Assembly: GCF_014193675.1 (NCBI RefSeq)
Contig: NZ_BLXZ01000008.1
Location: 124,001 to 188,000 of the forward strand
Reading direction: 5' to 3'
Length of the DNA stretch: 64,000 nt
Source of the DNA: Geomonas limicola
Lineage (GTDB): Bacteria > Desulfobacterota > Desulfuromonadia > Geobacterales > Geobacteraceae
Both the position numbers and the translations under genes were made by a program. The notes below the pieces were generated by a model. The model had not been told where the DNA came from, made no database searches, and worked only from the letters and a program-made list of their open reading frames with translations. Each line of letters starts with the position of its first letter. The first letter of the stretch is position 1. This document shows, piece by piece, positions 1-64,000 of the stretch.

Positions 1-405
1 CGGGAGCGGGTTGCCGAGGGGGGAGACGAGACCATCCTCCTCGTGGAGGACGAGCCGGCCATCCTGGACATGGCTACCCAGATCCTGGCCGGTCAGGGGT
101 ACCGTGTCCTGACGGCGCAGGCACCGGGCGAGGCGATCGCACTCATGCTGGAGCACCGGGGGGTGGTCGACCTGCTGGTGACCGACGTGGTGATGCCGGA
201 GATGAACGGGCGCGACCTTGCCCAGAGCCTGAAGAAATTGAACCCCGAGCTGCGCTGTCTCTTCATTTCCGGGTACACGGCCGACATCATCGCGCCGCAC
301 GGGCTGCTGGAGCCCGGTGTCTGCTTCCTGGAAAAGCCGTTCAACCTGGGCGACCTGGCCGCGAAGGTCCGCGAGGTCCTCGACGGCGTCGTTATCTCAA
401 GTTGA
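1..405 (+). CDS. Receiver domain at the C-terminus of a sensor or hybrid kinase (5' truncated)
   Basis: The reading frame is open from the first base of the window, so the gene starts upstream. The visible 134 residues form one CheY-like receiver domain. The acidic pocket is in ILLVEDEP, the phospho-acceptor Asp is in LLVTDVVMPEMNG, the conserved Thr/Ser position is in FISGYT and the Lys is in FLEKPF. A receiver preceded by a GDETILLVEDEP linker is typical of the C-terminal domain of hybrid histidine kinases in Geobacter-type bacteria. There is no DNA-binding domain after it. An internal GTG at 43 would give a free-standing receiver but has no obvious ribosome binding site. The upstream part decides the exact protein type. 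Confidence 0.85.
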   Translation, partial: RERVAEGGDETILLVEDEPAILDMATQILAGQGYRVLTAQAPGEAIALMLEHRGVVDLLVTDVVMPEMNGRDLAQSLKKLNPELRCLFISGYTADIIAPHGLLEPGVCFLEKPFNLGDLAAKVREVLDGVVISS

Positions 406-562
406 TGTGGTGTTCGAAGGGGGCACAGCTCAACCATCGACTCTAGACTGGCAGCTTGGTTTCCGCTTCCCGATCACGGCTTCCTTTTCTCGTCGTAGGA
501 GTTGTATTACGATAAGGGGAGACGCAGCTACCGTAACCGGAGCAGTCGTGGAGGAGAAGCAG

Positions 563-1201
563 ATGAAGGTAACGAGAATCGGCATCGTCGGATCTGGTCA
601 TATCGGAGGCAATCTCGGCATCTTGCTCGGCAAGGCGGGGTACGAGATCTTCTTCAGCTCGAGACACCCGGAGGCGCTGCAGGGCCTGGTCCAGGAGGCC
701 GGACCTGCCGCTCGTGTGGGGACGGCGGAGGAGGCCATCGCCTTTGGCGACGTGGTGATCCTCTCCATTCCGCTCAAGAGCTACCGGGAATTGGACAGGG
801 AGGTAAAACAGGCCCTGAAAGGGAAGGTCGTCATCGACACCTCGAACCCTTACCCGGAGCGGGACGGGGTGATGGCAGTCGAAGCGCGGCAGGATGCCGG
901 CGGCATGGGGACCGTGGTCTCGCGCCTACTGCCGGAAGCGCGGATCGTGAGGGCGTTCAACTCGGTCTACTTCGAGGATCTTAAAAAGGGGATCAACCAG
1001 AAGGGCGAGCGTATCGGCATACCGATCGCGGGGGACGACGGGGAAGCCGTGGACGTCGCCGTGGAACTGGCCCGGAGAGCGGGGCTCGATCCTGTCGTGG
1101 TGGGAGGGCTCAGGCAGTCGAAACTCTTCGACGTCGGCACCTCCGTCTACGCCACCAGTGCCTCGGCGCGTGAGATAAAAGAGCGCCTCGGGATCGAGTG
1201 A
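563..1201 (+). CDS. NADPH-dependent F420 reductase-like dinucleotide-binding protein
   Basis: 212 residues starting MKVTRIGIVGSGHIG, a Rossmann GxGxxG loop at the very N-terminus. The sequence continues with the features of the F420_oxidored/NADP_oxidoreductase coenzyme-F420 family, including VVILSIPLKSY and VIDTSNPYPERDG. These proteins bind NAD(P) and reduce a small substrate; many bacterial members act without F420, so the substrate is unknown. The ATG at 563 is preceded by GGAGGAGAAG, which favours it over longer starts. Length is normal for the family. It stands alone, and a strong hairpin at 1231-1262 separates it from the convergent FKBP gene. Confidence 0.8.
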   Translation: MKVTRIGIVGSGHIGGNLGILLGKAGYEIFFSSRHPEALQGLVQEAGPAARVGTAEEAIAFGDVVILSIPLKSYRELDREVKQALKGKVVIDTSNPYPERDGVMAVEARQDAGGMGTVVSRLLPEARIVRAFNSVYFEDLKKGINQKGERIGIPIAGDDGEAVDVAVELARRAGLDPVVVGGLRQSKLFDVGTSVYATSASAREIKERLGIE

Positions 1202-1230
1202 GAACGGAAACAGCCAGCGAGAGAAACAAA

Positions 1231-1262
1231 GCGAGGGCCGGTCAGCAATGACCGGCCCTCGC
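1231..1262 (-). terminator. Intrinsic terminator behind the SlyD-like gene
   Basis: A perfect 14-bp stem, GCGAGGGCCGGTCA with its complement, around a GCAA loop. On the minus strand it is followed by TTTGTTTC, so it best serves the minus-strand FKBP gene. It may also stop the plus-strand gene ending at 1201. Confidence 0.8.
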
Positions 1263-1310
1263 GCATTTCAGGTGCCTGCTTTCGTTGTCAATAGTCCATC
1301 GACAAGTGCC

Positions 1311-1787
1311 TCAGTGCGTGTGTCTCTCCCTCACCTGGGCGAGTTCCTCCCCGGTGGCGTCCCGGACGGCGACGACGGTGCACTCGAAGACCAGCGCCAT
1401 TCCCGCCAGGGGATGATTGGCGTCGAGGACCGCCTTGCCGTCGGCGATGTCCGTTACCGTCGCATAGGCGGGCGGTGCGTCGCTGTCGTCGGGCACCGTT
1501 CCTTCCAGCTGCATGCCGACCTCCAGGGGCTGCGGGAGCTGCTCAACGGGAACCATGTCGACCAGTTCAGGGTCGTATTCGCCGAAGGCATCCGCGGGCT
1601 GCAGCTTTACCGTCACCGAGCAACCGACGCTCTGCCCCTCGAGGGCCGCCTCCACCGGAGCGAAGATGCCGCCGTAGCCGCCATGCAGGTACTGAAGTTG
1701 CTCGTCGTCCGCCTTGAGCAGGTTGCCGTCGCTGTCGGCGACGGTGTAGCTGAGAGTGACGACTTTATCGTTGGTGATTGTGCTCAT
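1311..1787 (-). CDS. slyD: SlyD-type FKBP peptidyl-prolyl cis-trans isomerase
   Basis: 158 residues. The FKBP fold is recognisable from VVTLSYTVADSDGNLL at the N-terminus, the LHGGYGG and ALEGQSVG segments, then an insert-in-flap region around ADAFGEYDPELVDMVP, and a return to the FKBP core with NHPLAGMALVFECTVVAV. This order is the SlyD arrangement of an FKBP core interrupted by a chaperone insert. SlyD catalyses prolyl isomerisation and binds unfolded clients. The long His/Cys-rich metal tail of E. coli SlyD is absent; the protein ends soon after with RERHTH. The start MSTITNDK is chosen because AAGGACGG lies just upstream. Confidence 0.88.
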   Translation of the reverse strand: MSTITNDKVVTLSYTVADSDGNLLKADDEQLQYLHGGYGGIFAPVEAALEGQSVGCSVTVKLQPADAFGEYDPELVDMVPVEQLPQPLEVGMQLEGTVPDDSDAPPAYATVTDIADGKAVLDANHPLAGMALVFECTVVAVRDATGEELAQVRERHTH

Positions 1788-2191
1788 GGTCCGTCCTTGA
1801 AAGAGTGATAGGCGGCCGGTCGTTACTTCTCTCCGGCGCGCAAGAAGGGACATCATAGCATAAAAAGGCGCAAACACTAGGAGTCAGGTTTTTACCTGCC
1901 ACCGGCGTCTCCCGGAGATACCGTAGGGGTGCGCCCTCTCTGCAGATCTGTGAGTACTGCTTCTCGTAGTCTGACGTATCGGTCAGGCATTTTTAATTTA
2001 CTTTCTAAATGATATCTCCTATAGTCCCACTGTCTCTGCCACTGGAAGGTAATCTCATAGTTAGATTTGATACGTTTACTAGCTGTGACGAAGGACTCTA
2101 GCTACACGATGCTGAAGATCCTGATGTTCGATTACTAGCACAACCGTCGAGAAGATGCTGCTGAATACTATTTTAATGGAGGGATGTATCT
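1788..2191. other. Gene-free region, AT-richer than its surroundings
   Basis: About 400 bases between the divergent FKBP and lipoprotein genes. It is noticeably richer in A and T than its neighbours (for example 1990-2060). It presumably holds the promoters of both genes, but I cannot pick a convincing -35/-10 pair and see no RNA motif. Confidence 0.5.
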
Positions 2192-2617
2192 ATGAAACGT
2201 GTGTTGTATCTTCTTGTCGCTTGCGCACTAGCCTTACAGGGCTGCTCGATCTACAAGGCAGCCACTGCGCCGGCACCGATTGCCCTGGAAAACGTGAAAA
2301 ACGGTTCCAGCAGGATCGCCATCGTGGGAACTCTCGGGGTTCCGAAAATGACGGAGACCAAAGACAACGCCAAGACCGATGTTTATGAGTTCGTGAACGG
2401 CAGTCACGAAGGGACCAAGGCGAGGATCGTCATCTACATTGCGGGCGATCTCTTCACGATCGGCCTGACTGAGCTGGTGTTCTGGCCGATGGAGCTTGGC
2501 CTCGGACAGGGCACCCCCGGGCGTGCGGTCGTGACCTATGGCATGGACGATATCGCGAAGTCGGTCCTGCTTACCAAGGCGGACGGCTCGCCCTGGGAAG
2601 CCACGCAGACCCCTTAA
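2192..2617 (+). CDS. Small lipoprotein of unknown function
   Basis: 141 residues. A lipoprotein signal peptide, MKRVLYLLVACALALQGC, places the lipidated Cys at residue 18. The mature part has a segment GTLGVPKMTE followed by DVYEFVNG and a hydrophobic stretch LFTIGLTELVFWPMELGLG. The GxP...YEF pattern recalls small BamE/SmpA-like outer membrane lipoproteins, but the match is weak and I do not assign a function. GGAGG lies about 10 bases before the ATG. The gene stands alone. Confidence 0.75.
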   Translation: MKRVLYLLVACALALQGCSIYKAATAPAPIALENVKNGSSRIAIVGTLGVPKMTETKDNAKTDVYEFVNGSHEGTKARIVIYIAGDLFTIGLTELVFWPMELGLGQGTPGRAVVTYGMDDIAKSVLLTKADGSPWEATQTP

Positions 2618-2984
2618 GCGACCTCGGTTCCCTTTCGGCAAGCGAGCAACCTCACCTGCACTTCAGCCGTGGCGTGCGCGGATCCCGGTCAACCGTTCGT
2701 TATCGGGAGAGGCGCCACCACGGCTTTTCGGTCACAGTTTTCTCCTGCTGGTAGCGCCACCTCTGCGTGAATCAAGCCGGGCGTCTTGGGACTGATTTCC
2801 GCTCCCTTCCTTTGTAGCAGCAAGGGCTACTGGAACAACCGAAAGTCTGCTACGTATCAATGCCGGCTTCTGATGGATCACAGAGACATTACCCTGGAAC
2901 CTTGGTATCCTAAGAGCGGAACGGACCCTCTCAGCTCCAATAGAGGTGTCGTCTGAACAGTAGGAGATCGGTTCCGGGGGTGGG
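2618..2984. other. Gene-free region upstream of the sensor kinase
   Basis: About 370 bases with no convincing ORF, RNA or hairpin. It probably carries the kinase promoter; I see no clear consensus. Confidence 0.4.
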
Positions 2985-4406
2985 ATGGGTGCAGCGGAGA
3001 TCAAACTGAAGGGGGGATGGAAGCTTCTTGTCGCCGTGGGGACAGTTGCGCTTGCCGCCCTGGTGCAGGCCCAATGGCTGGATGTCGTCGGCCACCGCTT
3101 CCCGTTCCTGCTGTTCTTTCCGGCCGTAACCGTGACCGCGCTGTATGCCGGTACCTCGGCAGGGCTTCTCGCGATCGTCCTTTCTGCGTTTTTCGCCTCC
3201 TACCGCCTGGCCCCCTATGGCCACCTCTTCTTGATCCAGGATGCCTCGGACCGGCTCGGCCTGCTCATTTTCGTCGTCAGTGGCGTAGCCATCTGTCTTG
3301 TCGTGAAAGCCCTCCATCGCCTGCAGGCACGCGCCTCCGAAGCCGAACTCCAGGCGAAGATTGCCGAGGCACGCAGGGCGGATGCCGCGCGCTTGCTGGA
3401 AAGCGAGGCACGCTACCGGATCCTGTTCGAGAACAACATGGACGCGGTCTTTCTAACGATACCGGACGGCAGGGTCATAGCGGCAAATCCGGCGGCTTGC
3501 ACCATGTTCGGCTGGACCGAAGAAGAGCTCTGCCGCATCGGACGGGCGGGGGTCATGGATCTGAAGGATCCCCGCCTGCCGGAGGCGCTGGCGCAGCGGG
3601 CTCTGCAGGGGAGGTACCAGTGCGAGCTGACCTGCGTGCGTCGCGACGGCACGAAGTTCGACGCGGAGGTGGGCTCCGTCATCCTCAACGAAGAGAACCA
3701 GTCGTTCGTGATCATCCGCGACATCACGCAGCGAAAACTGGCCGAGCAGACCCAGAGAAAGTATGCCCAGCGCCTCATCATGCAGGAGGAGGACCTGCGC
3801 AAATCCATTGCCATGGATCTGCATGACCAGGTTGGCCAGCTGCTGGTGGCTCTCGGGTTCAATCTGCGTCACCTGGGGCAGCGGGTGCCTGAGGGGGCTG
3901 CTGCCGATGTCCCGCAGATCCTGGAAGATTCCAGGCTGCTGCTCAAGGACGTCAACACGAGCATCCGTGACCTGATGGCTGAACTACGCCCGCATCAGCT
4001 GGATACCCTTGGCCTGGTGGAGGCTATCCGTTCCTATGGAATGCACTACCAGAGGAGGACCGGGATAAAGGTGGAGATCATCGCGGTTGAGGACTTCCCG
4101 CGCTTGAGCAGCAGCGTCGAGACCGCCCTGTTCCGGATCGTCCAGGAGGCGCTCAACAATATCTCCAAGTACTCCGGTGCCTCGAAGGTCGCGGTGGTGC
4201 TGCACGATGCCGGCGCGATACGCCTCACCATCAGCGACGACGGCAAGGGTTTCGAACCGCAGCAGGAGGTGCCCCATCCCACAGGCTCGGGATGGGGGCT
4301 CACCATCATGCGCGAGCGTACCGAACTGCTGGGAGGCCAGTTCTCCCTGGAAACCGCTCCAGGAAAGGGGACGACCATCCGGGTGACCATCAGAGACAGG
4401 GATTAG
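2985..4406 (+). CDS. Membrane sensor histidine kinase (DUF4118-PAS-HisKA_3-HATPase)
   Basis: 473 residues. Residues 12-110 contain a DUF4118-like bundle of membrane helices, as in KdpD-type sensors, including FPFLLFFPAVTVTALYAG. A coiled linker (112-140) leads to a PAS domain (about 140-250). A NarX/LiaS-type dimerisation domain follows with the phospho-acceptor His280 in MDLHDQVGQLL, then an HATPase_c domain with N box EALNNISKYS and G box ISDDGKGF. The family autophosphorylates on His and normally passes the phosphate to a LuxR-type response regulator. No such regulator lies next to it here, so it is an orphan kinase in this window. Confidence 0.9.
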   Translation: MGAAEIKLKGGWKLLVAVGTVALAALVQAQWLDVVGHRFPFLLFFPAVTVTALYAGTSAGLLAIVLSAFFASYRLAPYGHLFLIQDASDRLGLLIFVVSGVAICLVVKALHRLQARASEAELQAKIAEARRADAARLLESEARYRILFENNMDAVFLTIPDGRVIAANPAACTMFGWTEEELCRIGRAGVMDLKDPRLPEALAQRALQGRYQCELTCVRRDGTKFDAEVGSVILNEENQSFVIIRDITQRKLAEQTQRKYAQRLIMQEEDLRKSIAMDLHDQVGQLLVALGFNLRHLGQRVPEGAAADVPQILEDSRLLLKDVNTSIRDLMAELRPHQLDTLGLVEAIRSYGMHYQRRTGIKVEIIAVEDFPRLSSSVETALFRIVQEALNNISKYSGASKVAVVLHDAGAIRLTISDDGKGFEPQQEVPHPTGSGWGLTIMRERTELLGGQFSLETAPGKGTTIRVTIRDRD

Positions 4407-4487
4407 CTATCGGAAGCTACTTATCGTACGACTCACTTACGCTGCGGCGCCCTAGCGCTGGTACCACAAAAAGGAGAACCCCTACCG

Positions 4488-4826
4488 ATGTCCTCGTGTG
4501 ATTTCTACTGTGACAAGATCCTGACCCGGACCATCGAGGTGCCGGTCTGTTACGAGAACGACCAGGTTTTTGCCTTCCACCACACCAATCCTATCTGGGA
4601 ACACCACATCGTCCTGTTGCCCAAAAAGCATCTCGAATCGCTGATCTCCCTGGAGGAAGCCGACAACGAACTGCTGCTCGAACTGATGCGCGCGGCAAAG
4701 ACCATCGCGGGTGACCTGATGGCCCGCTTCGGTGCGGCCCGGGTCTACACGAACCTGGGCGAGTACCAGTCCTCGAAACACCTGCACTGGCACATCGGGG
4801 CGGGGAAACAACTGCGACCGTACTGA
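4488..4826 (+). CDS. HIT family nucleotide hydrolase/transferase
   Basis: 112 residues ending in the histidine triad HLHWHIG, with the HIT-fold stretch HHIVLLPKKHLESL earlier. HIT proteins hydrolyse or transfer nucleoside monophosphates from phosphoramidates and dinucleotides; the second His of the triad is the nucleophile. The short N-terminus with Cys4 and Cys8 (CDFYCDK) differs from the CxxC zinc site of HINT-like proteins, so the substrate is open. AAAAAGGAG precedes the ATG. A strong hairpin at 4911-4949 lies downstream. Confidence 0.85.
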   Translation: MSSCDFYCDKILTRTIEVPVCYENDQVFAFHHTNPIWEHHIVLLPKKHLESLISLEEADNELLLELMRAAKTIAGDLMARFGAARVYTNLGEYQSSKHLHWHIGAGKQLRPY

Positions 4827-4910
4827 GCCAGGGACTGGACTTGGGTATCGCCCTGATCACATGAGATTCAAGTCGTATTTCACACGCGTCCTTCTGGGTA
4901 GCATTGCAAA

Positions 4911-4949
4911 AAACGCCGTAACCCTCATTGCTCGGGGGTTACGGCGTTT
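4911..4949. terminator. Bidirectional intrinsic terminator
   Basis: A 14-bp stem, AAACGCCGTAACCC with its complement, around an 11-nt loop. It lies between convergent genes. On the minus strand the stem runs into TTTTTTGC, and on the plus strand into a shorter T-rich stretch. Confidence 0.85.
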
Positions 4950-5002
4950 CCGTTTGCTAATAGCTATACCATACGATCCTGCGGGGCCACTCTGGCACTA
5001 AC

Positions 5003-5527
5003 TCATGATTTGCGAAGCTTTCTGCCAAAGAAGCCAACGTCAAATGCAATATTTGGCATGCTTAACGCCGACCCTTCGGTATACCACGCCGATTCCACGG
5101 TGAAGGGAGCATTGACGGAGGCAAAACTAGCGAAAGGATCGGAGTCCGCATAGAAAGCGGCCAGCATGTAGTCCGTATCACTCAACAATGTATAAGGAGT
5201 AGCAAGATCCACCCACCGGTAACCGTTCGCATCTTTGGGGCTCACCGTCCCTGCTGGCACGGTAGCGCTTGCTAGCAGATTGCCATTCATGTCAAAGAGA
5301 CCGATCGGGCGACCGCTTGTTAGCCCGTTCCCGTAATAATCGGCCACGCCAAGCCCGGTAACCATAAACGCCTGGCTGGAACGGAACTCGTAACCTACGG
5401 TCCCCCCCCCACCTGGGAAGTACCAGCCCCCTGCACTAGGAGTCCCGGCCAAGGTACTTGCATCTGCCAGTCCTGCCATCCCCGCTAACCAGAAAACCAA
5501 AGCAGCGAAAATCCTCAAGGCTTTCAT
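5003..5527 (-). CDS. Secreted protein resembling DUF4082/PEP-CTERM proteins, sorting tail apparently lost
   Basis: 174 residues. A clear signal peptide, MKALRIFAALVFWLAGMAG with cleavage after ADA, is followed by a beta-rich domain (about 30-165) of the kind found in PEP-CTERM exported proteins, with GYEFRSSQAFMVTGLGVADY, LLASATVPAGT and TPYTLLSDTDYMLAAFY. The end is odd. After NIAFDVGF the protein stops at FGRKLRKS. That basic tail looks like the last residues of a PEP-CTERM signal, but the PEP motif and membrane helix are missing. The start is set by GGAGGTGGGAA before the ATG; the longer frame begins in the ribosome binding site region. Function is unknown. Confidence 0.75.
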   Translation of the reverse strand: MKALRIFAALVFWLAGMAGLADASTLAGTPSAGGWYFPGGGGTVGYEFRSSQAFMVTGLGVADYYGNGLTSGRPIGLFDMNGNLLASATVPAGTVSPKDANGYRWVDLATPYTLLSDTDYMLAAFYADSDPFASFASVNAPFTVESAWYTEGSALSMPNIAFDVGFFGRKLRKS

Positions 5528-5780
5528 TTCCCACCTCCGTGAAAGAGATTCCTGCACCCAGGTAACCGTCAGCAGAATTGCACGCCAGAGTGGGTCGTTG
5601 AGTCATTTCAACAACATCCAAAATCGAACCTGTTGTGCCGACTGCTTCACGTGTAAAAACGCCGATATGGTTGGAAAGAAATGTAAGGGTTTCCGACATG
5701 GTTTCGGTGAGCTGATGATTCAAGATCTCGAAAAACGCGGCGCAAGGCAGACGGAGTCGGCAGGGGAGCGGGGCTCCTCC

Positions 5781-8561
5781 TCAGATCCGCACGGTTTTGT
5801 AGAGGAAGTTCTTGAACCGGAAAAAGCGCTTGCGCTCTTCCTCGTCCTCGAGGTCGGCGCCGACGGCCTTCAGATGCCGCGCGATCTCGGGCATGGTCTT
5901 CCCTGCCTGGACGCGGCTCTTCTCGATGACCTGGCAGACCACGTCGCGCGAGATCCTGCTCTGCGAGAACGGCTCGTAGACCGCCTCCCAGAAGTCCTGA
6001 CCTGCGGCTATCGCACTGAGGATACCGGCTGCCACTTCGTCGACCAGCCGCTCGGCCGCCGGCACCACCTGGTCGCGGGAGCCGTCCTTGATCGCCCGTC
6101 TGATATCCGCGCCGGTCACCACCTTGCCGCTTCTGAAGAAGAGCGCCCGCAACAGGATACTGCGCAACTCGCGGATGTTCCCCTGGTAGTTGTGCCCGAC
6201 CAGGGCGTCCTTGGCGTCCTTGGAAAGAGACGGCGACTCGTCGCGCCCCTCTTCGCGGCCGCGGTAGGTGCGGTAGAGCTTGCCGAGGAAGTGGGTGGCC
6301 AAGTCGGGAATATCCTCGCGCCGCTCGTTCAAGGAGGGCACCACCACGGAGAGCTCGGTCAGGCGGTGGTAGAGGTCCTCGCGGAAGTTCCCGAGGCTGA
6401 TCTCGCGGCGCAGGTCCTTGTTGGTGGCGGCGACCAAAAGGACGCGGCTGATCCTCTCGCGGTTCTCGCCCAGGCGCACGAAACCGCCGTTATCCAGAAA
6501 ACGCAGGAGCTGCACCTGGGTCTTCGGGTCGGCATCGCCGATCTCGTCCAGGAAGACCACCCCACCTCCTGCCTCCTCGATGATCCCCTTGCGGTCGCTG
6601 TAGGCGCCGGTAAAGGCCCCTTTGATGTGCCCGAAGAGTTCGGAGTAGGTGAGTTCGCCGCTGTAGGCCGCGATGTTGGTCTTCTTGACCGGGAGCTCGC
6701 CGTCCGGGTTCACCTCTTTGCGGTAGAGCTCGTTCAGCTTGTTGTAGAGGTTGTTGAAGAAGAACTCCTTGCCGGCGCCGGTGGGACCGAGGACCAGGAT
6801 GGAGGGGAGCCCGATGGTCGCCTCCTGCAGGATGTTGCGGCTCCAAAGCGCGATCCGGTTGGAGAGCGGCACCGAGACCGTGTTGATGAACTCGACGATC
6901 TCCTGGGCCTTGCGGCTGTTGCCGATGATGTTTCCCAGCCGATAGGAGGAGACCTTGGGGTCCTTGTAGGCGATGTCGCTTTGCAGCTTGGTCACCTCGT
7001 TCTGCAACCGCTCGATGCGCTGGATGTCCGAGATGTGCCGCGAGGTGAGCCTGTCGATGATCTGCAGGATCCGCTTGTGCTCCTCGGTGAAGTACCCCTC
7101 CTGCAAGGAGTTTAAGCAGATGACGGCGATCACCTGGTCGTCGGAGACGACCGGGACCGCCATCTCGCTCTTGATGAGCTCGCTCATGGAGCGGTGGAAC
7201 CCCTGGTGCTGGCCGGCGTCGGAGACCTGGCCGATGATCTGCGGCTTCTTGGACCAGGCGACGTACCCGGTAAGGCTGCGTTCCTCCACGGGGAGTTCGG
7301 GGCCGCCGATCTTGAAGGGGGGGATCTTTTTCTTGATCCACTCCTTGTTCTTGGCGCCGACGATGTTCCCTTCCTCGTCCTCGACGACCAGCCACTTCTC
7401 CCCTTCGCGCTCCTCCACGATGGCGATGGAACCGGTGTCGGCGCCGATCAGCTCGGTCGCCTTGGAGAGCACCTTGGTGAGGAACTGGTGCAGCCCCTCG
7501 TTTCGCTCCTGCAGGAGATCCGAGATCTCGGAGAGTACCTTGATCTCGAGGTGCTCGCCGCCGACCTCGTTGATGACCCGCTCCACCATCTCGGCGTGGG
7601 TCTGCAAAAGGCCGCGCTCGAACTCGGTGAAACTGCCCCGCTGCCGGGTGAAGTAGTTGATGAGGCAGATGATACGGTGCGTGTTCGGCTCGTAGCGCGG
7701 CACCATGTACAGGGAGCGCAGCGCCATCTCTTCGGTGAGCGCGCGGCGCTGAATGGTCTCGTCGCAGAGATCCGGCACGTAGAGCGGTTTTAAGAGCTGC
7801 TCGTCGACGATGATGCCGTTTTCGTTCACGTAGCGCGAGACGAGCGAGGTCCCCTGCTTGAGCCCGATGCTGCCAACGCTGTCGTAGGTGCTTTTCAGCT
7901 CCGGATCCTCGGCGTGGCTTGCCAGCACCTCCATCCCTGCGCGGTTGGGGACCAGCACCGAAGCGAGGGTGAGCCCGTCGACCAGGCGCACCGCGGAGCG
8001 CACCATGAAGCCGGCTGCCTCGCGCCGTTTGTAGAGTTCGACCCGGCGCGCCAGAAGGAGCTGCTGGTGGTACTTTCTCGCCTGGTCGAGCCGATCGCCG
8101 GACTTGGCGAGGAAGTGGGAAAGGATGGCGATCTGCTCCCCGGTCACCTCCATGCCGTCCAGGCAGGCGACGCCGATCGATTTCCCTTCGCTCGCTATGG
8201 GGAGGATGGTGCTGGCCTCGATCTGGAAACGGGTGGAGAAATCGCGGTCCTGGGGGAGGCCGGTCTCGGTGGGGCGGGCCAGGCGGGCGACTTTTTGGTT
8301 CACGAAGGTGAGGGAGACCGCGGCTTCCGAAGAGATGATGGGGAAGGTCTCTTCGCGGATGGCGTCGGCGAAGTCGCCGCAGGCGTAGGCGCAGGAGAGG
8401 GCACCGCGGGTCAGGTCCTCCAGGTAGATGCGCACCCGCTCGACGGAGGAGATGAGTCGCACCCCTTCGCTTACCATGTGGAGCGTCTCGTCCAGGTTTT
8501 CCTTGCCGAAGGAGGCGATCTTGTCGCTGATTCGGGTCAGCTGCTCGTTGATGGCTGCCAT
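5781..8561 (-). CDS. Sigma-54 activator with multiple GAF-like domains
   Basis: 926 residues. The first 540 residues hold about three GAF-like sensory domains (roughly 10-175, 190-335, 345-520), followed by a short coiled segment. An AAA+ sigma-54 interaction domain (about 560-800) has Walker A GPTGAGKE near residue 591, the sigma-54 contact loop GAFTGA near 648, Walker B GGVVFLDEIGD near 670, sensor I VAATNKDL and arginine fingers in FREDLYHRL. It should remodel the sigma-54 closed complex. Walker A departs from the common GESGTGKE form, and no ordinary Fis-type helix-turn-helix is seen; a divergent one may lie in the last 60 residues. The signal is unknown. There is no receiver domain, so it probably senses a ligand directly. 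Confidence 0.9.
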   Translation of the reverse strand: MAAINEQLTRISDKIASFGKENLDETLHMVSEGVRLISSVERVRIYLEDLTRGALSCAYACGDFADAIREETFPIISSEAAVSLTFVNQKVARLARPTETGLPQDRDFSTRFQIEASTILPIASEGKSIGVACLDGMEVTGEQIAILSHFLAKSGDRLDQARKYHQQLLLARRVELYKRREAAGFMVRSAVRLVDGLTLASVLVPNRAGMEVLASHAEDPELKSTYDSVGSIGLKQGTSLVSRYVNENGIIVDEQLLKPLYVPDLCDETIQRRALTEEMALRSLYMVPRYEPNTHRIICLINYFTRQRGSFTEFERGLLQTHAEMVERVINEVGGEHLEIKVLSEISDLLQERNEGLHQFLTKVLSKATELIGADTGSIAIVEEREGEKWLVVEDEEGNIVGAKNKEWIKKKIPPFKIGGPELPVEERSLTGYVAWSKKPQIIGQVSDAGQHQGFHRSMSELIKSEMAVPVVSDDQVIAVICLNSLQEGYFTEEHKRILQIIDRLTSRHISDIQRIERLQNEVTKLQSDIAYKDPKVSSYRLGNIIGNSRKAQEIVEFINTVSVPLSNRIALWSRNILQEATIGLPSILVLGPTGAGKEFFFNNLYNKLNELYRKEVNPDGELPVKKTNIAAYSGELTYSELFGHIKGAFTGAYSDRKGIIEEAGGGVVFLDEIGDADPKTQVQLLRFLDNGGFVRLGENRERISRVLLVAATNKDLRREISLGNFREDLYHRLTELSVVVPSLNERREDIPDLATHFLGKLYRTYRGREEGRDESPSLSKDAKDALVGHNYQGNIRELRSILLRALFFRSGKVVTGADIRRAIKDGSRDQVVPAAERLVDEVAAGILSAIAAGQDFWEAVYEPFSQSRISRDVVCQVIEKSRVQAGKTMPEIARHLKAVGADLEDEEERKRFFRFKNFLYKTVRI

Positions 8562-8921
8562 GTCGTCCTCTGAGTAAAAAATTTACACAGTGGGTACTTT
8601 AGGGAAAAACTACGGCAAAGTCAAAGTCAAAGGAAGCGTCGAGGGAGGGGGCTGTAATTGGGACGTGGCTCCGCACCCGGGCTGCGGCCTGCAGGCGTGG
8701 ATGGGGGGCGCGTTGGTGCGCTCCCTGGAAAAGGCTCGGGCGGATCTTCTCGGACAATCCCTGAAGGTGGGGCCGGGGGAAGCAGGGACTGTGCTACCGG
8801 CGTATTTTTGGGGGAAAAGGTGAAAAGGGCACTCCGGCGGCTATGGTGGGGCGGTGACCGGTCTGCCGCTGGGCACACCCCGGCACCGCCCCTGCCGGGA
8901 CGGTACCGGGTGAACTGCCGG
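8562..8921. other. Gene-free region between two minus-strand genes
   Basis: About 360 GC-rich bases. It includes a short weak plus-strand frame that I do not believe and several partial CCGG-rich inverted repeats near 8853-8920. It probably contains the end of the 9731-8922 transcript and the promoter of the sigma-54 activator. Confidence 0.4.
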
Positions 8922-9731
8922 TCAGTCGAAGTAGTAGTAGAGCGCGAGCCCGCCACGGAAACCGGCGACGGACTGTTGACGGAACTCGCCGATGCTGCGG
9001 CGCGACTGCTGCAGAAAGGCCCCGGAAGGGAGCAGGTAGAGGTTCTTCCTCAGCTGGAGGTAGGCACCCAGTTCGGCAGCATAATCCTCGGCCGGCGTGC
9101 GCAGGTCGGCCGAGGTGGCGAACTCGGCCGACAGCTTGCCGTCCAGGGTGAGGACGTGGTTCAGCTCCTTTTCGACACCAAGGACCACCTCGTGGCTGTC
9201 TGCCTCTCCCTTGGTCCGGAGGCGGGCATGGTAGTCGAAGTAGGGGATCGTCCCGGACCCCAGGCGGTAACTGGCGGAAAGCGAGGGGCTGAAGACGGTG
9301 CTGCGCTCCCCCGCACCGTCCCGGGGCGCACTGTCGAAGGCGACCGCAAACCCGGCGACCACGGCTAGCGGTGCCTGCTCCGGGAGCGGGTACCGGTACT
9401 GGAGCCCGGCGCTCAGGTCACCCATGCCGCTGCGCCGTTCCACCCCGTCTGGCGTGAGGCTGCGCTCCTTGAAAACCTGGCGCAGGGAGAGGTCGAGCTG
9501 CAGGCCGTGTCCCAGCCCGAAGCCCAGCGAGCTCACCTGGGTGTCGTCGGCCTTGCTGTAGGAACCGACGTTCTTGATGGTCGGGCGCAGAAAACTGAAC
9601 TGATAGCCGGTCTTAAGTTCGGCCTGGCCGGTGTCGAGCAGGTCGGTGACCAGGAGCTTGTGTGCGGCGTTGGCCGGCTGCGCTGCAGCCAGCAACAACG
9701 CGAGTGCTACTAAGATGCTGCCTTGTTTCAC
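8922..9731 (-). CDS. Putative outer-membrane beta-barrel protein
   Basis: 269 residues beginning at a GTG with GGAGG upstream. A signal peptide, MKQGSILVALALLLAAAQ with cleavage near NAA, is followed by alternating amphipathic strands such as AELKTGYQFSFLRP, GLQYRYPL, ATSADLRTPAEDYAAELGAY and a final GGLALYYYFD. The C-terminal aromatic-rich strand and repeated short strands fit an 8- to 12-strand barrel of the Phenol_MetA_deg/transporter type, but I cannot name a family. It is the last gene of a possible minus-strand operon with the cohesin-like lipoprotein and dockerin protein. A hairpin sits directly against its ribosome binding site (9747-9790). Confidence 0.7.
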   Translation of the reverse strand: MKQGSILVALALLLAAAQPANAAHKLLVTDLLDTGQAELKTGYQFSFLRPTIKNVGSYSKADDTQVSSLGFGLGHGLQLDLSLRQVFKERSLTPDGVERRSGMGDLSAGLQYRYPLPEQAPLAVVAGFAVAFDSAPRDGAGERSTVFSPSLSASYRLGSGTIPYFDYHARLRTKGEADSHEVVLGVEKELNHVLTLDGKLSAEFATSADLRTPAEDYAAELGAYLQLRKNLYLLPSGAFLQQSRRSIGEFRQQSVAGFRGGLALYYYFD

Positions 9732-9746
9732 GGGGCTATCCTCCTT

Positions 9747-9790
9747 GGCGCCTGCCGCGGGAACCTTGGGTAAAGACTCCGGCAGGCGCC
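9747..9790 (-). promoter_or_regulatory. Inverted repeat adjoining the ribosome binding site of the 9731-8922 gene
   Basis: GGCGCCTGCCG (9747-9757) and its complement (9780-9790) enclose 22 bases. On the minus-strand transcript the stem ends directly before AAGGAGG of the next gene. There is no U tract, so it is more likely an mRNA processing, stabilising or translation-control hairpin than a terminator. Confidence 0.45.
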
Positions 9791-9802
9791 GCTAAACGGC
9801 GG

Positions 9803-11293
9803 TCAGTTGACGGTGACGGTTACCTGGGCCGGGAGTTCCGTCCCGGCGCTACTGAGGATCTTGACCCCCGTGACTGCGAAGGAACCGGCGTCAGGAGCGG
9901 AGCCCGCCGTAGCCCGGGAACAGGTGAAGGTCAGGAACGACCCTGAGCTGAAACCGGTGCCCGAGGCGATACCGAAGACGAAGGAACCCGAGCCCGGGTT
10001 GGTCTCCAACAGCGAGCCGACTGCGGCCCCGGTCAGGGTGGTGGACCCCGGATTCAGGGTGAACCCGGTGGGAAGGGAGACCGTCCCCTGAACGCCACCC
10101 AGAAGCGCAAGTCCGTTGGGAACGCTCAGGGTGACGGTGAAGCTCTGGGACGTGCTGCTGTTGAAGCTCGACAGTGTCGTCACCGCGAGGGAGAGCCCGG
10201 CGGAGAGGAGGTTGCGGTTGGCATCCAGCACCTTGACCTGCGACAGGGTGAAATCCGCGGCCGTCGGCACTGGCTGCGCGGAAGGGACGCTGCAGGTGAA
10301 GGTCAGGATGTTGCCGGAGGCAAAGCCGGTGGAGGAGAGGAGTCCGACGGTGAGGGCGCCGGCACTGGGGTTGCTGGCCAGGATGGTGCCGACCGCACCG
10401 CCGGTCAGGGCGGGGCTCCCCTGGTTCAGGGTGACGCCGGCGGGCATGGTGACGGTCCCCTGCACCCCTCCCAACTGGGCACTTCCCGGCACGCTCACGG
10501 TCACCAGCACGGTGCGGGTACCGACGTTGGCCAGGGGAGAGTTGCTGGCGTCGGTGACGCCGGTTTCGTTGTGAACGTTGCCGGTGAAGTCTGACAAGGC
10601 CCCCTTGAGCGCGTCGGCGGTGCCGCTGTTCATGGAACTCGTGGCCACGTCGATGTTGCTGGCGAGGTCGGCGAGGGTGCTCGCCAGGGACTGGCTGCCG
10701 TTATCGCGCAGCTGCGAGATGACGGCCAGGGCCAGGGTATAGGTGGCCTGGTCGGCCGAGGCGCTGTTCAGGTCCGCGGCACGGGCCGCCACCGGCTGGG
10801 TGTTGATGATATCCACCTTGAAGAGGTCGGAGACCACGTCGTTGGCAGCCTGGATGGCTTGGGGGGTATAGGCCCCCCCGGTCTTCTGCACCGCGATCTC
10901 GGTGAGTGCGGTGACCGGGAGGTTCATGTCGCCCTGGGCCTTGGGGAGCGCGGCGCGTATCGGGGCGTCCGCCGGCACCTGCAGCACGCTGCCGGTCGCC
11001 TCGTCCAGGTAGTCGCCGCTCGCCTCGGCGACCACCGGGCCGACGTAGTTCCCGAGATTCGCCGAATAGGTGCCGAAGGCGGGGTTGATGGCGGCCTGTT
11101 TGAGGAGCGCGCCGCGCTTGCCGTTCACCAGGGCGTAGAGGTTCACGGTGCCGCTGGTGAATATCCCCTTGGAGGCGATGCCGCTGATGCGGGTGGGCTG
11201 TTGCTGGGCGGCGCCGTCGTGGTAGTCGCTGCATCCGGCAGCCGACAGGCCGAAGGCCAGCAGGAGGAAGCCGATGAGTGTGCGCAGGTTCAT
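9803..11293 (-). CDS. Lipoprotein with two tandem cohesin-like domains
   Basis: 496 residues. A lipoprotein signal ends in the lipobox LSAAGC (Cys21). Residues about 35-115 form a small beta domain (ISGIASKGIFTSGTVNLYAL), and 115-245 are mostly helical. Two tandem repeats of about 110 residues follow (262-370 and 383-495), offset by 124 residues. Each begins with a strand leading to LGGVQGTV, then TGxA/GVG, an SGTGFSSG-like turn and LTFTCS, and ends with a KVLDANRN-like or KILSSAG strand. This order resembles cohesin/CARDB-type beta sandwiches that bind dockerins. The adjacent upstream gene encodes a dockerin-tailed protein, so the pair may interact on the cell surface. Cohesin identity is inference. 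Confidence 0.7.
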   Translation of the reverse strand: MNLRTLIGFLLLAFGLSAAGCSDYHDGAAQQQPTRISGIASKGIFTSGTVNLYALVNGKRGALLKQAAINPAFGTYSANLGNYVGPVVAEASGDYLDEATGSVLQVPADAPIRAALPKAQGDMNLPVTALTEIAVQKTGGAYTPQAIQAANDVVSDLFKVDIINTQPVAARAADLNSASADQATYTLALAVISQLRDNGSQSLASTLADLASNIDVATSSMNSGTADALKGALSDFTGNVHNETGVTDASNSPLANVGTRTVLVTVSVPGSAQLGGVQGTVTMPAGVTLNQGSPALTGGAVGTILASNPSAGALTVGLLSSTGFASGNILTFTCSVPSAQPVPTAADFTLSQVKVLDANRNLLSAGLSLAVTTLSSFNSSTSQSFTVTLSVPNGLALLGGVQGTVSLPTGFTLNPGSTTLTGAAVGSLLETNPGSGSFVFGIASGTGFSSGSFLTFTCSRATAGSAPDAGSFAVTGVKILSSAGTELPAQVTVTVN

Positions 11294-11330
11294 GGTCTGG
11301 GTCCTTTTCGCGAAGCTTGCCGGGGCAAGG

Positions 11331-14300
11331 CTAGAAGTTGAGCGATCCGACTGCCTTTTTCAGGATGGCCAGGGCGTCCTCGATGTCGATCACGCCGTCG
11401 GGCTGGGGGACGTTGCCCACAAGCGGCCCCACGTCGCCTACCGCCAGGTCGTCGGCGTCGGCCGTCGCGAAGCCGACGGCGATCTGCAGCGCCTTGAGGG
11501 CGTCCGCTATGTCCACCCTGCCGTCGCGGGTCAGGTCGCCGAGCATCTTCGGACGCAAAACGTTGCGCTGCACGGTGCTCACGTTGCCGGCCTGGTCGGT
11601 GGCGCGCACCGTGATGGCGTAGCTCTTGGCGCTGGGGAGGCTCAGCTGCTGGGTGAAGCTCCCGCCGGTCACCTGGGGGGTGTAGTTCTGCCCGTCCAGG
11701 GTGACGACGACCTGCGGCTGGCCGAGATCGTCGCTCACCGTGCCGACGATGGTGACGCTGGTGGCATTCACGGTGGCATCGGCTGCCGGGGAGGTGACCG
11801 CCAGCGCTGGGGTGGTGGTGTCGGAGACCACGGTGCGCTTCACGGTGGAGCTGTTGCCGGCCAGGTCGGTCGCGGTCAGGAACACGGTGTTGGTGCCGTC
11901 GGCCAGGTTGAGCGAGATCTCGAAGGCGCTGCCGGTCATGGCCGCCTGTTGGGGGGCCCCCCCGTTCACGGTCGCCGAGACCGTACCGATGTTGTCCATC
12001 TGGCCGGTGCAGGTAAGGGTGCGGCTGGAGACCACGCTGTTGTCGGCCGGGGTGTCGACGCCGATTGCCGGGGCGGTGGTGTCAAGGGTTATGCTTCGGC
12101 TGTCGGTGGTCTCGAGCCCCGCGTTGTCGACGGCGGTGATCACGAAGGTGTTGCGCCCTTCGACCATCGTCCTGGCCACCGAGAAGCCGCCGCCGGTCAC
12201 CTGGACCGGCTGGCCGTTCAGTACCAGCGACGCGATGCCGTTGAGGCTCGTGACGGTTCCGGTGAGGTTGATGGTGGCAAGCTGGGTCACCGTGCCGTCT
12301 TCCAGCGTGGAAACCGTGAGGGCCGGTGCGCTGGAGGTGTAGCCGACCACGAGCGGCTGGTTGACGCTCGCCGCGGCGCCGTAGGTCGCGTTGCCTGGCT
12401 GCGAGGCGGTGATGGTGGCGGTTCCCACCCCGACGATGGTGACGGTGGAGCCACTCACCGTGGCGACCGCCGGGTTGGAGCTCGCGTAGCTGACGGGGAG
12501 GCCGCTGTCGGCACTGGCGCTCAGGTTGAACGGCGCGTCGGTCAGGATCTTCAGGGCAAGCGGCGCAAAGGCGATGCTCTGCCCGATCTTGTCGACCTCG
12601 AGGAGCACCGTTGCCGTTGCCGAGGTGTAGTTGCCGGTGTCGGTCGGGGTGAAGGTCACACTCAGGGCCTGGGTCTGGCTCACCAGGGCGCCCGTACCCG
12701 GGGTGTAGGCGAAACTCCCGGGAAGGCTGGCTGTCGCATTCAGCTGCCGCGTGTCAAGCGAGGTGCCCGAGGGGACCGGATAGGGGGGAAGCCAGCTTAG
12801 GGCCGGCGTGGCCCTGGTGATGGTGAGGTTCGCGCCGGTGAAGGAGATCTGGTAGTTGTTGCCGGCCGCGAGGGTCCCCTGGCCGATGGCGTAGGGGCCG
12901 CCCGCCACGCTCTCGCCGGCGGCGCGGGTGAGCGCGCCGCTGATGACGCCAGCGCTGTCGCCGTTCGCCAGCCCGCTGAAGATGTAGCTCAAGGTCGGGT
13001 CGGCGGCGCCGTAGACCTTGGTCTGGGAGTTCGCGATAACGGTGAGGGTGGCTTTGTTGACGGTCACGGTGCGCTGCACCGGTGCCGCCGCGTTGTAGCC
13101 CGCATCGGCGGCCTGGTCTGCCTGGATCACGATGCTGCCGGCGGAGCCTGCACTCAGGAGCTTTCCGTTGCTCCCGCTCAGGGTGCCACTGCCGGTCCCC
13201 CCCACGATGCTGAAGATGACCGGGCTGGTGGAGGCGCCAGCAGTGACGAAGCCGGAGAGATCGAGCGCCTGGGCGCCGTAGCTTGTCGCCGGGGGCTGGG
13301 AGAAGCTGAGGCTCTGGCTCCCCTTGTTGACCGCGAAGCTCTGGGAGACCTGGGGGGCCGGGCCGTAGCTGCCGTTGCCGGCCTGATCCGCGCGGATGGT
13401 GCAGGTCCCGGTGGCGGAGAAGGATAGCTGGCCGTCGGCGGTAACCGCGCAGATGCCGGCGGTCGCCGAGCTGAAGCTCGGGGTGAGCCCGGAGGAGGTG
13501 CTGGCGTTCAGGGTCGGGGTGCTGCCGAAGCTCTGGGCGCCGGGGTTTGCAAAGGTGATGGTCTGGGCCGCTTTCGGGGTCACGCTGTTGGAGGGGGCCG
13601 AGGCGGAACCGGTGCCGGCCGTGTTGGTGGCGCTGACCGTGAAGCTGTAGCTGGTGCCGTTAGTGAGGCCGGTTACCGTAAGCGGGCTGGAGGCGCCGGT
13701 TGCCGTGGCGCCGCCGGGGCTCGCGGTCACCGTGTAGCCGGTGATGCTGGTGCCGCCGGTCGAGGCCGGCGCCGTGAAGCTGACGCTCGCCTGGGCCTCG
13801 CCTGCCGTCGCGCTGCCGATGGTCGGGGCACCCGGGACGACCGCGTTGACCGCGAAGGAGCGGGTCACGGTTGACGCCGCGAGGTAGCTGCCGTTGCCGG
13901 CCTGGTCGGCGGCGATGCTGCAGGTGCCGGCGGCGAGGAAGCTGAGCGCCCCCCCCGCGGTTACCGTGCAGACTCCGGTGGTCGAGGAGGAAAAGCTCAC
14001 GGTGAGCCCGGAGCTCGCAACGGCGCTCAGGGTCGGGGTGGTGCCGAAGTTCTGGGCGCCGGGGTTTGTGAAGGTGATGCTCTGCACTGCTTTGGGCGTC
14101 ACGCTGTTGGAGGGGGCCGAGGCGGAGCCGGTGCCGGCCGTGTTGCTGGCGCTGACCGTGAAGCTGTAGCTGGTGCCGTTAGTGAGTCCGGTTACCGTGA
14201 TCGGGCTGGAGGCGCCGGTTGCCGTGGCGCCGCCGGGGCTCGCGGTCACCGTGTAGCCGGTGATGGGGCTGCCGCCGTTTGAGCCCGGTGCCGCGAAGCT

Positions 14301-16172
14301 GACGCTCGCCTGGGCGTCGCCTGCCGTCGCGCTGCCGATGGTCGGGGCGCCGGGGACCGTGTAGATGGTCTGAGTAAGGGGAGCCGAGGTGGAGCCGTTG
14401 AAGCTGGCGTCGCCGCCGTACTGGGCGGTCAGGGTGTGACTCCCCACCGAGAGAGCCGAGCTCGAGTAACTCGCGCTGCCGCTGCCGTTGAGCGCCGCGG
14501 TCCCTAGCTGGGTGGCCCCGTCCAGGAAGGTGACGCTGCCGGTCGGGGTGCCCGAGCCGGTGACCGTCGCGGTCAGGGTCACCGAGGTCCCCTGGCTGAC
14601 GGGTGAGCCGCTGGTCGCGAGGGACGTGCTGCTGGTCTTCTTACTGACCGTGAGGGTCGCCGAGTTGGAGGTCGCCGCAGGGTTCACGCTCCCGGTGATC
14701 ACCACCCGGTAGGCGTAGCCGTTCATGGCGAGGGTGGCGCCGGCGATGCCGAGGGTCGAGGTGGTGCTGCCGCTGTAGACGCTGCCGTCGCTCAGGTTGC
14801 TGAAGCCGGAGCCGGTATCGACCTGCCACTGGTAGGTGATGCTCGATCCGGTGGCGGTGGCCGAGAAACTGGCGGTGCCGCCCAAGGTCACGCTCGCGTT
14901 GGCCGGCTGTGCGGAGATCGAGGGGGCTACCGCGCTGTCGACGAAGCTGTGCAGCCAGAGGTCGCCGGTGCGACCGTTGGGAAAGAGAACCCCCTTCGCA
15001 TGGCCGACGGCAAGCGGGGCCCCGAAGTACGAGGTGTCGTCGTAGCTGTCGCAGTAGCTCCCCCAGTCGGGGTCTGGCCAGCAGCGGTCCGAGTAGCTGT
15101 TGTCCAGCTTGGTCGCCGCCTCCAGAAGCGTGCCGCTGTTTGAGTAGCGGGCGCCGGTGGTGTAGTAGTAGTCGTAGCCGCTTACGGTGTTCACCAGGCT
15201 GTCGAAGATCATGAAGCCGCCGTCGCCCAGGGACTTGAAGCTCGGCCAGACCCCGGTGAAGCTACCCGCACTGCTCGTCGTGCCGTCAGACTGCACCTTC
15301 TTCAGCTGGTAGCTCGCGCCGCTGTTCCCGGAAAAGGCGACCATGAAGTTGCCGTCGCTGAGCCCCATGACGTTCGTATAGGGGGAGTTGCTGTAGGTAC
15401 CCAGGGCGAAGTGCTGTACGCCACCCACGGTGATCTGGGTGCCGTTGTCGCTGTAGAGGACGCCGTAGAGGTTGGCGTTGTTGTAGCAGTGCTCGGTAAT
15501 GAGGAACTGCCCGGCCTGGTTGGAGGCGATGTTGGAGGAATAGGCCGAGGAGTTGTTGCAGTTGCCTTGGCCGGTCCCCGTCTTCTGGATGGAGGTCTGC
15601 CCGGTGACGGGGGTGCCGTTGGGCTGCAGGATGCGCAGGGAATAGCTGTCCCCCGCGGTCTGGAAGGTGAAGGCGAGGTTGCCGTTGGAAAGCTCGGCCA
15701 TGTCGGTGTAGCAGTTGTACGCGTTGGTCGAGGTGTTGATCGCGGTAAACGGGGTCGTGATGACCCCCGTGGCGCTCAGGCGCAGGAACATGTACGGGTT
15801 GTTGGTGTTGTTGTCGCACCCGTTGGAGGTCCCTTCCACGGTGACGATCAGTTCGCCGTTGGCGACCGGGTAGATGGCCATGGTGGACTTGTTGTTGGCG
15901 CGCGCCCCGAGGGCTGCCGCCAGGGAGGTGTTGTACACCAGGGTGCCGTCCGAGGTGACCACCTTGACCGAGGGGGAGTTGGTGTTGGCGTTGACCAGCA
16001 TCGCGATGGTGCCGTTGCTGAGCCCCGCGACCTGGTTGGCCCCGCTTCCCCGCTGGCCGGTCAGCTTCGGCGAGCTGACGGGGTCGATGTAGTTTGCCAG
16101 GGCCGGGACTGCTGAAGCCAAAGCAAACAGGCATATCGACAAGAGGCCGATAATGAGCCTTCGTACTTCCAT
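11331..16172 (-). CDS. Giant secreted Ig/FN3 multidomain protein with C-terminal dockerin
   Basis: 1613 residues from MEVRRLIIGLLSICLFALAS (signal peptide); the start is fixed by AAGGAGG upstream. Residues about 25-410 are made of repeated LSNGN/DGNF-type units that suggest a beta-propeller with scattered Cys pairs. Then come an Ig domain (about 413-510), an Ig-like repeat with GSVTFLDG (513-600), two near-identical FN3-plus-Ig units (606-778 and 779-951), an MBG/YDG-type domain (about 1041-1121), a Big-type domain (about 1195-1280) and three bacterial Ig units with TxPAIxVxxPAD starts (1285-1540). It ends in a type I dockerin (1543-1613) with two calcium loops, GDLTRDGRVDIADAL and PDGVIDIEDAL. 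It is probably an adhesin or surface scaffold protein. The cohesin-like lipoprotein follows after 37 bases. Confidence 0.85.
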   Translation of the reverse strand: MEVRRLIIGLLSICLFALASAVPALANYIDPVSSPKLTGQRGSGANQVAGLSNGTIAMLVNANTNSPSVKVVTSDGTLVYNTSLAAALGARANNKSTMAIYPVANGELIVTVEGTSNGCDNNTNNPYMFLRLSATGVITTPFTAINTSTNAYNCYTDMAELSNGNLAFTFQTAGDSYSLRILQPNGTPVTGQTSIQKTGTGQGNCNNSSAYSSNIASNQAGQFLITEHCYNNANLYGVLYSDNGTQITVGGVQHFALGTYSNSPYTNVMGLSDGNFMVAFSGNSGASYQLKKVQSDGTTSSAGSFTGVWPSFKSLGDGGFMIFDSLVNTVSGYDYYYTTGARYSNSGTLLEAATKLDNSYSDRCWPDPDWGSYCDSYDDTSYFGAPLAVGHAKGVLFPNGRTGDLWLHSFVDSAVAPSISAQPANASVTLGGTASFSATATGSSITYQWQVDTGSGFSNLSDGSVYSGSTTSTLGIAGATLAMNGYAYRVVITGSVNPAATSNSATLTVSKKTSSTSLATSGSPVSQGTSVTLTATVTGSGTPTGSVTFLDGATQLGTAALNGSGSASYSSSALSVGSHTLTAQYGGDASFNGSTSAPLTQTIYTVPGAPTIGSATAGDAQASVSFAAPGSNGGSPITGYTVTASPGGATATGASSPITVTGLTNGTSYSFTVSASNTAGTGSASAPSNSVTPKAVQSITFTNPGAQNFGTTPTLSAVASSGLTVSFSSSTTGVCTVTAGGALSFLAAGTCSIAADQAGNGSYLAASTVTRSFAVNAVVPGAPTIGSATAGEAQASVSFTAPASTGGTSITGYTVTASPGGATATGASSPLTVTGLTNGTSYSFTVSATNTAGTGSASAPSNSVTPKAAQTITFANPGAQSFGSTPTLNASTSSGLTPSFSSATAGICAVTADGQLSFSATGTCTIRADQAGNGSYGPAPQVSQSFAVNKGSQSLSFSQPPATSYGAQALDLSGFVTAGASTSPVIFSIVGGTGSGTLSGSNGKLLSAGSAGSIVIQADQAADAGYNAAAPVQRTVTVNKATLTVIANSQTKVYGAADPTLSYIFSGLANGDSAGVISGALTRAAGESVAGGPYAIGQGTLAAGNNYQISFTGANLTITRATPALSWLPPYPVPSGTSLDTRQLNATASLPGSFAYTPGTGALVSQTQALSVTFTPTDTGNYTSATATVLLEVDKIGQSIAFAPLALKILTDAPFNLSASADSGLPVSYASSNPAVATVSGSTVTIVGVGTATITASQPGNATYGAAASVNQPLVVGYTSSAPALTVSTLEDGTVTQLATINLTGTVTSLNGIASLVLNGQPVQVTGGGFSVARTMVEGRNTFVITAVDNAGLETTDSRSITLDTTAPAIGVDTPADNSVVSSRTLTCTGQMDNIGTVSATVNGGAPQQAAMTGSAFEISLNLADGTNTVFLTATDLAGNSSTVKRTVVSDTTTPALAVTSPAADATVNATSVTIVGTVSDDLGQPQVVVTLDGQNYTPQVTGGSFTQQLSLPSAKSYAITVRATDQAGNVSTVQRNVLRPKMLGDLTRDGRVDIADALKALQIAVGFATADADDLAVGDVGPLVGNVPQPDGVIDIEDALAILKKAVGSLNF
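13320..14357 (-). repeat. Two tandem 519-bp coding repeats (FN3 + Ig-like)
   Basis: Units 13320-13838 and 13839-14357 are in register with a period of exactly 519 bases (173 codons), and long stretches are almost identical in DNA (for example 13702-13760 against 14221-14279). They encode duplicated FN3-plus-Ig units in the dockerin protein. Confidence 0.9.
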
Positions 16173-16655
16173 GTGTGCCTCCTTGAACGACACGTCAATT
16201 CTGGTTTCTGGATGTGAGACGGTAGATGGAATGTGCGAGCATCATTGGGCATGGTGGAAAGGGGACATTGGCATCTAACAGGGCGCTCGCAATGTAAGAG
16301 TTATCGGAAGGAGAGGCGTGCTCTTTAACGAAAAAGGGTACTTTAAATAAGTTTCGGAAGGATGCAGGCGGGTGTGTTCCAGATGGCCCAAAGAGGCTTA
16401 AGGGATCTTTTGAGTGGCAACAGGGGCAAGCCCGAGAACCATGCTCTGGTCCCTTGGTGCGGCGTAGGCCGAACCGGGGCAGCGACTTGGGTACTTTGGA
16501 TGGCGTCTGTGGTCGACTTTGGAAGGGGGACGAGCGGGATAACCAAAGGTACTCGAGCTGAAAGAGGGGCGGGTTTCGGTGCCGGAACGCTCTCCCCGGA
16601 GGTGCTGTCGGCGAGAGGGATGCTGGTTGCCCGGGATACGAGGGTTAAAGTTGTT
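16173..16655. other. Gene-free region before the dockerin-protein operon
   Basis: About 480 bases. It contains the promoter region of the dockerin gene and the 3' end of the minus-strand gene at 16656-18497. I checked it for a c-di-GMP riboswitch on both strands and found no match. There is a locally AT-rich stretch at 16318-16350. Confidence 0.4.
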
Positions 16656-18497
16656 TTAATTGAGTCCCTTGCGGATCTGGTACAGCTCCTCCAGGTCGAG
16701 GTCGTTCAGCTCGAAGAACTCGCGCTCGAGCTCCTCGACGTAGAAACGGTCCAGACCGGAATTCTCCAGGAAGTCCTCCCTGAGCGAACAGTTCTTCTCG
16801 GCGACGATCTGGGGCAAAAGGTTGTGGATGTAGATGGCCTCTTTCTTGATGGCCAGGATGGTCTCGTGGAACAGGTGCTCGGGGATCTCTCCCTCGACGA
16901 GTTTCTTGTGGTTCAACTCCTCGGTGAGTTCCTTCTTGAGCGCCTCCTGGTCTGCCTTGGTGGTGTACTTCGAGTAGAAGTTGCGGATCCGCTCTTTTAC
17001 GTGCTCTAACAGGATCAGGTAGAGCCGCTCGTCTTTGTCGATCTGCTGCAGCTTCTCCAAAAGCGCCGTGATGGTGAGCCGGTTCTCCTCGATGAGCTTC
17101 AAACCTTCGGCCAGGTGTGTCACCTTCTTGCGGCCGTAGTTCCCCAGGTACTTATCCTCGAAGATGCCCGAGAGAAAGAGCTTGGTGAAGAGCCCCGGGG
17201 CGAGCAGGTCGAAGGCGCTCTTGTTCCCCAAGAGGCTCCTGATCATCTCCTCGGAAATCCTCACGTTCTCCATGAAGGCCAGCTGGTTGATGGCCGACGA
17301 GGTGGCGTCGTAACGGTCGAAGTAGGTGATGATGTACGAGTACCCCTCGAGGATGGAGATGTCGGCACCGTCGCGGATCTTCTCGTCGCAGACCTTGCTC
17401 GCGTCCAGCAGCATCTCCTCGAAGGCGTGGTCGCGATTCTCGGCGGCCTGCTTCTTGGCGAAGAGGAGCTTCAGCATGTCCTCGGTGTCGATGGCGCTCT
17501 CGATGTGGCGCTCGGAGAGGAACATCCCCTCCAGGATCTGCCGGGTCTCGGAGATATAGTTCGACTCCTCCAGATCGACCAGCTTCTTGTCCTTTTTGAG
17601 CATCTCGTCCAGCGTATAGAAGAGCGCGCCGGGGATCTTGTTCCTGACCGAGAGGGTCTTCAAACGGGTCAGACGGGCGTTTTCCAGCTTGTTGATCTCG
17701 CCCTTTCGGTTGCAGGCGATCAGGATGTTCTTGTACTCGTCGACGATGCGCCGGTTGTCCGGATGCTTGTACATGACATCGATCCGGATGCGCTCCTGCT
17801 GGTAGCGGTCGATACCGTAGCGCTCGGCCAGTTGGGAGAGCTTCTGGAACTCGGAATCGGTGATCTTCTTGTTGCTGAAGTAGAGGTCGCGGAAGGTCTC
17901 GGAGTACTGGCGGTGCCGGGTGTTGATCAGCTTGAAGAGGAAAAGGTGGGCGCTCGGCTCGTCGATGAGGCTCAAGATCTCTTCGATGATCAGGTTGTCG
18001 TGTTCGAACCCGACCGCGTGGGAGCGCTTCAGCGCCTTTCCCAGCACCTTGACGATGCGCTCCTGCTGCTCGTGCAAAGGTCCGGTGAAGTCGGCGCCGG
18101 TCAGGGCGAAGAAGTAGTTGAACACGGCGTTGCCGTCGAAGAAGATCTTGTCGAAACTGTGGTAGCCGTCGGTGCGGTCGGAAAACTTGAGGGTGCCGCT
18201 TTTCTGGTCGTAGTGGGTTCCGTAGACCACCAGACGGTTCGATACCTCTTCCTTGGCGAGGTCGGCAATCGGCTGGTCCACGCCGAACATGTACTCGCAG
18301 AAGGAACCGCCGTTGCCGCGGTGGCTGATGCCGTCGCGGCCGATGATGAACTCGTTGCCGGGGGAGAAGAAGCGGATTTCCGAATCGGCCTGGTCGGAGT
18401 TGTAGAAGTAGCGGTTGTACGCTTCGCTGCCCGCGGTTATCGCATAGAATTCAATCTGATCATTGGCATAGCCGTGCAGTCGAATGTCTCTGAACAT
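16656..18497 (-). CDS. Uncharacterised 613-residue cytoplasmic protein (possibly TIGR04442 family)
   Basis: 613 residues with no signal peptide or membrane segment, rich in charged helices after about residue 150 (for example LTRLKTLSVRNKIPGALFY and ERLYLILLEHVKERIRNFY). The N-terminal 150 residues are more beta-like, with FCEYMFGVDQPIADLAKEE. It resembles a family I recall from Geobacter genomes as TIGR04442, of unknown function; that recall is not certain. No catalytic motif is evident. It follows the PhnP-like hydrolase by 58 bases on the same strand, so the two are probably co-transcribed. Base composition is like the neighbours. Confidence 0.75.
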   Translation of the reverse strand: MFRDIRLHGYANDQIEFYAITAGSEAYNRYFYNSDQADSEIRFFSPGNEFIIGRDGISHRGNGGSFCEYMFGVDQPIADLAKEEVSNRLVVYGTHYDQKSGTLKFSDRTDGYHSFDKIFFDGNAVFNYFFALTGADFTGPLHEQQERIVKVLGKALKRSHAVGFEHDNLIIEEILSLIDEPSAHLFLFKLINTRHRQYSETFRDLYFSNKKITDSEFQKLSQLAERYGIDRYQQERIRIDVMYKHPDNRRIVDEYKNILIACNRKGEINKLENARLTRLKTLSVRNKIPGALFYTLDEMLKKDKKLVDLEESNYISETRQILEGMFLSERHIESAIDTEDMLKLLFAKKQAAENRDHAFEEMLLDASKVCDEKIRDGADISILEGYSYIITYFDRYDATSSAINQLAFMENVRISEEMIRSLLGNKSAFDLLAPGLFTKLFLSGIFEDKYLGNYGRKKVTHLAEGLKLIEENRLTITALLEKLQQIDKDERLYLILLEHVKERIRNFYSKYTTKADQEALKKELTEELNHKKLVEGEIPEHLFHETILAIKKEAIYIHNLLPQIVAEKNCSLREDFLENSGLDRFYVEELEREFFELNDLDLEELYQIRKGLN

Positions 18498-18555
18498 CAG
18501 TTCCGTCCGTTTCGTGCGGCTGGGATGGTGGTGCGAGCGACGCGGCGCTCAAACT

Positions 18556-19314
18556 TCATGGCAGCTCCAGAACCATGCCATCGTAGGCGAACTCGACCCC
18601 CGGCGGCAGACGCTCGCCGTCGGCGTGCCGCACCTCGTGGGTGAGGTGGGTCAGCACCGTGCGGCGCGGATGCAGCTCCTCGACCACCTTCAGTGCGCCC
18701 TCTATGTTGAAGTGGTTGGGGTGCGGGGAGTAGCGCAGACCGTCGATGATCAAGAGGTCGAGATCCTGCAACAAGGCACGTGAGCTTTCCGGGATCGCAC
18801 TGCAGTCGGTGAGGTAGGCCGCAGCGCCGAACCGGTAGCCGGTGGCCAGAAAGGCGCCGTGCTCGATGGGAATCGGCACGATCCGGCAGCCGAACAGCTC
18901 GAAGGGGGCCTCTACGTTGTGGGGTTCCATGAGCTGCGAATACCCCTCGCTGGAGAGTCCGTCGAAGATGTAGGAGAAACTCCGGGTTACCTGCTCCATG
19001 GTCTCGGGACTGCCATAGCAGGGGATGATGCGGCGATGGATGAAGTGGAAACCGCGCAGGTCGTCGATGCCGTGGATGTGGTCGGCGTGGGTGTGGGTGA
19101 GGAGTACCGCGTCGATGTGGGGTACCCCCTCGCGCAGCATCTGCTTGCGAAGGTCGGTCGAGGTGTCTACCAGGATGCGTCCGCCGCCGCACTCTACCAT
19201 GATGGAAGCGCGGGTTCTCTTGTCGTGCCGGTCGGTGGAATCGCAGACCTGACAGTGGCAGCCGACCATGGGAATGCCGGTCGAAGTGCCAGAGCCGAGG
19301 ATGGTAATTTTCAT
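18556..19314 (-). CDS. MBL-fold hydrolase of the PhnP type
   Basis: 252 residues. The metallo-beta-lactamase fold is shown by ILGSGTSTGIP at the start, the metal motif THTHADHIHGIDD, a downstream Asp in YLTDCSAIPE, and the C-terminal His in VLTHLTHE. The extra structural zinc site GCHCQVC near residue 18 is a hallmark of PhnP-like phosphodiesterases, which open cyclic phosphates such as 5-phosphoribosyl 1,2-cyclic phosphate. No phosphonate genes are nearby, so the physiological substrate is probably another cyclic nucleotide-like phosphodiester. It lies upstream of the 613-residue unknown protein in one transcription unit. Confidence 0.85.
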   Translation of the reverse strand: MKITILGSGTSTGIPMVGCHCQVCDSTDRHDKRTRASIMVECGGGRILVDTSTDLRKQMLREGVPHIDAVLLTHTHADHIHGIDDLRGFHFIHRRIIPCYGSPETMEQVTRSFSYIFDGLSSEGYSQLMEPHNVEAPFELFGCRIVPIPIEHGAFLATGYRFGAAAYLTDCSAIPESSRALLQDLDLLIIDGLRYSPHPNHFNIEGALKVVEELHPRRTVLTHLTHEVRHADGERLPPGVEFAYDGMVLELP

Positions 19315-19536
19315 GTGTCAGACCTCGTAATGGCGCGTAACGTAGCATGATTGTGCTAGCGAGGCAAGGGGTTTGTCCCTTGCCTGGCGCGGCATTTGCG
19401 GCTATGATGAAGTCATTCCACGAAGTTGGAGCCGTGCCATTACCCCCGGTACTCTTGCCTGCTCCGGAGGTGTCGGACCGGGATCAGCGGCGTCCGGCTC
19501 ATGAAGGGCGGCTAGGCTCCCCCCAAAGGATTGTAA

Positions 19537-20571
19537 ATGCGTGTCTGCCTCATTGCACCCAACTATTTTCCCGCCGAGAACGGCAATGCGGTGACCGTTC
19601 GGCGCATCGAGCGCCACCTGAGGTTGCTGGGCTGCGAGGTCCGGGTCTTCCAGGTGGACAAGATGGCGGGCGAAGAGCTTCTGGCCGGCGTGAAGGAATT
19701 CGCACCGGACCTTTTGCACGCCTTCCACGGCTACCACGGCGGCCGGATGGCACACGCCATCGCCGAACAGTTGCAACTCCCCTACCTGATCACCCTGACC
19801 GGCACGGACGTCTACCAGGCACTCGACGACCACCGCAGCTTCGACACCCACGCCGCCTTGAAGGGGGCGGTACGGCTGGTGGCTTTCCACGCCTACGTGA
19901 AGCGGCGCCTGGGCGAACACCTCCCGAGCATGGAGGAGCGCACGGTGGTGATCCCGCAGGGTGTGGAACTGCCGAATCTGCCGGCGCCGCCGGTCCCGGC
20001 GCAGAAGGAGGGGTGCACCTTCCTGCTCCCGGCGGGGCTGCGTCCGGTCAAGAACGTGCTTTTCCCGTTGCAGCCGCTGGCGGCTTTGCACGCGGTCTAT
20101 CCGGGGGTCAAGCTCCTTTTGGTCGGGCCGGTGATCGACGCGGGGTACGCCGCCGAGGTGATGGACGCCCTCGAGCAGTACCCGTTTGCGCGTTACCTGG
20201 GGACCGTGGGGCACGACGCGATGGGGAACCTGTACCGCAGCGCCGACGTGGTGCTGAACAGCTCGCTTATCGAGGGAGGGATGTCCAACGCGGTGCTGGA
20301 GGCGCTCTCGCACGCCAAGCCGCTTTTGGTGACCGATATCGAGGGGAACCGCTCCATCATCAAGGAGTGCCACACCGGGATGCTCTACCGCGACGCGGGT
20401 GAGTTTTACCGCAAGGCCGAGCACCTGGTGACCGATACCGAGTTGCGCGAGCGGTTGGGACAGAACGGCCGCAGCCTGGTGCGTGACAAGTACCCGCCGG
20501 AACGGGAGGCGGGGGCGTACCTGGAACTGTACCGGGAGATCCTCGAGTCGATCAAACAGCACAAAGCCTGA
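19537..20571 (+). CDS. GT-B glycosyltransferase (GT4 family; SenB/TIGR04348-like features)
   Basis: 344 residues starting MRVCLIAPNYFPAENGNAVT. The N-terminal half holds LLHAFHGYHGG and LITLTGTDVYQAL. The C-terminal half has the nucleotide-sugar domain with LPAGLRPVKNVLF, LLLVGPVID and the EX7E-like region SSLIEGGMSNAVLEALSHAKP. It should be a retaining GT4 enzyme transferring from a nucleotide-activated sugar. The arrangement recalls the TIGR04348/SenB group (selenosugar synthase), but no senA- or senC-like gene is present here, so that is only a possibility. The last two codons and stop lie within a dispersed 47-bp repeat. A terminator follows at 20599-20634. Confidence 0.82.
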   Translation: MRVCLIAPNYFPAENGNAVTVRRIERHLRLLGCEVRVFQVDKMAGEELLAGVKEFAPDLLHAFHGYHGGRMAHAIAEQLQLPYLITLTGTDVYQALDDHRSFDTHAALKGAVRLVAFHAYVKRRLGEHLPSMEERTVVIPQGVELPNLPAPPVPAQKEGCTFLLPAGLRPVKNVLFPLQPLAALHAVYPGVKLLLVGPVIDAGYAAEVMDALEQYPFARYLGTVGHDAMGNLYRSADVVLNSSLIEGGMSNAVLEALSHAKPLLVTDIEGNRSIIKECHTGMLYRDAGEFYRKAEHLVTDTELRERLGQNGRSLVRDKYPPEREAGAYLELYREILESIKQHKA

Positions 20572-20608
20572 CCACAGAGGACGCAGAGGCACACAGAGGA
20601 GACCCGGG
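20562..20608 (+). repeat. 47-bp CACAGAGG repeat, copy 1
   Basis: Matches 21451-21497 at 45 of 47 positions. The first 10 bases overlap the final codons and stop of the glycosyltransferase. The core carries three spaced CAGAGG units. Confidence 0.85.
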
Positions 20609-20634
20609 GAAAACTGCCCGGGTCTCTTTTTTTT
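20599..20634 (+). terminator. Intrinsic terminator of the glycosyltransferase gene
   Basis: A 10-bp perfect stem, GAGACCCGGG with its complement, and an 8-nt loop, followed by eight T residues. Its left arm is the end of the 47-bp repeat. Confidence 0.9.
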
Positions 20635-20884
20635 GCCACGGAGACACGGAGGGCACGGAGAAAACTCCAAGCGAAAAGCCGGAAGGCGGATTGGACGGAT
20701 TAGCGCAAGGTTTTGACGGATAAACCTTTAAATCTAGGGGGAGAGACAATAACAACTGCGGAGGTTTGATCCGGGTAATCCGCATGAGCCTTCGACAAGA
20801 CGACGGCTCACAAACAGATCCGTATCATCCACGTTGGAAGGGTTTGCTTTCTTTGCGACTCGGGCAGTCGCCATTACAGTTCGT
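20635..20884. other. Gene-free repeat-rich spacer
   Basis: Starts with a degenerate CACGGAGACACGGAGG array related to the 47-bp repeat and continues with sequence typical of Geobacter intergenic boxes (GGATTGGACGGATTAGCGC). No gene seen. Confidence 0.5.
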
Positions 20885-20914
20885 TGACGTCAAAATCTGC
20901 TTTCTGTTAGCATG
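20885..20914 (+). promoter_or_regulatory. Candidate sigma-70 promoter for the CHRD gene
   Basis: TTGACG (20885-20890), an 18-bp spacer and TAGCAT (20909-20914), about 50 bases before the start codon at 20967. Confidence 0.5.
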
Positions 20915-20966
20915 AATTAATGCCATTGTGGCAGCAGGCCAACAGAGAAGTCAGAGGAGGCACGCA

Positions 20967-21434
20967 ATGAGATACCTTAAACTGCTGTTGTTCGTGGTTC
21001 TGGCGGTGGTCTTCGCGGCGACGACGGGGCTCGCCAAGGAAACTCACTTCAAAGCTAAGCTGACCCCCAAGGAGGAGACTCAAAAGCCGAAATCGAAGGC
21101 TTCGGGCAAAGCAGACTTCAAACTCACCAAGGACGGCAAGACGCTCTACTACAAGCTCGAGGTGAAGAACATCGTGGATGCCACGGCGGCGCACATCCAC
21201 CTGGCCAAGAAGGGTGAAAACGGCCCGCCCATCGCAGGACTTTTCAGCGCAGAGAAGAAGGGGAAATTCAGCGGGATGCTGGCAGAAGGTGCCATCTCGG
21301 ACAAGGACCTGATCGGCCCGCTGCAGGGTAAAACCGTGGAAGATCTGCTCCACGTCTTCGAGGCGGAACAGGCCTACGTGAACGTGCACACCGAGGCGAA
21401 TCCAGACGGTGAAATCCGCGGACAGATAAAGTAG
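20967..21434 (+). CDS. Secreted CHRD-domain protein
   Basis: 155 residues. A signal peptide, MRYLKLLLFVVLAVVFAATT, is followed by a CHRD domain (about 25-155). Its typical elements are present: a leading strand HFKAKLTPKEE, LYYKLEVKNI, a central AAHIHLAKKGENGPPIAGLF and the closing VNVHTEANPDGEIRGQI. CHRD domains were first described in chordin and occur in many bacterial exported proteins. The function is unknown, though the conserved HIH and VHT residues suggest metal binding. The start is set by GAGGAGG before the ATG. The protein is lysine-rich and probably periplasmic or secreted. Confidence 0.9.
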   Translation: MRYLKLLLFVVLAVVFAATTGLAKETHFKAKLTPKEETQKPKSKASGKADFKLTKDGKTLYYKLEVKNIVDATAAHIHLAKKGENGPPIAGLFSAEKKGKFSGMLAEGAISDKDLIGPLQGKTVEDLLHVFEAEQAYVNVHTEANPDGEIRGQIK

Positions 21435-21450
21435 TTCGCTCAAGGCCAGT

Positions 21451-21497
21451 CAAAGCCTGACCACAGAGGACACAGAGGCACACAGAGGAAACCCGGG
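21451..21497 (+). repeat. 47-bp CACAGAGG repeat, copy 2
   Basis: Same 47 bases as 20562-20608 with two substitutions, again placed just behind a gene and leading into a T-tract hairpin. Confidence 0.85.
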
Positions 21498-21519
21498 ACG
21501 GCAACGTTTCCGGTTTTTT
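21487..21519 (+). terminator. Probable terminator of the CHRD gene
   Basis: GGAAAC (21487-21492) pairs with GTTTCC (21506-21511), followed by GG and six T residues. It has a shorter stem than the terminator at 20599, and its left arm again lies in the 47-bp repeat. Confidence 0.6.
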
Positions 21520-21710
21520 GTGACCTCTATTCGCCGCAAAAAAGCACAGAAGACACAAAAGAACCCCACCAACTGTCCGGCCATCTTCCTGAGCAAACAG
21601 GGGAACCGGTTTTGGTGGGGTTCGTTTTTGTGAATTTTGTGCCTTTTATGGTTAAACGGATCTTGAGCGTGTTTTCCGCAGGTTCTGCTTTTATGCCTTT
21701 CCCCGTTTTT

Positions 21711-21745
21711 TCCTCTGTGTACCTCTGTGTGCCTCTGTGGTGAGA
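21711..21745 (-). repeat. Degenerate CACAGAGG repeat, inverted
   Basis: On the minus strand it reads CACCACAGAGGCACACAGAGG followed by another ACACAGAGG, the core of the 47-bp repeat. It lies just behind the 3' end of rmuC. Confidence 0.7.
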
Positions 21746-21777
21746 GCCTTTATGTTTTGTGCCTGCATGGTGACCGG

Positions 21778-23112
21778 TCAGGCCGACGGGGGGCCATCCT
21801 CGAGCCTGGTCCAGACGTCTTCGCTCTCCTCGGGGAGTTCCTTCAGCTCTTTTCCCAAGAGTTCCAAGCTCTCGGTGGCCGGCAGCTCCTCGATACCCTG
21901 CATCCTCTTCTGGATGCGGCGGGTTCGAGTGGCAGCGGTGTCGATACTGGAGGAGGCCTCGTCGAGCTTTTTACGGGTCTTGTCGAGGAGGGTCCCGAAG
22001 CTGGAGAACTCAGTCTTGATGGCTCCCAACAAGCGCCAGACCTCGCTGGTGCGCTTCTCGATGGTAAGGGTCCTGAAACCGAGGCTCAAGGAGGAGAGCA
22101 GGGCGGCTATGGTGGTGGGACCGGCGACGATCACCTTGTAGTCGCGCAGGATGCTGTCGAAGAGCCCCGGCCGGCTCAACACGGTGGCGTAGCTCGCCTC
22201 GTTGACCAGGAACATCACGGCGAAGTCGGTGGTGCTGGGGGGGGCGAGGTACTTGTCGCAGATGAGCTTCGCCATATTGACCACGGTCCGGTCGAACTGC
22301 TTGTTGGCCTCCACGAGCGCGGTCTGGTTTCCCTGTTCCTGGGCCTCGACGATGCGCAGGTAGTCCTCCTGGGGAAACTTGGCGTCGATCGGAAGCCACA
22401 GCGGCTGGTCGTCGCGTCCCGGCAGGCGCACGGCGAACTCGACGCGGGCGTCGCTGCCGAGTTTGGTGGCGACGTTCACCGCGTACTGGTCGGGGGTGAG
22501 GATCTGCTCCAGGAGGTTGTGCAACTGCACCTCGCCCAGCGTGCCGCGGGTTTTTACGTTGGAGAGCACCTTTTTCAGGTCGCCGACTCCCGCCGCCAGG
22601 TTCTGCATCTCGCCCAACCCCTTGTGCACCTGTTCGAGTTGCCCGCTTACCTGCTGGAACGACTCGCCGAGCCGCTTTTCCAGGGTCTCGTGCAGCTTCT
22701 CGTCCACCGTGGCCCGCATCTGGTCCAGCTTCCTGCCGTTGTCTTCCTGGAGCCACTTGAGCCTCACCTCGACGGTCTCGCGCAGCTTCTCCAGGCGCTG
22801 TTCGTTGCCGGCGGTGAGGGTCCCCATCTGCTGGGCAAAACCGTCCAGCTGCCCCTTTTGCAGGGTGGCGATCTCCACCATCCGCTTTTGTACCGCCTCC
22901 CCGAACCTCCCGAGGTTAGCGGCCAGTTCCTCGCGGTTCCGGCTCAGCTCGGCCTGGAACATCCGCTCCAGTCTCTCCAGCCCCTTTTCCAGCTGATCGA
23001 AACGTGCCGTGCCGGTCTGCCGCTCCTTGAGCGCGCGCCAGCAGAAGAGGGCGACCGTGAGGATCGCCAGCAGGAGGGTGATGGTGACCAACTGGAACAG
23101 CTCGGGGCTCAT
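21778..23112 (-). CDS. rmuC: RmuC DNA recombination/rearrangement protein
   Basis: 444 residues. An N-terminal membrane helix (LFQLVTITLLLAILTVALF) is followed by a long coiled coil (about 40-190) and the RmuC domain with GxxGExxL-like TRGTLGEVQLHNLLEQIL, LPIDAKFPQEDY, KYLAPPSTTDFAVMFLVNEA and a helical end. RmuC limits DNA inversions at short inverted repeats in E. coli and has a nuclease-like core (PD-(D/E)xK type). Here IDAKFP holds the Asp and Lys. It overlaps the upstream alpha/beta hydrolase gene by 4 bases, so the two are translated from one mRNA. Confidence 0.93.
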   Translation of the reverse strand: MSPELFQLVTITLLLAILTVALFCWRALKERQTGTARFDQLEKGLERLERMFQAELSRNREELAANLGRFGEAVQKRMVEIATLQKGQLDGFAQQMGTLTAGNEQRLEKLRETVEVRLKWLQEDNGRKLDQMRATVDEKLHETLEKRLGESFQQVSGQLEQVHKGLGEMQNLAAGVGDLKKVLSNVKTRGTLGEVQLHNLLEQILTPDQYAVNVATKLGSDARVEFAVRLPGRDDQPLWLPIDAKFPQEDYLRIVEAQEQGNQTALVEANKQFDRTVVNMAKLICDKYLAPPSTTDFAVMFLVNEASYATVLSRPGLFDSILRDYKVIVAGPTTIAALLSSLSLGFRTLTIEKRTSEVWRLLGAIKTEFSSFGTLLDKTRKKLDEASSSIDTAATRTRRIQKRMQGIEELPATESLELLGKELKELPEESEDVWTRLEDGPPSA

Positions 23113-23918
23113 AGGGTTTCCCGGATCCGGTTCAGGAAGTCGAGGAGTTTCGCGTTGAAGAGCTCGGGCTTTTCCATGTTCACCATGTGGCCGCCACCGG
23201 GGATGATCTGGCTTTCACAGTTGGGCAGGCCGGCCCGGAAGACGTCCACGGCGCGCGGCGAGCCGGCGCGGTCCTCCTGGCCAAAGAGCACCAGGGAAGG
23301 GTGCTGGAAACCGGAAAGGAGCGGGGTGTAGTCCTTGCGGTCGCGCATGGCGATAAGCCCGCCGGCCAGCGCACCGGGGGCGGTGGAGCGCATCCAGGCG
23401 GTTACCTGGGCGATCAGGGCGGGCTGGGTCTGCGAGGTCTCGGGGGCGAAGAGCAGTTCCGCGAAGATCTTGATGATCGGGTTGGCGCCCAGGCGCTCGG
23501 CCTGTGCTGCCATGGTGGTGCGGCGGGCGCGTCCCTCCTCGTCGTCGGCTGCGCTCTTGGTGGTGATGAAACAGGCGGCGCTGACGCGTTCCGGGTAGCG
23601 CTCCAGGAGGTCGCAGAGGATGTAACCTCCCATCGACATCCCGCCGATCACGGCGTGCCGGATGTCCAGCGCGTCGAGCAGTCCGACGATGGCGTCGGCA
23701 AAACTGTCCATGCTGTAGCCGGTGGCGGGCGCTTCGCTCGTGCCGAAGCCGGGAAGGTCCGGCGCGATGACCCGGTAGCCGGCCTGAGCCAGCGGTTGTA
23801 TCTGCGTCTGCCACATCTGGCGGTTTAGAGGGAAGCCGTGCAACAACAAGACGACGGGACCGCTCCCCTCATCGTAGTAGGCCATAGTTGTTCCATTTAC
23901 CTGCGCTCTATGCTCCAT
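23109..23918 (-). CDS. Alpha/beta hydrolase
   Basis: 269 residues with an alpha/beta-hydrolase core: the oxyanion loop LLHGFPLN, the nucleophile elbow GGMSMGGY (Ser about 95), the acid in FGQEDRAGSP and the catalytic His in GGGHMVNMEKPE. The closest types by look are the 3-oxoadipate enol-lactonase/esterase-like group, but the substrate cannot be told. The start is supported by GGAG six bases before the ATG. The stop overlaps the rmuC start (ATG at 23112), so the two form an operon. Confidence 0.9.
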   Translation of the reverse strand: MEHRAQVNGTTMAYYDEGSGPVVLLLHGFPLNRQMWQTQIQPLAQAGYRVIAPDLPGFGTSEAPATGYSMDSFADAIVGLLDALDIRHAVIGGMSMGGYILCDLLERYPERVSAACFITTKSAADDEEGRARRTTMAAQAERLGANPIIKIFAELLFAPETSQTQPALIAQVTAWMRSTAPGALAGGLIAMRDRKDYTPLLSGFQHPSLVLFGQEDRAGSPRAVDVFRAGLPNCESQIIPGGGHMVNMEKPELFNAKLLDFLNRIRETL

Positions 23919-24062
23919 TGGATCTCCAAGTGGTGTTGTTGTATCGGTCTGTCAAAGGCGGGAGTGCGGCGGATGGCTGGGTGCATCAGCAGAGGGTGCT
24001 GAAAGTGCCTTCAGCCTGAGGCAATCCCTGGCGTGGTCGCCGATTGTCTGCGAAGCGCATCT

Positions 24063-24147
24063 CATTGTCAATTGTCAACTTTCCCTTGTCAACGCCGACG
24101 ACCCGCCGTTCATTGTCAATCGTCCATTGTCAACCGTCAATTGGTTC
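24063..24147. repeat. Cluster of (CA)TTGTCAA repeats
   Basis: Within 85 bases behind recD, TTGTCAA occurs five times (as CATTGTCAATTGTCAAC, CCTTGTCAAC, CATTGTCAATCG and CATTGTCAACCG). A similar phrase occurs at 1284-1301. It is an intergenic repeat of unknown role. Confidence 0.75.
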
Positions 24148-25983
24148 CCTGCCCCAAAGCTTCTCCCTGAGTCCTGATCTTCTGACGATCTGGCGCTCGA
24201 CCGCGGTGCAGAAGAGGTCGTCCGAGGCCAGGATCTCCACACTCTTTTTGGCTCGGGTGATGGCGGTGTAGACCAGTTCTCGGGTGAGCAGCGGGGCGTC
24301 GCGGTCGGGCATCAGCAAAAGCACCCGGTCGAACTCGGACCCCTGGCTTTTGTGCACCGTCATGGCGAAGGCGCACTCGTGTTCGGGAAGCCGCAACGGA
24401 AGGACCTTGCGCATGCCGCTGCCACTGGGGAAGTAGGCGCGCAACTCGCCGCCGTTTTCCGGGTCGGGAAGTAAAAGGCCGATGTCGCCGTTGAAAAGTC
24501 CCAGGTTGTAGTCGTTGCGGGTGATCATTACCGGCTCGCCTGGGTACCAGCGCCCGCCCGGCTTGACGAGTCCCGCCCTGGCCAGGCGCTCCTCGACAAT
24601 CCGGTTCACGGCCTCGACCCCGAAGGGACCGCTGCGCATGGCGCACAGGATGCGGAACTCTCCGAACCTGGCAAAGGCGGCCTCGGGTGAGGTCTCGGCG
24701 AGATAGTCCCCGTACCCTTCCAGGATCCGGCTCGCCAGCGCCTCGCCAAGCTCTCCCGGGGCCGGTGCGTCCGCCAGCAAAAGGTCGCTGCACCCTGCGT
24801 CGCGCATCGCCTCGAGGGCGGCCGGACCATTGCCCACGTTCACCAGGGCACTCACCTTGCCGATGCCGCTATTCTCGGAGAAGCGGTAGCTCTTGCGAAG
24901 CAGCACGACGGCATCGCCCAACTCAGACCTTCCCGCAACCTCTCCATATGACTGCATCCCCTTTGCTGGGGTGATGGCGCCGGTCAGGTCAGGCTCCTCG
25001 TCCAATTGATCCCTGGAAAGCTCCGCGGCAAGTTGCACGAACGCCTTCGAGAACCCGTTGACCGCGCCGGTGTTGCAGATGTCGCCCAGCACGGAGCCTG
25101 CCTCGACGGAGGCCAACTGGTCGCGGTCGCCTAAAAGGATCAGCCGGGTGTCCTGGCGTAGGGCGTCCACCAGCTTGGCCATGAGCGGCAGCGAGACCAT
25201 GGAGGCCTCGTCGACGATGATCACGTCGAAGGGAAGCGGGTTGTCGCGGTGGTGCCGGAAACTGGCGGAGCCTTTCAGGTAGCCGAGCAGACGGTGGATG
25301 GTGGAGACATCCTCGGGGATGAGGGCGCGCAGTTCGGCGGCGCAGTCGATCCCCTTGACGATCGATTCCTTGAGGCGCGCGGCGGCCTTACCGGTGGGGG
25401 CGACCAGGGCGATCCGGCAGTCGCGGCCGCCCATCTGCTCCAGAAGAAGCGCCAGCACCTTCACCACGGTGGAGGTCTTGCCGGTCCCCGGCCCTCCGGA
25501 GATGACGCAGAAGCGCCTGGTCAGGGCGGCCAAGGCAGCTACGCGCTGCCAGTCGGTCGCGCCGGCGGCGCTGGTGGGGAAGAGGCGGGCAAGGCTTGCG
25601 GCGAGAACCTCGCGGTCGAATTCGACGGCGGCGCCGCGGGCCAGGATCGCCGCCGCGAGCTGGTCCTCGTAGCGCCAGTAGCGGTGCAGGTAGAGGCGGT
25701 TCGCCGGGTCGAGTACCAGCGGGGCGAACTCCCCTGGTTCGCCGACGACCGCGTGGGCGCGCAGGCTGGTAACCCAGGTCTCGAGGTCCGCAACGCCGTA
25801 ACCCGCAGCACTGCCGTCGGCCAGGGCTGCGGCGAGGTCGAGGCAGACGTCGCCGGCTACCACCCCCCGGCTCAAGAGGGCAGCTGCGCACCAAAGCCGC
25901 TTATCCTCGCTGCCGGCCTGGCGGCAGATGAAGGAGGCGAACTGCTGGTCTATCTCGTTGAACTGGATCCCTTCGGGAATCAT
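24130..25983 (-). CDS. recD: RecD, exodeoxyribonuclease V alpha subunit (5'-3' helicase)
   Basis: 617 residues. It is an SF1B helicase with Walker A GGPGTGKT near residue 163, Walker B VIIVDEASMV, motif III LILLGDRDQLASVEAGSVLGD and the C-terminal motifs FAMTVHKSQGSEFD and YTAITRAKKSVEIL. The N-terminal 150 residues match the RecD domain that contacts RecC. RecD is the fast 5'-3' motor of RecBCD, which processes double-strand ends for recombination and destroys linear foreign DNA. It lies behind recB on the same strand after a 390-bp gap rich in hairpins, so it may be expressed separately from recCB. Confidence 0.95.
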   Translation of the reverse strand: MIPEGIQFNEIDQQFASFICRQAGSEDKRLWCAAALLSRGVVAGDVCLDLAAALADGSAAGYGVADLETWVTSLRAHAVVGEPGEFAPLVLDPANRLYLHRYWRYEDQLAAAILARGAAVEFDREVLAASLARLFPTSAAGATDWQRVAALAALTRRFCVISGGPGTGKTSTVVKVLALLLEQMGGRDCRIALVAPTGKAAARLKESIVKGIDCAAELRALIPEDVSTIHRLLGYLKGSASFRHHRDNPLPFDVIIVDEASMVSLPLMAKLVDALRQDTRLILLGDRDQLASVEAGSVLGDICNTGAVNGFSKAFVQLAAELSRDQLDEEPDLTGAITPAKGMQSYGEVAGRSELGDAVVLLRKSYRFSENSGIGKVSALVNVGNGPAALEAMRDAGCSDLLLADAPAPGELGEALASRILEGYGDYLAETSPEAAFARFGEFRILCAMRSGPFGVEAVNRIVEERLARAGLVKPGGRWYPGEPVMITRNDYNLGLFNGDIGLLLPDPENGGELRAYFPSGSGMRKVLPLRLPEHECAFAMTVHKSQGSEFDRVLLLMPDRDAPLLTRELVYTAITRAKKSVEILASDDLFCTAVERQIVRRSGLREKLWGREPIDG

Positions 25984-26373
25984 TAGGCTCTCGTCTCGGT
26001 TGCTGGTTTTGCCGTGGGCGGCTTGGCTAAATCCCCCCTGTCCCCCCTTCGCAAAGGGGGGGACGTTAGGGCGCCTGCGGTGCTTCGTGAAACAATTTTC
26101 CAGGCCGGGGCGCGGAGCGTCCCGGGCGGCGTTCCCACGCCGGAGCGCAGGAACGAAGGTGTAACCAGGCGTCTACTCGGGACCTCCCTCCCCCCTGGCG
26201 GGGGAGGGTCGGGGTGAGGGGGACGTCAGTCCCATCCGTTGCGGTGCAGCGGAGCGTCCGGCTTCCCCTACCCCCCTGCCCCCTCCCGCAAGGGGCGGGG
26301 GAGCAACCCCTGGGGACATCGATGTAAAATGTCCACGACTGGCTGCCTCACGTTCTCATCCCGGCCGGACTCG
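25984..26373. repeat. Gene-free recB-recD spacer with three C-run/G-run hairpin boxes
   Basis: Three inverted repeats of C runs against G runs occur at 26041-26063, 26186-26208 and 26272-26301, each with a short GCAA-like or TGGC loop. They look like family members of the C/G-rich intergenic boxes of Geobacter-type genomes. The G-run strand could also form quadruplexes. No gene seen. Confidence 0.75.
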
Positions 26374-29300
26374 TCAGAACTCGAAGGAGGTCTGCACGGG
26401 CTTTACCGGTTGGGCGGGCTGCGCCTGGAACTCTGCCGGCCCGTGGTGCGCGCTTCCCAGGAGAGCCTCGGAGAGTTCCTCGATGAGGCGCTTGGGCGGG
26501 CGGTCGGCGAAAATGCCGTTGCCGCTGCCGTCCACCCCGCGCAGGAAGATGTAGAAGATGCCGCCGAAGTGCTCGTCGTAGTCGTAGCCCGGGACCCTCA
26601 GCCTCAGGTAGTTGTCGAGGGCCACGGTGTAGAGCAGGTACTGCAGCGCATAACAACTCTCCTCCATCTCGCGCCGCATCCCGGCCATGTTGTAGGCGCC
26701 CGGGTGGTTGCCGAGGTGGTTCGACTTCCAGTCCAGGATGTAGTAACGCCCCCCCTGCTCGATCACCAGGTCCATGAAGCCGCGTAGCATCCCCTCGAGG
26801 GGCGCAAAGGAGAGCCGGCTGAAGAGCCCGGCCAGGTCGACCGGGAAGCTGAGCCCGGTGCAGCGGGTGACTGCCTCGCGCAACCTCTCGGAGGTGACCC
26901 GCGCCAGCGGGAAGAAAAACTCCAACTCGCTCAGGCGCCGCTCGGCCCCGATGCTTTTCAGCGCGAAGCCGTCCTTGCCAAGCGGGGCGGAGAGCACGCT
27001 GCGCACCATGGAGCAGACCGCGCCGTGCCACTGGGCGTCGAAGTCGTGCTTGATGAGCTGCTCGCTCACCAGCTCCTCGAGCCCCTCCCGTTTCGTGAAA
27101 TCGAGCACCTCGAAGATCTCGTGCAGGAAGATGCCGGCCTTGGCCCCCTTGGGAAAAGCGAAGATCCCGGTCGCCTCGCCGCCTGGCTCCAACTGCCCTT
27201 TGCTGCTCCCCTCGTCACGGTCCGGCAACTCCCCCGGGCCGTGGTGCTGGTGCTGGTGCGAGGCGAGCGAGGTGAAGCTCGCCACCCGCCACTCGCGCGC
27301 GATACTGCCGGCGAACTCCCTCACCTGAAACTGTGCGGCGATCTCAGGGGGCGCCTGGTAAGGGACCTGGTCCGGCTCAGGCATGGCGAGAATCTCGATC
27401 GCCCCTGCCGAGCGCTCGGCGAGCTGCTCTAGTTGGGCCAGGAGCGCCTGATCACTCAGGGTGACCTGGCCGCGGGACACCGGGGCCTCGGGGTGCAACA
27501 GGTAGCTGAGCGCGCTGTCGCCGGCGTCTTTGAAGGCGCCCCAGACGAGGTAGGTGCGGTGCTTGCCGCGGGTGAGCGCGACGTAAAGCAGGCGCAGGCT
27601 CTCGGCCAGGCTCTCGCGCCGGGCAAGCTCCTGGTGCTCGCTCAGCCGCTCGGAGCCGATGTCCAGCACCACGCTGCCGTCCTCGGTGTGGAACAAGGCG
27701 GCGGGATCTTTGCCGGAGTACTCGGCCCAGCAGAAGGGGAGAAAGACGATGGGGTACTCGAGACCCTTGCTCTTGTGGATGGTGACGATCTGCACCGCGG
27801 CCTCGTCGGTCTCCAGCCGGATCTCGTGCTCCTCGCGTTTGGGCTGCTCGGTGATGCGGCAGGAGAGCCAGGCGAGCACCCCTTCCATGCCGAGACGCCC
27901 CGAGATCTGGGCCTGGTGGATGGTTTCTACGAGGTGCAGCACGTTAGTGAGTCGACGCTCGCCAAGAGGGGCCGCCAGGAGCCGGGCGCGCACCTGGCGG
28001 CGCTCCAGGAAACGGAGCATCATGGCGAGGCAGCCGCTTTCGGCCCAGAGTTCGTGGTAGCCGCGGAACTCCTCGAGCACCTCCTCCCAGCCCCGCTCGT
28101 CCTCGCTCAGACGCGCGAGGTCGGAGCCGCTCACGCCGCTCAGGTCGGTGGCGAGCGCGCCGCGCAAGAGCGCTTCGTGGCCGGGTTCGGAGACTGCGGC
28201 CAGGACCGTCAGCAGTTCGCCGGCTTCCTCGGAGTCGAACAGGTTCCCCGCGGAGCAAAGGACGCTCGGGATGCCGCGCCGGGTCAGTGCCCGCTGCATG
28301 AGTTTTGCCTGGCGGTTGGCCCGCACCAGGACCGCGATGTCGCCGGGAACCACACGCCGCTCGCCGATCTTCAGGGTCCCCTCATCGCTTTGGCGCAAGA
28401 GCCGCGAGATCTCGGAGGCGACCGCCTCGGGAAGGAGTTCGCCTGCCTCCCCCTTGTTGATCGGCTTCCCCGGCTCGCGCCGCGGGGTGAACCAGAGCTT
28501 GAGGGGGGGCTCAAGGTCGCCGGCCACGGAGAGCAGGGAGAGCTGCCGGGGGGCTGCCTGCACCGGGCTGAAGGGGATCTCCTCGAAGAGGAAGGGGGCC
28601 TGGTGCGAGGCGAACAGGGTGTTCACGCCGCGGATCAGGCTCGGCTCGGAGCGCCAGTTCTCGATGAGGGTGTGGCGCTTCTCGGTCGCCTTGGCCGCCC
28701 CCATGTAGGCGAAGATGTCGGCGCCGCGGAAGCTGTAGATTGCCTGCTTCGGGTCGCCGATCAAGAAGAAGGGGGTGTCGGACTCGACCGGGAAGATGCT
28801 GTCGAAAATGGCGAACTGCACCGGGTCGGTGTCCTGGAACTCGTCGATGAGCGCCGCCTTGTAGCGCCCGCGGATCAGCCCGGGAAGGGGCGAGCCGGGA
28901 CGGCAGACGGCGGCGTGCAGGTCGAGCAGGAGGTCGTCGAAGGAACGCACGTTTTTGAGACGCTTGCGGCCGGGGAGCTCGCTCGACAGGAAGTCGAAGA
29001 AGCCGCGCCGCAGGGCAAGGAGCCACTGCTGGGTGTCCCCGGCTGCCTGCGGGGGGGGCGGAATGACGCTCGCAAACGGGTCGGCGGCCAGGCGCCGCGC
29101 CAGGCTCAAGAGGGCGTCCGGCGAGAGACCGGCGTCGTGGGCGGCGGCGATGCGCTCCAGCGGCGCACCGTAGCAGTTGATGCGCCAGTAGTCCTGGGCG
29201 ATCTCGGCGAGGAGGGCTGCCTGGTCGGTCAAGAGCTCGGTGTCGCACAACGAGCCGCTCTCGAAGGGGTTCTCCTGCAGGGTGCGCTGGCAGAAACCGT

Positions 29301-29652
29301 GGATGGTGAAGATGGCAGCCTCGTCGAAGCAGCGCAGGGCGTTGGCGAGCAGGCGGCGCGCTTGGGGGCGGTCCGCGCACCGCTCGAGGAGGCCGCCCAG
29401 GAGGGGATCGTCGGTCTCATTGGACTCGAAGGCGAGCTCGGCCTCTTTCAGGCGCTTGCGGATCCTCTCGCGCAGCTCTTTGGTCGCGGCCTCGGTGAAG
29501 GTGACCACCAGGATCTCGCCGACCGGCAGGCGCAGCTCCAGCACCAGGCGCAGGAAGACCCCGGCGATGGCGAAGGTCTTGCCAGTCCCCGCGCTCGCCT
29601 CGATCAGGTTGCGTCCGGCAAGCGGGGTGCCGATGAGGTCGAAGCGGTTCAT
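26374..29652 (-). CDS. recB: RecB, exodeoxyribonuclease V beta subunit (helicase-nuclease)
   Basis: 1092 residues. It is a UvrD-type SF1A helicase with Walker A EASAGTGKTFAI at 16-27, the Walker B region LIDEFQDTDPVQF, motif III GDPKQAIYSFRG and IVTIHKSKGLEYPIVF, then LLYVALTRGKHRTYLV. The C-terminal RecB nuclease has GFMDLVIEQGGRYYILDWKS, which keeps the Asp-x-Lys catalytic pair, so the nuclease should be active. RecB is the 3'-5' motor and only nuclease of RecBCD and loads RecA after Chi. The start MNRFDLIG overlaps the recC stop by 4 bases (ATGA); the longer frame reads back into recC. Confidence 0.96.
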   Translation of the reverse strand: MNRFDLIGTPLAGRNLIEASAGTGKTFAIAGVFLRLVLELRLPVGEILVVTFTEAATKELRERIRKRLKEAELAFESNETDDPLLGGLLERCADRPQARRLLANALRCFDEAAIFTIHGFCQRTLQENPFESGSLCDTELLTDQAALLAEIAQDYWRINCYGAPLERIAAAHDAGLSPDALLSLARRLAADPFASVIPPPPQAAGDTQQWLLALRRGFFDFLSSELPGRKRLKNVRSFDDLLLDLHAAVCRPGSPLPGLIRGRYKAALIDEFQDTDPVQFAIFDSIFPVESDTPFFLIGDPKQAIYSFRGADIFAYMGAAKATEKRHTLIENWRSEPSLIRGVNTLFASHQAPFLFEEIPFSPVQAAPRQLSLLSVAGDLEPPLKLWFTPRREPGKPINKGEAGELLPEAVASEISRLLRQSDEGTLKIGERRVVPGDIAVLVRANRQAKLMQRALTRRGIPSVLCSAGNLFDSEEAGELLTVLAAVSEPGHEALLRGALATDLSGVSGSDLARLSEDERGWEEVLEEFRGYHELWAESGCLAMMLRFLERRQVRARLLAAPLGERRLTNVLHLVETIHQAQISGRLGMEGVLAWLSCRITEQPKREEHEIRLETDEAAVQIVTIHKSKGLEYPIVFLPFCWAEYSGKDPAALFHTEDGSVVLDIGSERLSEHQELARRESLAESLRLLYVALTRGKHRTYLVWGAFKDAGDSALSYLLHPEAPVSRGQVTLSDQALLAQLEQLAERSAGAIEILAMPEPDQVPYQAPPEIAAQFQVREFAGSIAREWRVASFTSLASHQHQHHGPGELPDRDEGSSKGQLEPGGEATGIFAFPKGAKAGIFLHEIFEVLDFTKREGLEELVSEQLIKHDFDAQWHGAVCSMVRSVLSAPLGKDGFALKSIGAERRLSELEFFFPLARVTSERLREAVTRCTGLSFPVDLAGLFSRLSFAPLEGMLRGFMDLVIEQGGRYYILDWKSNHLGNHPGAYNMAGMRREMEESCYALQYLLYTVALDNYLRLRVPGYDYDEHFGGIFYIFLRGVDGSGNGIFADRPPKRLIEELSEALLGSAHHGPAEFQAQPAQPVKPVQTSFEF

Positions 29653-32600
29653 GAGGCGCTCCCCCTCTTGGCCGGTGCCAGCTGCGCACCCAGGTAGGGG
29701 CCCCAGACCTGCAGGGCGAGTTCCATAAACTCGGCGTCGAGCGGGACCTGGTCCCCGAAAAAACGCCGGATGTGCCGGTCGCTCGCCTCGCCGGGAAAGA
29801 AGTCGCTGCCGTGCCACTTGCCGCGGGCGTCGGCCAGCGCCCGGGAGGCCTTCTTCGGGTCGCGGGACTTCTTGGCGTACTCAAGCGAGGTCTCCGGGAA
29901 AAAGTGCAGCGGCCGGGTCATCCCCTCTTGGTAAAGCGCGACCAGTCCGGCGAGGAGTTCAGTCGCCTCGGGGACGGGGGTGAGTTCGACCCTGGTGTCG
30001 GAGGCGAGGAAACAGGAGTGCTGCGGGTAGCCGTCGGCCCCCTGCGCGTTGAGCGCCAGGTGCTCGACCCACAGGCGCAGCTGGTCCTTGGGCTTTAACC
30101 TGGTGTAGCGGTAGATGACCAGCCGGTCGGAGCGCAGCGACCCCAGGCGACCGGTGAGCCGCACTTCACCCAGTTTCAGGTCGACGTCCAGCGGAGGGAG
30201 CGGGGTCTCCGCGGAGGCCTCGGCGACCGCGGCGGCAAACTCGACGGCGGGGCCGCTCAGGCTCTCGAAGAGCGCCTGGCCGCAGACGCCGGGTGGCAGG
30301 TCGCCCCGCCCGCAGGCGACCGCGAAGGGAAGTGCCGCCTCTTCCCCCTCCAAAAGTGCCGCGACGATCTCCTGCTCCAGCTGGTACTTCACCAGCGAGT
30401 TCAGGTTGAAGGGCTCCACCTCCTCCAGAGGTTCCATCCCCTCCTCGACCCGGATCCCCAGACGCCGGCGCAACAGCTCGCGGGCCGGGTTGCACAGGAA
30501 GTCGACGAGCCCCTTGATGGTGAGCTGCTCGCTCTCCGGCCAGGGGGTGAGTGGCTGCTCCAGAAAGGGGGGAAGGCTGCGCTGCGGGGCGCGCCGGACC
30601 AGGGCGCCGTGGAAGTTCTGCGCCGAGTAGCTGAAGAGCCCGGGGCTGCCGTCGAAGTAGCGCGGGCTGAAGGGCTGCAGCGGGTGGCGCTGGACGGCGC
30701 CGCAGGGGGTGCCGTCGGGGTGGCAGAAGGCGCGCGCCAGGTAGTCGGTAAGTTCACTCACCAGGACCGACGGGGGGAGCTCGCTGTTGTCCTTGATGCT
30801 CTGCCCGACGAAGCTTAGGTGCAGGTGGCTGCGCGCCGACAGGAGCGCCTCCAGGAACAGGTAGCGGTCTTCGTCGCGCGGCGAGCGGTCGCCGCGGCGC
30901 GGTGCCCCGGCGATCAGGTCGAAGCCGCGCGGCGGGTTGCGCCGCGGGAAGGCGCCGTCGTCCATCCCCAAAAGCGCCACGACCTTAAACGGGATGCTGC
31001 GCATCGGGAGCATGGCGCAGAAGGTGACCCCGCCGGTCAGGAAGCCAAAGCCGCGCTCGGCCTTTTCCAGGCGCCGGGAGAGCCAGTAGCGCACCACCTC
31101 GATGGAGAGCTCACCGGTAAAGGGACCGGCCTTCGCCTGCTCCCCGAGCTTCCCCACCAGTTCGGAGAGGGCCAGCAGTTCGCGCTCCCCGGTCTCGTCG
31201 ACCTTCAGGAACTCGGACAAAAGCTCGCGCAGGGTCTCCACCCACTTCTCCGTGCCGCGCGGCCGGGCGAGGGCCCGGGTCATCCCGAAGAGCTTCTCGC
31301 AGAAGGTGATGAAACGCCCCAGTACCAGCGCCTCGGCCCCTTCCAGGTCGTCGAAGGGGAGGATCCCGTTGAAGAACCGGCGCCCCTCGCCGTCTAAGGC
31401 GTAGCCCAGAAGGAGCCGGTCCAGCCCGGCCTGCCAGGAGTTCTCGCCGAAGGGGGGGAGCCCCTGCTCGCCGCGCTGGGCGGCGTCGATGCCCCAGCGG
31501 ATGTTGGCCGCGCGCAGCCACTCGCGCACGGTGTCGAGATCCTCGCCGGAGAGACCGAAACGGCGCGCCACCGGGGCCGCCTCCAGGATGTCCAGCACGG
31601 TCGAGACCCCGTAGCGCCCGCCGCAGAGCTTCAGGATGGCGAGCAGGGCCTGGGCCGCCTCCCCCTCGTTCATCAGGCTGCGGTCGGCGATGGAGTAGGG
31701 GATGCGCACCCGGTCGCTTTCGGGAGTGCCGAACACCGCGCCGATGTAGGGGGCGAAGCGCTCGATGTCCGGAGTCATCACCAGCACGTCGCGCGGCTCC
31801 AGGGCGGGATCGGATTCGAAGAGTGCCAGGAGGGTGTCGTAGAGCACCTCGACCTCGCGCAGCGGCGAGTGGCAGGAGTGCACCGCGAGGGAGAGGTCGC
31901 CTTGGGAGATCTCGCGCCTGCCGGCGCCCGGTTCCACCAGGTCGAGGATGTCGCGCTGCACCTGGTGCAACAGGGTCTCTTCCGGGATCTGCTCGAAGAG
32001 GTCGACGCGCTCGGGGTCGCCGCAGTCCTCGATGATCGCCTCGAAGAATTCGCGCCCCAGTTTCCCCCAGGAGGCGAGTAGCGGGTTGCCGGTCTCGTAC
32101 CACTCACCCTCGGCGGCGCCGCGCTCTTCCAGGCGCGCCAGCTCGCGCTCGGAGACGATGTGTCCCCAGTACTCGCGGCAGGGGTTCAGAAGAAAGAGGT
32201 TCACCTCGGCGTGCCGGGCGACCCGGGCCAGCACCTCGAGGTGGAAGGGGGGGAGCGTCGGGATCCCGATGAGCGAGATGCGTGACAAGTGCGGCGAGGG
32301 GGCGGCGTTTCCCAGCTGGCGCAGCTTGGCCAGGAGCCGGGCCCGGTGCTGGTGTGGCTCGCCGGCCACCAGGGCGCGCCAGAGCTCTCCCTGCCACCCG
32401 CCGTCGACGCCCTCTTCCCAGGCGAGCACCAGCTCGGGGCGGTACACGCTGTAGCGGTCGAAGCTGTCGGCGATGCGCTCGGCGAGCTGCAGGCGCTTCA
32501 GGCCGCCGCGGTCGTCCGCCAGGTAGCTGCAGATCTCCTCGAACCCCGGCTCGGCGGCCTTGTGCTCCAAAAGCTCCAGAAGCTTCCAGGTCAGGACGTC

Positions 32601-32876
32601 GGGGGTAAAGGCGGGGGACTCGGCGGGGGACCCCGGGATGAGGTCCGCGAAGAGGGTCTCCACGATCTTGGTGGGGAAGGGGAACTCGCAGTTCGCCCAG
32701 ACCCCGACCCGGCGCGCCAGTTCCATGGAAAGCCAGCGCTGCATCCCCTTGCTCTGCACCACGACGATCTCTTTGGTAAACGGCGTCGCCGGGGCCGGGC
32801 GCGGTTGGCGCACCACCCCCTCGAGCTGGTCCACCAAGAGCTCCATCCTGTTGCTGGTGTATATCTTCAGAGGCAT
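29649..32876 (-). CDS. recC: RecC, exodeoxyribonuclease V gamma subunit
   Basis: 1075 residues, close to the usual RecC length. It starts MPLKIYTSNRMELLVDQL and has the family stretches VVQSKGMQRWLSMELA, FPFPTKIVET, DVLVMTPDIERFAPYIGAVFG, IPYSIADRS and the C-terminal FRSIP-type block MLPMRSIPFKVVALLGMDDGAFPR. RecC is a helicase-like protein without ATPase activity that splits the duplex and recognises Chi. It is the first gene of the recCB unit, with an ATGA overlap to recB. Confidence 0.95.
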   Translation of the reverse strand: MPLKIYTSNRMELLVDQLEGVVRQPRPAPATPFTKEIVVVQSKGMQRWLSMELARRVGVWANCEFPFPTKIVETLFADLIPGSPAESPAFTPDVLTWKLLELLEHKAAEPGFEEICSYLADDRGGLKRLQLAERIADSFDRYSVYRPELVLAWEEGVDGGWQGELWRALVAGEPHQHRARLLAKLRQLGNAAPSPHLSRISLIGIPTLPPFHLEVLARVARHAEVNLFLLNPCREYWGHIVSERELARLEERGAAEGEWYETGNPLLASWGKLGREFFEAIIEDCGDPERVDLFEQIPEETLLHQVQRDILDLVEPGAGRREISQGDLSLAVHSCHSPLREVEVLYDTLLALFESDPALEPRDVLVMTPDIERFAPYIGAVFGTPESDRVRIPYSIADRSLMNEGEAAQALLAILKLCGGRYGVSTVLDILEAAPVARRFGLSGEDLDTVREWLRAANIRWGIDAAQRGEQGLPPFGENSWQAGLDRLLLGYALDGEGRRFFNGILPFDDLEGAEALVLGRFITFCEKLFGMTRALARPRGTEKWVETLRELLSEFLKVDETGERELLALSELVGKLGEQAKAGPFTGELSIEVVRYWLSRRLEKAERGFGFLTGGVTFCAMLPMRSIPFKVVALLGMDDGAFPRRNPPRGFDLIAGAPRRGDRSPRDEDRYLFLEALLSARSHLHLSFVGQSIKDNSELPPSVLVSELTDYLARAFCHPDGTPCGAVQRHPLQPFSPRYFDGSPGLFSYSAQNFHGALVRRAPQRSLPPFLEQPLTPWPESEQLTIKGLVDFLCNPARELLRRRLGIRVEEGMEPLEEVEPFNLNSLVKYQLEQEIVAALLEGEEAALPFAVACGRGDLPPGVCGQALFESLSGPAVEFAAAVAEASAETPLPPLDVDLKLGEVRLTGRLGSLRSDRLVIYRYTRLKPKDQLRLWVEHLALNAQGADGYPQHSCFLASDTRVELTPVPEATELLAGLVALYQEGMTRPLHFFPETSLEYAKKSRDPKKASRALADARGKWHGSDFFPGEASDRHIRRFFGDQVPLDAEFMELALQVWGPYLGAQLAPAKRGSAS

Positions 32877-33126
32877 CGGGATCCCTTGCTACGGGCGGGG
32901 TTTGCTGGCCGGCAGGCAGGATGCCTCCCGGATTAAAGAGCTAGAACGATAGCATATCGTCGCGTCCCTGTCTTGGGCAAAGTGTGCCCCCTGGCCGAGC
33001 GCGGAAGTGCGGTTGCAAAGGAGGCGGGATCCAGTATATTTTTGCATTGAATATTTCTAATTTTTAACAATCGCTTACAATTCAGCTGCGCCCGCCACAT
33101 CGGGCCCGACGCATTTCGGAGCGACC

Positions 33127-34167
33127 ATGAAACTCATCAGCGAAGAGGCCATTTCCCGCGCCTATTACAAGGTGAAGCCGCTGTTGTCACGCCGCATGCA
33201 GATCGCCATCCGGAGCCTGGTGGCCCGCCAGAAACGCAGACTCTACCGCGAGATCTGGCCGATCGACAAAGGCGCGGGGAGCGTCCCTGCGCAGTTCCTG
33301 GGGTGGCCCAACGGGAAGCGCTTCTCGGTGGTACTCACCCACGACGTCGACACGGCACGCGGGGTGACCCGGACCCGGCAGCTCATGGAACTTGAGCTGG
33401 AGATGGGCTTTCGCTCCTCGTTCAACTTCGTGGCCCGCGACTACCCTCTCCCTCCCGAACTGCGCAACCTCCTGGTGGAGCACGGTTTCGAGGTGGGGGT
33501 GCACGGCCTGGAGCACAACCGCAGCCTCTACGACTCGGCAACGGCCTTTGCCGAGCACGCCAAGGGGATCAACAGCTACCTGAAGGAGTGGGGGGCGGTA
33601 GGGTTCCGGTCCCCGTGCGTCTACCACAACTTCGAGTGGCTGCACGGGCTCAACATAAGCTACGACGCCTCCTCTTTCGACACCGATCCCTTCGAGCCGC
33701 AGTCCGACGGCGTGAGGAGCATCTTCCCGATCCTGCAGAAAGGCAAGTACCCGGCCAAGGGGTACGTTGAACTCCCGTACACGCTCCCCCAGGACTTCAC
33801 CCTCTACATCCTGTTCGGCGAACGTAACATCGATATCTGGAAGAAGAAGCTCGAGTGGATCGCCGAGCGCGGCGGCATGGCCCTGGTGAACACCCACCCG
33901 GACTACATGTGCTTCGACGGTCGGCCCCGGTTCGACGAGTACCCGGTGGGGCTGTACCGTGACCTCTTGACGCACATCCAGGGGGAGTACCGCGGAGAGT
34001 ACTGGCACCTCTTGCCGCACGAGATGGCCAGCTACTGGAACGTGATCTCGGGGGTGGCCGAGCTTTCTGCCGGAACCGATACCGTGATCCCCGCAGACGG
34101 CAACATCAACGTCGCCACGGCGGTCCCATCCTTGGGCGCCACATTGCTGGAGAAAGTGAAACTGTAA
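33127..34167 (+). CDS. Polysaccharide deacetylase-like (CE4-type) protein
   Basis: 346 residues with no signal peptide. The CE4/NodB-like fold is suggested by FSVVLTHDVDTARG (the Asp-x-Asp metal motif), SSFNFVARDYPLP, the His motif FEVGVHGLEHN, FRSPCVYHNFEWL and the closing LVNTHPDYM. These enzymes remove N- or O-acetyl groups from sugars; this variant group is often found next to surface polysaccharide genes. The following gene is a membrane EEP phosphatase starting 37 bases later, probably co-transcribed. AT-rich DNA at 33038-33085 likely holds the promoter. The substrate is unknown. Confidence 0.8.
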   Translation: MKLISEEAISRAYYKVKPLLSRRMQIAIRSLVARQKRRLYREIWPIDKGAGSVPAQFLGWPNGKRFSVVLTHDVDTARGVTRTRQLMELELEMGFRSSFNFVARDYPLPPELRNLLVEHGFEVGVHGLEHNRSLYDSATAFAEHAKGINSYLKEWGAVGFRSPCVYHNFEWLHGLNISYDASSFDTDPFEPQSDGVRSIFPILQKGKYPAKGYVELPYTLPQDFTLYILFGERNIDIWKKKLEWIAERGGMALVNTHPDYMCFDGRPRFDEYPVGLYRDLLTHIQGEYRGEYWHLLPHEMASYWNVISGVAELSAGTDTVIPADGNINVATAVPSLGATLLEKVKL

Positions 34168-34204
34168 GGGGCCGCGCGCCCCTTTCCTCTGTGGAGAGAC
34201 ACTC

Positions 34205-35245
34205 TTGAAACTCCCCTGGCAGCTTGCTGCGACCTCCCTTTACCTCGTCGTTCTCGCCCTGATCACCCTCCTCAACTGGACCGGCGCCGACCGCTGGTGG
34301 TTCGGCGCCCTCAACCTCTACCTCCCCCAGGCCATGTGGGCGCTGCCCGGCCTGCTGCTCACCGTGCTGGCTTGGCGTGTGGAACGGCTCTGGGCGTTGC
34401 TGCCGCTCTGCTGCGTGCTCTGGGTGCTGGGGCCGCTCATGGGACTGCGCTGGTCGGCGCCGGCGGCCCAGGCCGCCCCGAACGCGGCTACTTTGCGGCT
34501 CATGACCTGGAACATCAAGTACGGCAGTTATCCGCTCGAGCCGCTTCTGGCGGAACTGGAGCGCAGCCGGCCCGACGTGGTCCTTTTCCAGGATGCCATC
34601 GGTGCACTCACCGGCCCTCTGGCGGGATACTTCCGGGACTGGCAGGTCTACTCCCACGGCCAGTTCGTCATCGCGAGCCGCTATCCCCTCTCGGACCTGG
34701 AGGTGCGCGAGCTGCCGCGGGCCGGAGAGGGGCAGGAGTACCTGCACTGCCGGCTGCACCTGGGGGGAAGCACGGTATCCCTGTACAACGTCCACTTCAA
34801 GACGCCGCGGCGCAGTCTGAACGAGTTTCGCACCGCCAGAAAGCGTCCCTGGTACCTCCCCCTGGCGATCGAAGCCTTGAGCCACAATGCCGAGACTCGG
34901 CAGCTGCAGGCAGCCGCGGTGGCCCGGGCCCTGAGCCGCGAGGCCGGGCCGGTTTTGGTGGCCGGCGACTTCAACGCTCCGGTTACCACGCGGGTGGTGG
35001 GGATGCTGGCCGAGCAGGGGCTGAAAGACGCCTTCGACGAGCGCGGTCGGGGCTACGGCTTCAGCTACGGCCAACTGCTCCTCAAGCACCGTCTCCCCTG
35101 GCTCAGGCTCTCCTTCATGCGTATCGACCACGTGATGTCGAGCCGCGGGTTCGTCACGCTGCGCTGCTGGACGGGGACCGGGATCGCCTCGGACCACCGG
35201 CCGGTACTGGCCGATCTGGCGCTGCAGCCTGCCCCTTCCCGGTAA
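34205..35245 (+). CDS. Membrane-anchored endonuclease/exonuclease/phosphatase-family protein
   Basis: 346 residues starting at a TTG with GGAGAG upstream. About three hydrophobic helices occupy residues 8-90. The EEP domain follows, with MTWNIKYGS, PDVVLFQDA, VYSHGQFVIASRYPLSD, VSLYNVHFKTPRR, VLVAGDFNAP and the final IASDHRPVLADL. The catalytic Asn/Asp (GDFNAP) and Asp-His (SDHRPV) pairs are present; the usual Glu in the second motif is Gln-Asp (FQDA), which is a small departure. The family splits phosphodiesters in DNA, lipids or nucleotides; with this topology a lipid or envelope substrate is more likely. It follows the CE4-like gene. Confidence 0.8.
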   Translation: MKLPWQLAATSLYLVVLALITLLNWTGADRWWFGALNLYLPQAMWALPGLLLTVLAWRVERLWALLPLCCVLWVLGPLMGLRWSAPAAQAAPNAATLRLMTWNIKYGSYPLEPLLAELERSRPDVVLFQDAIGALTGPLAGYFRDWQVYSHGQFVIASRYPLSDLEVRELPRAGEGQEYLHCRLHLGGSTVSLYNVHFKTPRRSLNEFRTARKRPWYLPLAIEALSHNAETRQLQAAAVARALSREAGPVLVAGDFNAPVTTRVVGMLAEQGLKDAFDERGRGYGFSYGQLLLKHRLPWLRLSFMRIDHVMSSRGFVTLRCWTGTGIASDHRPVLADLALQPAPSR

Positions 35246-35417
35246 CCCACCGGGGTGACCCCCTTGCATTGTCGGAGCCGGCATGGTAGTTTGCCTCTTT
35301 TACCAGCTTCGGTAGTCCGGATCCCGCCCGTTCCCCCCCGCATTTACCTGCACCGGATATCTCAAGGGGTGGCTGACTGCCCGTTTGGCGCAGTCGCCCA
35401 CGAATCGGAGTAGCAGC

Positions 35418-36638
35418 ATGTTCATCCTTACCCTCAACTGCCGGAGATATTCCGTGCAGTACCAGCTTTTCGACTGGCGGCACCTGGTCTCCCTGGCGAC
35501 CGGAAGCGTGGAACGCATCGTGGTCGGCGACTCCTTCATCACCCACGAGGTCCCGGGGCGGCTGCCCGAGCACCGTGAGCGGGATTGCCCGGACCACCTT
35601 AGCGCACTGAAGCTCGTCCTGGACACCCTGACCGACCCCAAGGTCGGCGTCCTTACCAGCGTCGCCAAGATCAAGGGGATCGGGCACCGCGTGGTGCACG
35701 GCGGTGAGAAGTTCACCCAGTCCGTGCTCATCGATCAAGAGGTGGTTGAGACCATCGAGGAGATGGCGAAGCTCGCCCCGCTGCACAACACGCCGAACTT
35801 GGCCGGGATCCGCGCCGCACAGGAGCTCTTGTCGGACGTCCCCCAGGTAGCCATCTTCGATACCGCCTTCCACCAGACCATGCCCGAAGAGGCCTACCTC
35901 TACCCGCTTCCCTACGAGTGGTACGAGAAACACGGCATCAGGCGCTACGGCTTTCACGGCCAGTCCCACCTCTACGCGGCGCGCCGGGGTGCGGCGCTCG
36001 CCGGGGTGGAGCAGGACCGGGCCAACCTGGTCACGATTCACACCGGTGACGGCGTCTCCCTGTGTGCCATCCGCAATGGCAAGTCGGTGGATACCAGCAT
36101 GGGGCTCACCCCACTCGAGGGGGTCATGATGGGGACCCGCTGCGGCGATATCGATCCCGGCATCATCCCCTTCATGATGAACCAGGCCGGGGTCTCGGCA
36201 CCCGAGATCGATCTCTTCATGAACCAGAAAAGCGGGGTTGCGGGGATCGTGGGGCGGCGGGTGAACCGGCGCATCGTGATGAACGAGGCCAACGATGGGG
36301 ACGAGCGCTGCCGTCTGGCACTCGAGATGGAGTCCTACCGGCTGCGCAAGTACCTGGGTGCCTACATCGCGGTGACCGGCAAGCCGGACGCCATCGTGTT
36401 CACCTACGGTGACGGCTGGGCCGACTGGCCGGTGCGCGGCCTGGCGCTGGCCGGGATGGAGCAGTTCGGGATCAAGCTGGACACCGAGCGCGACCTCATG
36501 GCGCTCATGGGTGGGCAGGAGATGCTGGTCAGCGCGGACGACTCGCAGGTGAAGGTGTTTGTGCTCCCGACCGGCGAGGACATGGTGCTCAACGAGGACG
36601 TCGCGACGATCCTCGGCTGGAGGGATCTGCCGGCGTAA
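35418..36638 (+). CDS. Acetate kinase paralogue with altered active-site loops
   Basis: 406 residues that align without gaps to acetate kinase numbering. Conserved positions are Asn7, Arg91 (GHRVVHGGE), His123, Asp148 (IFDTAFHQTMP), His180 (YGFHGQSH), His208 and Arg241 (MMGTRCGDIDPG). Key loops differ. The phosphate loop NxGSSSLK is NCRRYSVQ, the adenine/phosphate loop HLGNG is HTGDG (Asn211 to Asp), and TAGIGEN is TYGDGWA. Typical acetate kinases transfer phosphate between ATP and acetate. These changes make normal activity doubtful and suggest another substrate, phosphodonor (for example PPi) or a regulatory role. No pta gene is nearby. The start is the ATG at 35418. Confidence 0.88.
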   Translation: MFILTLNCRRYSVQYQLFDWRHLVSLATGSVERIVVGDSFITHEVPGRLPEHRERDCPDHLSALKLVLDTLTDPKVGVLTSVAKIKGIGHRVVHGGEKFTQSVLIDQEVVETIEEMAKLAPLHNTPNLAGIRAAQELLSDVPQVAIFDTAFHQTMPEEAYLYPLPYEWYEKHGIRRYGFHGQSHLYAARRGAALAGVEQDRANLVTIHTGDGVSLCAIRNGKSVDTSMGLTPLEGVMMGTRCGDIDPGIIPFMMNQAGVSAPEIDLFMNQKSGVAGIVGRRVNRRIVMNEANDGDERCRLALEMESYRLRKYLGAYIAVTGKPDAIVFTYGDGWADWPVRGLALAGMEQFGIKLDTERDLMALMGGQEMLVSADDSQVKVFVLPTGEDMVLNEDVATILGWRDLPA

Positions 36639-36711
36639 AGGGCTGGCTGCCGGCAACGCGGAGTTCCTCCCTCCCAAAGGGCGAGGGGATGTAGTTTGAA
36701 GACGGTCATGG

Positions 36712-36747
36712 AAAAGGGGCACCCCCGGTTGAGGGTGCCCCTTTTTT
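36712..36747. terminator. Bidirectional intrinsic terminator between convergent genes
   Basis: AAAAGGGGCACCC and its complement around an 8- to 10-nt loop, followed by six T on the plus strand and preceded by AAAA, so it can end both the acetate-kinase-like and metX transcripts. Confidence 0.9.
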
Positions 36748-36801
36748 GCGTGGTGCTCCTGTGGTGGAGATGAGGTTTGTCCGGTCGCGCCGGTCTCCCT
36801 C

Positions 36802-37905
36802 CTAGAACTTCACCCTGGCGAAGAAGTCCTGCACCATCGGGGTGAAGGTCTCGTGCTCCAGGAGGAAGGCGTCGTGACCGTAGGCTGAGGTGATCAGGTG
36901 GTACTCCACCGGCTTGCCGAGCTTCTCGAGTGTCACGACCATCTCCTCGGTCTGGGCCGGAGGGTAGAGCCAGTCCGAGGTAAAGGCGAAAAACTGGATC
37001 GGGGCGCTGACCGGGGCGAAAGCCTCCTCCATCGATTCGCAGCCGCTGGCGACGTCGTAGAGGTCGAGGGCCTTGGCCAGGTACAGGAAGGAGTTGGCGT
37101 CGAAGCGGTCCACGAAGTTGTAGCCGTTGTAGGTGAGGTAGCGCTCCACCTCGAACTGGCCGAAGAAGTCGAACTGGCCGTCGCGGGCCGAGAAGCGTCG
37201 GTCGAACTTGGCCGTCATGGACTCGTCGGAGAGGAAGGTGATGTGCCCGATGCCGCGGGCCAGGGCGAGACCGTCCTTGGGGTTCTTGCGGTACTCCCCT
37301 TTTTTCCAGTTCGGGTCGTTGAAGATCGCCCAGCGGGCCACGGCGTTGAGCGAGATGGCCTGCGCCGAGGGGCGCGGCGTGCTGGCAAGCACCACGGCCG
37401 AGGCGACACGCTCGGGGAACTGGGTCGCCCACTCGAGCGCCTGCATCCCCCCCATGCTGCCCCCAAGGACGCAGAAGAGCCGCTCGATGCCGAGCCGGTC
37501 CATGAGCAGGGCCTGGGCGCGCACCATGTCGCGCACCGTGATGACCGGGAAGGAGAGGTTGTAGCGCTTGCCGGTCTTGGGGTTTGTCGAGGTGGGGCCG
37601 GTGGAGCCGAAACAGGAGCCGATCACGTTGGAGCAGATGACGAAGAAGCGATCGGTATCCAGAAGGCGCCCTGGGCCGACGATCTCGTCCCACCAGCCGG
37701 CGCGCTTTTCCTCCGGCGAGTAGCGGCCGGCCAGGTGGGCGCTGCCGGTCCAGGCGTGGGTTACCAGGATGGCGTTGGAACGCTCCTCGTTGAGCGTCCC
37801 GTAAGTCTCGTAGGCGATCTCGATCGGCCCGAGGATGCGGCCGCTTTCCAGGCGCAGTTCGGTATCAAAACGTACCAGCTGTTCGGTTACTAAGCCGTAG
37901 GACAT
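36802..37905 (-). CDS. metX: Homoserine O-acetyltransferase
   Basis: 367 residues of the MetX alpha/beta-hydrolase family. It has the start [12 protein letters not shown], the oxyanion region [14 protein letters not shown], the nucleophile elbow [13 protein letters not shown], the substrate Arg region [12 protein letters not shown], and the late acid and His in [11 protein letters not shown] and YGHDAFLLE. It transfers acetyl from acetyl-CoA to homoserine, the first committed step of direct-sulfhydrylation methionine synthesis. The leader holds a complete SAM-I riboswitch and terminator, which fits methionine repression and supports this annotation over the serine acyltransferase alternative. 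No metW follows. Confidence 0.95.
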
Positions 37906-37942
37906 ATATCTCTCTTCGTCGCGGGTCGCGCCCTCTTAAAAC

Positions 37943-37982
37943 AAAAAAGCCCCGTCTCACATGAGAGAAGGGGCTTTTGGGG
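37943..37982 (-). terminator. Riboswitch-controlled terminator before metX
   Basis: On the minus strand, CCAAAAGCCCC and GGGGCTTTTTT enclose a TCTC/GAGA inner stem, followed by TTTTTTGTTTT. It lies between the SAM aptamer and the metX start, the normal expression platform. Confidence 0.9.
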
Positions 37983-38002
37983 TGTTAAACGTATCCAAGC
38001 AC

Positions 38003-38102
38003 CTTCTCATCTTCGCCTTTCGGCAGGATTTAGCACCTGGCGTCCCACGGGGACCGGTTGCTGTGGCTTCAAAGGGCCTTTCCCTCCACCACTCTAGATA
38101 AG
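38003..38102 (-). promoter_or_regulatory. SAM-I (S box) riboswitch aptamer
   Basis: The minus strand from 38102 reads CTTATC, AGAGTGGTGGAGGGAAAGG, CCCTTTGAAGCC, CAGCAACC, a GGTCC stem, GGTGCTAAATCCTGC and ends AGATGAGAAG. All invariant SAM-I blocks (P1 halves, GGTGGAGGGA, GAAGCC, CAACC, GGTGCTAA-TCC) are there in order. With the terminator at 37943-37982 it should switch metX transcription off when S-adenosylmethionine is high. Confidence 0.95.
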
Positions 38103-38128
38103 CAGGTCTTACTATTTAATTTTGAGGC

Positions 38129-38158
38129 AGAATAAGTCGAGCAGCCCCTCTTTGTCAA
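38129..38158 (-). promoter_or_regulatory. Promoter of the metX riboswitch transcript
   Basis: On the minus strand, TTGACA (38153-38158), an 18-bp spacer and TATTCT (38129-38134). Transcription would start near 38121, a few bases before the aptamer. Confidence 0.65.
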
Positions 38159-38180
38159 CGGCAAAGTACTGTTCCAGCGG

Positions 38181-38351
38181 CTAGAGGTCCCTGCGGTACT
38201 TGACCAGCAGGTAGACGCAGACGATCCCGGCGGCTCCCATGAGGAGATCGCGCCACCAGGGGATCGGTTTCTCCAGAGTCGCGTAGATGACCGGGTCGAG
38301 CAGCGCGCTGGTGAGCAGCCCGACACCGCCACAGGTCAAAAGCCACTTCAT
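38181..38351 (-). CDS. 56-residue membrane protein, translationally coupled
   Basis: The frame starts MKWLLTCGGVGLLTSALLDP and ends VYLLVKYRRDL, with two hydrophobic segments (about 3-25 and 37-51) and a positively charged end. Its ATG overlaps the TGA of the upstream dehydrogenase gene by 4 bases (ATGA at 38348-38351), the classical sign of translational coupling. No function or family is recognised. It may be an accessory membrane anchor or simply a small inner membrane protein. A promoter for metX begins right behind it. Confidence 0.65.
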   Translation of the reverse strand: MKWLLTCGGVGLLTSALLDPVIYATLEKPIPWWRDLLMGAAGIVCVYLLVKYRRDL

Positions 38352-39211
38352 GAGCTGATGGCCTGGAACACCGCGCTGAAATCCTCGTCGGAGAGTCCGA
38401 GGGCTCGGGCCTTTTTGAAGGACTCATTGGCGTTTGCGGCGGCGAAGAGCGGCTGTCCCAAGTCATCACCCAGCGCGATTGCGAGCCGCATATCCTTCTG
38501 CATGTGCTTCAAGGGGAAGGCGGGCGCGAAGTTCCCCTGGGCGATCTGGGCACCTTTCAGCTTGAACATCGGGTTCGCCAGGGCGCCGGAGTCGAGGACG
38601 TCGAGAAGCGAGCTGCTCCTGAGCCCCGCCTTGGTGGCGAGCGCCAGTCCTTCGCACAAGATGGTCATCATGCCGCCCATCACCATGTTGACGATGAGCT
38701 TCATGCGGGCGCCGTTGCCCAGTTCACCGAGGAAGAGGCATTTCTTCCCCATCTTCTCCAGGGCGGGGAGTGCCTCGTCGAAGAGTTCGCGCTCTCCGGC
38801 TGCCAGAATGATGAGCGTGCCGTCTTCTGCGGGCTTTTTGCTGCCGGAAACCGGCGCCTCGAGGAAGCGTCCCCCCTTGAAGGCGATTGCGGCGCCGATC
38901 TTCTGGGAGGTGGCCGCGTCGACGGTCGACATGTCCACGTAGCTGCGTCCGGCGCCGATCCCCTGCAGTGCGCCATCGGGCGCGAAGCAGACCGCCTCCG
39001 CGGCCGCCGGGTCGGCCAGCATGGCGAAGGTGATGGCACAGGAACCGGTAACCTCAGCCGGGGTGGCGGCGACCGTGGCGCCCAGCGCGGCGAGTTCGGC
39101 GCACTTTTCGGGTGAGCGGTTCCAGACGGTAACGGCGAAACCGGCCTTGAGCAGGTTTTTGGCCATGGGGGCTCCCATGATGCCCAGGCCTAAGAAGCCG
39201 AAGGTTTGCAT
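38348..39211 (-). CDS. Beta-hydroxyacid dehydrogenase (gamma-hydroxybutyrate dehydrogenase/succinic semialdehyde reductase type)
   Basis: 287 residues with the GLGIMGAPMA nucleotide loop at 8-17, the substrate signature DMSTVDAATS, APVSGSKKPAEDG and the catalytic Lys171 in GNGARMKLIVNMVMGG. The family reduces or oxidises small hydroxyacids with NAD(P)H. The sequence is very like the Geobacter enzymes described as gamma-hydroxybutyrate dehydrogenase or succinic semialdehyde reductase; glyoxylate reductase activity is also known in the group. GAGGAGGG precedes the ATG. The stop overlaps the start of a 56-residue membrane protein. Confidence 0.9.
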   Translation of the reverse strand: MQTFGFLGLGIMGAPMAKNLLKAGFAVTVWNRSPEKCAELAALGATVAATPAEVTGSCAITFAMLADPAAAEAVCFAPDGALQGIGAGRSYVDMSTVDAATSQKIGAAIAFKGGRFLEAPVSGSKKPAEDGTLIILAAGERELFDEALPALEKMGKKCLFLGELGNGARMKLIVNMVMGGMMTILCEGLALATKAGLRSSSLLDVLDSGALANPMFKLKGAQIAQGNFAPAFPLKHMQKDMRLAIALGDDLGQPLFAAANANESFKKARALGLSDEDFSAVFQAISS

Positions 39212-39296
39212 TTGTTGTCCCTCCTCTTGTAGTGATGAACATCGGTCCGCTCGTCGGTTCGGACTGATCGATCTGAGTCAAGTGGTGCTAGCGCGG

Positions 39297-40187
39297 CTAG
39301 CTCTCGCCTTTCGGGCAAAGCTCGCTGATGGGGCACTTGAGGCAGGCGGTGAGGTCCTTGCCGTCGCACCCCTCGGAGATGCCGAGGTGGCACAGGGCAA
39401 AATCATACTTCACCGGGTCGGCCGGGTCCAGTTCCCGAAGCCGGGCGGTGATCTCGCGCGCCATGCGCCAGTCCGCCTGCTTGCGGCTGGTGAACCCCAG
39501 GAACCGGCAGATGCGCTGGATATGGGCGTCGACCGGAATAACCAGCTGCGCCGGGCTCAACCCCTGCCAAAGCCCCAGGTCGATGCCGTCGGCCGGGCGC
39601 ACCATCCAGCGCAGGAACATGCAGAGCCTCTTGCAGGCGCTGCCGGAAGCGGGTGAGGGGAAGAAAAAGGGGAAGTAGGAATCGGCTGGTATGCCGTGGT
39701 CGCCGAACACCGGTGCATAGTCCAACCCCTTCAACGCCTCGGTCGCCCGGGAAAGCATTCCGGTCACGTCGGCCTCGGCGCTGTCCTGGAACTGCAGGAA
39801 CCACCCCTCGACCGAGCCCGCCTCGCGCAGCATGGTCTGGCAGGCGAGCAGCAGCGCGCAGAGGTCGCGACCGTCGTTGAAGCGGTGCTTGAAACCGGAA
39901 AAGCGGCGCAACTCCCTCGTGGCCTGAAAGCCTTCCACGAAATGGCGCGGCTCGGGCCCCATGGCGGCGAAGATCCCCTCCAGACTGCGCAGGATGATCT
40001 TCACGTTGCCGTAGGCGAAGGCCGCCGCGACCAGTCCGACCACCTCCCGGTCCCGGGGATCCGGATAGCGGTGGCAGAAGGAGAGCGGGTCGTTGGCCAG
40101 GTGGGCCTGGGAACGACTGGCGTAGAGCCCATCGAGTATCGCTTTCAGCTCCACGGTCGGTTTCCTCTGGTTAAGCCAAGTGGACAT
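39297..40187 (-). CDS. TIGR02757 (DUF2400) protein, DNA-glycosylase-like
   Basis: 296 residues. It begins STWLNQRKPTVELKAILDGL and has the family stretch YPDPRDREVVGLVAAAFAYG. The second half contains a helix-hairpin-helix-like region followed by IPVDAHIQRICRFLGF, which mirrors the VDTHVxR motif of HhH-GPD glycosylases with its catalytic Asp. It ends with C-x7-C-x2-C-x5-C (EGCDGKDLTACLKCPISE, then LCP), close to the C-x6-C-x2-C-x5-C [4Fe-4S] loop of endonuclease III. The family is of unknown function. A base-excision-like activity is an inference from these motifs. It precedes the dehydrogenase gene by 85 bases and diverges from the FMN-binding protein. Confidence 0.85.
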   Translation of the reverse strand: MSTWLNQRKPTVELKAILDGLYASRSQAHLANDPLSFCHRYPDPRDREVVGLVAAAFAYGNVKIILRSLEGIFAAMGPEPRHFVEGFQATRELRRFSGFKHRFNDGRDLCALLLACQTMLREAGSVEGWFLQFQDSAEADVTGMLSRATEALKGLDYAPVFGDHGIPADSYFPFFFPSPASGSACKRLCMFLRWMVRPADGIDLGLWQGLSPAQLVIPVDAHIQRICRFLGFTSRKQADWRMAREITARLRELDPADPVKYDFALCHLGISEGCDGKDLTACLKCPISELCPKGES

Positions 40188-40249
40188 TTGTCAAGCTCGC
40201 GATAGATTAACATAGGTAGTTTGAGCGCTGAAAGTAAAAAGGGGGCACC

Positions 40250-40621
40250 ATGAAACTAGCTGAATTGTTTCCGGAAGGAGGACGTGGCATCATCGCGACC
40301 GCTAACACCCAGGGGGTGATAAACCAGGCGGTATTCGCCGTGCCGCACGTGATAAATGAAGAGACCCTGGCCTGGGGGTTCTCGGAGGGGCGCAGCCTCT
40401 TGAACCTGCGGGAGAACCCGCACGCGAGCTACCTGTACCTGGCGCCGACCCGCGGCTACAGCGGCTGGCGGCTATCCCTGACCATGAAGAAGGAGGAACA
40501 GGAGGGGGAGGTGCTGGAGAGCATTCGTGCGGGAGCCAGGAATGCGGCAGGACCGCAGGCGGGGGCCGCGCTACGGGCGGTGGTCTACTTCACGGTGGAC
40601 GAGGTCCGTCCGCTTATGTGA
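40250..40621 (+). CDS. Pyridoxamine 5'-phosphate oxidase-like FMN-binding protein
   Basis: 123 residues of the FMN-binding split-barrel fold: [46 protein letters not shown] and [10 protein letters not shown]. The motif order is that of small pyridoxamine phosphate oxidase-related proteins that bind FMN or F420 and reduce small molecules. It lacks the pyridoxamine phosphate oxidase C-terminal substrate residues. The final 8 bases overlap the convergent dtd gene. AAAAGGGGG lies before the ATG. Confidence 0.8.
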
Positions 40622-41069
40622 CCTTCTTGGCCGGTGACTCGAGTATGAAGGTCACCGGCCCGTCGTTCACCAGGGAAACCTCCATGTCGGCCTGGAAGAT
40701 GCCGCTTTGCACCGGCACACCAAATTCCCACACCTTCCCCATGAAGTAGGTATAGAGGCGGTTCGCCTCCTCCGGATCGGCCGCCGTGTCGAAGGAGGGG
40801 CGCCGCCCCTTGCTGCAGTTGCCCGCCAGGGTGAACTGCGACACCGCCAGCATCTCCCCTTTGACATCCTTGAGCGCCAGGTTCATCTTCCCCGCCTCGT
40901 CGGCAAAGATCCTCAGGTTGACGATTTTCTCCGCCATCCAGTCGGCCTGTGCCAGGGTGTCGCCGATCTCGACGCCGAGGAGCACCAGGACGCCGGGGCC
41001 GATTTCCCCGGCAACCCGCCCCTCCACGCGCACCCGCGCTTCCGTTACCCGCTGGATCACCGCCTTCAC
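40614..41069 (-). CDS. dtd: D-aminoacyl-tRNA deacylase
   Basis: 151 residues, full length for DTD. It has the start [17 protein letters not shown], the catalytic SQFTL motif ([20 protein letters not shown]) and the Gly-cisPro motif [11 protein letters not shown] removes D-amino acids and glycine wrongly attached to tRNA. The gene starts with GTG that overlaps the stop of the macro-domain gene (GTGA), so the two are coupled. Confidence 0.95.
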
Positions 41070-41584
41070 GTCAGTACCTCCTGAGCCGCGTCCCGGTAGG
41101 CCCGTGTGGCCTCGTCCGAAAACGCGACGAAATAAACCTTATTAAGCTGGGGATTGTCGGCCAGGGCGCCCCGGGCTTCCTCCAGGGCGATGCGGCAGGC
41201 CTCGAGGAGCGGGTAGCGGTAGACCCCGGTGCTGATGGCGGGGAAAGCGATGCTGGAAAAACCGTGCTGCCGGGCGATATTGAAGCAGTTCCGGTAGCAG
41301 TTGCGCAAGAGCTCCGGCTCGCCCTGGTACCCGCCGTGCCAGACCGGGCCCACGGTGTGGATCACGTGCCGTGCCGGGAGCCGGTACCCCTTGGTGAGTT
41401 TGGCCTCGCCGGTGGGGCAGCCGTTCAAGGTGCGGCACTCTTCAAGAAGCTCGGGTCCCGCGGCCCGGTGGATGGCGCCGTCCACGCCGCCGCCACCCAA
41501 AAGGGAGCTGTTGGCTGCGTTAACGATGGCATCAACCGCAAGCCGGGTGATGTCCCCCGCTACGATCTCGATTCTTTCCCGCAT
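41066..41584 (-). CDS. Macro-domain ADP-ribose deacetylase/hydrolase
   Basis: 172 residues of the YmdB/MacroD type: [23 protein letters not shown] with the key Asn, [14 protein letters not shown] with the catalytic Asp, [23 protein letters not shown]. Such proteins split O-acetyl-ADP-ribose and remove ADP-ribose from proteins and nucleic acids. It is preceded by nfo (gap 31 bases) and coupled to dtd. The operon of HIT, nfo, macro and dtd groups enzymes that remove unwanted adducts. Confidence 0.93.
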
Positions 41585-41615
41585 GGATTCCCCCGTGGCG
41601 GCCGATCGATGCCGA

Positions 41616-42467
41616 TCAGGTGCCGATCAGGCTGCGCAAGAGCTTCAGGTTGACCCGGTCCATCTCGTCGTCATCCCCCTTCGGGGTCTCCAGGAACTTC
41701 GGCACCGAGACGAAACGCTCGTCGTTCATAAGCAACCGGAAAGTCTCGAGCCCGAGCGCACCGGAACCGATGTGCTCGTGGCGGTCCACCTTGCAGCCGA
41801 GCCCCTTCTTGGAGTCGTTCAGGTGAAAGGCCTGCACGTTCTCAAGTCCCACCGCCTGGTCCAGTTCGTCGAAGCTGCGCAGGTAGCCGTCGCGCTCGGA
41901 GATGGGGTACCCCGCGGCGAAGGCATGGCAGGTGTCGATGCAGACGCCGAAGTGATCCTTGAAGGAGGTCCCTTCGATGATCGCCTTGAGATGTTCGAAC
42001 CGGTAGCCGAGGTTGGTGCCCTGGCCCGCGGTGTTCTCCAGAAGGACCTTGCCGGTAAACTGGGGCACCTGGGGGAAGAGGTCGTCGAAGGCCTCGCAGA
42101 TGCGCCGGATGCCGACCGCCTCGCCGTCCCCGTTGTGGGAACCGGGGTGCATGACGATCTTCCGGATCCCCAGGCGGGCGCAGCGCTCCATCTCCTCGCG
42201 GAAGGCGATGAGGCTCTTGTCGCGGGTCTCGCCGGGGGCGGCAGCCAGGTTGATCAGGTAGATGTCGTGGCTGACCACCTCGGTGATGCCGGTGGCAGCG
42301 AGCTTGTCCTGGAAGAGCTTGGCGTCGGCATCGGAGACCATCTTGCCGCGCCATTGGTTGGCGTTCTGGGTGAAGAGCTGGATCGCGTTGCAGGTAGCCG
42401 CGACCCCGCGCTCGGGGGCGTTGTAGATGCCGCCGGCGATCGATACGTGTGCGCCTAACAGGTCCAC
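41616..42467 (-). CDS. nfo: Endonuclease IV (AP endonuclease)
   Basis: 283 residues. It is a TIM barrel of the Nfo family, with [75 protein letters not shown] and [19 protein letters not shown]. The metal ligands His, Glu, Asp-His (CIDTCH) and His of DRHEHIG are all present. It cuts DNA 5' of abasic sites in base excision repair. The GTG start has GGAG upstream and lies inside the 3' end of the HIT gene (13-base overlap). Confidence 0.96.
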
Positions 42468-42898
42468 GGGAACTCCTTGTTCAGCTGGGCTTTGATCGCT
42501 GCGGCACGCTCCTGGTACTCCTGCGGGGTGAGCAGAAGCTCGGTGTGCGGCTCGCTCCAGTGCGGGCGGGGCCAGAGCGGATCGCTGGCAAAGCGCGGCA
42601 CGATGTGCCAGTGCATATGAGGTGCCATGTTACCCAGCAATTCGTAGTTGATTTTATCCGGGGCAAAGAGGTTGTAAAGGACCTGCGCCACGGCCGTAAC
42701 CTCCGCCATCACCTGGTTTCTGACCGCCTCGTCGAGGTGGAAGAGCTCGGTGACGTGGTCCTTGGCGTAGACGAAGCAGTAGCCTTTGAAGAACTGGTCA
42801 CGGTTCAGGGAAACCTTGGTCTGGGTGAGTTCGATGACCCGCTGGTCGGGGTCGTCCTGCCACTTGGTGCAGATGGGGCAGTTGGGGACGGTGCTCAC
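42455..42898 (-). CDS. HIT family hydrolase (zinc CxxC type)
   Basis: 147 residues from a GTG preceded by AAGGAGC. It has CPIC near the N-terminus, the stretch NRDQFFKGYCFVYAKDHVTELFHL, and the histidine triad MAPHMHWHIVPR. It belongs to the HIT branch with dinucleoside polyphosphate or AMP-conjugate hydrolase activity, acting in the cytoplasm. It is the first gene of a transcription unit with nfo, macro and dtd, and its 3' end overlaps nfo. Directly upstream is the terminator of dapF (42921-42950). Confidence 0.9.
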   Translation of the reverse strand: MSTVPNCPICTKWQDDPDQRVIELTQTKVSLNRDQFFKGYCFVYAKDHVTELFHLDEAVRNQVMAEVTAVAQVLYNLFAPDKINYELLGNMAPHMHWHIVPRFASDPLWPRPHWSEPHTELLLTPQEYQERAAAIKAQLNKEFPWTC

Positions 42899-42920
42899 GG
42901 GGGCTCCTTGAAAAAACAAA

Positions 42921-42950
42921 CCGGCTGCCCCGGAAGGGCCGGGGCAGCCG
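42921..42950 (-). terminator. Terminator of dapF
   Basis: CCGGCTGCCCCGG and its complement around a short loop, running on the minus strand into TTTGTTTTTTC. It lies about 20 bases before the HIT start codon. Confidence 0.9.
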
Positions 42951-43003
42951 GTGTAGTGGAGAGTGCAGCGTGGAGACTATTCAGTCGGGATCGACGGCAA
43001 CGA

Positions 43004-43840
43004 CTAGATCGCGATCTCGCCGCTGAAGACTTCGACCGCGGGGCCGGTCATGTAGATGTTGCCGTCTTCGGCCCACTCCATCTCCAGGTCGCCGCCGGAG
43101 AGGTGGTTCAGGATCTTCTTGTCGGTGAGGCCGTTCAGGACGCAGGCGGCGGTTACCGCGCTGGAACCGGTGCCGCAGGCAAGGGTCTCGCCGGCGCCGC
43201 GCTCCCAGGTGCGCTGACGAACCTCGGTGCGCGAGATGATCTGCACGAACTCGACGTTGGTGCGACGCGGGAACAGCTCGTGGTTCTCGATGAGCGGACC
43301 GTACTTCTCCACCTGGAAGTTCTCGACGTCGTCCACGAAGATGACGCAGTGCGGGTTCCCCATGGAGGCGCAGGTGATGTTGAAGGTGGAGTGCAGGATG
43401 TTGAGCGGCACGTTGATCACCTTCTCTGCGGGGCTCCCCTGCATCGGAATCTCGGCGCGGGTCAGGCGCGGCGGTCCCATGTTGACGCGCACCTTGTCTA
43501 CCTTGTTCTCGGCGTTGGCGAAGAGCTGCAGGGTGAGGATCCCGGCGCCGGTCTCGGCGGTGATCTCCTTCTTGGTCACGATGCCGTGGTCGTAGGCGTA
43601 CTTGGCGACGCAGCGGATGCCGTTACCGCACATCTCGCTTTCCGAACCGTCCGAGTTGAACATGCGCATCCTGACGTCGGCCTGGTCGCTCGGCATGATG
43701 AGGATCAGGCCGTCCGAGCCGATGCCGAAGTTGCGGTTGGAAACCTTGACGGCCACCGCCGCCGGGTCGGCCACCTGCTCCTCGAAACAGTTCACGTACA
43801 CGTAGTCGTTGCCAGCACCCTGCATCTTTGTGAATTTCAT
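43004..43840 (-). CDS. dapF: Diaminopimelate epimerase
   Basis: 278 residues. It begins MKFTKMQGAGNDYVYVN, and the two catalytic Cys are present in EMCGNGIRC (Cys71) and in LACGTGSSA. It interconverts L,L- and meso-diaminopimelate for lysine and peptidoglycan synthesis. A longer frame starts upstream but the MKFTKMQ start is the family start. The gene is followed by a strong terminator and diverges from the 43974 gene. Confidence 0.97.
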   Translation of the reverse strand: MKFTKMQGAGNDYVYVNCFEEQVADPAAVAVKVSNRNFGIGSDGLILIMPSDQADVRMRMFNSDGSESEMCGNGIRCVAKYAYDHGIVTKKEITAETGAGILTLQLFANAENKVDKVRVNMGPPRLTRAEIPMQGSPAEKVINVPLNILHSTFNITCASMGNPHCVIFVDDVENFQVEKYGPLIENHELFPRRTNVEFVQIISRTEVRQRTWERGAGETLACGTGSSAVTAACVLNGLTDKKILNHLSGGDLEMEWAEDGNIYMTGPAVEVFSGEIAI

Positions 43841-43973
43841 ATGAAAAGCCCCCGATTGGTAGTATCTCTCTCTAATAACAAAATCCGCAGACGCCAACAA
43901 GAAAAAACCGGCGTCCTTGACCTTGCCACACCCTTTTCAGTAAGATCGGGAAAAAACGGCGAGCGGAGGGGAA

Positions 43974-44183
43974 ATGGAAATCAAGAACAAGATCTGGATG
44001 AACGGCAGCCTGGAGTGGTACGCCTACCTGGGCAACGACGAGGTATTCCTGGGGGCGCGCGAGGTTCCCATGCCGCTCGAGGAGGGGGACACCTGGACCA
44101 ACCAGTACGGCGACGTCTTCAAGGTGGTGGACGGTGAGATCGTGCGGCAGGGTAGGGTGGAGCCTCCCCAGCGTTATTGGTAA
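43974..44183 (+). CDS. 69-residue conserved-type hypothetical protein
   Basis: Starts MEIKNKIWMNGSLEWYAYLG and ends EPPQRYW; rich in Trp, Tyr and acidic residues with no signal peptide or membrane helix. GGAGGGG lies five bases before the ATG, so it is probably translated. No function is known to me. It is the last unit before the Rrf2 regulator and may have its own promoter. Confidence 0.7.
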   Translation: MEIKNKIWMNGSLEWYAYLGNDEVFLGAREVPMPLEEGDTWTNQYGDVFKVVDGEIVRQGRVEPPQRYW

Positions 44184-44231
44184 ACCCTCAGAGAGTCATG
44201 TGGGATGAGCCGCACGGCCGTGTATATATTC

Positions 44232-44260
44232 TTGACATGATACCTGTGGTACTGTAGTCT
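44232..44260 (+). promoter_or_regulatory. Promoter and candidate operator of the Rrf2 regulator
   Basis: TTGACA (44232-44237), a 17-bp spacer and TAGTCT (44255-44260). The spacer contains a perfect TACC-TGT-GGTA palindrome (44241-44251), a possible self-regulation site. Confidence 0.55.
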
Positions 44261-44290
44261 CGCCTTAACTACCGAAGCGGGGGACTACCG

Positions 44291-44749
44291 ATGAGACTCT
44301 CCACCAAGAGCCGTTACGGCCTTAGGGCACTTTTCGACATAGCGTACAACGCTGGAAGCCAGCCGGCACAGATCCAGGATATCTCGCGTCGCCAGGACAT
44401 CTCGCCGCGCTACCTGGAGCAGATCTTTCAGGGGCTCAAGAAGCACGGCATCCTGAAGAGCAAGCGCGGCCCGCAGGGGGGGTACTGTCTGGCGAAGAGC
44501 CCGGAGGAGATCACCGTTCGTGCGGTGATCGAGGCGACCGAGGGGGACACCCTCCTGGTGGACTGCACCGGCCGCAAGAAGGGTGAGTGCACCTTCGACG
44601 GCAGCTGCGTGACCCAGACGGTCTGGGAGGAGTCCAACGCGAAGCTGAACGAGTTCTTCGAGTCGGTCACCCTGAAGACCCTCTGCGAGCGTGGCGAGTC
44701 GCTCGGCATCAAGCGCGAGCAGGACCACCGCTTCATGTACTTCATCTAG
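44291..44749 (+). CDS. Rrf2 family transcriptional regulator, probably Fe-S
   Basis: 152 residues. The winged helix of the Rrf2 family is at 1-70 (MRLSTKSRYGLRALFDIAYN, DISPRYLEQIFQGLKKHGIL, KRGPQGGYCLA). A Cys triad, Cys92, Cys100 and Cys106, sits where IscR has Cys92, Cys98 and Cys104, so the protein probably binds an Fe-S cluster and senses sulfur, iron or redox state. No suf/isc genes lie in the window. A palindrome in the promoter spacer may be its own site. larE follows after a terminator. Confidence 0.92.
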   Translation: MRLSTKSRYGLRALFDIAYNAGSQPAQIQDISRRQDISPRYLEQIFQGLKKHGILKSKRGPQGGYCLAKSPEEITVRAVIEATEGDTLLVDCTGRKKGECTFDGSCVTQTVWEESNAKLNEFFESVTLKTLCERGESLGIKREQDHRFMYFI

Positions 44750-44794
44750 CAAAAGATTTCGGCACACCCGTGCCGGCACCTCGAGAAACTACCG

Positions 44795-44833
44795 GATCCC
44801 CATTGCCTAGCCGCCGTGGGGATCTGTTTTTTT
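44795..44833 (+). terminator. Terminator behind the Rrf2 gene
   Basis: GATCCCCA and TGGGGATC enclose 14 bases, followed by TG and seven T residues. Confidence 0.8.
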
Positions 44834-44981
44834 CCGCAGCGCCACTTGACGGGACCGCCGCGAGCTGCCACCATCTTGCGGCCGCTTCCGGTGGCAGCGG
44901 AGCCCACGGGGAGAGGCACCTGGCGGAGCCAGTCCCCAGCCGCCGGAAGGTAAGCCACTAAAATTCAATCGGGAGGACCTG

Positions 44982-45788
44982 ATGGAAACCCTGGATCAGA
45001 AATACCAAAATCTGCAGAACCTGCTGCGCGAGCTGGGCTCGGTGCTGGTCGCCTTTTCCGGCGGGGTCGATTCGACCTTCCTGCTCAAGGTCGCCCAGGA
45101 TACGCTCGGTGCCGAGCGGGTGCTGGCACTTACCGCCACCTCGCCGACCTATCCCGAGTCGGAGCTCGAGGAGGCGAAGAACCTGGCGCTGCTGATCGGT
45201 GCCCGGCAGATCCTGGTGGAATCGAACGAGCTCGAGATCCCGGGTTTCAGCCACAACCCGAAAAACCGCTGCTACCACTGCAAACACGAGCTCTTCAGCC
45301 TGTGCCGCGCCAAGGCGGTCGAGGCGGGGCTTGCGGCCGTTCTCGATGGGAGCAACACCGACGACCTCGGCGATTTCCGCCCCGGACGCACCGCGGCCGG
45401 CGAGCTTGGGGTGCGCTCGCCCCTTTTGGAGTCGGGGCTCAGCAAGTCCGAGATCCGCGAGTTGAGTCGGCGCCTTGGGCTACCCACGGCAGAGAAGCAG
45501 GCCTACGCCTGCCTGGCGAGTCGGTTCCCCTACGGGACCGAGATCACCGAGGGGCGCCTGAACCAGGTGGAGCGTTGCGAGGAGTATCTGAAAAAAGAGG
45601 GGTTCACGGTGTACCGGGTGCGCTTTCACCAGGAGACCGCCCGGATCGAGCTCTCCGAACAGGAACTGCCGCGGCTCATCGATCCCGAGCTGCGCCGGCG
45701 CACCCTGGAGTTCTTCAAGGCGGCCGGCTTCACCTACGTGGCGCTCGACCTCCAGGGGTACCGCACCGGGAGCATGAACGAGTCGTAA
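44982..45788 (+). CDS. larE: LarE-type ATP-dependent sacrificial sulfur transferase
   Basis: 268 residues. The PP-loop SGGVDS is at 26-31. Cys97 and Cys100 (RCYHC) and Cys177 (AYACLASRFPYG) occupy the positions of the LarE sulfur-handling site; Cys177 matches the sacrificial Cys of Lactiplantibacillus LarE. LarE adds sulfur to the nickel-pincer cofactor precursor made by LarB and LarC, and some members use a [4Fe-4S] cluster rather than being consumed. No larB or larC lies in this window. GGGAGG precedes the ATG. The stop is 2 bases from that of the convergent Hsp20 gene. Confidence 0.9.
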   Translation: METLDQKYQNLQNLLRELGSVLVAFSGGVDSTFLLKVAQDTLGAERVLALTATSPTYPESELEEAKNLALLIGARQILVESNELEIPGFSHNPKNRCYHCKHELFSLCRAKAVEAGLAAVLDGSNTDDLGDFRPGRTAAGELGVRSPLLESGLSKSEIRELSRRLGLPTAEKQAYACLASRFPYGTEITEGRLNQVERCEEYLKKEGFTVYRVRFHQETARIELSEQELPRLIDPELRRRTLEFFKAAGFTYVALDLQGYRTGSMNES

Positions 45789-45790
45789 GC

Positions 45791-46228
45791 CTAGAGTTCG
45801 ACGGTGATGCCGGCGCTGTGACTCGACGTCTTGGGGATGGTGATGGTGAGGATGCCCAGGTTGCAGCTGATCGCGATCCCGTCGCGGTCCAGGTCGGGCG
45901 AGAGTGAGAAGGAGCGCTGGAACGGGCCGAAGTAGCGCTCGATACGGTGGAAGTTTTCGGTGAGGACCTCGGGGCGGTGGCGCCGCTCCCCCTTGATGGT
46001 GAGGGCGTTCTCCTCGACCCTGATCTCGAGGTCCTTCTGCTCCAGGTCGGGTACTTCGACCTTGATGGTGACCGTGGTGTCGTCCTCGTAGATGTCCGCC
46101 GGCGGGAGCCAGACCCCTTCGCGCAGTTCGTCGCCGACCTCGCGCGTCCAGGCCAGGTCCAAAAGCCGGTTCATCTTGTCCTGCATGGTGCGCAGCTCGT
46201 TCAGCGGGTTGTACTTGACGATCGCCAT
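45791..46228 (-). CDS. Hsp20/alpha-crystallin small heat shock protein
   Basis: 145 residues. The alpha-crystallin domain (about 40-135) has WLPPADIYEDDTTVTIKVEV, the ENALTIKGERRHR loop, RYFGPFQRSFSL and ends NLGILTITIPK. The usual C-terminal I-x-I/V motif is weakly present as ITVEL. It acts as an ATP-independent holdase. The start is preceded by GGAGGTGA. The promoter region overlaps a long inverted repeat at 46269-46299, which may control heat induction. Confidence 0.95.
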   Translation of the reverse strand: MAIVKYNPLNELRTMQDKMNRLLDLAWTREVGDELREGVWLPPADIYEDDTTVTIKVEVPDLEQKDLEIRVEENALTIKGERRHRPEVLTENFHRIERYFGPFQRSFSLSPDLDRDGIAISCNLGILTITIPKTSSHSAGITVEL

Positions 46229-46261
46229 CGCTCACCTCCGGGGTTGCCTACTGTCTCAGAA

Positions 46262-46289
46262 ATTAAAGGGGGAGGAGGTTGAATGTCAA
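46262..46289 (-). promoter_or_regulatory. Promoter of the Hsp20 gene overlapped by an inverted repeat
   Basis: On the minus strand TTGACA (46284-46289), a 16-bp spacer and TTTAAT (46262-46267); the C run just before TTTAAT also fits a loose heat-shock sigma promoter. A 14-bp inverted repeat with one mismatch (46269-46282 and 46286-46299) covers the -35 and spacer. It could be an operator or a terminator for the upstream 57-residue gene. Confidence 0.55.
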
Positions 46290-46324
46290 CCCCCTCCCCG
46301 ATATTAACTGGGCGTCGCCGCCCC

Positions 46325-46498
46325 TTATATACGTTTTCCTTTTGGTACAGTGTGCTTGAGTTTCTTGGAGCCGTCGTAGAGATGTTGCTTGGTCAGTTCT
46401 CTCTGTGCTTTTAGATCTCTTCTTTCATAGTCGATTTCCAGGTTGAGTTCCGCTTCCTGCGCCAGTTTGTCAATTTTTACTTCTTCGCTCTGTACCAT
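46325..46498 (-). CDS. 57-residue basic/acidic helical protein
   Basis: The frame starts MVQSEEVKIDKLAQEAELNL and ends SKKLKHTVPKGKRI. It is highly charged and probably a single long helix, with no Cys or Trp. AAGGGGAG lies six bases before the ATG, a strong ribosome binding site that argues for translation. Codon use is less GC-rich than the neighbours. No family is recognised. It may be a small nucleic-acid-binding or stress protein; that is a guess from charge only. Confidence 0.55.
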   Translation of the reverse strand: MVQSEEVKIDKLAQEAELNLEIDYERRDLKAQRELTKQHLYDGSKKLKHTVPKGKRI

Positions 46499-46683
46499 GC
46501 TGACTCCCCTTATAACCTGGTTGTTGACGTTGACGCGACTGTCTGCTGACCCTGCACACCCCCCTTTTTTGAGTTTCCCAAATCATAGCAGTTATGCCGG
46601 GTATTGCAACAACTTTCGCCTTGAAGGACGCGAGCTTATGGGCTACTATGGCTGCGGAAAAAACGCAATAATGAGGAGTACCT

Positions 46684-46857
46684 ATGCTGCAGTACAAGGT
46701 CGTTGAACTAAGCGACGTCACAGATCTGACCATCGAGGAAACCTTGAACGATTTCACCGCCAAGGGGTGGAAGTTCGACACGCTGCAGTTCGCCATGCGC
46801 GACTCGAGCCGGCGTCCCGCAATGGCTTTCGTCATCTTTACCAAAGAGGTGGACTAG
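46684..46857 (+). CDS. 57-residue DUF4177-like protein
   Basis: The frame starts MLQYKVVELSDVTDLTIEET and ends FVIFTKEVD, with GWKFDTLQFAMRD between. YKVVEL, a leading strand, an amphipathic helix and KGWKFDTL are the DUF4177 pattern. The fold is small and of unknown function. GAGGAG precedes the ATG. The TAG stop is followed at once by the GTG start of polA, so the two genes are translated together. Confidence 0.75.
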   Translation: MLQYKVVELSDVTDLTIEETLNDFTAKGWKFDTLQFAMRDSSRRPAMAFVIFTKEVD

Positions 46858-49536
46858 GTGACAACTGACCGCGAGAAGCTGTACCTCCTGGACGGCTCGT
46901 CCTATATCTACCGGGCCTACTTCGCCATCCGCCACCTGAGTTCCCCCACCGGTTTTCCCACCAACGCGCTCTACGGCTTTACCCAGATGCTTCTGAAGGT
47001 CATGAAGGATCACGCGCCGGCCCACGTGGCGGTGGTCTTCGACGCCGGGAAGCACACCTTCAGAAACGAGCTCTTCCCCGCCTACAAGGCGACCCGCTCG
47101 GCGATGCCCGACGACCTGGTGCCGCAGCTTGGGCCGATCAAGGAGATGGTGCGCGCCTTCAACATTCCGGCGCTGGAGCTTACCGGCTTCGAGGCGGACG
47201 ACATCATCGGCACCATCGCGCGCCAGTGCGAGGCGAAGGGGCTCGACTGCGTGGTGGTGACCGGCGACAAGGACCTGATGCAGATCGTGAGCGAACACGT
47301 GACGCTCTTGGACACCATGAAGGACAAGGTCACCGGGATACCGGAGGTGCACGAGAAGTTCGGCGTCGCCCCGGAGCGGGTGGTGGACGTCCTGGCACTT
47401 TGGGGGGATGCCTCGGACAACATCCCCGGGGTGCCGGGGATCGGCGAGGTGACCGCCAAGAAGCTGATCCAGGAGTTCGGCTCGCTGGACGAACTGCTCG
47501 CCCGCGCGAACGAGGTGAAGGGGAAAAACAGCGAAAAACTGGCGGAGTTCGCCGACCAGGCGCGGCTTTGCCGCACGCTTGCCACCATCGATTGCCAGGT
47601 CCCCATCGAGTACACCATGGAGGACCTCTCGGTCTCGGCGCCGGACACCAAGAAGCTCGCCGAGATGTTCCGCGAGTTCGGCTTCACCACCCTCATGAAG
47701 GAACTCACCAGTTCGGCCACGCTCTCCTGCGAGGAGTACCACGTGGTCCTCGAGGAAGCGGAGTTGCGCACGCTCGCGGCCGAGCTGAAAAAGGCCGGCG
47801 CCTTCGCGATAGACCTGGAGACCACGAGTCTCAACCCGATGGAGGCGCGTATCGTCGGCTTCGCGGTGAGCCATAAGGCACACCAGGCCTGGTACATCCC
47901 GGTAGGGCACCGCTACCTGGGGGCACCCGAGCAGCTCAGCGAGGCGACGGTTATCGAGCACCTGGGGCCGCTTTTGACCGATGCCGGCATCCGCAAGATC
48001 GGCCAGAACCTCAAGTACGACTACCAGGTGCTGCGCCGCGCCGGCGTGAAGCTGGAGGGGATCTGGCTCGACACCATGCTGGCGGCCTACCTGGAGAACC
48101 CCGGGCGCAGCAGCCAGGGGCTGGACGCGCTGGCGCTCCAGTACCTGGACCACCGGATGATCTCCTACAACGAGGTGGCCGGCAACGGCAAGGAGCAGCT
48201 GAACTTCTCCGAGGTCGACCTGGACCGCGCCGGCCCCTACAGCTGCGAGGACGCCGACGCCACCTACCTGTTGCACGAGATCCTGCTTCCCAAGGTCGAG
48301 GAGCAGGGGATGTCCGAGCTCCTCTTCAAGACCGAGATGCCGCTTCTGGAGATCCTGGCCGAGATGGAGCTCACCGGAGTGAAGATCGACCTTGACCTCA
48401 TGAGGGAGCTCTCCACCGGCTTCGGCAAGGAGCTGGTCGAGCTGGAGGCGCGCATCCACGAGCTGGCCGGCGGCCCCTTCAACATCAACTCCCCGAAGCA
48501 GCTGGGCGAGATGCTCTTCGAGCGGATGATGCTCCCGGTCGGCAAGAAGACCAAGGGGAAGACCGGCTGGTCCACCAACGTGGAGGAGCTGGAACGCCTG
48601 GCGGCGGAGCACGAAGTGGCGAAGCTTTTGCTCATGTACCGCTCGATCTCGAAGCTCAAGTCCACCTACACCGACGCGCTCCCAAGGCTCGTGGAACCGG
48701 AGACCGGCCGGATCCACACCTCCTATAACCAGGCGGTCACCAACACCGGGCGGCTCTCCTCGTCGGACCCCAACCTGCAGAACATCCCGATCCGCAGCGA
48801 GGCGGGACGCGACATCCGGCGCGCCTTCGTCGCCGAGGAGGGGTCGCTCCTGCTGGCCGCAGACTACTCGCAGATCGAGCTCAGGGTGCTCGCGCACCTC
48901 TCCGAGGACCGGGTCTTCTGCGAGGCGTTCGCCGCCGGCGAGGACATCCACCGGCGCACCGCGGCCGAGGTGTTCGGGATGTTCCCGGAGCTGGTGAGCG
49001 CCGAGCAGCGGCGCCAGGCCAAGGTGATCAACTTCGGGGTGATCTACGGGCAGGGGGCCTTCAGCCTGGCGAAGGAACTGGGGGTGACCCCCAAGCTCGC
49101 CAAGGCCTTCATCGACCACTACTTCGAGCGCCACAGCGGGGCGCGCGCCTTCCTGGACGGCTGCGTGCGCGAGGCGGAGATCGCCGGGTTCGTGCGCACC
49201 ATCCTGGGGCGCCGGCTCCCGATCCCCGATATCTCGAGCAAAAACGGGAATATCCGGGCCTTCGCCCAGCGCAACGCGGTGAACTACCCGATCCAGGGTT
49301 CGGCTGCCGACATCATCAAGGAGGCGATGATCAAGGTGACCCGGCGCATGCAGGCGGAAGGGGTCAAGAGCCGGCTCATCATGCAGGTGCACGACGAACT
49401 GGTCTTCGAGGTGCCCGCCGGGGAGCGTGACCTGATGGCCGAACTGGTGCGCTGCGAGATGGAGGGGGCGCTGCCGCTGCGCGTGCCGCTCAAGGTGGAT
49501 CTCAACTTCGGAACCAACTGGAGCGAGGCGCACTGA
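46858..49536 (+). CDS. polA: DNA polymerase I
   Basis: 892 residues, full length. Residues 1-300 are the 5'-3' exonuclease (FDAGKHTFRNELFPAYKATR, GFEADDIIGTIA, GDKDLMQIV, GIPGIGEVTAKKL-type loop). A 3'-5' exonuclease follows with AIDLETTSLNP (the Asp and Glu kept), so proofreading is probably active, with KYDYQVLRRAG later. The polymerase has motif A ADYSQIELRV, motif B RRQAKVINFGVIYG and motif C MQVHDELVFE. It serves Okazaki fragment processing and repair. The GTG start directly follows the stop of the DUF4177-like gene. Confidence 0.98.
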   Translation: MTTDREKLYLLDGSSYIYRAYFAIRHLSSPTGFPTNALYGFTQMLLKVMKDHAPAHVAVVFDAGKHTFRNELFPAYKATRSAMPDDLVPQLGPIKEMVRAFNIPALELTGFEADDIIGTIARQCEAKGLDCVVVTGDKDLMQIVSEHVTLLDTMKDKVTGIPEVHEKFGVAPERVVDVLALWGDASDNIPGVPGIGEVTAKKLIQEFGSLDELLARANEVKGKNSEKLAEFADQARLCRTLATIDCQVPIEYTMEDLSVSAPDTKKLAEMFREFGFTTLMKELTSSATLSCEEYHVVLEEAELRTLAAELKKAGAFAIDLETTSLNPMEARIVGFAVSHKAHQAWYIPVGHRYLGAPEQLSEATVIEHLGPLLTDAGIRKIGQNLKYDYQVLRRAGVKLEGIWLDTMLAAYLENPGRSSQGLDALALQYLDHRMISYNEVAGNGKEQLNFSEVDLDRAGPYSCEDADATYLLHEILLPKVEEQGMSELLFKTEMPLLEILAEMELTGVKIDLDLMRELSTGFGKELVELEARIHELAGGPFNINSPKQLGEMLFERMMLPVGKKTKGKTGWSTNVEELERLAAEHEVAKLLLMYRSISKLKSTYTDALPRLVEPETGRIHTSYNQAVTNTGRLSSSDPNLQNIPIRSEAGRDIRRAFVAEEGSLLLAADYSQIELRVLAHLSEDRVFCEAFAAGEDIHRRTAAEVFGMFPELVSAEQRRQAKVINFGVIYGQGAFSLAKELGVTPKLAKAFIDHYFERHSGARAFLDGCVREAEIAGFVRTILGRRLPIPDISSKNGNIRAFAQRNAVNYPIQGSAADIIKEAMIKVTRRMQAEGVKSRLIMQVHDELVFEVPAGERDLMAELVRCEMEGALPLRVPLKVDLNFGTNWSEAH

Positions 49537-49691
49537 CCGTCGTTTAGTTAAGTCTTTGCCGTTACTCGCCGATACGTAGGGTAAGGCCGACCGGACCCTT
49601 TGGACCAGGGGCGTTTTCGGGAGGCCACCCCCGGCAGCCGGTCAGGCCGGGATCATGCCGGACGCCGGAAGCGGCGGGCGGCGGAGGGGAC

Positions 49692-50684
49692 ATGGCAGGG
49701 GACTTCACTGAATATGCCGACTGCTTCCCGGTCGGGGCGCGGGTCAGCATCGCCATCCCGATCGCGGGTGGGGGGCAGTTCCAGGACTGGGCGCTGGTGA
49801 ACTCGCTGGAGCGCGACCTCCTGGAGGTGGCGCTCTCCCGCGACGCTCTCCCGGACGGGGCCAACCTCGCGCGTGGCAGCATGCTCCAGGTGCGCCGCCC
49901 GGAGAAGGACGGCATGGGGCGCTGCTGCCGTGGCATCGTGGTGGGCGACGGCACCCAAGGTGCCCTGGAGCTGCGCCTGGTGGACGGCGTGGTCCCCTTT
50001 GAGCCGCGTGAGTACTACCGGCAGGACGTCTACCTCCCGGTGGAGTACCGGCTCCCCCCCAGCCAGCACCTTGTCGAGGTGCGCGAGCGCTGGCGTACCA
50101 GGTTGAGGGAGCAGGAACTCGCCGCCCAGCAGCCCGAACTGGGCGAACCGGAGGAGGTCGCCCACCAGCGCGAGGAGCTGCGCCGGCGCCTGGCCCAGCG
50201 GGCCGAACTGCCGCCGGCGGCCGCCAACATGAGCGGCGGCGGGATACGCATCGACATCCCGGAGCGCTTCATCCCGGGGCAGCTCGTCGAGCTCACCTTC
50301 TACATCCCGGAACCGCACCGGGTCCTTGAACTGGTGGGGGAGGTAGTGTCGGTGCAGCCTTCACCGGTCTCCGACTCGCACCGGACCGCGCTGCGTTACC
50401 GTTTCATCGAGGAGGCAGACCGGGACCGCATCGTGGGGTACGTCTCGCGGGAACAGCTGGCCCAACTGGCACGGCTGGGGCGCGGCGAGGCGCGCGAGAG
50501 TCGGGAACTGACGGGAAAGAGGTTCCCACGCTGGCTGCGCCTGGCCCTGGGACTGTTGCTCCTGGTCGGCCTGGTGACCAACCTGGCGCTCTCCATCGTG
50601 GCCAAGCGGGAGCGGGGGGAGAAACACGAGATCGAGAGGATCTTCGAGGAAGGGATCGCACGCTACGTCAAGCAGCGGCGCTGA
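49692..50684 (+). CDS. PilZ-domain protein with C-terminal membrane helix
   Basis: 330 residues. A YcgR-like N-terminal flap (5-100) precedes a PilZ core. Its c-di-GMP motifs are EPREYYRQD (RxxxR, about residue 105) and NMSGGGIRIDIPE (the D/NxSxxG motif), separated by a long helical insert (130-180, ELAAQQPELGEPEE). The last 60 residues contain a membrane helix (RLALGLLLLVGLVTNLALSI). It is therefore a membrane-anchored c-di-GMP receptor. Its 3' end overlaps the convergent HDOD gene by 17 bases. Confidence 0.88.
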   Translation: MAGDFTEYADCFPVGARVSIAIPIAGGGQFQDWALVNSLERDLLEVALSRDALPDGANLARGSMLQVRRPEKDGMGRCCRGIVVGDGTQGALELRLVDGVVPFEPREYYRQDVYLPVEYRLPPSQHLVEVRERWRTRLREQELAAQQPELGEPEEVAHQREELRRRLAQRAELPPAAANMSGGGIRIDIPERFIPGQLVELTFYIPEPHRVLELVGEVVSVQPSPVSDSHRTALRYRFIEEADRDRIVGYVSREQLAQLARLGRGEARESRELTGKRFPRWLRLALGLLLLVGLVTNLALSIVAKRERGEKHEIERIFEEGIARYVKQRR

Positions 50685-51522
50685 CCATCACCATGGCGTC
50701 TTCGATCATGATTTCCAGCTCGGCCAAGGTGATCTCCTTGATACCCAGCCCCTGGGCCTCGAAGCTCGCCGCCAGCATCAGGTTCGGTTCGGCCGGGGCC
50801 CCGGCGAGCCCGAGTTTCCGGCAGGTGTCGTCCACCAGGCGCACGATGCTCAACAGCACGTTGGAGGTGTCGCGCTGCTCCTGGTGGTGATCGCGCACGA
50901 TCACGCAGTAAAGCTCCGGCAGGTTCCACTTCAAGAGCATTTCATGCCCGGTCTGGGTATGCATCGCCACCATGATCTCGTTGATCAGGTCCCGGGACAG
51001 GGACTTGGTGCCGTGATCCCCCAAGAGTATCCCCTCCAGCACTTTCAGGATCAAAAGACTCCCGATGTCGTGCAACAGTCCGGCAATGAAGGCCTCCTGG
51101 GCTATCTGCTTGTAGCCGGTCCGCTCGCAGAGCCACCTGCTGCCGATGGCGCTCCCGATGGCGTGCTTCCAGAGTGTGAGCGCGTGTACCTTCAATTCCG
51201 GGATACTGAAGCTGTTGTAGCTGTTTTGCTGGCTGGCCAGCATGGCGACGTTGGCGATCTCCTTGGCCCCCAGCCGTACCACCGCCTCGGTGATGGTGGT
51301 CACCTTGGAGAGGCCGCTGAAAAAGGCCGAGTTGGCGAGCCTTAAGATCTGGCTGGTGAGCGCCTGGTCCTTGATGATGAGCGCCACCACCTGCTCGATG
51401 GTGAAGTCCTTGCCGGCCAAAAGGGCCTGCAGCTTGAGTGCGATGGGGTGGAACATGGGGAGGTTCAGGGTCTCGGAGGCGAGCTGCTCCTTGATGATCT
51501 CGACGAAGGGCCTGGTTGGCAT
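50668..51522 (-). CDS. HDOD domain protein
   Basis: 284 residues. The HDOD domain (about 20-215) has FHPIALKLQALLAG, QILRLANSAFFSGL, AVVRLGAKEIANVAM and LLHDIGSLLIL. HDOD proteins are inactive relatives of HD phosphodiesterases that work in signalling and in polar motility and secretion. It follows the PilB/GspE-like ATPase by three bases on the same strand, so they form an operon, and a regulatory or scaffolding role for that ATPase is likely. Confidence 0.9.
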   Translation of the reverse strand: MPTRPFVEIIKEQLASETLNLPMFHPIALKLQALLAGKDFTIEQVVALIIKDQALTSQILRLANSAFFSGLSKVTTITEAVVRLGAKEIANVAMLASQQNSYNSFSIPELKVHALTLWKHAIGSAIGSRWLCERTGYKQIAQEAFIAGLLHDIGSLLILKVLEGILLGDHGTKSLSRDLINEIMVAMHTQTGHEMLLKWNLPELYCVIVRDHHQEQRDTSNVLLSIVRLVDDTCRKLGLAGAPAEPNLMLAASFEAQGLGIKEITLAELEIMIEDAMVMVSAAA

Positions 51523-51525
51523 GGC

Positions 51526-53436
51526 TTATTCCCCCAGTAGGTGCCGGATCTCCTGGATCGGGCGTGGTTTGCCGATGCGCGGCAACAGGCGCACGGTGTC
51601 CTGCAGCGAAACGAGCCCCTGGGCCGCTTTGCACAGGCCGGACTCCAAAAGGGTGACCATCCCGGTGGTCTCGGTGGAGATCTTCCTGATCTCGTAGGAG
51701 GTCTTCTTGCTCAGGATGGCGTCCTTCACCAGTTCGTTCAGGAGGAGCATCTCGAAGACCCCGATGCGCCCGCGGTACCCGGAGTAGCGGCACTTGGGGC
51801 AGCCGCGCCCCACCGAGAACTCCGCCCCCCGCAACTCGTGGTTCGAGTACCCGATGCGCCTGAGCTCAGTGGGGGTGGGGAGGTAGGGCTCCCGGCAGTC
51901 CGGGCAGATGCGGCGCAACAGGCGCTGGGCCACCACGCAGACCACGGTGGAGGCGATCAGAAAGGCCTCGATGTTCATGTTCATCAGGCGCAAGAGCCCC
52001 CCCACGCTGTCCTCGGTGTGGAAGGTGGTGAGCACCTTGTGGCCGGTGAGGGCGGCCTGGATGGCGGTTTCGGCCGAGAAGGAATCGCGGATCTCCCCAA
52101 GGACGATGATGTCCGGGTCCTGGCGCACGATGTGGCGCAGGGTCTCGTCGAAGGTGACCCCGATCTTCTGGTTGATGGAGCACTGGGCCACCCCCTCGAT
52201 CACGTACTCCACCGGTTCCTCGACGGTGACGATGCAGCTCGAGGGGTCGTTGAGGTACCTGACGCAGCTGTACAGGGTGCTGGTCTTGCCGCTGCCGGTG
52301 GGGCCGGTGACGATGAGGACGCCGCTTGGGGTGTCCAGCGCGTCGTCGGTGAAGCGCTCCAGCATGCGCGCGGGCATCCCGATGTCCTTGAGGTCGAGGA
52401 GATCCCCCTTCTTGCTCAAGAGCCTCAGGACCGTCTTCTCGCCATAGATGGTCACGTAGAAGGAGACCCTCAGGTCGAGCACCTGGCCGCTTTTGGCGCT
52501 CTCGTAGCAGATCCTGCCGTCCTGGTGGCGCCGTCTCTCGGCGATGTCGGCCTCGGCCATGATCTTGATGCGGCTCGACACCGGCATGGCGAGTTCCTTG
52601 GGGAAGTCCTTGTAGAGGGTGAGCATGCCGTCGCGCCTGAAGCGGACCCGCAAGGCCGCGCGCATCGGCTCGATGTGGATGTCGCTCACCCCCTCCTTCA
52701 GGGCCTCCTCGAAGATCGAGTTGACGATGCCGGTCACGGTGTGCTCGTCGGTGGCGGTACCGTCCCCCTGCAGGACGCCGCGCTTTAAGGTGCTCACCGT
52801 CTCCCGGATCCCCTTCAAGGTGGTGATGGCGAAGGTCGTGGTGGCTCCGAAGAGCTTCTCGGCGGTGCGGCGTGCCTCGGCGTTGAGCGGGTCGGCGATC
52901 GCCACCAGAATCCGCCCCTTCTCCTCCCGGACCGGGATGAAGCTGTGCTGGGCGATCCAGTGCTGGGGCATCCGGGACAAGAGGGTGCGGTCCACCTGGT
53001 CCGGCTCGAGTTCCAGGTAGGGGTAGCCGAGCTGGAAGGCGATCACCTCGGCCAGGGTGTACTCCTCGATGAAACGCTGCTCCACCAACACCTCACCGAG
53101 CATCTTGGTGTGGCCGCCGTCGCGCTGGATCCCCAGTGCGGCCTGGAGTTCGGCGGGCTTTAAGTAGCCAAGCTCCACCAAGAGCGCCCCGAGCTTCACC
53201 GAGACGATGTTGTGGCGCAGGGTCTCGCGCAACTGGTCCCGGGTAAAGAAGTTGAGCTCCAGCATGACCGCGATCAGGGTGCGCGGGGTGAGTAGCTTGT
53301 CCTTGACGCGCTGGGCATAGCTCAACTGCTCCGGGGCGAGGTGGCCCGACTTGATGAGCATCGAGGCGATCTCGAGCCCGGAATCGATCGCCCCGTCCTT
53401 GCGCCCGGTGTCCGACGGGTTCCCTGCAGTTCCCAT
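51526..53436 (-). CDS. GspE/PilB-type secretion or pilus ATPase with N-terminal MshEN-like repeats
   Basis: 636 residues. The N-terminal 140 residues hold repeated MshEN-like units, KLGALLVELGYLKPAELQAA and MLGEVLVEQRFIEEYTLAEV, which resemble the c-di-GMP-binding motifs of MshE-type ATPases, though the lead Arg is Lys or Met here. The ATPase has Walker A GPTGSGKTSTLYS near residue 377, the Asp box ITVEEPVEY-like VTVEEPVEYVIEG, Walker B IVLGEIRDSFSAETAIQAAL, and a His box. A zinc module follows: CPDCREPY and CPKC. It drives assembly of type IV pili or a type II secretion pseudopilus. No other such genes are near. The start is the ATG with AGGGAG. Confidence 0.92.
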   Translation of the reverse strand: MGTAGNPSDTGRKDGAIDSGLEIASMLIKSGHLAPEQLSYAQRVKDKLLTPRTLIAVMLELNFFTRDQLRETLRHNIVSVKLGALLVELGYLKPAELQAALGIQRDGGHTKMLGEVLVEQRFIEEYTLAEVIAFQLGYPYLELEPDQVDRTLLSRMPQHWIAQHSFIPVREEKGRILVAIADPLNAEARRTAEKLFGATTTFAITTLKGIRETVSTLKRGVLQGDGTATDEHTVTGIVNSIFEEALKEGVSDIHIEPMRAALRVRFRRDGMLTLYKDFPKELAMPVSSRIKIMAEADIAERRRHQDGRICYESAKSGQVLDLRVSFYVTIYGEKTVLRLLSKKGDLLDLKDIGMPARMLERFTDDALDTPSGVLIVTGPTGSGKTSTLYSCVRYLNDPSSCIVTVEEPVEYVIEGVAQCSINQKIGVTFDETLRHIVRQDPDIIVLGEIRDSFSAETAIQAALTGHKVLTTFHTEDSVGGLLRLMNMNIEAFLIASTVVCVVAQRLLRRICPDCREPYLPTPTELRRIGYSNHELRGAEFSVGRGCPKCRYSGYRGRIGVFEMLLLNELVKDAILSKKTSYEIRKISTETTGMVTLLESGLCKAAQGLVSLQDTVRLLPRIGKPRPIQEIRHLLGE

Positions 53437-53714
53437 GACGACTCCCTTCACCGCTGGTGGGCTCTCCGGGTACCCTTGTTGGGCATCCGGAGCGGGGAGC
53501 TTCGTTGACAGCCCCCCTGAAACACTGGTAGTATACCATGCCCAATTGGAGCGCATTAATGCAATGCCGCGTAGCGGGTTCAGGCAACCAGGCATTGACA
53601 GCCGGCGCAAAGCGGGCATTATTGGAGCGCTCGGTGTTAATGTGAACCATTCGCCCCGCTCTCTTAACAAACAGCCGGGCTGGGGATCTGCGAGAAAAAC
53701 CGAAGGAGGATGAC
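53437..53714. other. Divergent intergenic region (ATPase and OmpA genes)
   Basis: About 280 bases with two plus-strand promoter-like pairs: TTGACA-N18-TAGTAT (53505-53534) and TTGACA-N16-CATTAT (53595-53622). I searched it for a c-di-GMP riboswitch and found none. Confidence 0.5.
53595..53622 (+). promoter_or_regulatory. Candidate promoter of the OmpA-family gene
   Basis: TTGACA (53595-53600), 16-bp spacer and CATTAT (53617-53622), about 90 bases before the ATG at 53715. Confidence 0.45.
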
Positions 53715-54569
53715 ATGCCGAAAACAGTGATGATTGCCCTTTTTATCGCCTGCGCGCTGGTGACCGGGTGCGTTTCCAGCGGCACCTACGAAGCGAAGAA
53801 ACTCCAGGCCGAGGGACTCGAGAAGAGCCTGAGCGAGCAGCAGAACGCCTACCAGAAGCTCTCGGCGGAAAACGCCTCGTTGCAGGACCAGCTCAAAAAG
53901 TTGAAGGCCGACCTGGGAAGCACGGTGCAGGAGCGCGACCTGCTGGTGAAGGACAAGCAGGGGCTCGAGGAGAGCCTCAAGTCGACCGCGGACGCGAAGA
54001 ACAAGAAGATCGGGGAGCTGAGCCAGCGCATGGGACAGCTTGAGGCCGAGAACGCCCGGCTCAAGGACGAGATCGCCCAGGTCCAGAAACAGAAGGAACT
54101 CGAGGTGCAGAAGACCTCGAAGACCTACGAGAGCCTGTTGGACACCATGAAGAGCGAGATCTCCAAGGGAGAGGTGACCATCTCCGAGCTCAAGGGGAAG
54201 CTCACCGTGAACCTCATTGACGCGGTGCTCTTCGACTCCGGCAAGGCCGAGGTGAAGCCCGAGGGGCTCGTGGTGTTGCAGAAGGTGATCGACATCCTGA
54301 AGAACGTGAAGGACAAGGCGATCCGTATTGAGGGGCACACCGACAACGTGCCGATCGTGGGGGCGCTCACCCGCCGCTACCCGACCAACTGGGAGCTCTC
54401 CTCGGCGCGCGCCTTGAACGTTGCCCGCTACCTGCAGCAGCAGGGGATCGACCCGACGCTCTTGGCCGCGGTGGCCTACGGCGAGTACAAGCCGGTGGCG
54501 CCCAATGACAGCGACGAGGGACGGGCCAAGAACCGCAGGATCGAGATCGTACTGGTGGCGAAGGACTAG
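53715..54569 (+). CDS. OmpA-family lipoprotein with long coiled coil
   Basis: 284 residues. A lipoprotein signal ends at the lipobox LVTGC (Cys19). Residues about 30-155 form a long alpha-helical coiled coil (LSAENASLQDQLKKLKADLG, GLEESLKSTADAKNKK). An OmpA/MotB-type C-terminal domain (160-284) follows with SGKAEVKPEGL, IEGHTDNVPI, LSSARALNVARYL and NRRIEIVL. It ties the outer membrane to peptidoglycan. AAGGAGG precedes the ATG. It is followed by the Smr gene after 11 bases. Confidence 0.92.
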   Translation: MPKTVMIALFIACALVTGCVSSGTYEAKKLQAEGLEKSLSEQQNAYQKLSAENASLQDQLKKLKADLGSTVQERDLLVKDKQGLEESLKSTADAKNKKIGELSQRMGQLEAENARLKDEIAQVQKQKELEVQKTSKTYESLLDTMKSEISKGEVTISELKGKLTVNLIDAVLFDSGKAEVKPEGLVVLQKVIDILKNVKDKAIRIEGHTDNVPIVGALTRRYPTNWELSSARALNVARYLQQQGIDPTLLAAVAYGEYKPVAPNDSDEGRAKNRRIEIVLVAKD

Positions 54570-54580
54570 GCACGGGGACC

Positions 54581-55315
54581 ATGAAAAAAAAGGACAAACC
54601 GACACCCAAACCAAAGGAGTTCTCCGCCTCCCCCTTCAAGGCTCTCAAGGGGGTGACTCTGGAGACGCGCGAGCAGCCGCCCGCAGCGGCCTCCCATCAG
54701 AAGCCGACCCCGCCGAAGCCGCCTAAGCAGACGCTAGAGCAGCAGAAGCAGAAGAGCCGGGAGGAGCTCGAGGACGCGCTCCTCTTCCTGGACGCCTTCG
54801 CCGACATCCGGCCGATGAACCCGGTGAAGAGCCAGCCGCACCGCGAGAAGGCCAAGGCGGTCAAGGAGCAGAAAGACGACGAGGAGATGCGGGTCTTTTT
54901 GAAGGCGGTCGAGTCGCTCAAGCTGGACGTGCGCTTTTCGGACGAGAACCTGGAACCGCCTCCCCAGCAGCCGGTGGCGGTGAACCGGTTGAGGCAGGTG
55001 CGCCGCGGCGGGATCCGCATCGACTTCCAGCTCGACCTGCACGGGCTGACCCGCGACGAGGCGATCGAGAACCTGGAGCGTTTCGTGCGCGGTGCCTACA
55101 ACCGCGGCCAGAAAGGGGTGTTGGTGATCACCGGCAAGGGGAACAACTCCCCGGGGGAGCCGGTGCTCAAGATTGCCGTGGGGAACTGGCTGCGCGAGGC
55201 GGGGAAGGCCATGGTCTCGGAGTTCGTCGCCGCACCCAGCGACCTGGGGGGCGCCGGCGCGTTCGTGGTATTTCTGAAGGAGAAGAAACCGGAAGAGCCC
55301 GCCTCGAAGGAGTAG
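54581..55315 (+). CDS. Smr/MutS2-C-terminal-domain protein
   Basis: 244 residues. A basic, proline-rich, disordered N-terminal part (1-60) leads to a Smr domain (about 150-240) with the DLHGLTRDEA motif, a central NRGQKGVLVITGKGNNSPGE and the closing helices. The free-standing Smr domain is a nicking or RNA-cleaving endonuclease of the MutS2/SmrA/SmrB kind; the conserved DLHG and GKG motifs are complete. SmrB-type proteins cut mRNA at collided ribosomes in E. coli. It follows the OmpA-type gene closely; no functional link is obvious. Confidence 0.9.
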   Translation: MKKKDKPTPKPKEFSASPFKALKGVTLETREQPPAAASHQKPTPPKPPKQTLEQQKQKSREELEDALLFLDAFADIRPMNPVKSQPHREKAKAVKEQKDDEEMRVFLKAVESLKLDVRFSDENLEPPPQQPVAVNRLRQVRRGGIRIDFQLDLHGLTRDEAIENLERFVRGAYNRGQKGVLVITGKGNNSPGEPVLKIAVGNWLREAGKAMVSEFVAAPSDLGGAGAFVVFLKEKKPEEPASKE

Positions 55316-55370
55316 CGGGTCCGTCCGCGGCCGCCGCGCCGGGCATACCTGGAGCCTCACCGGAGTAGCG

Positions 55371-56273
55371 ATGGATACCTCGACACCGTTTCGCATCGGC
55401 ATCGACTTGGGCGGCACCAAGACCGAGGCGGTGCTGTTAAGCCCGACCGGGAGCCCTCTCTGGCGTGAGCGCCGGGACACCCCGCTCACCGGCGGGTACC
55501 CGGCGGTTTTGGAGTCGCTTGTCGGTTTGGTCGCCGGGACCGCTGCCCGGGTGCCTGAGGGTGCCCCCTGGACGCTCGGCATCGGGATACCGGGATCGGT
55601 GGATGAGTCGACCGGCCTGGTCCGCAACGCGAACTCCACCTGCCTGATCGGCGAGCCCCTGCCGGCGGACCTGGAACGGCTGTTAGGGGGTCCGGTTGGG
55701 GTGCGCAACGATGCCGACTGCTTCACCCTCGCCGAGTGCCGGATGGGTGCGGGGGCCGGTTACCCGATGGTCTTCGGTGTCATCATGGGGACCGGCTGCG
55801 GCGGCGGGCTTGCCATCGACGGCGTAGTGGGTGAGGGGCCGCATAAGATCCGCGGCGAGTGGGGGCACTTTTCGGTGGACCCGCAGGGGGCTCCCTGTTA
55901 CTGCGGCAACCGTGGCTGCGTCGAGACCAAGATCAGCGGCTCCGGTGTGGAGGCCGCCTTCCGCACCCGCTACGGCGAAAGTCTCACCATGGCCGAGATC
56001 GTGGCCGGCGCCCGCGCGGGCGAGGCGCGCTGCCAAAGGTGCTTCGATATCTTCCTGGACGACTTCGGGCGCTGCCTGGGTGGCCTCATCTCCATCCTCG
56101 ACCCAGACGCCGTGGTCCTGGGGGGCGGCCTCTCCAACATCGCAGAACTCTACACCGAGGGGGTCGAGCGGGTGCGGCACTACGCCTTCCACAACGACCT
56201 TACCACCCCCATCCTCAAGAACCATCTGGGCGATTCCGCCGGCGTCTTTGGTGCCGCCTGGATCGGTAGGTAG
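55371..56273 (+). CDS. ROK-family sugar kinase
   Basis: 300 residues. The ROK fold has the N-terminal phosphate loop RIGIDLGGTKTEAVLL, LGIGIPGSVDESTG, the NDADCFTLAEC motif with the catalytic Asp, GTGCGGGLAIDG, the sugar motif GEWGHFSVDP, and the zinc motif CYCGNRGCVE. It phosphorylates a hexose, probably fructose, glucose, mannose or N-acetylglucosamine; the Mak/NagK pattern fits, but exact sugar choice is not visible. AGTAGCG precedes the ATG, a weak ribosome binding site. A terminator follows at 56396-56431. Confidence 0.9.
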   Translation: MDTSTPFRIGIDLGGTKTEAVLLSPTGSPLWRERRDTPLTGGYPAVLESLVGLVAGTAARVPEGAPWTLGIGIPGSVDESTGLVRNANSTCLIGEPLPADLERLLGGPVGVRNDADCFTLAECRMGAGAGYPMVFGVIMGTGCGGGLAIDGVVGEGPHKIRGEWGHFSVDPQGAPCYCGNRGCVETKISGSGVEAAFRTRYGESLTMAEIVAGARAGEARCQRCFDIFLDDFGRCLGGLISILDPDAVVLGGGLSNIAELYTEGVERVRHYAFHNDLTTPILKNHLGDSAGVFGAAWIGR

Positions 56274-56395
56274 CCGCTTCCTAAGTACCCCCCCGGGCGC
56301 AGCGGCTTTTCGGCAGGTCGTGTGGAGGGGGATGCCGGTGCACCGCGCGACCGCCTGCCAGCCATGTGCTACCTAAGACAGCGCGTCAAACAACA

Positions 56396-56431
56396 AAGGG
56401 GTTACAGCATAAGCTGTAACCCCTTGTTTTT
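56396..56431. terminator. Bidirectional terminator between the ROK gene and tRNA-Thr
   Basis: A perfect 13-bp stem, AAGGGGTTACAGC with its complement, around an ATAA loop, followed by GTTTTT on the plus strand and TTTGTTG on the minus strand. Confidence 0.9.
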
Positions 56432-56432
56432 C

Positions 56433-56508
56433 TGGAGCCGAAGAGCGGACTCGAACCGCCGACTTGCTGATTACGAATCAGCTACTCTACCAACTGAGTT
56501 ACTCCGGC
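56433..56508 (-). tRNA. tRNA-Thr (anticodon CGU)
   Basis: The minus strand from 56508 gives a 76-nt cloverleaf with the acceptor stem GCCGGAG/CUUCGGC, a D arm with GGUAGAGUAGC, anticodon stem-loop CTGATTCGTAATCAG with anticodon CGU, variable loop, TTCGAGTCC in the T arm and an encoded CCA end. All arms pair. Confidence 0.95.
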
Positions 56509-56540
56509 CTTTAAAAAACGCTTTCCAACGGTAGTCACTC

Positions 56541-56569
56541 TTTCTATCGTAAAAAATCTGATACGTCAA
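56541..56569 (-). promoter_or_regulatory. Promoter of tRNA-Thr
   Basis: On the minus strand TTGACG (56564-56569), a 17-bp spacer and TAGAAA (56541-56546), about 30 bases before the tRNA start. Confidence 0.6.
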
Positions 56570-56775
56570 TGCCATTTCTCGGCCGAAACCGCTTCAGCAC
56601 AGACATCTCCTGGGCCTGTCACCGTGGCCTTGCCACCTCACTGAGTGGTCTCAGGTGCCCAGAGCTTTTCGGCAGCTGCCTTGGCAGAACATTCTCTTGA
56701 CTTCGCTGCCCTGCTCTGGCTCGAGCGAAACGATTGCTGGTGCAGAATCATCGATTTATGTTAAAAGGTAGATCT

Positions 56776-57354
56776 ATGGGAAAATTAACTATTGCCAGAG
56801 AGATACTCTTCGCGCTGCTTCTGACTGTGGCGCTGGTCGGCTGCCAGAAACAGGAGGCCGCAAAGCCAGCGGCGCCAGCCGGCACTGCCAGTCCGGGGGC
56901 CGGTCCTGTGCAAAGTGGCCCAGCGCTTGCCAAAACCGTCCAGGAGCGGATCCTCACCTACAACCGGCTCCTGATCGAGGGGTACCAGGCCGGCAACATG
57001 ACTGCGCTGCAACAGGTGACCACCACCGCGCTCGCCGAGAAGGCCTACTACCACATGGCCGCCATCGCCGAGGGAAAAAAACGGATGGTGTCCCAGTTGA
57101 AAAAGATCGACTTCCGGGAGACCGACTGCGGCCAGCAGAACAAGTGCCGCGTGGTGACCCGCGAGGTCTGGGACTTCGGTTACGCCGACCTGAAGACCAA
57201 CGAGGTCTCCAACCAGGTCAAGGACTACAGCTACGATGTCCAGTACCTGCTGGAGAACCGCCAGGGACAGTGGCTCATCACGGAAATCACCGCTTCGGGA
57301 GAGGAGCGCAAGGAGCTCCCCTCCTGGGACAAGATGTTCCACAAGGAAAAGTAG
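56776..57354 (+). CDS. Lipoprotein of unknown function
   Basis: 192 residues. A lipoprotein signal ends in LVGC (Cys about 22), followed by a short Ala/Pro/Gly-rich linker, and then a domain (about 50-190) with TVQERILTYNRLLIEGYQAGN, KIDFRETDCGQQNKCRVVTR (a Cys pair) and YSYDVQYLLENRQGQWLI. The alternating hydrophobic pattern in the end recalls SnoaL/NTF2-like or IMS-import-like alpha+beta folds that bind small ligands. I do not assign a function. The start MGKLTIAR is chosen as AAAAGGT lies in front; ATG at 56758 is an alternative. It is the first of a plus-strand series of genes. Confidence 0.75.
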   Translation: MGKLTIAREILFALLLTVALVGCQKQEAAKPAAPAGTASPGAGPVQSGPALAKTVQERILTYNRLLIEGYQAGNMTALQQVTTTALAEKAYYHMAAIAEGKKRMVSQLKKIDFRETDCGQQNKCRVVTREVWDFGYADLKTNEVSNQVKDYSYDVQYLLENRQGQWLITEITASGEERKELPSWDKMFHKEK

Positions 57355-57417
57355 CGGCGGTCGAGCCCCGCTCCCGTCCCTGCTCCCCTTGAGGAACCGC
57401 CTTACCACAGGGTGCCG

Positions 57418-58200
57418 ATGCCGCAACCAACCAAACTCAGCCTGACGGCTTGCCTGTCGCTGGTCGTCCTCTTCGTGCTTGCGCTGTACGGGCTCAACGC
57501 CTACGGGGTGTCCACGCGCCACGCCGGCCCGGCGGGGAGCATCGGCCGGGCGCGCGCGGTCACGCACCTGTTACAAAACCCCACCGACGCCTATGCGCTC
57601 TGGAAAGAGGCCGGCTACCGCGGCCGCACCGTGGTCTTCGTCTCGGGGAACTGGCCCTCCTTCGTCCCCGGCGAGCGGCTCCCCGAACAGATGTACCGCG
57701 CCTACCCCCTTGAACTTTTCAACACCGCCCAGGTCTTCGAGAAGGACAGCCTGGACCGGCTCAGCTTTCTCTACGTCGCCGCCCTAAACGGCATTGCCCG
57801 CAGCATCGTGGCCGTGCTCCCCGAGGAGGAATTCGCCCGCCAGCGCCAGGCCGCACTGAAGGCGAAGGACCACCGCATCCTCGACGGCGAGGTCTACTTC
57901 CCCCGCGAGGGATACCCCCGACGCTTCAGCACCGCCGCCAGATTGCGTGCCCCCGGTGAGCCGGTGCTCCTCTACGTGGGGGCGTCCTACTTTTCCGCCG
58001 CCACGGCGGATGAGCTTTACCGGCAGCTGAGCACGGCCGGCCTGCGCTCCGACTGCGTGGTTCTCTGTGCCGAGACCGAGAGCCAGGGCCTCGGGCCCCG
58101 CGCGGCCGCCGAGCTGAACCGCTTCGCCCGGCTGATCGGCGCCACACCCGGAGGGGGAGCCCCGGCAGTTGCCGGCACGGGCTCCCGGTCCACGCCATGA
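57418..58200 (+). CDS. Membrane-anchored protein of unknown function
   Basis: 260 residues (GTG at 57412 would give two more). A single N-terminal membrane helix (LTACLSLVVLFVLALYGLNAYG) is followed by a periplasmic alpha/beta domain with TVVFVSGNWPSFVPGERL, LSFLYVAALNGIARSIVAVL, GEPVLLYVGASYFSAATADE and SDCVVLCAE. No family is recognised. The stop overlaps the start of the GT39-like gene (ATGA), so the two proteins are made together, and this one may be its partner or target. Confidence 0.6.
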   Translation: MPQPTKLSLTACLSLVVLFVLALYGLNAYGVSTRHAGPAGSIGRARAVTHLLQNPTDAYALWKEAGYRGRTVVFVSGNWPSFVPGERLPEQMYRAYPLELFNTAQVFEKDSLDRLSFLYVAALNGIARSIVAVLPEEEFARQRQAALKAKDHRILDGEVYFPREGYPRRFSTAARLRAPGEPVLLYVGASYFSAATADELYRQLSTAGLRSDCVVLCAETESQGLGPRAAAELNRFARLIGATPGGGAPAVAGTGSRSTP

Positions 58201-59582
58201 CGAACCCGCTCGCCACCCGCCGCTTTGCACTCGGGCTCATCCTGATCACCGGACTCTCCGTCGTGCTCAACCTGGCGCTGATCGGCAGCCAGCCGGTCTC
58301 CGTCGACGACATGTCGGTGGCCCTGAGCGCCATCAATTACCTGGAGAACGGTCAGCTGGGCCCCACCATGTGGAACCACCCCTGCCTGCGCAACATCCTG
58401 GTCTACGGGACGCTCAGGCTCTTCGGCTCCGGCGTTGCGGGGGTCAAGGGGGTAAGCCTCGTCCTGGGGATCCTGTGCACCCCGCTGGTCGGCCTGGTGG
58501 CCCGGCGCATCTTCGGTAACGGCCGCATCGCCCTCCTCGCCGCCTTCCTCTGGACCCTTGACGCCCTGGTCATCGAGTTCACCCGCCAGGGGATCAACGA
58601 CATCTACCTCGCCTTTTTCCCGCTGGCGGCGATCCTGCTGTGCTACCGTTTCCGGGATTCCGGCAACCACCTCTGGCTCCTGGGGAGCGGCGTCCTGTTC
58701 GGCCTGGGGCTTGCCTCCAAACTCAGTTCGCTGCTGCCCCTGGCGGCGACCCTGGCACTATTGGCCTGGCTGCAGGCGAGGGAGAGCCGGGGAGACCTGA
58801 GGCGCCTGCTGGCCGGTTGGTTCCAGCTTGCCGTCCTCCTGTTGCTCGTGCCGGTGCTGGTTTACCTGCTGACCTTCCTCCCCTGGTTTAGCCGCGGCTA
58901 CTCGCTTGCCGAGTGGGGCGACCTGCAGCGCAGCATGCTCCTGGAAACCTCGCAGCACGTGGGCTACCGGCCCAAGCCCTGGCACGACACGGACAACCGG
59001 GCCTGGAAGTGGTTCGTCACCCCCTCGGTGTTCGTCGACCCCTTCGTAAACATCGACATCCTGGACCCGGCGGTCGAGCATCCAAGCATCGAGGAGGGGA
59101 CCACGGTGGTCCTCGGTTACGCGAACCCGCTGGTCTGGCTCCTGGTACTGCCGGCGCTGTTCATCACGCTAAGGCGCGGGGTCCGGGAGCGCGACGAGGG
59201 GCGCCTGTACCTGGCCGGGCTGTTCCTGGTAGCCTACCTGCCGCTGGCTGCCACCTGGCGCCCCATCTGGATGAACACGGCACTTTCGGTACTCCCCTAT
59301 GCGGTAATGCTGGTGGCCGGGCTCGTTTGGAGCGTCACGGAACGCCTCCCCCGCCCCAGACTCGCGCTGGGGGCCTACCTTGCCGCGGTCGCCCTGGTGG
59401 CGGCCCCGCTCTACCTGCTCGCCATCGGCAAGGGGATGCGCATCCCGGTCCTGAAAGAGCACTTCGTCGACAAGTACCTGGTGGAGATGAAAGAACGGGA
59501 AGCCGATGCGGCCGGTAAGGGGCTCTCGCCCGGCGCCGCCATGGGGTTGCCGCCCCGGCACTTCGGGAACTCGAAGCCATGA
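58197..59582 (+). CDS. GT39/PMT-like integral membrane glycosyltransferase
   Basis: 461 residues with about 11 membrane helices. The first loop has the acidic pair VDDMSVALSAINYLENGQ, the place of the catalytic Asp of the GT-C fold (ArnT/PMT group), followed by WNHPCLRNILVYG and RQGINDIYLAFFPL. The large late loop has WHDTDNRAWKWFVTPS. GT-C enzymes of this type move a sugar from a polyprenyl-phosphate donor to a protein or lipid A outside the membrane. The ATG overlaps the previous stop and the stop overlaps the resB start (both 4 bases), so it is embedded in a tight operon with cytochrome c maturation genes. Confidence 0.82.
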   Translation: MTNPLATRRFALGLILITGLSVVLNLALIGSQPVSVDDMSVALSAINYLENGQLGPTMWNHPCLRNILVYGTLRLFGSGVAGVKGVSLVLGILCTPLVGLVARRIFGNGRIALLAAFLWTLDALVIEFTRQGINDIYLAFFPLAAILLCYRFRDSGNHLWLLGSGVLFGLGLASKLSSLLPLAATLALLAWLQARESRGDLRRLLAGWFQLAVLLLLVPVLVYLLTFLPWFSRGYSLAEWGDLQRSMLLETSQHVGYRPKPWHDTDNRAWKWFVTPSVFVDPFVNIDILDPAVEHPSIEEGTTVVLGYANPLVWLLVLPALFITLRRGVRERDEGRLYLAGLFLVAYLPLAATWRPIWMNTALSVLPYAVMLVAGLVWSVTERLPRPRLALGAYLAAVALVAAPLYLLAIGKGMRIPVLKEHFVDKYLVEMKEREADAAGKGLSPGAAMGLPPRHFGNSKP

Positions 59583-60907
59583 AAGCCCTCAACTTCCTCA
59601 CCTCCCGAAAGACCGTCCTCACGCTCTTGGCCGCCGTCACCCTGGCGCTCTTGACGGCCGTGTTGGTCCCCCAGCGCGAGAACGCGGGGAGCAAGGTTCC
59701 GGCCTGGCTGGAAAGGCTCCCCGAACCGCTCAGGGAGGCCGCCGGCTTCATCGGCCTCGACAACGTGGTGGGGAGTTGGTGGTTCATGCTGCTCATCGCG
59801 GTGTTCGGCCTCTCGCTCTTGCTGTCCACCTATAACCAGTACACCGCCGTCGTTGCCCAACTGAAACGTTCCCCGAGTCCCGATGCGCTCCCCGACGGCG
59901 TGCGCGTGGCAGGAGACCTGGCCGGTTTCGCCCCGCGGCTTGACGCCGCCGGCTACCGCCTGTGCGGCAGCACCGGAAAGCTGCACCGGTTCGTCAAGCA
60001 CCGGATGGGGTACTGGGGGAACTTCCTGTTGCACCTCGGGCTGGTCATCGCGGTCATCTTCTCGCTCATGTACGTGGTGACCCAGCACCGGGTTTTCCTC
60101 CGGCTGGTGAGCGGGGAGACCGTGGTGCCCGGCGCGGAGAACTCGGCCGAGATGCTGGGAGCGCTGCGCTTTCGCCGGCCGCTCCCCGCCGGGATCACCC
60201 TCGAAGAGGTGCAGCCCGCCTTCTACCCCAACGACAAGCTCGCCGCGCTCGGCTCGCGGCTCTCGTTCCAGAAGGAACCGGGCGGTGCCCCCCAGCGGGT
60301 GCAGGTGGCCCTGAGCGACAAGTCCTGGTACGACCCCTTCGTGGTGTACCAGGTGAACTCCTTCGGCAGGGCCTTTGTGCTCGAATTCGACTCCCCCTAC
60401 CGACAGGGGCGAGCCCGGGAGCGCCTGACGATCCCGTACCCGCAGCGGCGCGACCTGGCGGGGTACGGCGAGGTGCCCCTCAAGGAGGAGGGGCTCGTCC
60501 TGAAGGGGAAGTTCTACGCCGACCCCGAGAAAAAGGGGATGCAGCTCACCCCGTCGCCGCTTTTCCTGCGCCTGTACCGCGACAAGGAGCTTCTGGGCGA
60601 GACCGCCCTGAAGCCGGGGGAGAGCGGCAGCCTGGGCCCCCTGGTGCTGCGCCTGGCGCGCGACGCCTGGTGGACCGATATCCTGTTGGACGGCAGCCGC
60701 GGTACCTTCGGTATCTTCGCCGGCTTTGCCGTCATCCTGTTCGGCGTGCTCTTCTCCTACTGCCTGGTACCCCGTGAGATCCTGGTTCGGGAGGGGGACG
60801 GGGAGCTCTACCTTAAGCACTCGGCACGCCGCTTCGCCCAGATCTACCGCGAGGAATTCGACGCGATAGTCGGCGCACCGCGAACTACCAGCGAGGGACA
60901 ACCATGA
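59579..60907 (+). CDS. resB: ResB/CcsB cytochrome c maturation protein
   Basis: 442 residues. The ResB family plan is visible: N-terminal helix (NFLTSRKTVLTLLAAVTLALLT), second helix WWFMLLIAVFGLSLLLSTYN, a third helix after GYWGNFLLHLGLVIAVIFSLMY with a conserved His, a large periplasmic domain (about 180-385), then a last helix (IFAGFAVILFGVLFSYCLVP). ResB and CcsA form the System II heme ligase that attaches heme to exported CXXCH cytochromes. Translation is coupled to the GT39-like gene before and ccsA after (4-base overlaps). Confidence 0.93.
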   Translation: MKALNFLTSRKTVLTLLAAVTLALLTAVLVPQRENAGSKVPAWLERLPEPLREAAGFIGLDNVVGSWWFMLLIAVFGLSLLLSTYNQYTAVVAQLKRSPSPDALPDGVRVAGDLAGFAPRLDAAGYRLCGSTGKLHRFVKHRMGYWGNFLLHLGLVIAVIFSLMYVVTQHRVFLRLVSGETVVPGAENSAEMLGALRFRRPLPAGITLEEVQPAFYPNDKLAALGSRLSFQKEPGGAPQRVQVALSDKSWYDPFVVYQVNSFGRAFVLEFDSPYRQGRARERLTIPYPQRRDLAGYGEVPLKEEGLVLKGKFYADPEKKGMQLTPSPLFLRLYRDKELLGETALKPGESGSLGPLVLRLARDAWWTDILLDGSRGTFGIFAGFAVILFGVLFSYCLVPREILVREGDGELYLKHSARRFAQIYREEFDAIVGAPRTTSEGQP

Positions 60908-61734
60908 AAGGATCGTTTGCACTGGTCACCGGCATCCACTGGGGTGCCGTCATCCTCTACGTCGTGGCCACCATTATGGTGGTGGTCGGGCAGTACTTCC
61001 AGAAGCCGCAGCTCGCCCGCCGGGGACTCTGGGTTGCCGTTCCGGGCCTGGTGCTGCACGGGGCGGGGCTTTTGATCTGGTGGCGCATGGTGGGGCACGG
61101 CCCCTACATCGACCGCTTCGAGGTGCTCTCCTCCAATGCCTGGATCCTTTTGGCCGCCTTTCTCCTCTTCAGCATCCCCTTTCCCCGCCTGGTGACGGCC
61201 GGGGTGGTGGTACTGCCGGCGAGTTTCATCCTGGTGGCCCTGGGGCTCTTCTTCAGCCCCGAGATGAAGACGCTCCCCCCCACCTTCCGGAGCGTCTGGC
61301 TCGTGTTGCACATCATCTTCTACAAGATCGCCTTCTCGGCCATCATCATCGCCTTTGCCTTTTCGCTCTTCTACCTCCTGATCCGGCGCGGCCGTCTCCA
61401 GAAGCTCTCCCGGAGCCTCCCTGACCTCCCGGGCATCGACAGCTACGCCTACCGCTTCGCAGGCCTTGGGTTCACCTTCTGGGCCATCGGGATGTTGGCG
61501 GGCTCCATCTGGGCCTACCAGTCCTGGGGGACCTTCTGGAACTGGGACCCGGTGCAGACCTGGAGCCTGGTGACCTGGGCGGTCTTCGGCATCTACCTGC
61601 ACCTCAGGCGCTTTTTCTCCTGGCAGGGGGAGCGGGCCTCCTGGCTCTTCGTGGTCTGTTTCGCGCTGACCCTGGTCTCCTTGTTCCTGACGCCGCTTTT
61701 TGAGTCATCGATCCATGCGGAATACTTCAAGTAA
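60904..61734 (+). CDS. ccsA: CcsA cytochrome c maturation protein (CcmC/CcsA/HCF family)
   Basis: 276 residues with about eight membrane helices. The heme-handling WWD-like loop is WGTFWNWDPVQTWSLVTW; it has VQT where most CcsA proteins have KET. The conserved His residues are present at GIHWGAVILY, LVLHGAGLLIWW and WLVLHIIFYK. Together with ResB it makes the System II heme attachment complex. Many Geobacter-type bacteria have several such pairs for their large set of c-type cytochromes. The start overlaps the resB stop. Confidence 0.92.
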   Translation: MKGSFALVTGIHWGAVILYVVATIMVVVGQYFQKPQLARRGLWVAVPGLVLHGAGLLIWWRMVGHGPYIDRFEVLSSNAWILLAAFLLFSIPFPRLVTAGVVVLPASFILVALGLFFSPEMKTLPPTFRSVWLVLHIIFYKIAFSAIIIAFAFSLFYLLIRRGRLQKLSRSLPDLPGIDSYAYRFAGLGFTFWAIGMLAGSIWAYQSWGTFWNWDPVQTWSLVTWAVFGIYLHLRRFFSWQGERASWLFVVCFALTLVSLFLTPLFESSIHAEYFK

Positions 61735-61788
61735 CCAGGTGGCGGGGGACGCGTCCCGCCGGGGCCGGCTTTTAAAGGGGCGGCCGTC

Positions 61789-62850
61789 ATGAACCCTGCG
61801 AACCTCGTGCGGCTGGTGCGGGTCTTCTGGCGCATGCGCCGCGGGCTCCCCACCTTCGTGAGCTACAACTCGCTCAACGCCTGCAACCAGGCCTGCCCCA
61901 TGTGCGCCGTCTGGCGCCGCGACGGCGAGATGCTCACCGTCGAGGAGCTTGCCCCGATCTTCGCCGACCTGAAGCGCTTCGGCCTCGAGGTTGCCGAGAT
62001 CTCGGGGGGCGAGCCGTTTCTCAGGAAGGACATCTACCAGATCTTCGCCCTGCTGGACCGGCTCGGCTTTCTCTACACCACCGCGACCAACGGGACGCTC
62101 CTGACCCCCGAGGGGATCGAAAAACTCAGGGAGGCCCGGGGGCTTTTGCAGGTGGCCTTCAGCCTGGACTCGCTCGACCGGGAGCGCTACGCCTTCCTGC
62201 GGGGGCGCGACCTGCTCCCCAAGGCACTCGAAAACCTGGAGCTTTTACTTGCGGCCAGGATCCCCGCACCGGTCAAGATCAACCTGGTCATGAACCGGCT
62301 CAACTACAGGGAGACCTGGGATTTCCTCGCCTTCGCGCGGGAGCGCGGCATCCACCTGTCGGTCTTCCCGGTGAACCAGGGGGACGGTTTCTTCCACCGG
62401 CACTCGGACCCCGAGTTCCTGGCGACCCCCGAGGAGCGCCGGGAGATGGCCGGCATCTTTAAAGAACTGGCGCGCCTGCGCCGGGCCGGGGAGCCGCTTT
62501 GGGAGTACAGCGGCTTCTACGAGCGCGCCGCGGACTACGTGCTGGGAAAGCCGGTGGGACCCTGCGACGCCGGGCGACTCTACCTCGACCTGAACGCCGA
62601 CGGCCAGGTGGCGGTCTGCCTGGACCGCGAGGGGGTCGGGGACCTGCGCCGGGAGGGGATCGCTACCCTCTGGCAGCGGCTCGAGGCCCAGAGAGAGGCG
62701 GTTCGGGTCTGCTCACTGGAGACCCCCTGCTTCTACACCTGCACCTACAACGTCTCCCTGACGGCGCGGAACCAGGCGGCGTTTCTCCTGGAGACGGCGC
62801 GGGTGCGCTGGCGCGGGCTGGTGCGCCGGATGCTCCCGGGCGCCCGGTGA
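61789..62850 (+). CDS. Radical SAM protein (SPASM/twitch-type end)
   Basis: 353 residues. The radical SAM motif is CNQACPMC (C-x3-C-x2-C) at about 32-39, then AEISGGEPFLRKDIYQI and ATNGTLLTPEG. The end has Cys residues at GPCDAGRLYLDLNADGQVAV-C and VCSLETPC-F-YTC, like a twitch or SPASM domain that binds an extra Fe-S cluster. The group includes enzymes that modify peptides or lipids, or act in cofactor synthesis. It follows ccsA by 54 bases in the same direction; the substrate is unknown. Confidence 0.88.
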   Translation: MNPANLVRLVRVFWRMRRGLPTFVSYNSLNACNQACPMCAVWRRDGEMLTVEELAPIFADLKRFGLEVAEISGGEPFLRKDIYQIFALLDRLGFLYTTATNGTLLTPEGIEKLREARGLLQVAFSLDSLDRERYAFLRGRDLLPKALENLELLLAARIPAPVKINLVMNRLNYRETWDFLAFARERGIHLSVFPVNQGDGFFHRHSDPEFLATPEERREMAGIFKELARLRRAGEPLWEYSGFYERAADYVLGKPVGPCDAGRLYLDLNADGQVAVCLDREGVGDLRREGIATLWQRLEAQREAVRVCSLETPCFYTCTYNVSLTARNQAAFLLETARVRWRGLVRRMLPGAR

Positions 62851-62975
62851 GCCCGGCCCTGCTGCTGCCCTGGGCGGCTTGACCGGCAGCGTCGCGCAAC
62901 GGGTGGCTGGCGTTGGCCCTCCGCAGGAGGCGCGGCTTGCCGCTTACCCCGTTTCCGAGAGTTTCACGAGGTGTC

Positions 62976-64000
62976 ATGCACGCTGCAACAGACCCACATA
63001 GCCAGGCCGGAGAACGCGCGGAGGAGCCGGTCCTGGTGATTGGCGCCGGCCCCGCGGGGCTCACCGCGGCCTATGAGCTGGCCCGCCGCAGTGTGCCGGT
63101 GCTGGTCGTGGAGGCGGACGACCTGGTGGGGGGGCTTGCGCGCACCGTGGAGTACCGCGGGTTCCGCTTCGACATCGGCGGACACCGGTTCTTCACCAAG
63201 GTCCCCTCCGTGGCCGAACTCTGGCACCAGCTTTTGGGACCGGACCTGCTCTCCCGCCCCCGGCTGTCGCGCATCTACTACCAGGGCCGGTTCTTCGCCT
63301 ATCCCCTGAAGCCCCTGGATACCCTGGGGAACCTGGGACTTCTGGAGAGCCTGCGCATCCTCGTGAGCTACCTGTGGCGCAAGCTCTTCCCGATCCGGCC
63401 CGAGGTGAGCTTCGAGGAGTGGGTGAGCAACCGTTTCGGCCGGCGCCTCTACGAGACCTTCTTCCGGGCCTACACCGAGAAGGTCTGGGGGATCTCCTGC
63501 CGGGAGCTGAGTGCCCAGTGGGCCGCCCAGCGCATCCGGGGGCTTTCGGTCCGGACCGCGCTCTTGAACATGTTCCCCGGCGTGGCCCCCGGCAGGGGGA
63601 GCGCCCTGAAGACGCTCACCGAGCGCTTCGACTACCCCCGGCTGGGACCCGGCATGATGTGGGAGGCGCTCGCCGAGGCCTGCCGGGCCCTGGGGGGGAA
63701 ACTCCAGCTAGAGAGCCGGGTGACCCGGATCTTTCACGAGGGGGGGCGCGTCGAGGCGGTCGAGGTAGTTAAGGACGGGCGGCAGGTGCGGCTGTCGGCC
63801 TCCCGGGTCATCTCCACCATGCCGCTTCGGGACCTGGTGCAGGCGCTCTCCCCGCCACCCCCCTCCGAGGTGCGCGCCGCCGCTGCACGACTGCGCTACC
63901 GCGACTTCTTGGTGGTGGCCCTCATCGTGGAGAACCCGGAGATCTTCCCGGACAACTGGATCTACATCCACGACGACAGCGTCCGGGTCGGGCGGATCCA
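62976..64000 (+). CDS. FAD-dependent amine oxidase/protoporphyrinogen oxidase-like protein (3' truncated)
   Basis: The gene runs off the window end after 341 codons. It starts [20 protein letters not shown], with GAGGTG before the ATG. The Rossmann FAD motif is [19 protein letters not shown], then [20 protein letters not shown] and FDIGGHRFF. This is the NAD(P)/FAD-dependent oxidoreductase group related to UDP-galactopyranose mutase and protoporphyrinogen oxidase. Members of this group often lie beside glycosyltransferase genes, which fits a role in sugar or polyprenyl-sugar chemistry. The substrate is not visible from the part present. Confidence 0.85.

Follow-up and report, generated by a model that had tools for sequence, protein, structure and literature searches.

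As far as we know, the way in which large exoproteins are held at the outer surface of metal-reducing bacteria is poorly understood. In the window (the whole 64,000-nt stretch of Geomonas limicola DNA analysed here, which lies on contig C8 of a 5.23-Mb genome), a gene for a very large exported protein lies next to a gene for a lipoprotein, which raises the question of whether the lipoprotein serves as the anchor and receptor of its neighbour. In what follows, L-numbers designate loci and C-numbers designate contigs of the same genome. The features of the locus are listed below in window coordinates.

11331..16172, minus strand: cargo gene, 1613 aa, with its ATG at 16172; signal peptide, head, stalk and C-terminal dockerin
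11334..11546, minus strand: dockerin-like module, residues ~1543-1613, assigned from the sequence, the family alignment and the profile, with the fold taken from a paralogue
11502..11537, minus strand: calcium-loop-like motif 1, DLTRDGRVDIAD, residues 1546-1557, with the canonical 12-residue spacing read directly
11376..11435, minus strand: calcium-loop-like motif 2, DVGPLVGNVPQPDGVIDIED, residues 1580-1599, which contains a conserved, family-wide insertion of ~8 residues
9803..11293, minus strand: lipoprotein gene, 496 aa, proposed anchor and receptor
11231..11293, minus strand: lipoprotein signal peptide and lipobox LSAAGC with Cys21, read from the ORF
10580..11194, minus strand: N domain, residues 34-238, with a predicted fold like that of the PgcA non-heme domain (9i0d)
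10169..10519, minus strand: predicted cohesin-fold module 1, residues 259-375, a repeat of module 2
9806..10156, minus strand: predicted cohesin-fold module 2, residues 380-496
8922..9731, minus strand: putative outer-membrane beta-barrel, 269 aa, which follows the gene pair

The exported protein and its dockerin-like module

The preliminary description of this locus had proposed a giant exported protein with a lipoprotein gene beside it on the same strand, and this holds: both open reading frames are present, the lipoprotein carries the lipobox LSAAGC, and only 37 nt separate the stop of the cargo gene from the start of the lipoprotein gene. The 1613-aa protein begins with a signal peptide, which is followed by a head without a Pfam match and by a stalk that Pfam resolves into I-set, Big_3_5, fn3, MBG_2 and Glucodextran_B domains.

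At the C-terminus of the same protein, each of the two loops, DLTRDGRVDIAD and DVGPLVGNVPQPDGVIDIED, is followed by a helix-like segment, giving two duplicated EF-hand-like segments. The module had been described as a clear type I dockerin. The two-loop architecture, the family profile and the fold of a paralogue bear out the dockerin part of this description, but the window module, taken alone, reaches 14.7 bits against PF00404 where the Pfam cut-off is 22.9, and loop 2 exceeds the canonical 12 residues by ~8. The 55 dockerin-family sequences gave a good alignment, and 40 of these 55 relatives matched PF00404 (best 1.2e-7). Loop 1 is canonical in most members, and the insertion in loop 2 is kept across the family as DVAPLVxGKPxPDG. 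The best PDB matches of the family profile were cellulosomal dockerins, matched weakly (E 0.004). The dockerin model of the L037 paralogue superposes on solved dockerins at 1.4-1.8 Å; its residues 4-73 align with 2ccl_B at Z 9.7 and rmsd 1.4 over 62 residues with 29% identity. These results show that the dockerin identity holds at the family level. The two halves of the window dockerin are also alike (VDIADALKALQIAVG and IDIEDALAILKKAVG). In clostridial dockerins, half-to-half symmetry permits dual binding, and by analogy dual binding may be possible for the window dockerin.

Predicted cohesin fold of the lipoprotein repeats

The C-terminal part of the lipoprotein consists of two repeats with 48% identity over 114 residues (BLAST E 5e-31), with a spacing in the fold alignment of ~121 residues, near the 124 given earlier. 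Pfam, NCBIfam and PDB sequence searches of the lipoprotein gave no cohesin match, nor did the sequence and profile searches of a 55-member module alignment against Pfam and PDB. The curated cut-off of PF00963 was reached neither by the window lipoprotein nor by the 55 aligned modules, and the PF00963 matches in the same genome sit at places other than the window lipoprotein.

The preliminary description had called the repeats cohesin-like and had suggested a fold comparison as the check; this comparison was run, and it did not place the repeats in a non-cohesin fold. In the AlphaFold2 model of the lipoprotein (pLDDT 86.8, with 41 homologues in the alignment), both repeats match cohesins. As compared with VIA-align, module 2 matched ~45 solved cohesin chains with Z 8.2-11.2, the top one being 2XDH (Z 11.2, 107 residues, 13% identity), and module 1 matched 7URP with Z 8.4. 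Foldseek gave module 2 a probability of 1.00 against 2XDH, though with E 6.9e-3. The model of the L037 paralogue on contig C6 agrees independently: its Foldseek cohesin matches reach E 8.7e-5, and among the VIA matches listed all come from cohesin or dockerin entries. The fold matches of the window and paralogue models span type I, II and III cohesins, and the nine-stranded jelly-roll of the cohesin fold is present in both predicted structures.

Profile-profile comparison of the module with classical cohesins of the same order aligned 91 collinear columns at a probability of 55% (E 1.2e-4). As controls, ten profiles built from the cargo protein's own domains gave probabilities of no more than 0.7%. 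An intermediate sequence, L149, was matched by the module profile at 3e-9 and by Pfam Cohesin at 5.9e-4, under the cut-off. Taken together, these results place the repeats, on their predicted structure, within the cohesin fold superfamily and, on their sequence, outside PF00963.

In the L037 pair, both genes lie in one frame with a single stop codon between them, and read-through therefore gives dockerin, linker and cohesin in a single chain. This chain was modelled from an alignment of L037 with 17 loci that have an in-frame dockerin and module and one module-only row, with the misaligned row L131 left out. The model has a pLDDT of 84.4 and a pTM of 0.77, and residues 1-70 and ~125-253, 79% of the chain, are ordered. 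With d0 near 5.9 Å, we estimate that the pTM would stay near 0.55 if the dockerin were not fixed in position against the cohesin. The higher value suggests that the dockerin and the cohesin are placed together with confidence in this model, as read indirectly from the pTM and for this cognate paralogous pair.

Pairing of module and dockerin genes across genomes

A search of 58 genomes for lipoprotein homologues took no account of their neighbours, and the surrounding loci were then fetched. In these loci, nearly all genes with the C-terminal module lie directly downstream of a gene that ends in a dockerin. Those at L050, L052 and L093 have no dockerin pairing, and the neighbour at L055 cannot be judged since the gene is at a contig edge. 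At L039 a gap of 649 nt separates the dockerin gene from the module gene, and at L059 a second module gene comes after the first. None of the seven N-domain proteins without a module has a dockerin neighbour, whereas lipoproteins with a module and without the N domain are mostly paired with a dockerin, which shows that the dockerin tracks the module. L084 and L088, two N-domain proteins missed by the module profile, have a dockerin neighbour and, by eye, a diverged module. As a separate observation, the N domain (10580-11194 of the window, minus strand) recurs in cohesin-free lipoproteins near ftsX/ctpA-like genes at L077, L091 and L092.

A genome-wide profile count in 11 related genomes found 68 module genes and 91 dockerins. 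In 57 of the 68 cases a dockerin lies directly upstream on the same strand, while the chance expectation is 0.16. An adjacent partner is lacking for the remaining 11 module genes and for 34 dockerins. The training loci of the dockerin profile surround module lipoproteins, and the profile may favour paired dockerins, yet it still found these 34. The cohesin-dockerin pairing that had been proposed for the window thus recurs as a gene pair across many genomes, and the co-placed single-chain model of the paralogue points the same way. Ten of the 11 module genes in the G. limicola genome, which encodes 12 modules and 14 dockerins, are paired. The one module lipoprotein there without a dockerin neighbour is at L127:7058-7561 (minus strand, contig C5), and its partner, if any, is therefore encoded elsewhere. 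A lipobox was found in all 62 module ORFs (60 by pattern and two by eye), and heme motifs are absent from the module lipoproteins.

A search of 395 genomes of the phylum, in which a capped number of candidates per genome was scored, found the module family in at least 10, of which six belong to the order; on this count the family seems almost restricted to the Geobacterales. In a mirror-tree comparison, dockerin distances gave a partial r of 0.45 with the N domain and 0.19 with the module. Since the dockerin correlates better with the N domain, the comparison does not discriminate and gives no signal of dockerin-module co-evolution beyond linkage.

At several loci PF00963-type cohesins are also present on the dockerin protein adjacent to the anchor, with more dockerin proteins encoded upstream. 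L138 encodes an 841-aa dockerin protein, a 725-aa cohesin-dockerin protein and a 427-aa anchor, and L133 encodes a 1243-aa cohesin-cohesin-dockerin protein; further tiered loci with PF00963 cohesins are L074, L069, L063 and L087. As classed by eye, L074, L069 and L057 have upstream dockerins of the form GDCN...ADLQ or ADVQ, a sequence class different from that of the anchor-facing dockerins (DVAPL..GKPxPDG). By analogy, these scaffoldin-like operons are arranged as an anchoring scaffoldin with its adaptor and cargo would be, in bacteria in which no cellulosome was found.

The cargo heads in the G. limicola genome include RCC1, VPS10/BNR, NHL and DUF5122 propellers, Lcl_C domains, a MauG-type di-haem peroxidase and a multicopper oxidase. 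No catalytic glycoside hydrolase was found in the scanned dockerin proteins of this genome, a scan that left out the 5854-aa protein of L130. That protein is a single open frame at L130:575-18136 (plus strand, contig C2) with a dockerin at its end, and a cohesin-module lipoprotein gene comes directly after it. At L039:2673-16331 (plus strand, contig C4), three dockerin-tailed proteins surround one cohesin-module lipoprotein: an RCC1 propeller, a MauG-type di-haem cytochrome c peroxidase with two CXXCH motifs, and a multicopper oxidase.

Two observations concern other genes. At L038:12713-15862 (minus strand, contig C9), a secretin with TPR, STN, Secretin_N and Secretin domains carries a C-terminal PF00963 cohesin, and ~6 kb away a 451-aa ORF (L038:6036-7388, minus strand) has another; most genomes of the order have PF00963 matches in frames of similar sizes. 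Such a cohesin-bearing secretin may be relevant to the export route of the dockerin proteins. The beta-barrel gene that follows the window pair had been put forward as a possible third component, a suggestion that we have dropped: among the fetched loci, a homologue occurs only at the closest orthologous locus (G004).

Proposed anchoring, rival readings and known systems

In our view, the window pair most probably serves for anchoring in the manner of a non-cellulosomal cohesin-dockerin pair. The exported Ig-rich protein, made up of head, Ig-like stalk and dockerin, would dock through its C-terminal dockerin onto either cohesin-fold module of the lipoprotein, probably with calcium, and would thus be held non-covalently at a lipid-anchored receptor that combines a PgcA-like N domain with the cohesins. 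The receptor would probably be on the outer membrane. From the recurrent pairing and the co-placed paralogue model, we infer physical binding of the dockerin to the module; cognate specificity, an outward orientation at the cell surface, calcium dependence and a role for the head there would follow as presumptive features of the same arrangement.

It is very improbable that the repeats represent some unrelated kind of Ig-like beta-sandwich, such as one serving as a stalk or in carbohydrate binding, whose adjacency to a dockerin gene reflects the clustering of surface-protein genes. Such clustering can happen, and Pfam gave no Cohesin match, but among the structural matches listed for the module nearly all are cohesins, and a dockerin gene directly upstream on the same strand of 57 of 68 module genes, where 0.16 would be expected, is not readily put down to clustering.

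Two other readings accept the interaction and differ over its place or its specificity. The complex of modules and dockerins might act as an envelope scaffold that does not leave the periplasm, with no display at the surface. We regard this as unlikely; Ig-stalk proteins of such great size, whose heads are adhesin-like, propellers or oxidases, would suit the outer surface better, although both partners do have only Sec-type or lipoprotein signals, as a periplasmic scaffold would. Alternatively, any dockerin of the class may bind any module, so that the neighbouring gene is no dedicated partner. The one-to-one adjacency that recurs from locus to locus and the tiered loci with two dockerin sequence classes argue against such a shared pool, which we hold to be somewhat unlikely, while the occurrence of unpaired modules and dockerins, the absence of a co-evolution signal beyond linkage and the likeness of the dockerin signature across pairs would all fit it.

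Beyond the window, the recurrence of related gene pairs across this metal-reducing order points to a general and apparently undescribed route for fastening proteins. The literature searched, the review by Peer et al. (2009) aside, gave no account of lipoprotein cohesins in Geobacterales or of their repeated pairing. A wider proposal, which in our judgement could equally well prove right or wrong, is that Geobacterales use an unrecognised cohesin family as a general, parallel means of surface attachment, with up to ~15 cohesin lipoprotein genes per genome, most of them with dedicated dockerin cargo, and with some scaffoldin-like towers, and that adhesins, propellers and redox enzymes are displayed in this way on cells that respire solids. 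If this is true, the dockerin-tailed di-haem peroxidase would be an example of a displayed redox enzyme, and the DVAPL..GKPxPDG dockerin tag together with the cohesin-module lipoprotein receptor would name dozens of exoproteins and their partners, supplying cohesin partners that standard annotation misses. It would also mean that cohesin-dockerin pairing has been heavily multiplied outside cellulosomes, and it would offer many natural non-covalent pairs, possibly orthogonal, for surface display.

The N domain of the window lipoprotein shares its predicted fold with the non-heme domain of PgcA, an extracellular cytochrome of Geobacter sulfurreducens (9I0D, Z 12.9 over 161 residues); unlike PgcA, the module lipoproteins lack heme motifs and carry cohesin modules at their C-terminal end. 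As in the clostridial cellulosome, the cargo bears the dockerin and the anchor bears the cohesin, and adaptors with both cohesin and dockerin occur at L074, L133 and L138. The window system is nevertheless not a cellulosome: the scanned dockerin proteins have no catalytic glycoside hydrolases, the anchor is a lipid where clostridia use SLH or sortase, and the second dockerin loop is extended.

Non-cellulosomal cohesin and dockerin adhesins with Ig-like and adhesin-like domains are found in ANME archaea and their sulfate-reducing partners, and a role in attaching proteins to the cell surface has been suggested for them (PMC9012536, PMC10553843). Those proteins were found by standard domain annotation, whereas the modules of the lipoprotein receptors described here escape it, and here the gene pairing is shown statistically. 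Archaeoglobus fulgidus has a non-cellulosomal cohesin and dockerin (Bayer 1999 and Haimovitz 2008, as cited in PMC9012536). The window pair resembles this system in its predicted cohesin fold, as seen in 2XDH, and in that cohesin and dockerin are paired in a host that is no cellulose degrader. It differs in that the cohesins, unrecognised by PF00963, sit on a lipoprotein anchor and in that a single genome contains many such pairs.

Follow-up and report, generated by a model that had tools for sequence, protein, structure and literature searches.

AckA-2, an ancient acetate kinase paralogue with a changed nucleotide site, is kept beside orthodox AckA by Geobacter-like bacteria

Geobacter-like bacteria keep, beside orthodox acetate kinase (AckA), an ancient paralogue of that enzyme, here called AckA-2, which despite its kinase label in databases probably acts as a regulator or catalyses a changed reaction. 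Carbon and electrons enter Geobacter-type metal respirers by way of acetate activation; acetyl phosphate, for its part, is able to phosphorylate response regulators. A protein that curated profiles class as a kinase while its nucleotide site is dismantled would inflate the count of acetate kinase isozymes in annotation, models and proteomes. The gene we analysed, ackA-2 of Geomonas limicola, lies in a stretch of 64,000 nucleotides (contig NZ_BLXZ01000008.1, positions 124,001 to 188,000), referred to as the window; its features are collected in Table 1.

Table 1. Features of ackA-2 and its 3' flank, in window positions; fractions are rows of the AckA-2 alignment unless stated otherwise.
Feature	Position	Strand	Basis
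ackA-2, acetate-kinase-fold paralogue, 406 aa	35418..36638	+	ORF, profile match, alignment, model
GGAG, Shine-Dalgarno-like, 7 nt 5' of the ATG	35407..35410	+	read from sequence
PHOSPHATE1 loop, residues 8-14, CRRYSVQ (own orthodox AckA, CGSSSVK)	35439..35459	+	
Arg91 codon, catalytic residue, kept; 59/59	35688..35690	+	alignment
His123 codon, kept; 51/59	35784..35786	+	alignment
Asp148 codon (metal/catalysis), kept; 58/59	35859..35861	+	alignment
His180 codon, kept; 59/59	35955..35957	+	alignment
Asp211 codon; Asn in orthodox AckA and in 16/18 same-genus copies	36048..36050	+	alignment
Arg241 codon, kept; 58/59	36138..36140	+	alignment
ADENOSINE loop, residues 329-335, TYGDGWA (own orthodox AckA, TAGVGEM)	36402..36422	+	
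Glu387 codon, Glu384 in M. thermophila numbering, kept; 57/59	36576..36578	+	
Perfect 13-bp hairpin with A and T tracts, in the ackA-2/metX gap	36712..36745	.	read from sequence

The reading frame is intact, running from the ATG at 35418, a start that the family alignment backs, to a stop at 36636-36638. Its product belongs to the AckA family, with 438 bits against the TIGR00016 ackA model (cut-off 293) and 435 bits against PF00871 (cut-off 22). An AF2 model built with a 67-row alignment (a single-sequence fold, pLDDT 33, was discarded) has the AckA fold at a mean pLDDT of 92.4, with confidence dropping at the ADENOSINE loop (mean 67 over residues 331-340). The best match among solved structures was T. 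maritima AckA (2iir; Z 55.8, rmsd 1.3 over 398 residues). The model also matched the PPi-dependent AckA of Entamoeba histolytica (4h0o; Z 44.6, rmsd 2.3 over 379 residues) and the ROK repressor Mlc, which has the ASKHA fold (1z6r; Z 13.1).

Residue numbers follow M. thermophila AckA (chain 1tuu), to which the protein was aligned. In this numbering, residues 7-14 of the protein read NCRRYSVQ, 208-213 HTGDGV, 239-244 GTRCGD and 329-340 TYGDGWADWPVR. Orthodox AckA (EC 2.7.2.1; 2iir, 1tuu/1tuy) shares with it the fold and the whole phosphoryl-transfer set of a functional kinase (Arg91, His123, Asp148, His180, Arg241 and the Glu384 equivalent), and Val93, Leu122, Phe179 and Pro232 are kept as well; the two differ in PHOSPHATE1, ADENOSINE and LOOP4 residues, which are changed in AckA-2. 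The PHOSPHATE1 motif N-x-G-S-S-[ST]-x-K is absent, and of the nucleotide contacts Asn211, Asp283, Arg285, Gly331 and Ile/Val332, which here are Asp, Asn, Arg, Gly and Asp, two of five are kept. A first-pass annotation of this DNA had pointed to the kept Arg91, His180 and Arg241 and to CRRYSVQ at residues 8-14, and the alignment agrees on both. It had also singled out Asp for Asn211, which is correct for this gene but is not a clade trait, being limited to this genome and one other of the genus (G015). Its reading of TYGDGWA against TAGIGEN at 329-335 was right that the loop is changed, but Gly331 is kept and the organism's own orthodox AckA reads GVGEM rather than GIGEN, so that Asn335 is an unfair comparison; the telling changes are A330Y, V/I332D and E334W. 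This protein may still bind ATP, since Asn7, Ser12, Gly212, Gly239, Gly331 and Arg285 remain and Asn211 is kept by most same-genus copies (Table 1).

AckA-2 is not the sole acetate kinase of the organism. An orthodox ackA with an adjoining, convergent pta, which the first-pass annotation had proposed looking for, is on contig C1 of the same genome; it encodes 421 aa with NCGSSSVK, HIGNGV and TAGVGEM at the corresponding loops, and its product is 58.6% identical to AckA-2. The genome further holds a gene with a PF13336 acetyl-CoA hydrolase/transferase domain on C4, with a weak second match on C2, and a butyrate kinase on C10. Butyrate kinase is likewise an ASKHA acyl kinase but differs from AckA-2, with only 30% identity over AckA-2 residues 175-366.

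We typed AckA-2 by its active site in a search of relatives and found it in 38 of 58 genomes, this one included, and in 18 of 19 genomes of the same genus. Each of the 38 has, in addition, a match with a score typical of orthodox AckA. It was not found in the other 20 genomes of that search, one of them of the same genus; among the matches listed, AckA-2 profile scores did not part AckA-2 from AckA. A search of 277 genomes of the class with a DNA motif for ILTLNC[W/R], which gives a lower bound, extended AckA-2 to further genera and, beyond the order, to three families (f10, f20 and f25). Translation confirmed 20 of the loci, two of which (G236 and G255) came from AckA-2 profile matches and not from the motif; motif matches in G111, G237, contig C368 of G164, C78 of G020 and C7 of G036 were outside the set examined. 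Among the best-scoring 80 acetate kinase loci of named genomes, 76 carry the PHOSPHATE1 motif, one is clipped at its start, and the three without the motif are AckA-2, from Geotalea sp. SG265, Pelotalea chapellei and a Desulfuromonadaceae bin.

Phylogeny, another check that had been proposed, set the AckA-2 branch apart from orthodox AckA. In a tree of 84 rows, drawn with its root inside AckA-2 and read as unrooted, 43 AckA-2 rows were split from 41 orthodox and outgroup rows at 100/98. This tree left out 21 rows (long branches, near duplicates, L064_G044b, L063_G020d, L085, L089 and L090). An earlier 69-row tree, which flags a meeting of long branches, held 39 AckA-2 rows together at 99/99, and three rows absent from the larger tree (G019b, G023b and G055b) fall inside AckA-2 there. 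The simplest reading is a single duplication no later than the base of the part of the class that was sampled. Copy number varies in places: Pelotalea chapellei has, besides an orthodox ackA, two diverged AckA-2 copies about 24 kb apart on one contig (L054, G054c; L061, G054b), and two orthodox-type acetate kinases each occur in G034 (L048, G034b; L045, G034a) and G023 (L039, L041).

We compared the retention of functional sites, chosen with guidance from published lists, in 59 AckA-2 rows, which are related and hence not independent samples, with a background of 129 positions, each conserved to 95% or more across 31 orthodox AckAs from the group and 10 outgroups. Background positions were kept on average in 81% of cases. 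The five PHOSPHATE1 positions were 29% kept (4 of 10,000 random draws as low; P = 0.0004) and the nine nucleotide positions 58% kept (91 of 10,000 draws; P = 0.009). Phosphoryl and metal positions were 95% kept, above background at P = 0.07 only, and the five sites of the acetate pocket were no better kept than background (88% v 81%, P = 0.37). The claim that the acyl-phosphate side is kept while the nucleotide side has changed thus stands for the phosphoryl and metal residues and for the nucleotide loops, in nearly all of the clade, but not for the acetate pocket. The test left out two distant orthodox-type rows (L064_G044b and L063_G020d) and three on the same contigs as G033, G164 and G054 (L085, L089 and L090), and it counted L048_G034b as orthodox. 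With its literature-guided lists and larger number of rows it supersedes an earlier version on author-chosen lists, in which 11 acyl-side sites were 95% kept (P = 0.024).

Within PHOSPHATE1, Gly9 is kept in none of the 59 rows, Ser10 in 26, Ser11 in 2, Ser12 in 48 and Lys14 in 9. Elsewhere the counts are 32 for Gly210, 21 for Asn211, 29 for Gly239, 12 for Asp283, 41 for Arg285, 9 for Val332 and 12 for Glu334. Asn7 is kept in 53 rows and Phe179 and Pro232 in all 59; Val93 is kept in 38 (Ala in 21) and Leu122 in 45 (changed in 14), and Tyr replaces His123 in seven. Charged residues have been gained at three positions (Asp/Glu210 in 26/59, Arg/Lys211 in 27/59, Asp/Glu239 in 29/59), and in many lineages these side chains look, on the alignment, as if they were plugging the phosphate site. 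The rebuild varies by lineage: 17 of 18 same-genus copies carry Tyr330, Asp/Glu332 and Trp334 in the adenosine loop (the other, G018, reads TYTAEW), whereas many others combine Asp/Glu210, Arg/Lys211 and Asp/Glu239. The protein studied here bears the marks of the clade, namely Thr5 (58/59), the lost Gly9, Gly248 (58/59) and a changed Lys270 (kept in 1/59).

It had been proposed that these loops point to a different phosphodonor. A switch to PPi/Pi or some other phosphoryl donor or acceptor would fit the loss of adenosine-loop residues and has a precedent in the PPi-dependent AckA of Entamoeba, described in passages of PMC5517563 as having a lengthened PHOSPHATE2 loop and Gln for Gly331. The E. 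histolytica enzyme shares the AckA fold and a changed adenosine loop with AckA-2, but AckA-2 has neither of its two distinguishing features. Residues 208-213 align without an insertion, whereas the PPi type has a lengthened loop with a second Gly, and Gly331, replaced by Gln in Entamoeba and by Asp in putative bacterial relatives, is kept here and in 51 of 59 AckA-2 rows. The proposal is not borne out by these features, and we regard PPi/Pi use as very improbable.

A second alternative is an acyl phosphatase, in which water would replace ADP, acetyl (or propionyl) phosphate would be hydrolysed and the acetyl phosphate level lowered. The kept Arg91, His180, Arg241, Asp148 and Glu384 equivalent beside a rebuilt ADP site are what such an enzyme might show, and new acidic residues are often found at 210, 239 or 332. 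However, these acidic residues take no one fixed position across the clade, and two full-length members have lost some catalytic residues: G023b (L051, 8001-9197) has Arg241Gly, His123Leu and Asp148Glu, and G019b (L062, 7998-9197) has His208Ala and Glu384Leu. Such losses are expected if catalysis is dispensable, and we consider a phosphatase distinctly unlikely.

AckA-2 might instead still be an ATP- or NTP-dependent short-chain acyl kinase that tolerates its altered loops and differs from AckA in kinetics or substrate, as a propionate kinase or a low-flux isozyme would. The protein passes the ackA subfamily cut-off, its best equivalog score is to the propionate kinase model (348 bits, under that model's cut-off of 580), and Asn7, Ser12, Gly331, Gly239 and Arg285 are kept. 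Passages of the literature offer parallels: AckA isozymes of L. lactis differ in kinetics (PMC3956926), and single changes at Asn211, Gly239 or Gly331 of M. thermophila AckA cut activity 6- to 200-fold without abolishing it (PMC4390882). In the parts of the literature examined, no published AckA variant combining the AckA-2 changes was found. Set against a kinase are the losses of Gly9, Ser11, Lys14 and Glu334, which orthodox AckA retains, in 59, 57, 50 and 47 of 59 AckA-2 rows, and the charged residues that about half of the rows carry at 210, 211 or 239.

Earlier work on Geobacter bears on the same question. According to passages of a 2009 paper, Gmet_0149/GSU3448 diverged before the last common ancestor of the Geobacteraceae, is nearer to the propionate kinase of E. 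coli than to its acetate kinase, and was flagged as uncharacterised (PMC2700814). The nearness to propionate kinase would suit an acyl kinase; however, the same passages state that GSU3448 gives too little acetate kinase activity for growth, with no growth rescue by it reported. They also name acetyl phosphate as a possible global signal (PMC2700814). Passages of a 2026 paper group GSU3448, ackA and pta in one route that is downregulated by comparison with growth on acetate alone, a hint that GSU3448 is expressed (PMC13274346). G. sulfurreducens was outside the named sequences we compared, and we infer that GSU3448 is an AckA-2 orthologue: like AckA-2, GSU3448/Gmet_0149 is a second acetate-kinase homologue alongside an orthodox ackA, and the GSU3448 peptide GIRLDRERN, implied by a passage of PMC4121341, is present in two AckA-2 rows (G026c and G020c). 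The passages on GSU3448, unlike the present analysis, do not treat its active site, no active-site discussion of the paralogue was found among the literature passages searched, and in passages of further Geobacter papers mention is limited to the orthodox enzyme or to acetate kinase at large. New here relative to the 2009 flag are the active-site pattern, the class-wide spread, the selection and the gene context. Taking both sides together, we judge an acyl kinase unlikely.

AckA-2 could also be a functionless duplicate in decay. It evolves faster than AckA, with 51-67% identity between genomes whose AckA share 80-90% (five comparisons), and it was not found in the 20 genomes noted above. However, dN/dS was 0.045-0.097 in eight close same-genus pairs and 0.070-0.217 in four wider pairs, against 0.015-0.075 in six orthodox AckA pairs, all of them chosen and not exhaustive. 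The frames are full-length in the rows examined, and nearly all genomes of the genus keep the gene. Thus, AckA-2 is functional yet under weaker constraint than AckA, and this purifying selection leaves decay as an extremely improbable explanation.

The reading we favour, though tentatively and at somewhat less than even confidence, is that AckA-2 is a non-kinase, acetyl-phosphate- or acetate-binding regulatory paralogue that tunes acetate activation, a role suggested by its pattern of kept and lost sites. It would no longer be an efficient ATP:acetate phosphotransferase. Acetyl phosphate or acetate would occupy the half of the cleft that is kept, no nucleotide being used, and the bound state might be relayed either through mixed dimers with AckA or by AckA-2 acting as an acetyl phosphate sensor. 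The output would tune acetate activation through AckA-Pta v succinyl-CoA:acetate CoA-transferase. A wider proposal, conceivable but doubtful, is that an AckA fold lost its dependence on nucleotide no later than the base of the sampled Desulfuromonadia and became a sensor of acetyl phosphate, a regulatory subunit or an acetyl-phosphate hydrolase. In acetate-respiring bacteria it would then set how much acetyl phosphate is present and which route is taken, AckA-Pta or CoA-transferase. ROK repressors, which have the ASKHA fold, no longer use ATP and by analogy may serve as a precedent for a change from kinase to regulator. If correct, AckA-2 would be a clean case of an acyl kinase turned non-kinase, and, should it prove to sense or remove acetyl phosphate, it would offer a ready handle on acetyl-phosphate control.

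Dimer-pocket residues named in passages of PMC3475010, and placed on AckA-2 by motif, are kept: Arg176, Arg308 and Lys311 in 59/59 rows, Asp225 in 58/59, Met228 in 53/59 and Tyr312 in 52/59. Judged from these residues, a kept dimer interface would be equally compatible with a homodimer.

We surveyed gene neighbourhoods at 49 distinct AckA-2 loci with flanks (29 + 20); two more loci of the second set were set aside, one being orthodox and the other sharing its contig with G164. Neighbours were taken by a longest-ORF rule and in part named by cluster similarity, and some flanks are short, so that absences are weak. No neighbour was common to all 49 loci. Families f3 and f4 account for 16 of these loci. 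In eight of the 16 (G039, G043, G051, G052, G054b, G055, G230 and G255) a MarR_2 regulator lies within two genes of ackA-2, and in four (G043, G051, G054b and G230; in G230 on the opposite, divergent strand) a PF13336 acetyl-CoA hydrolase/transferase gene does. The positions of the MarR_2 and PF13336 profile matches confirm all of these neighbours. The G043 transferase passes the cut-off for ScpC, succinyl-CoA:acetate CoA-transferase (565 v 500 bits). Matches to MarR_2 and PF13336 are few in the eight genomes (8-17 and 1-3 per genome), so the pairing with ackA-2 is unlikely to be chance; it may be a single inherited arrangement. No link to a CoA-transferase or MarR gene was seen at the 33 loci outside f3 and f4, the present one included. 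A dicarboxylate symporter gene is immediately upstream of ackA-2 in G052 and G255, and genes of one cluster lie downstream in G051, where the member is a 4HBT thioesterase, and G054b. In family f20 (L230 of G165 and L231 of G166), an unassigned convergent gene of 457 aa has its end 3 nt away from that of ackA-2.

At the locus itself, ackA-2 is followed by a convergent metX, and the hairpin between them (Table 1) is a probable two-way terminator. No sigma-70-like promoter was found in window positions 34900-36900. Same-strand genes upstream include one with an Exo_endo_phos domain and one that is without a family match and resembles a polysaccharide deacetylase by eye. Three genes 5' of ackA-2 is recC, encoding exodeoxyribonuclease V gamma (window positions 29649-32876; 961 bits to TIGR01450). 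Together, recC and metX flank ackA-2 in seven of the nine same-genus loci examined, and also in G024.
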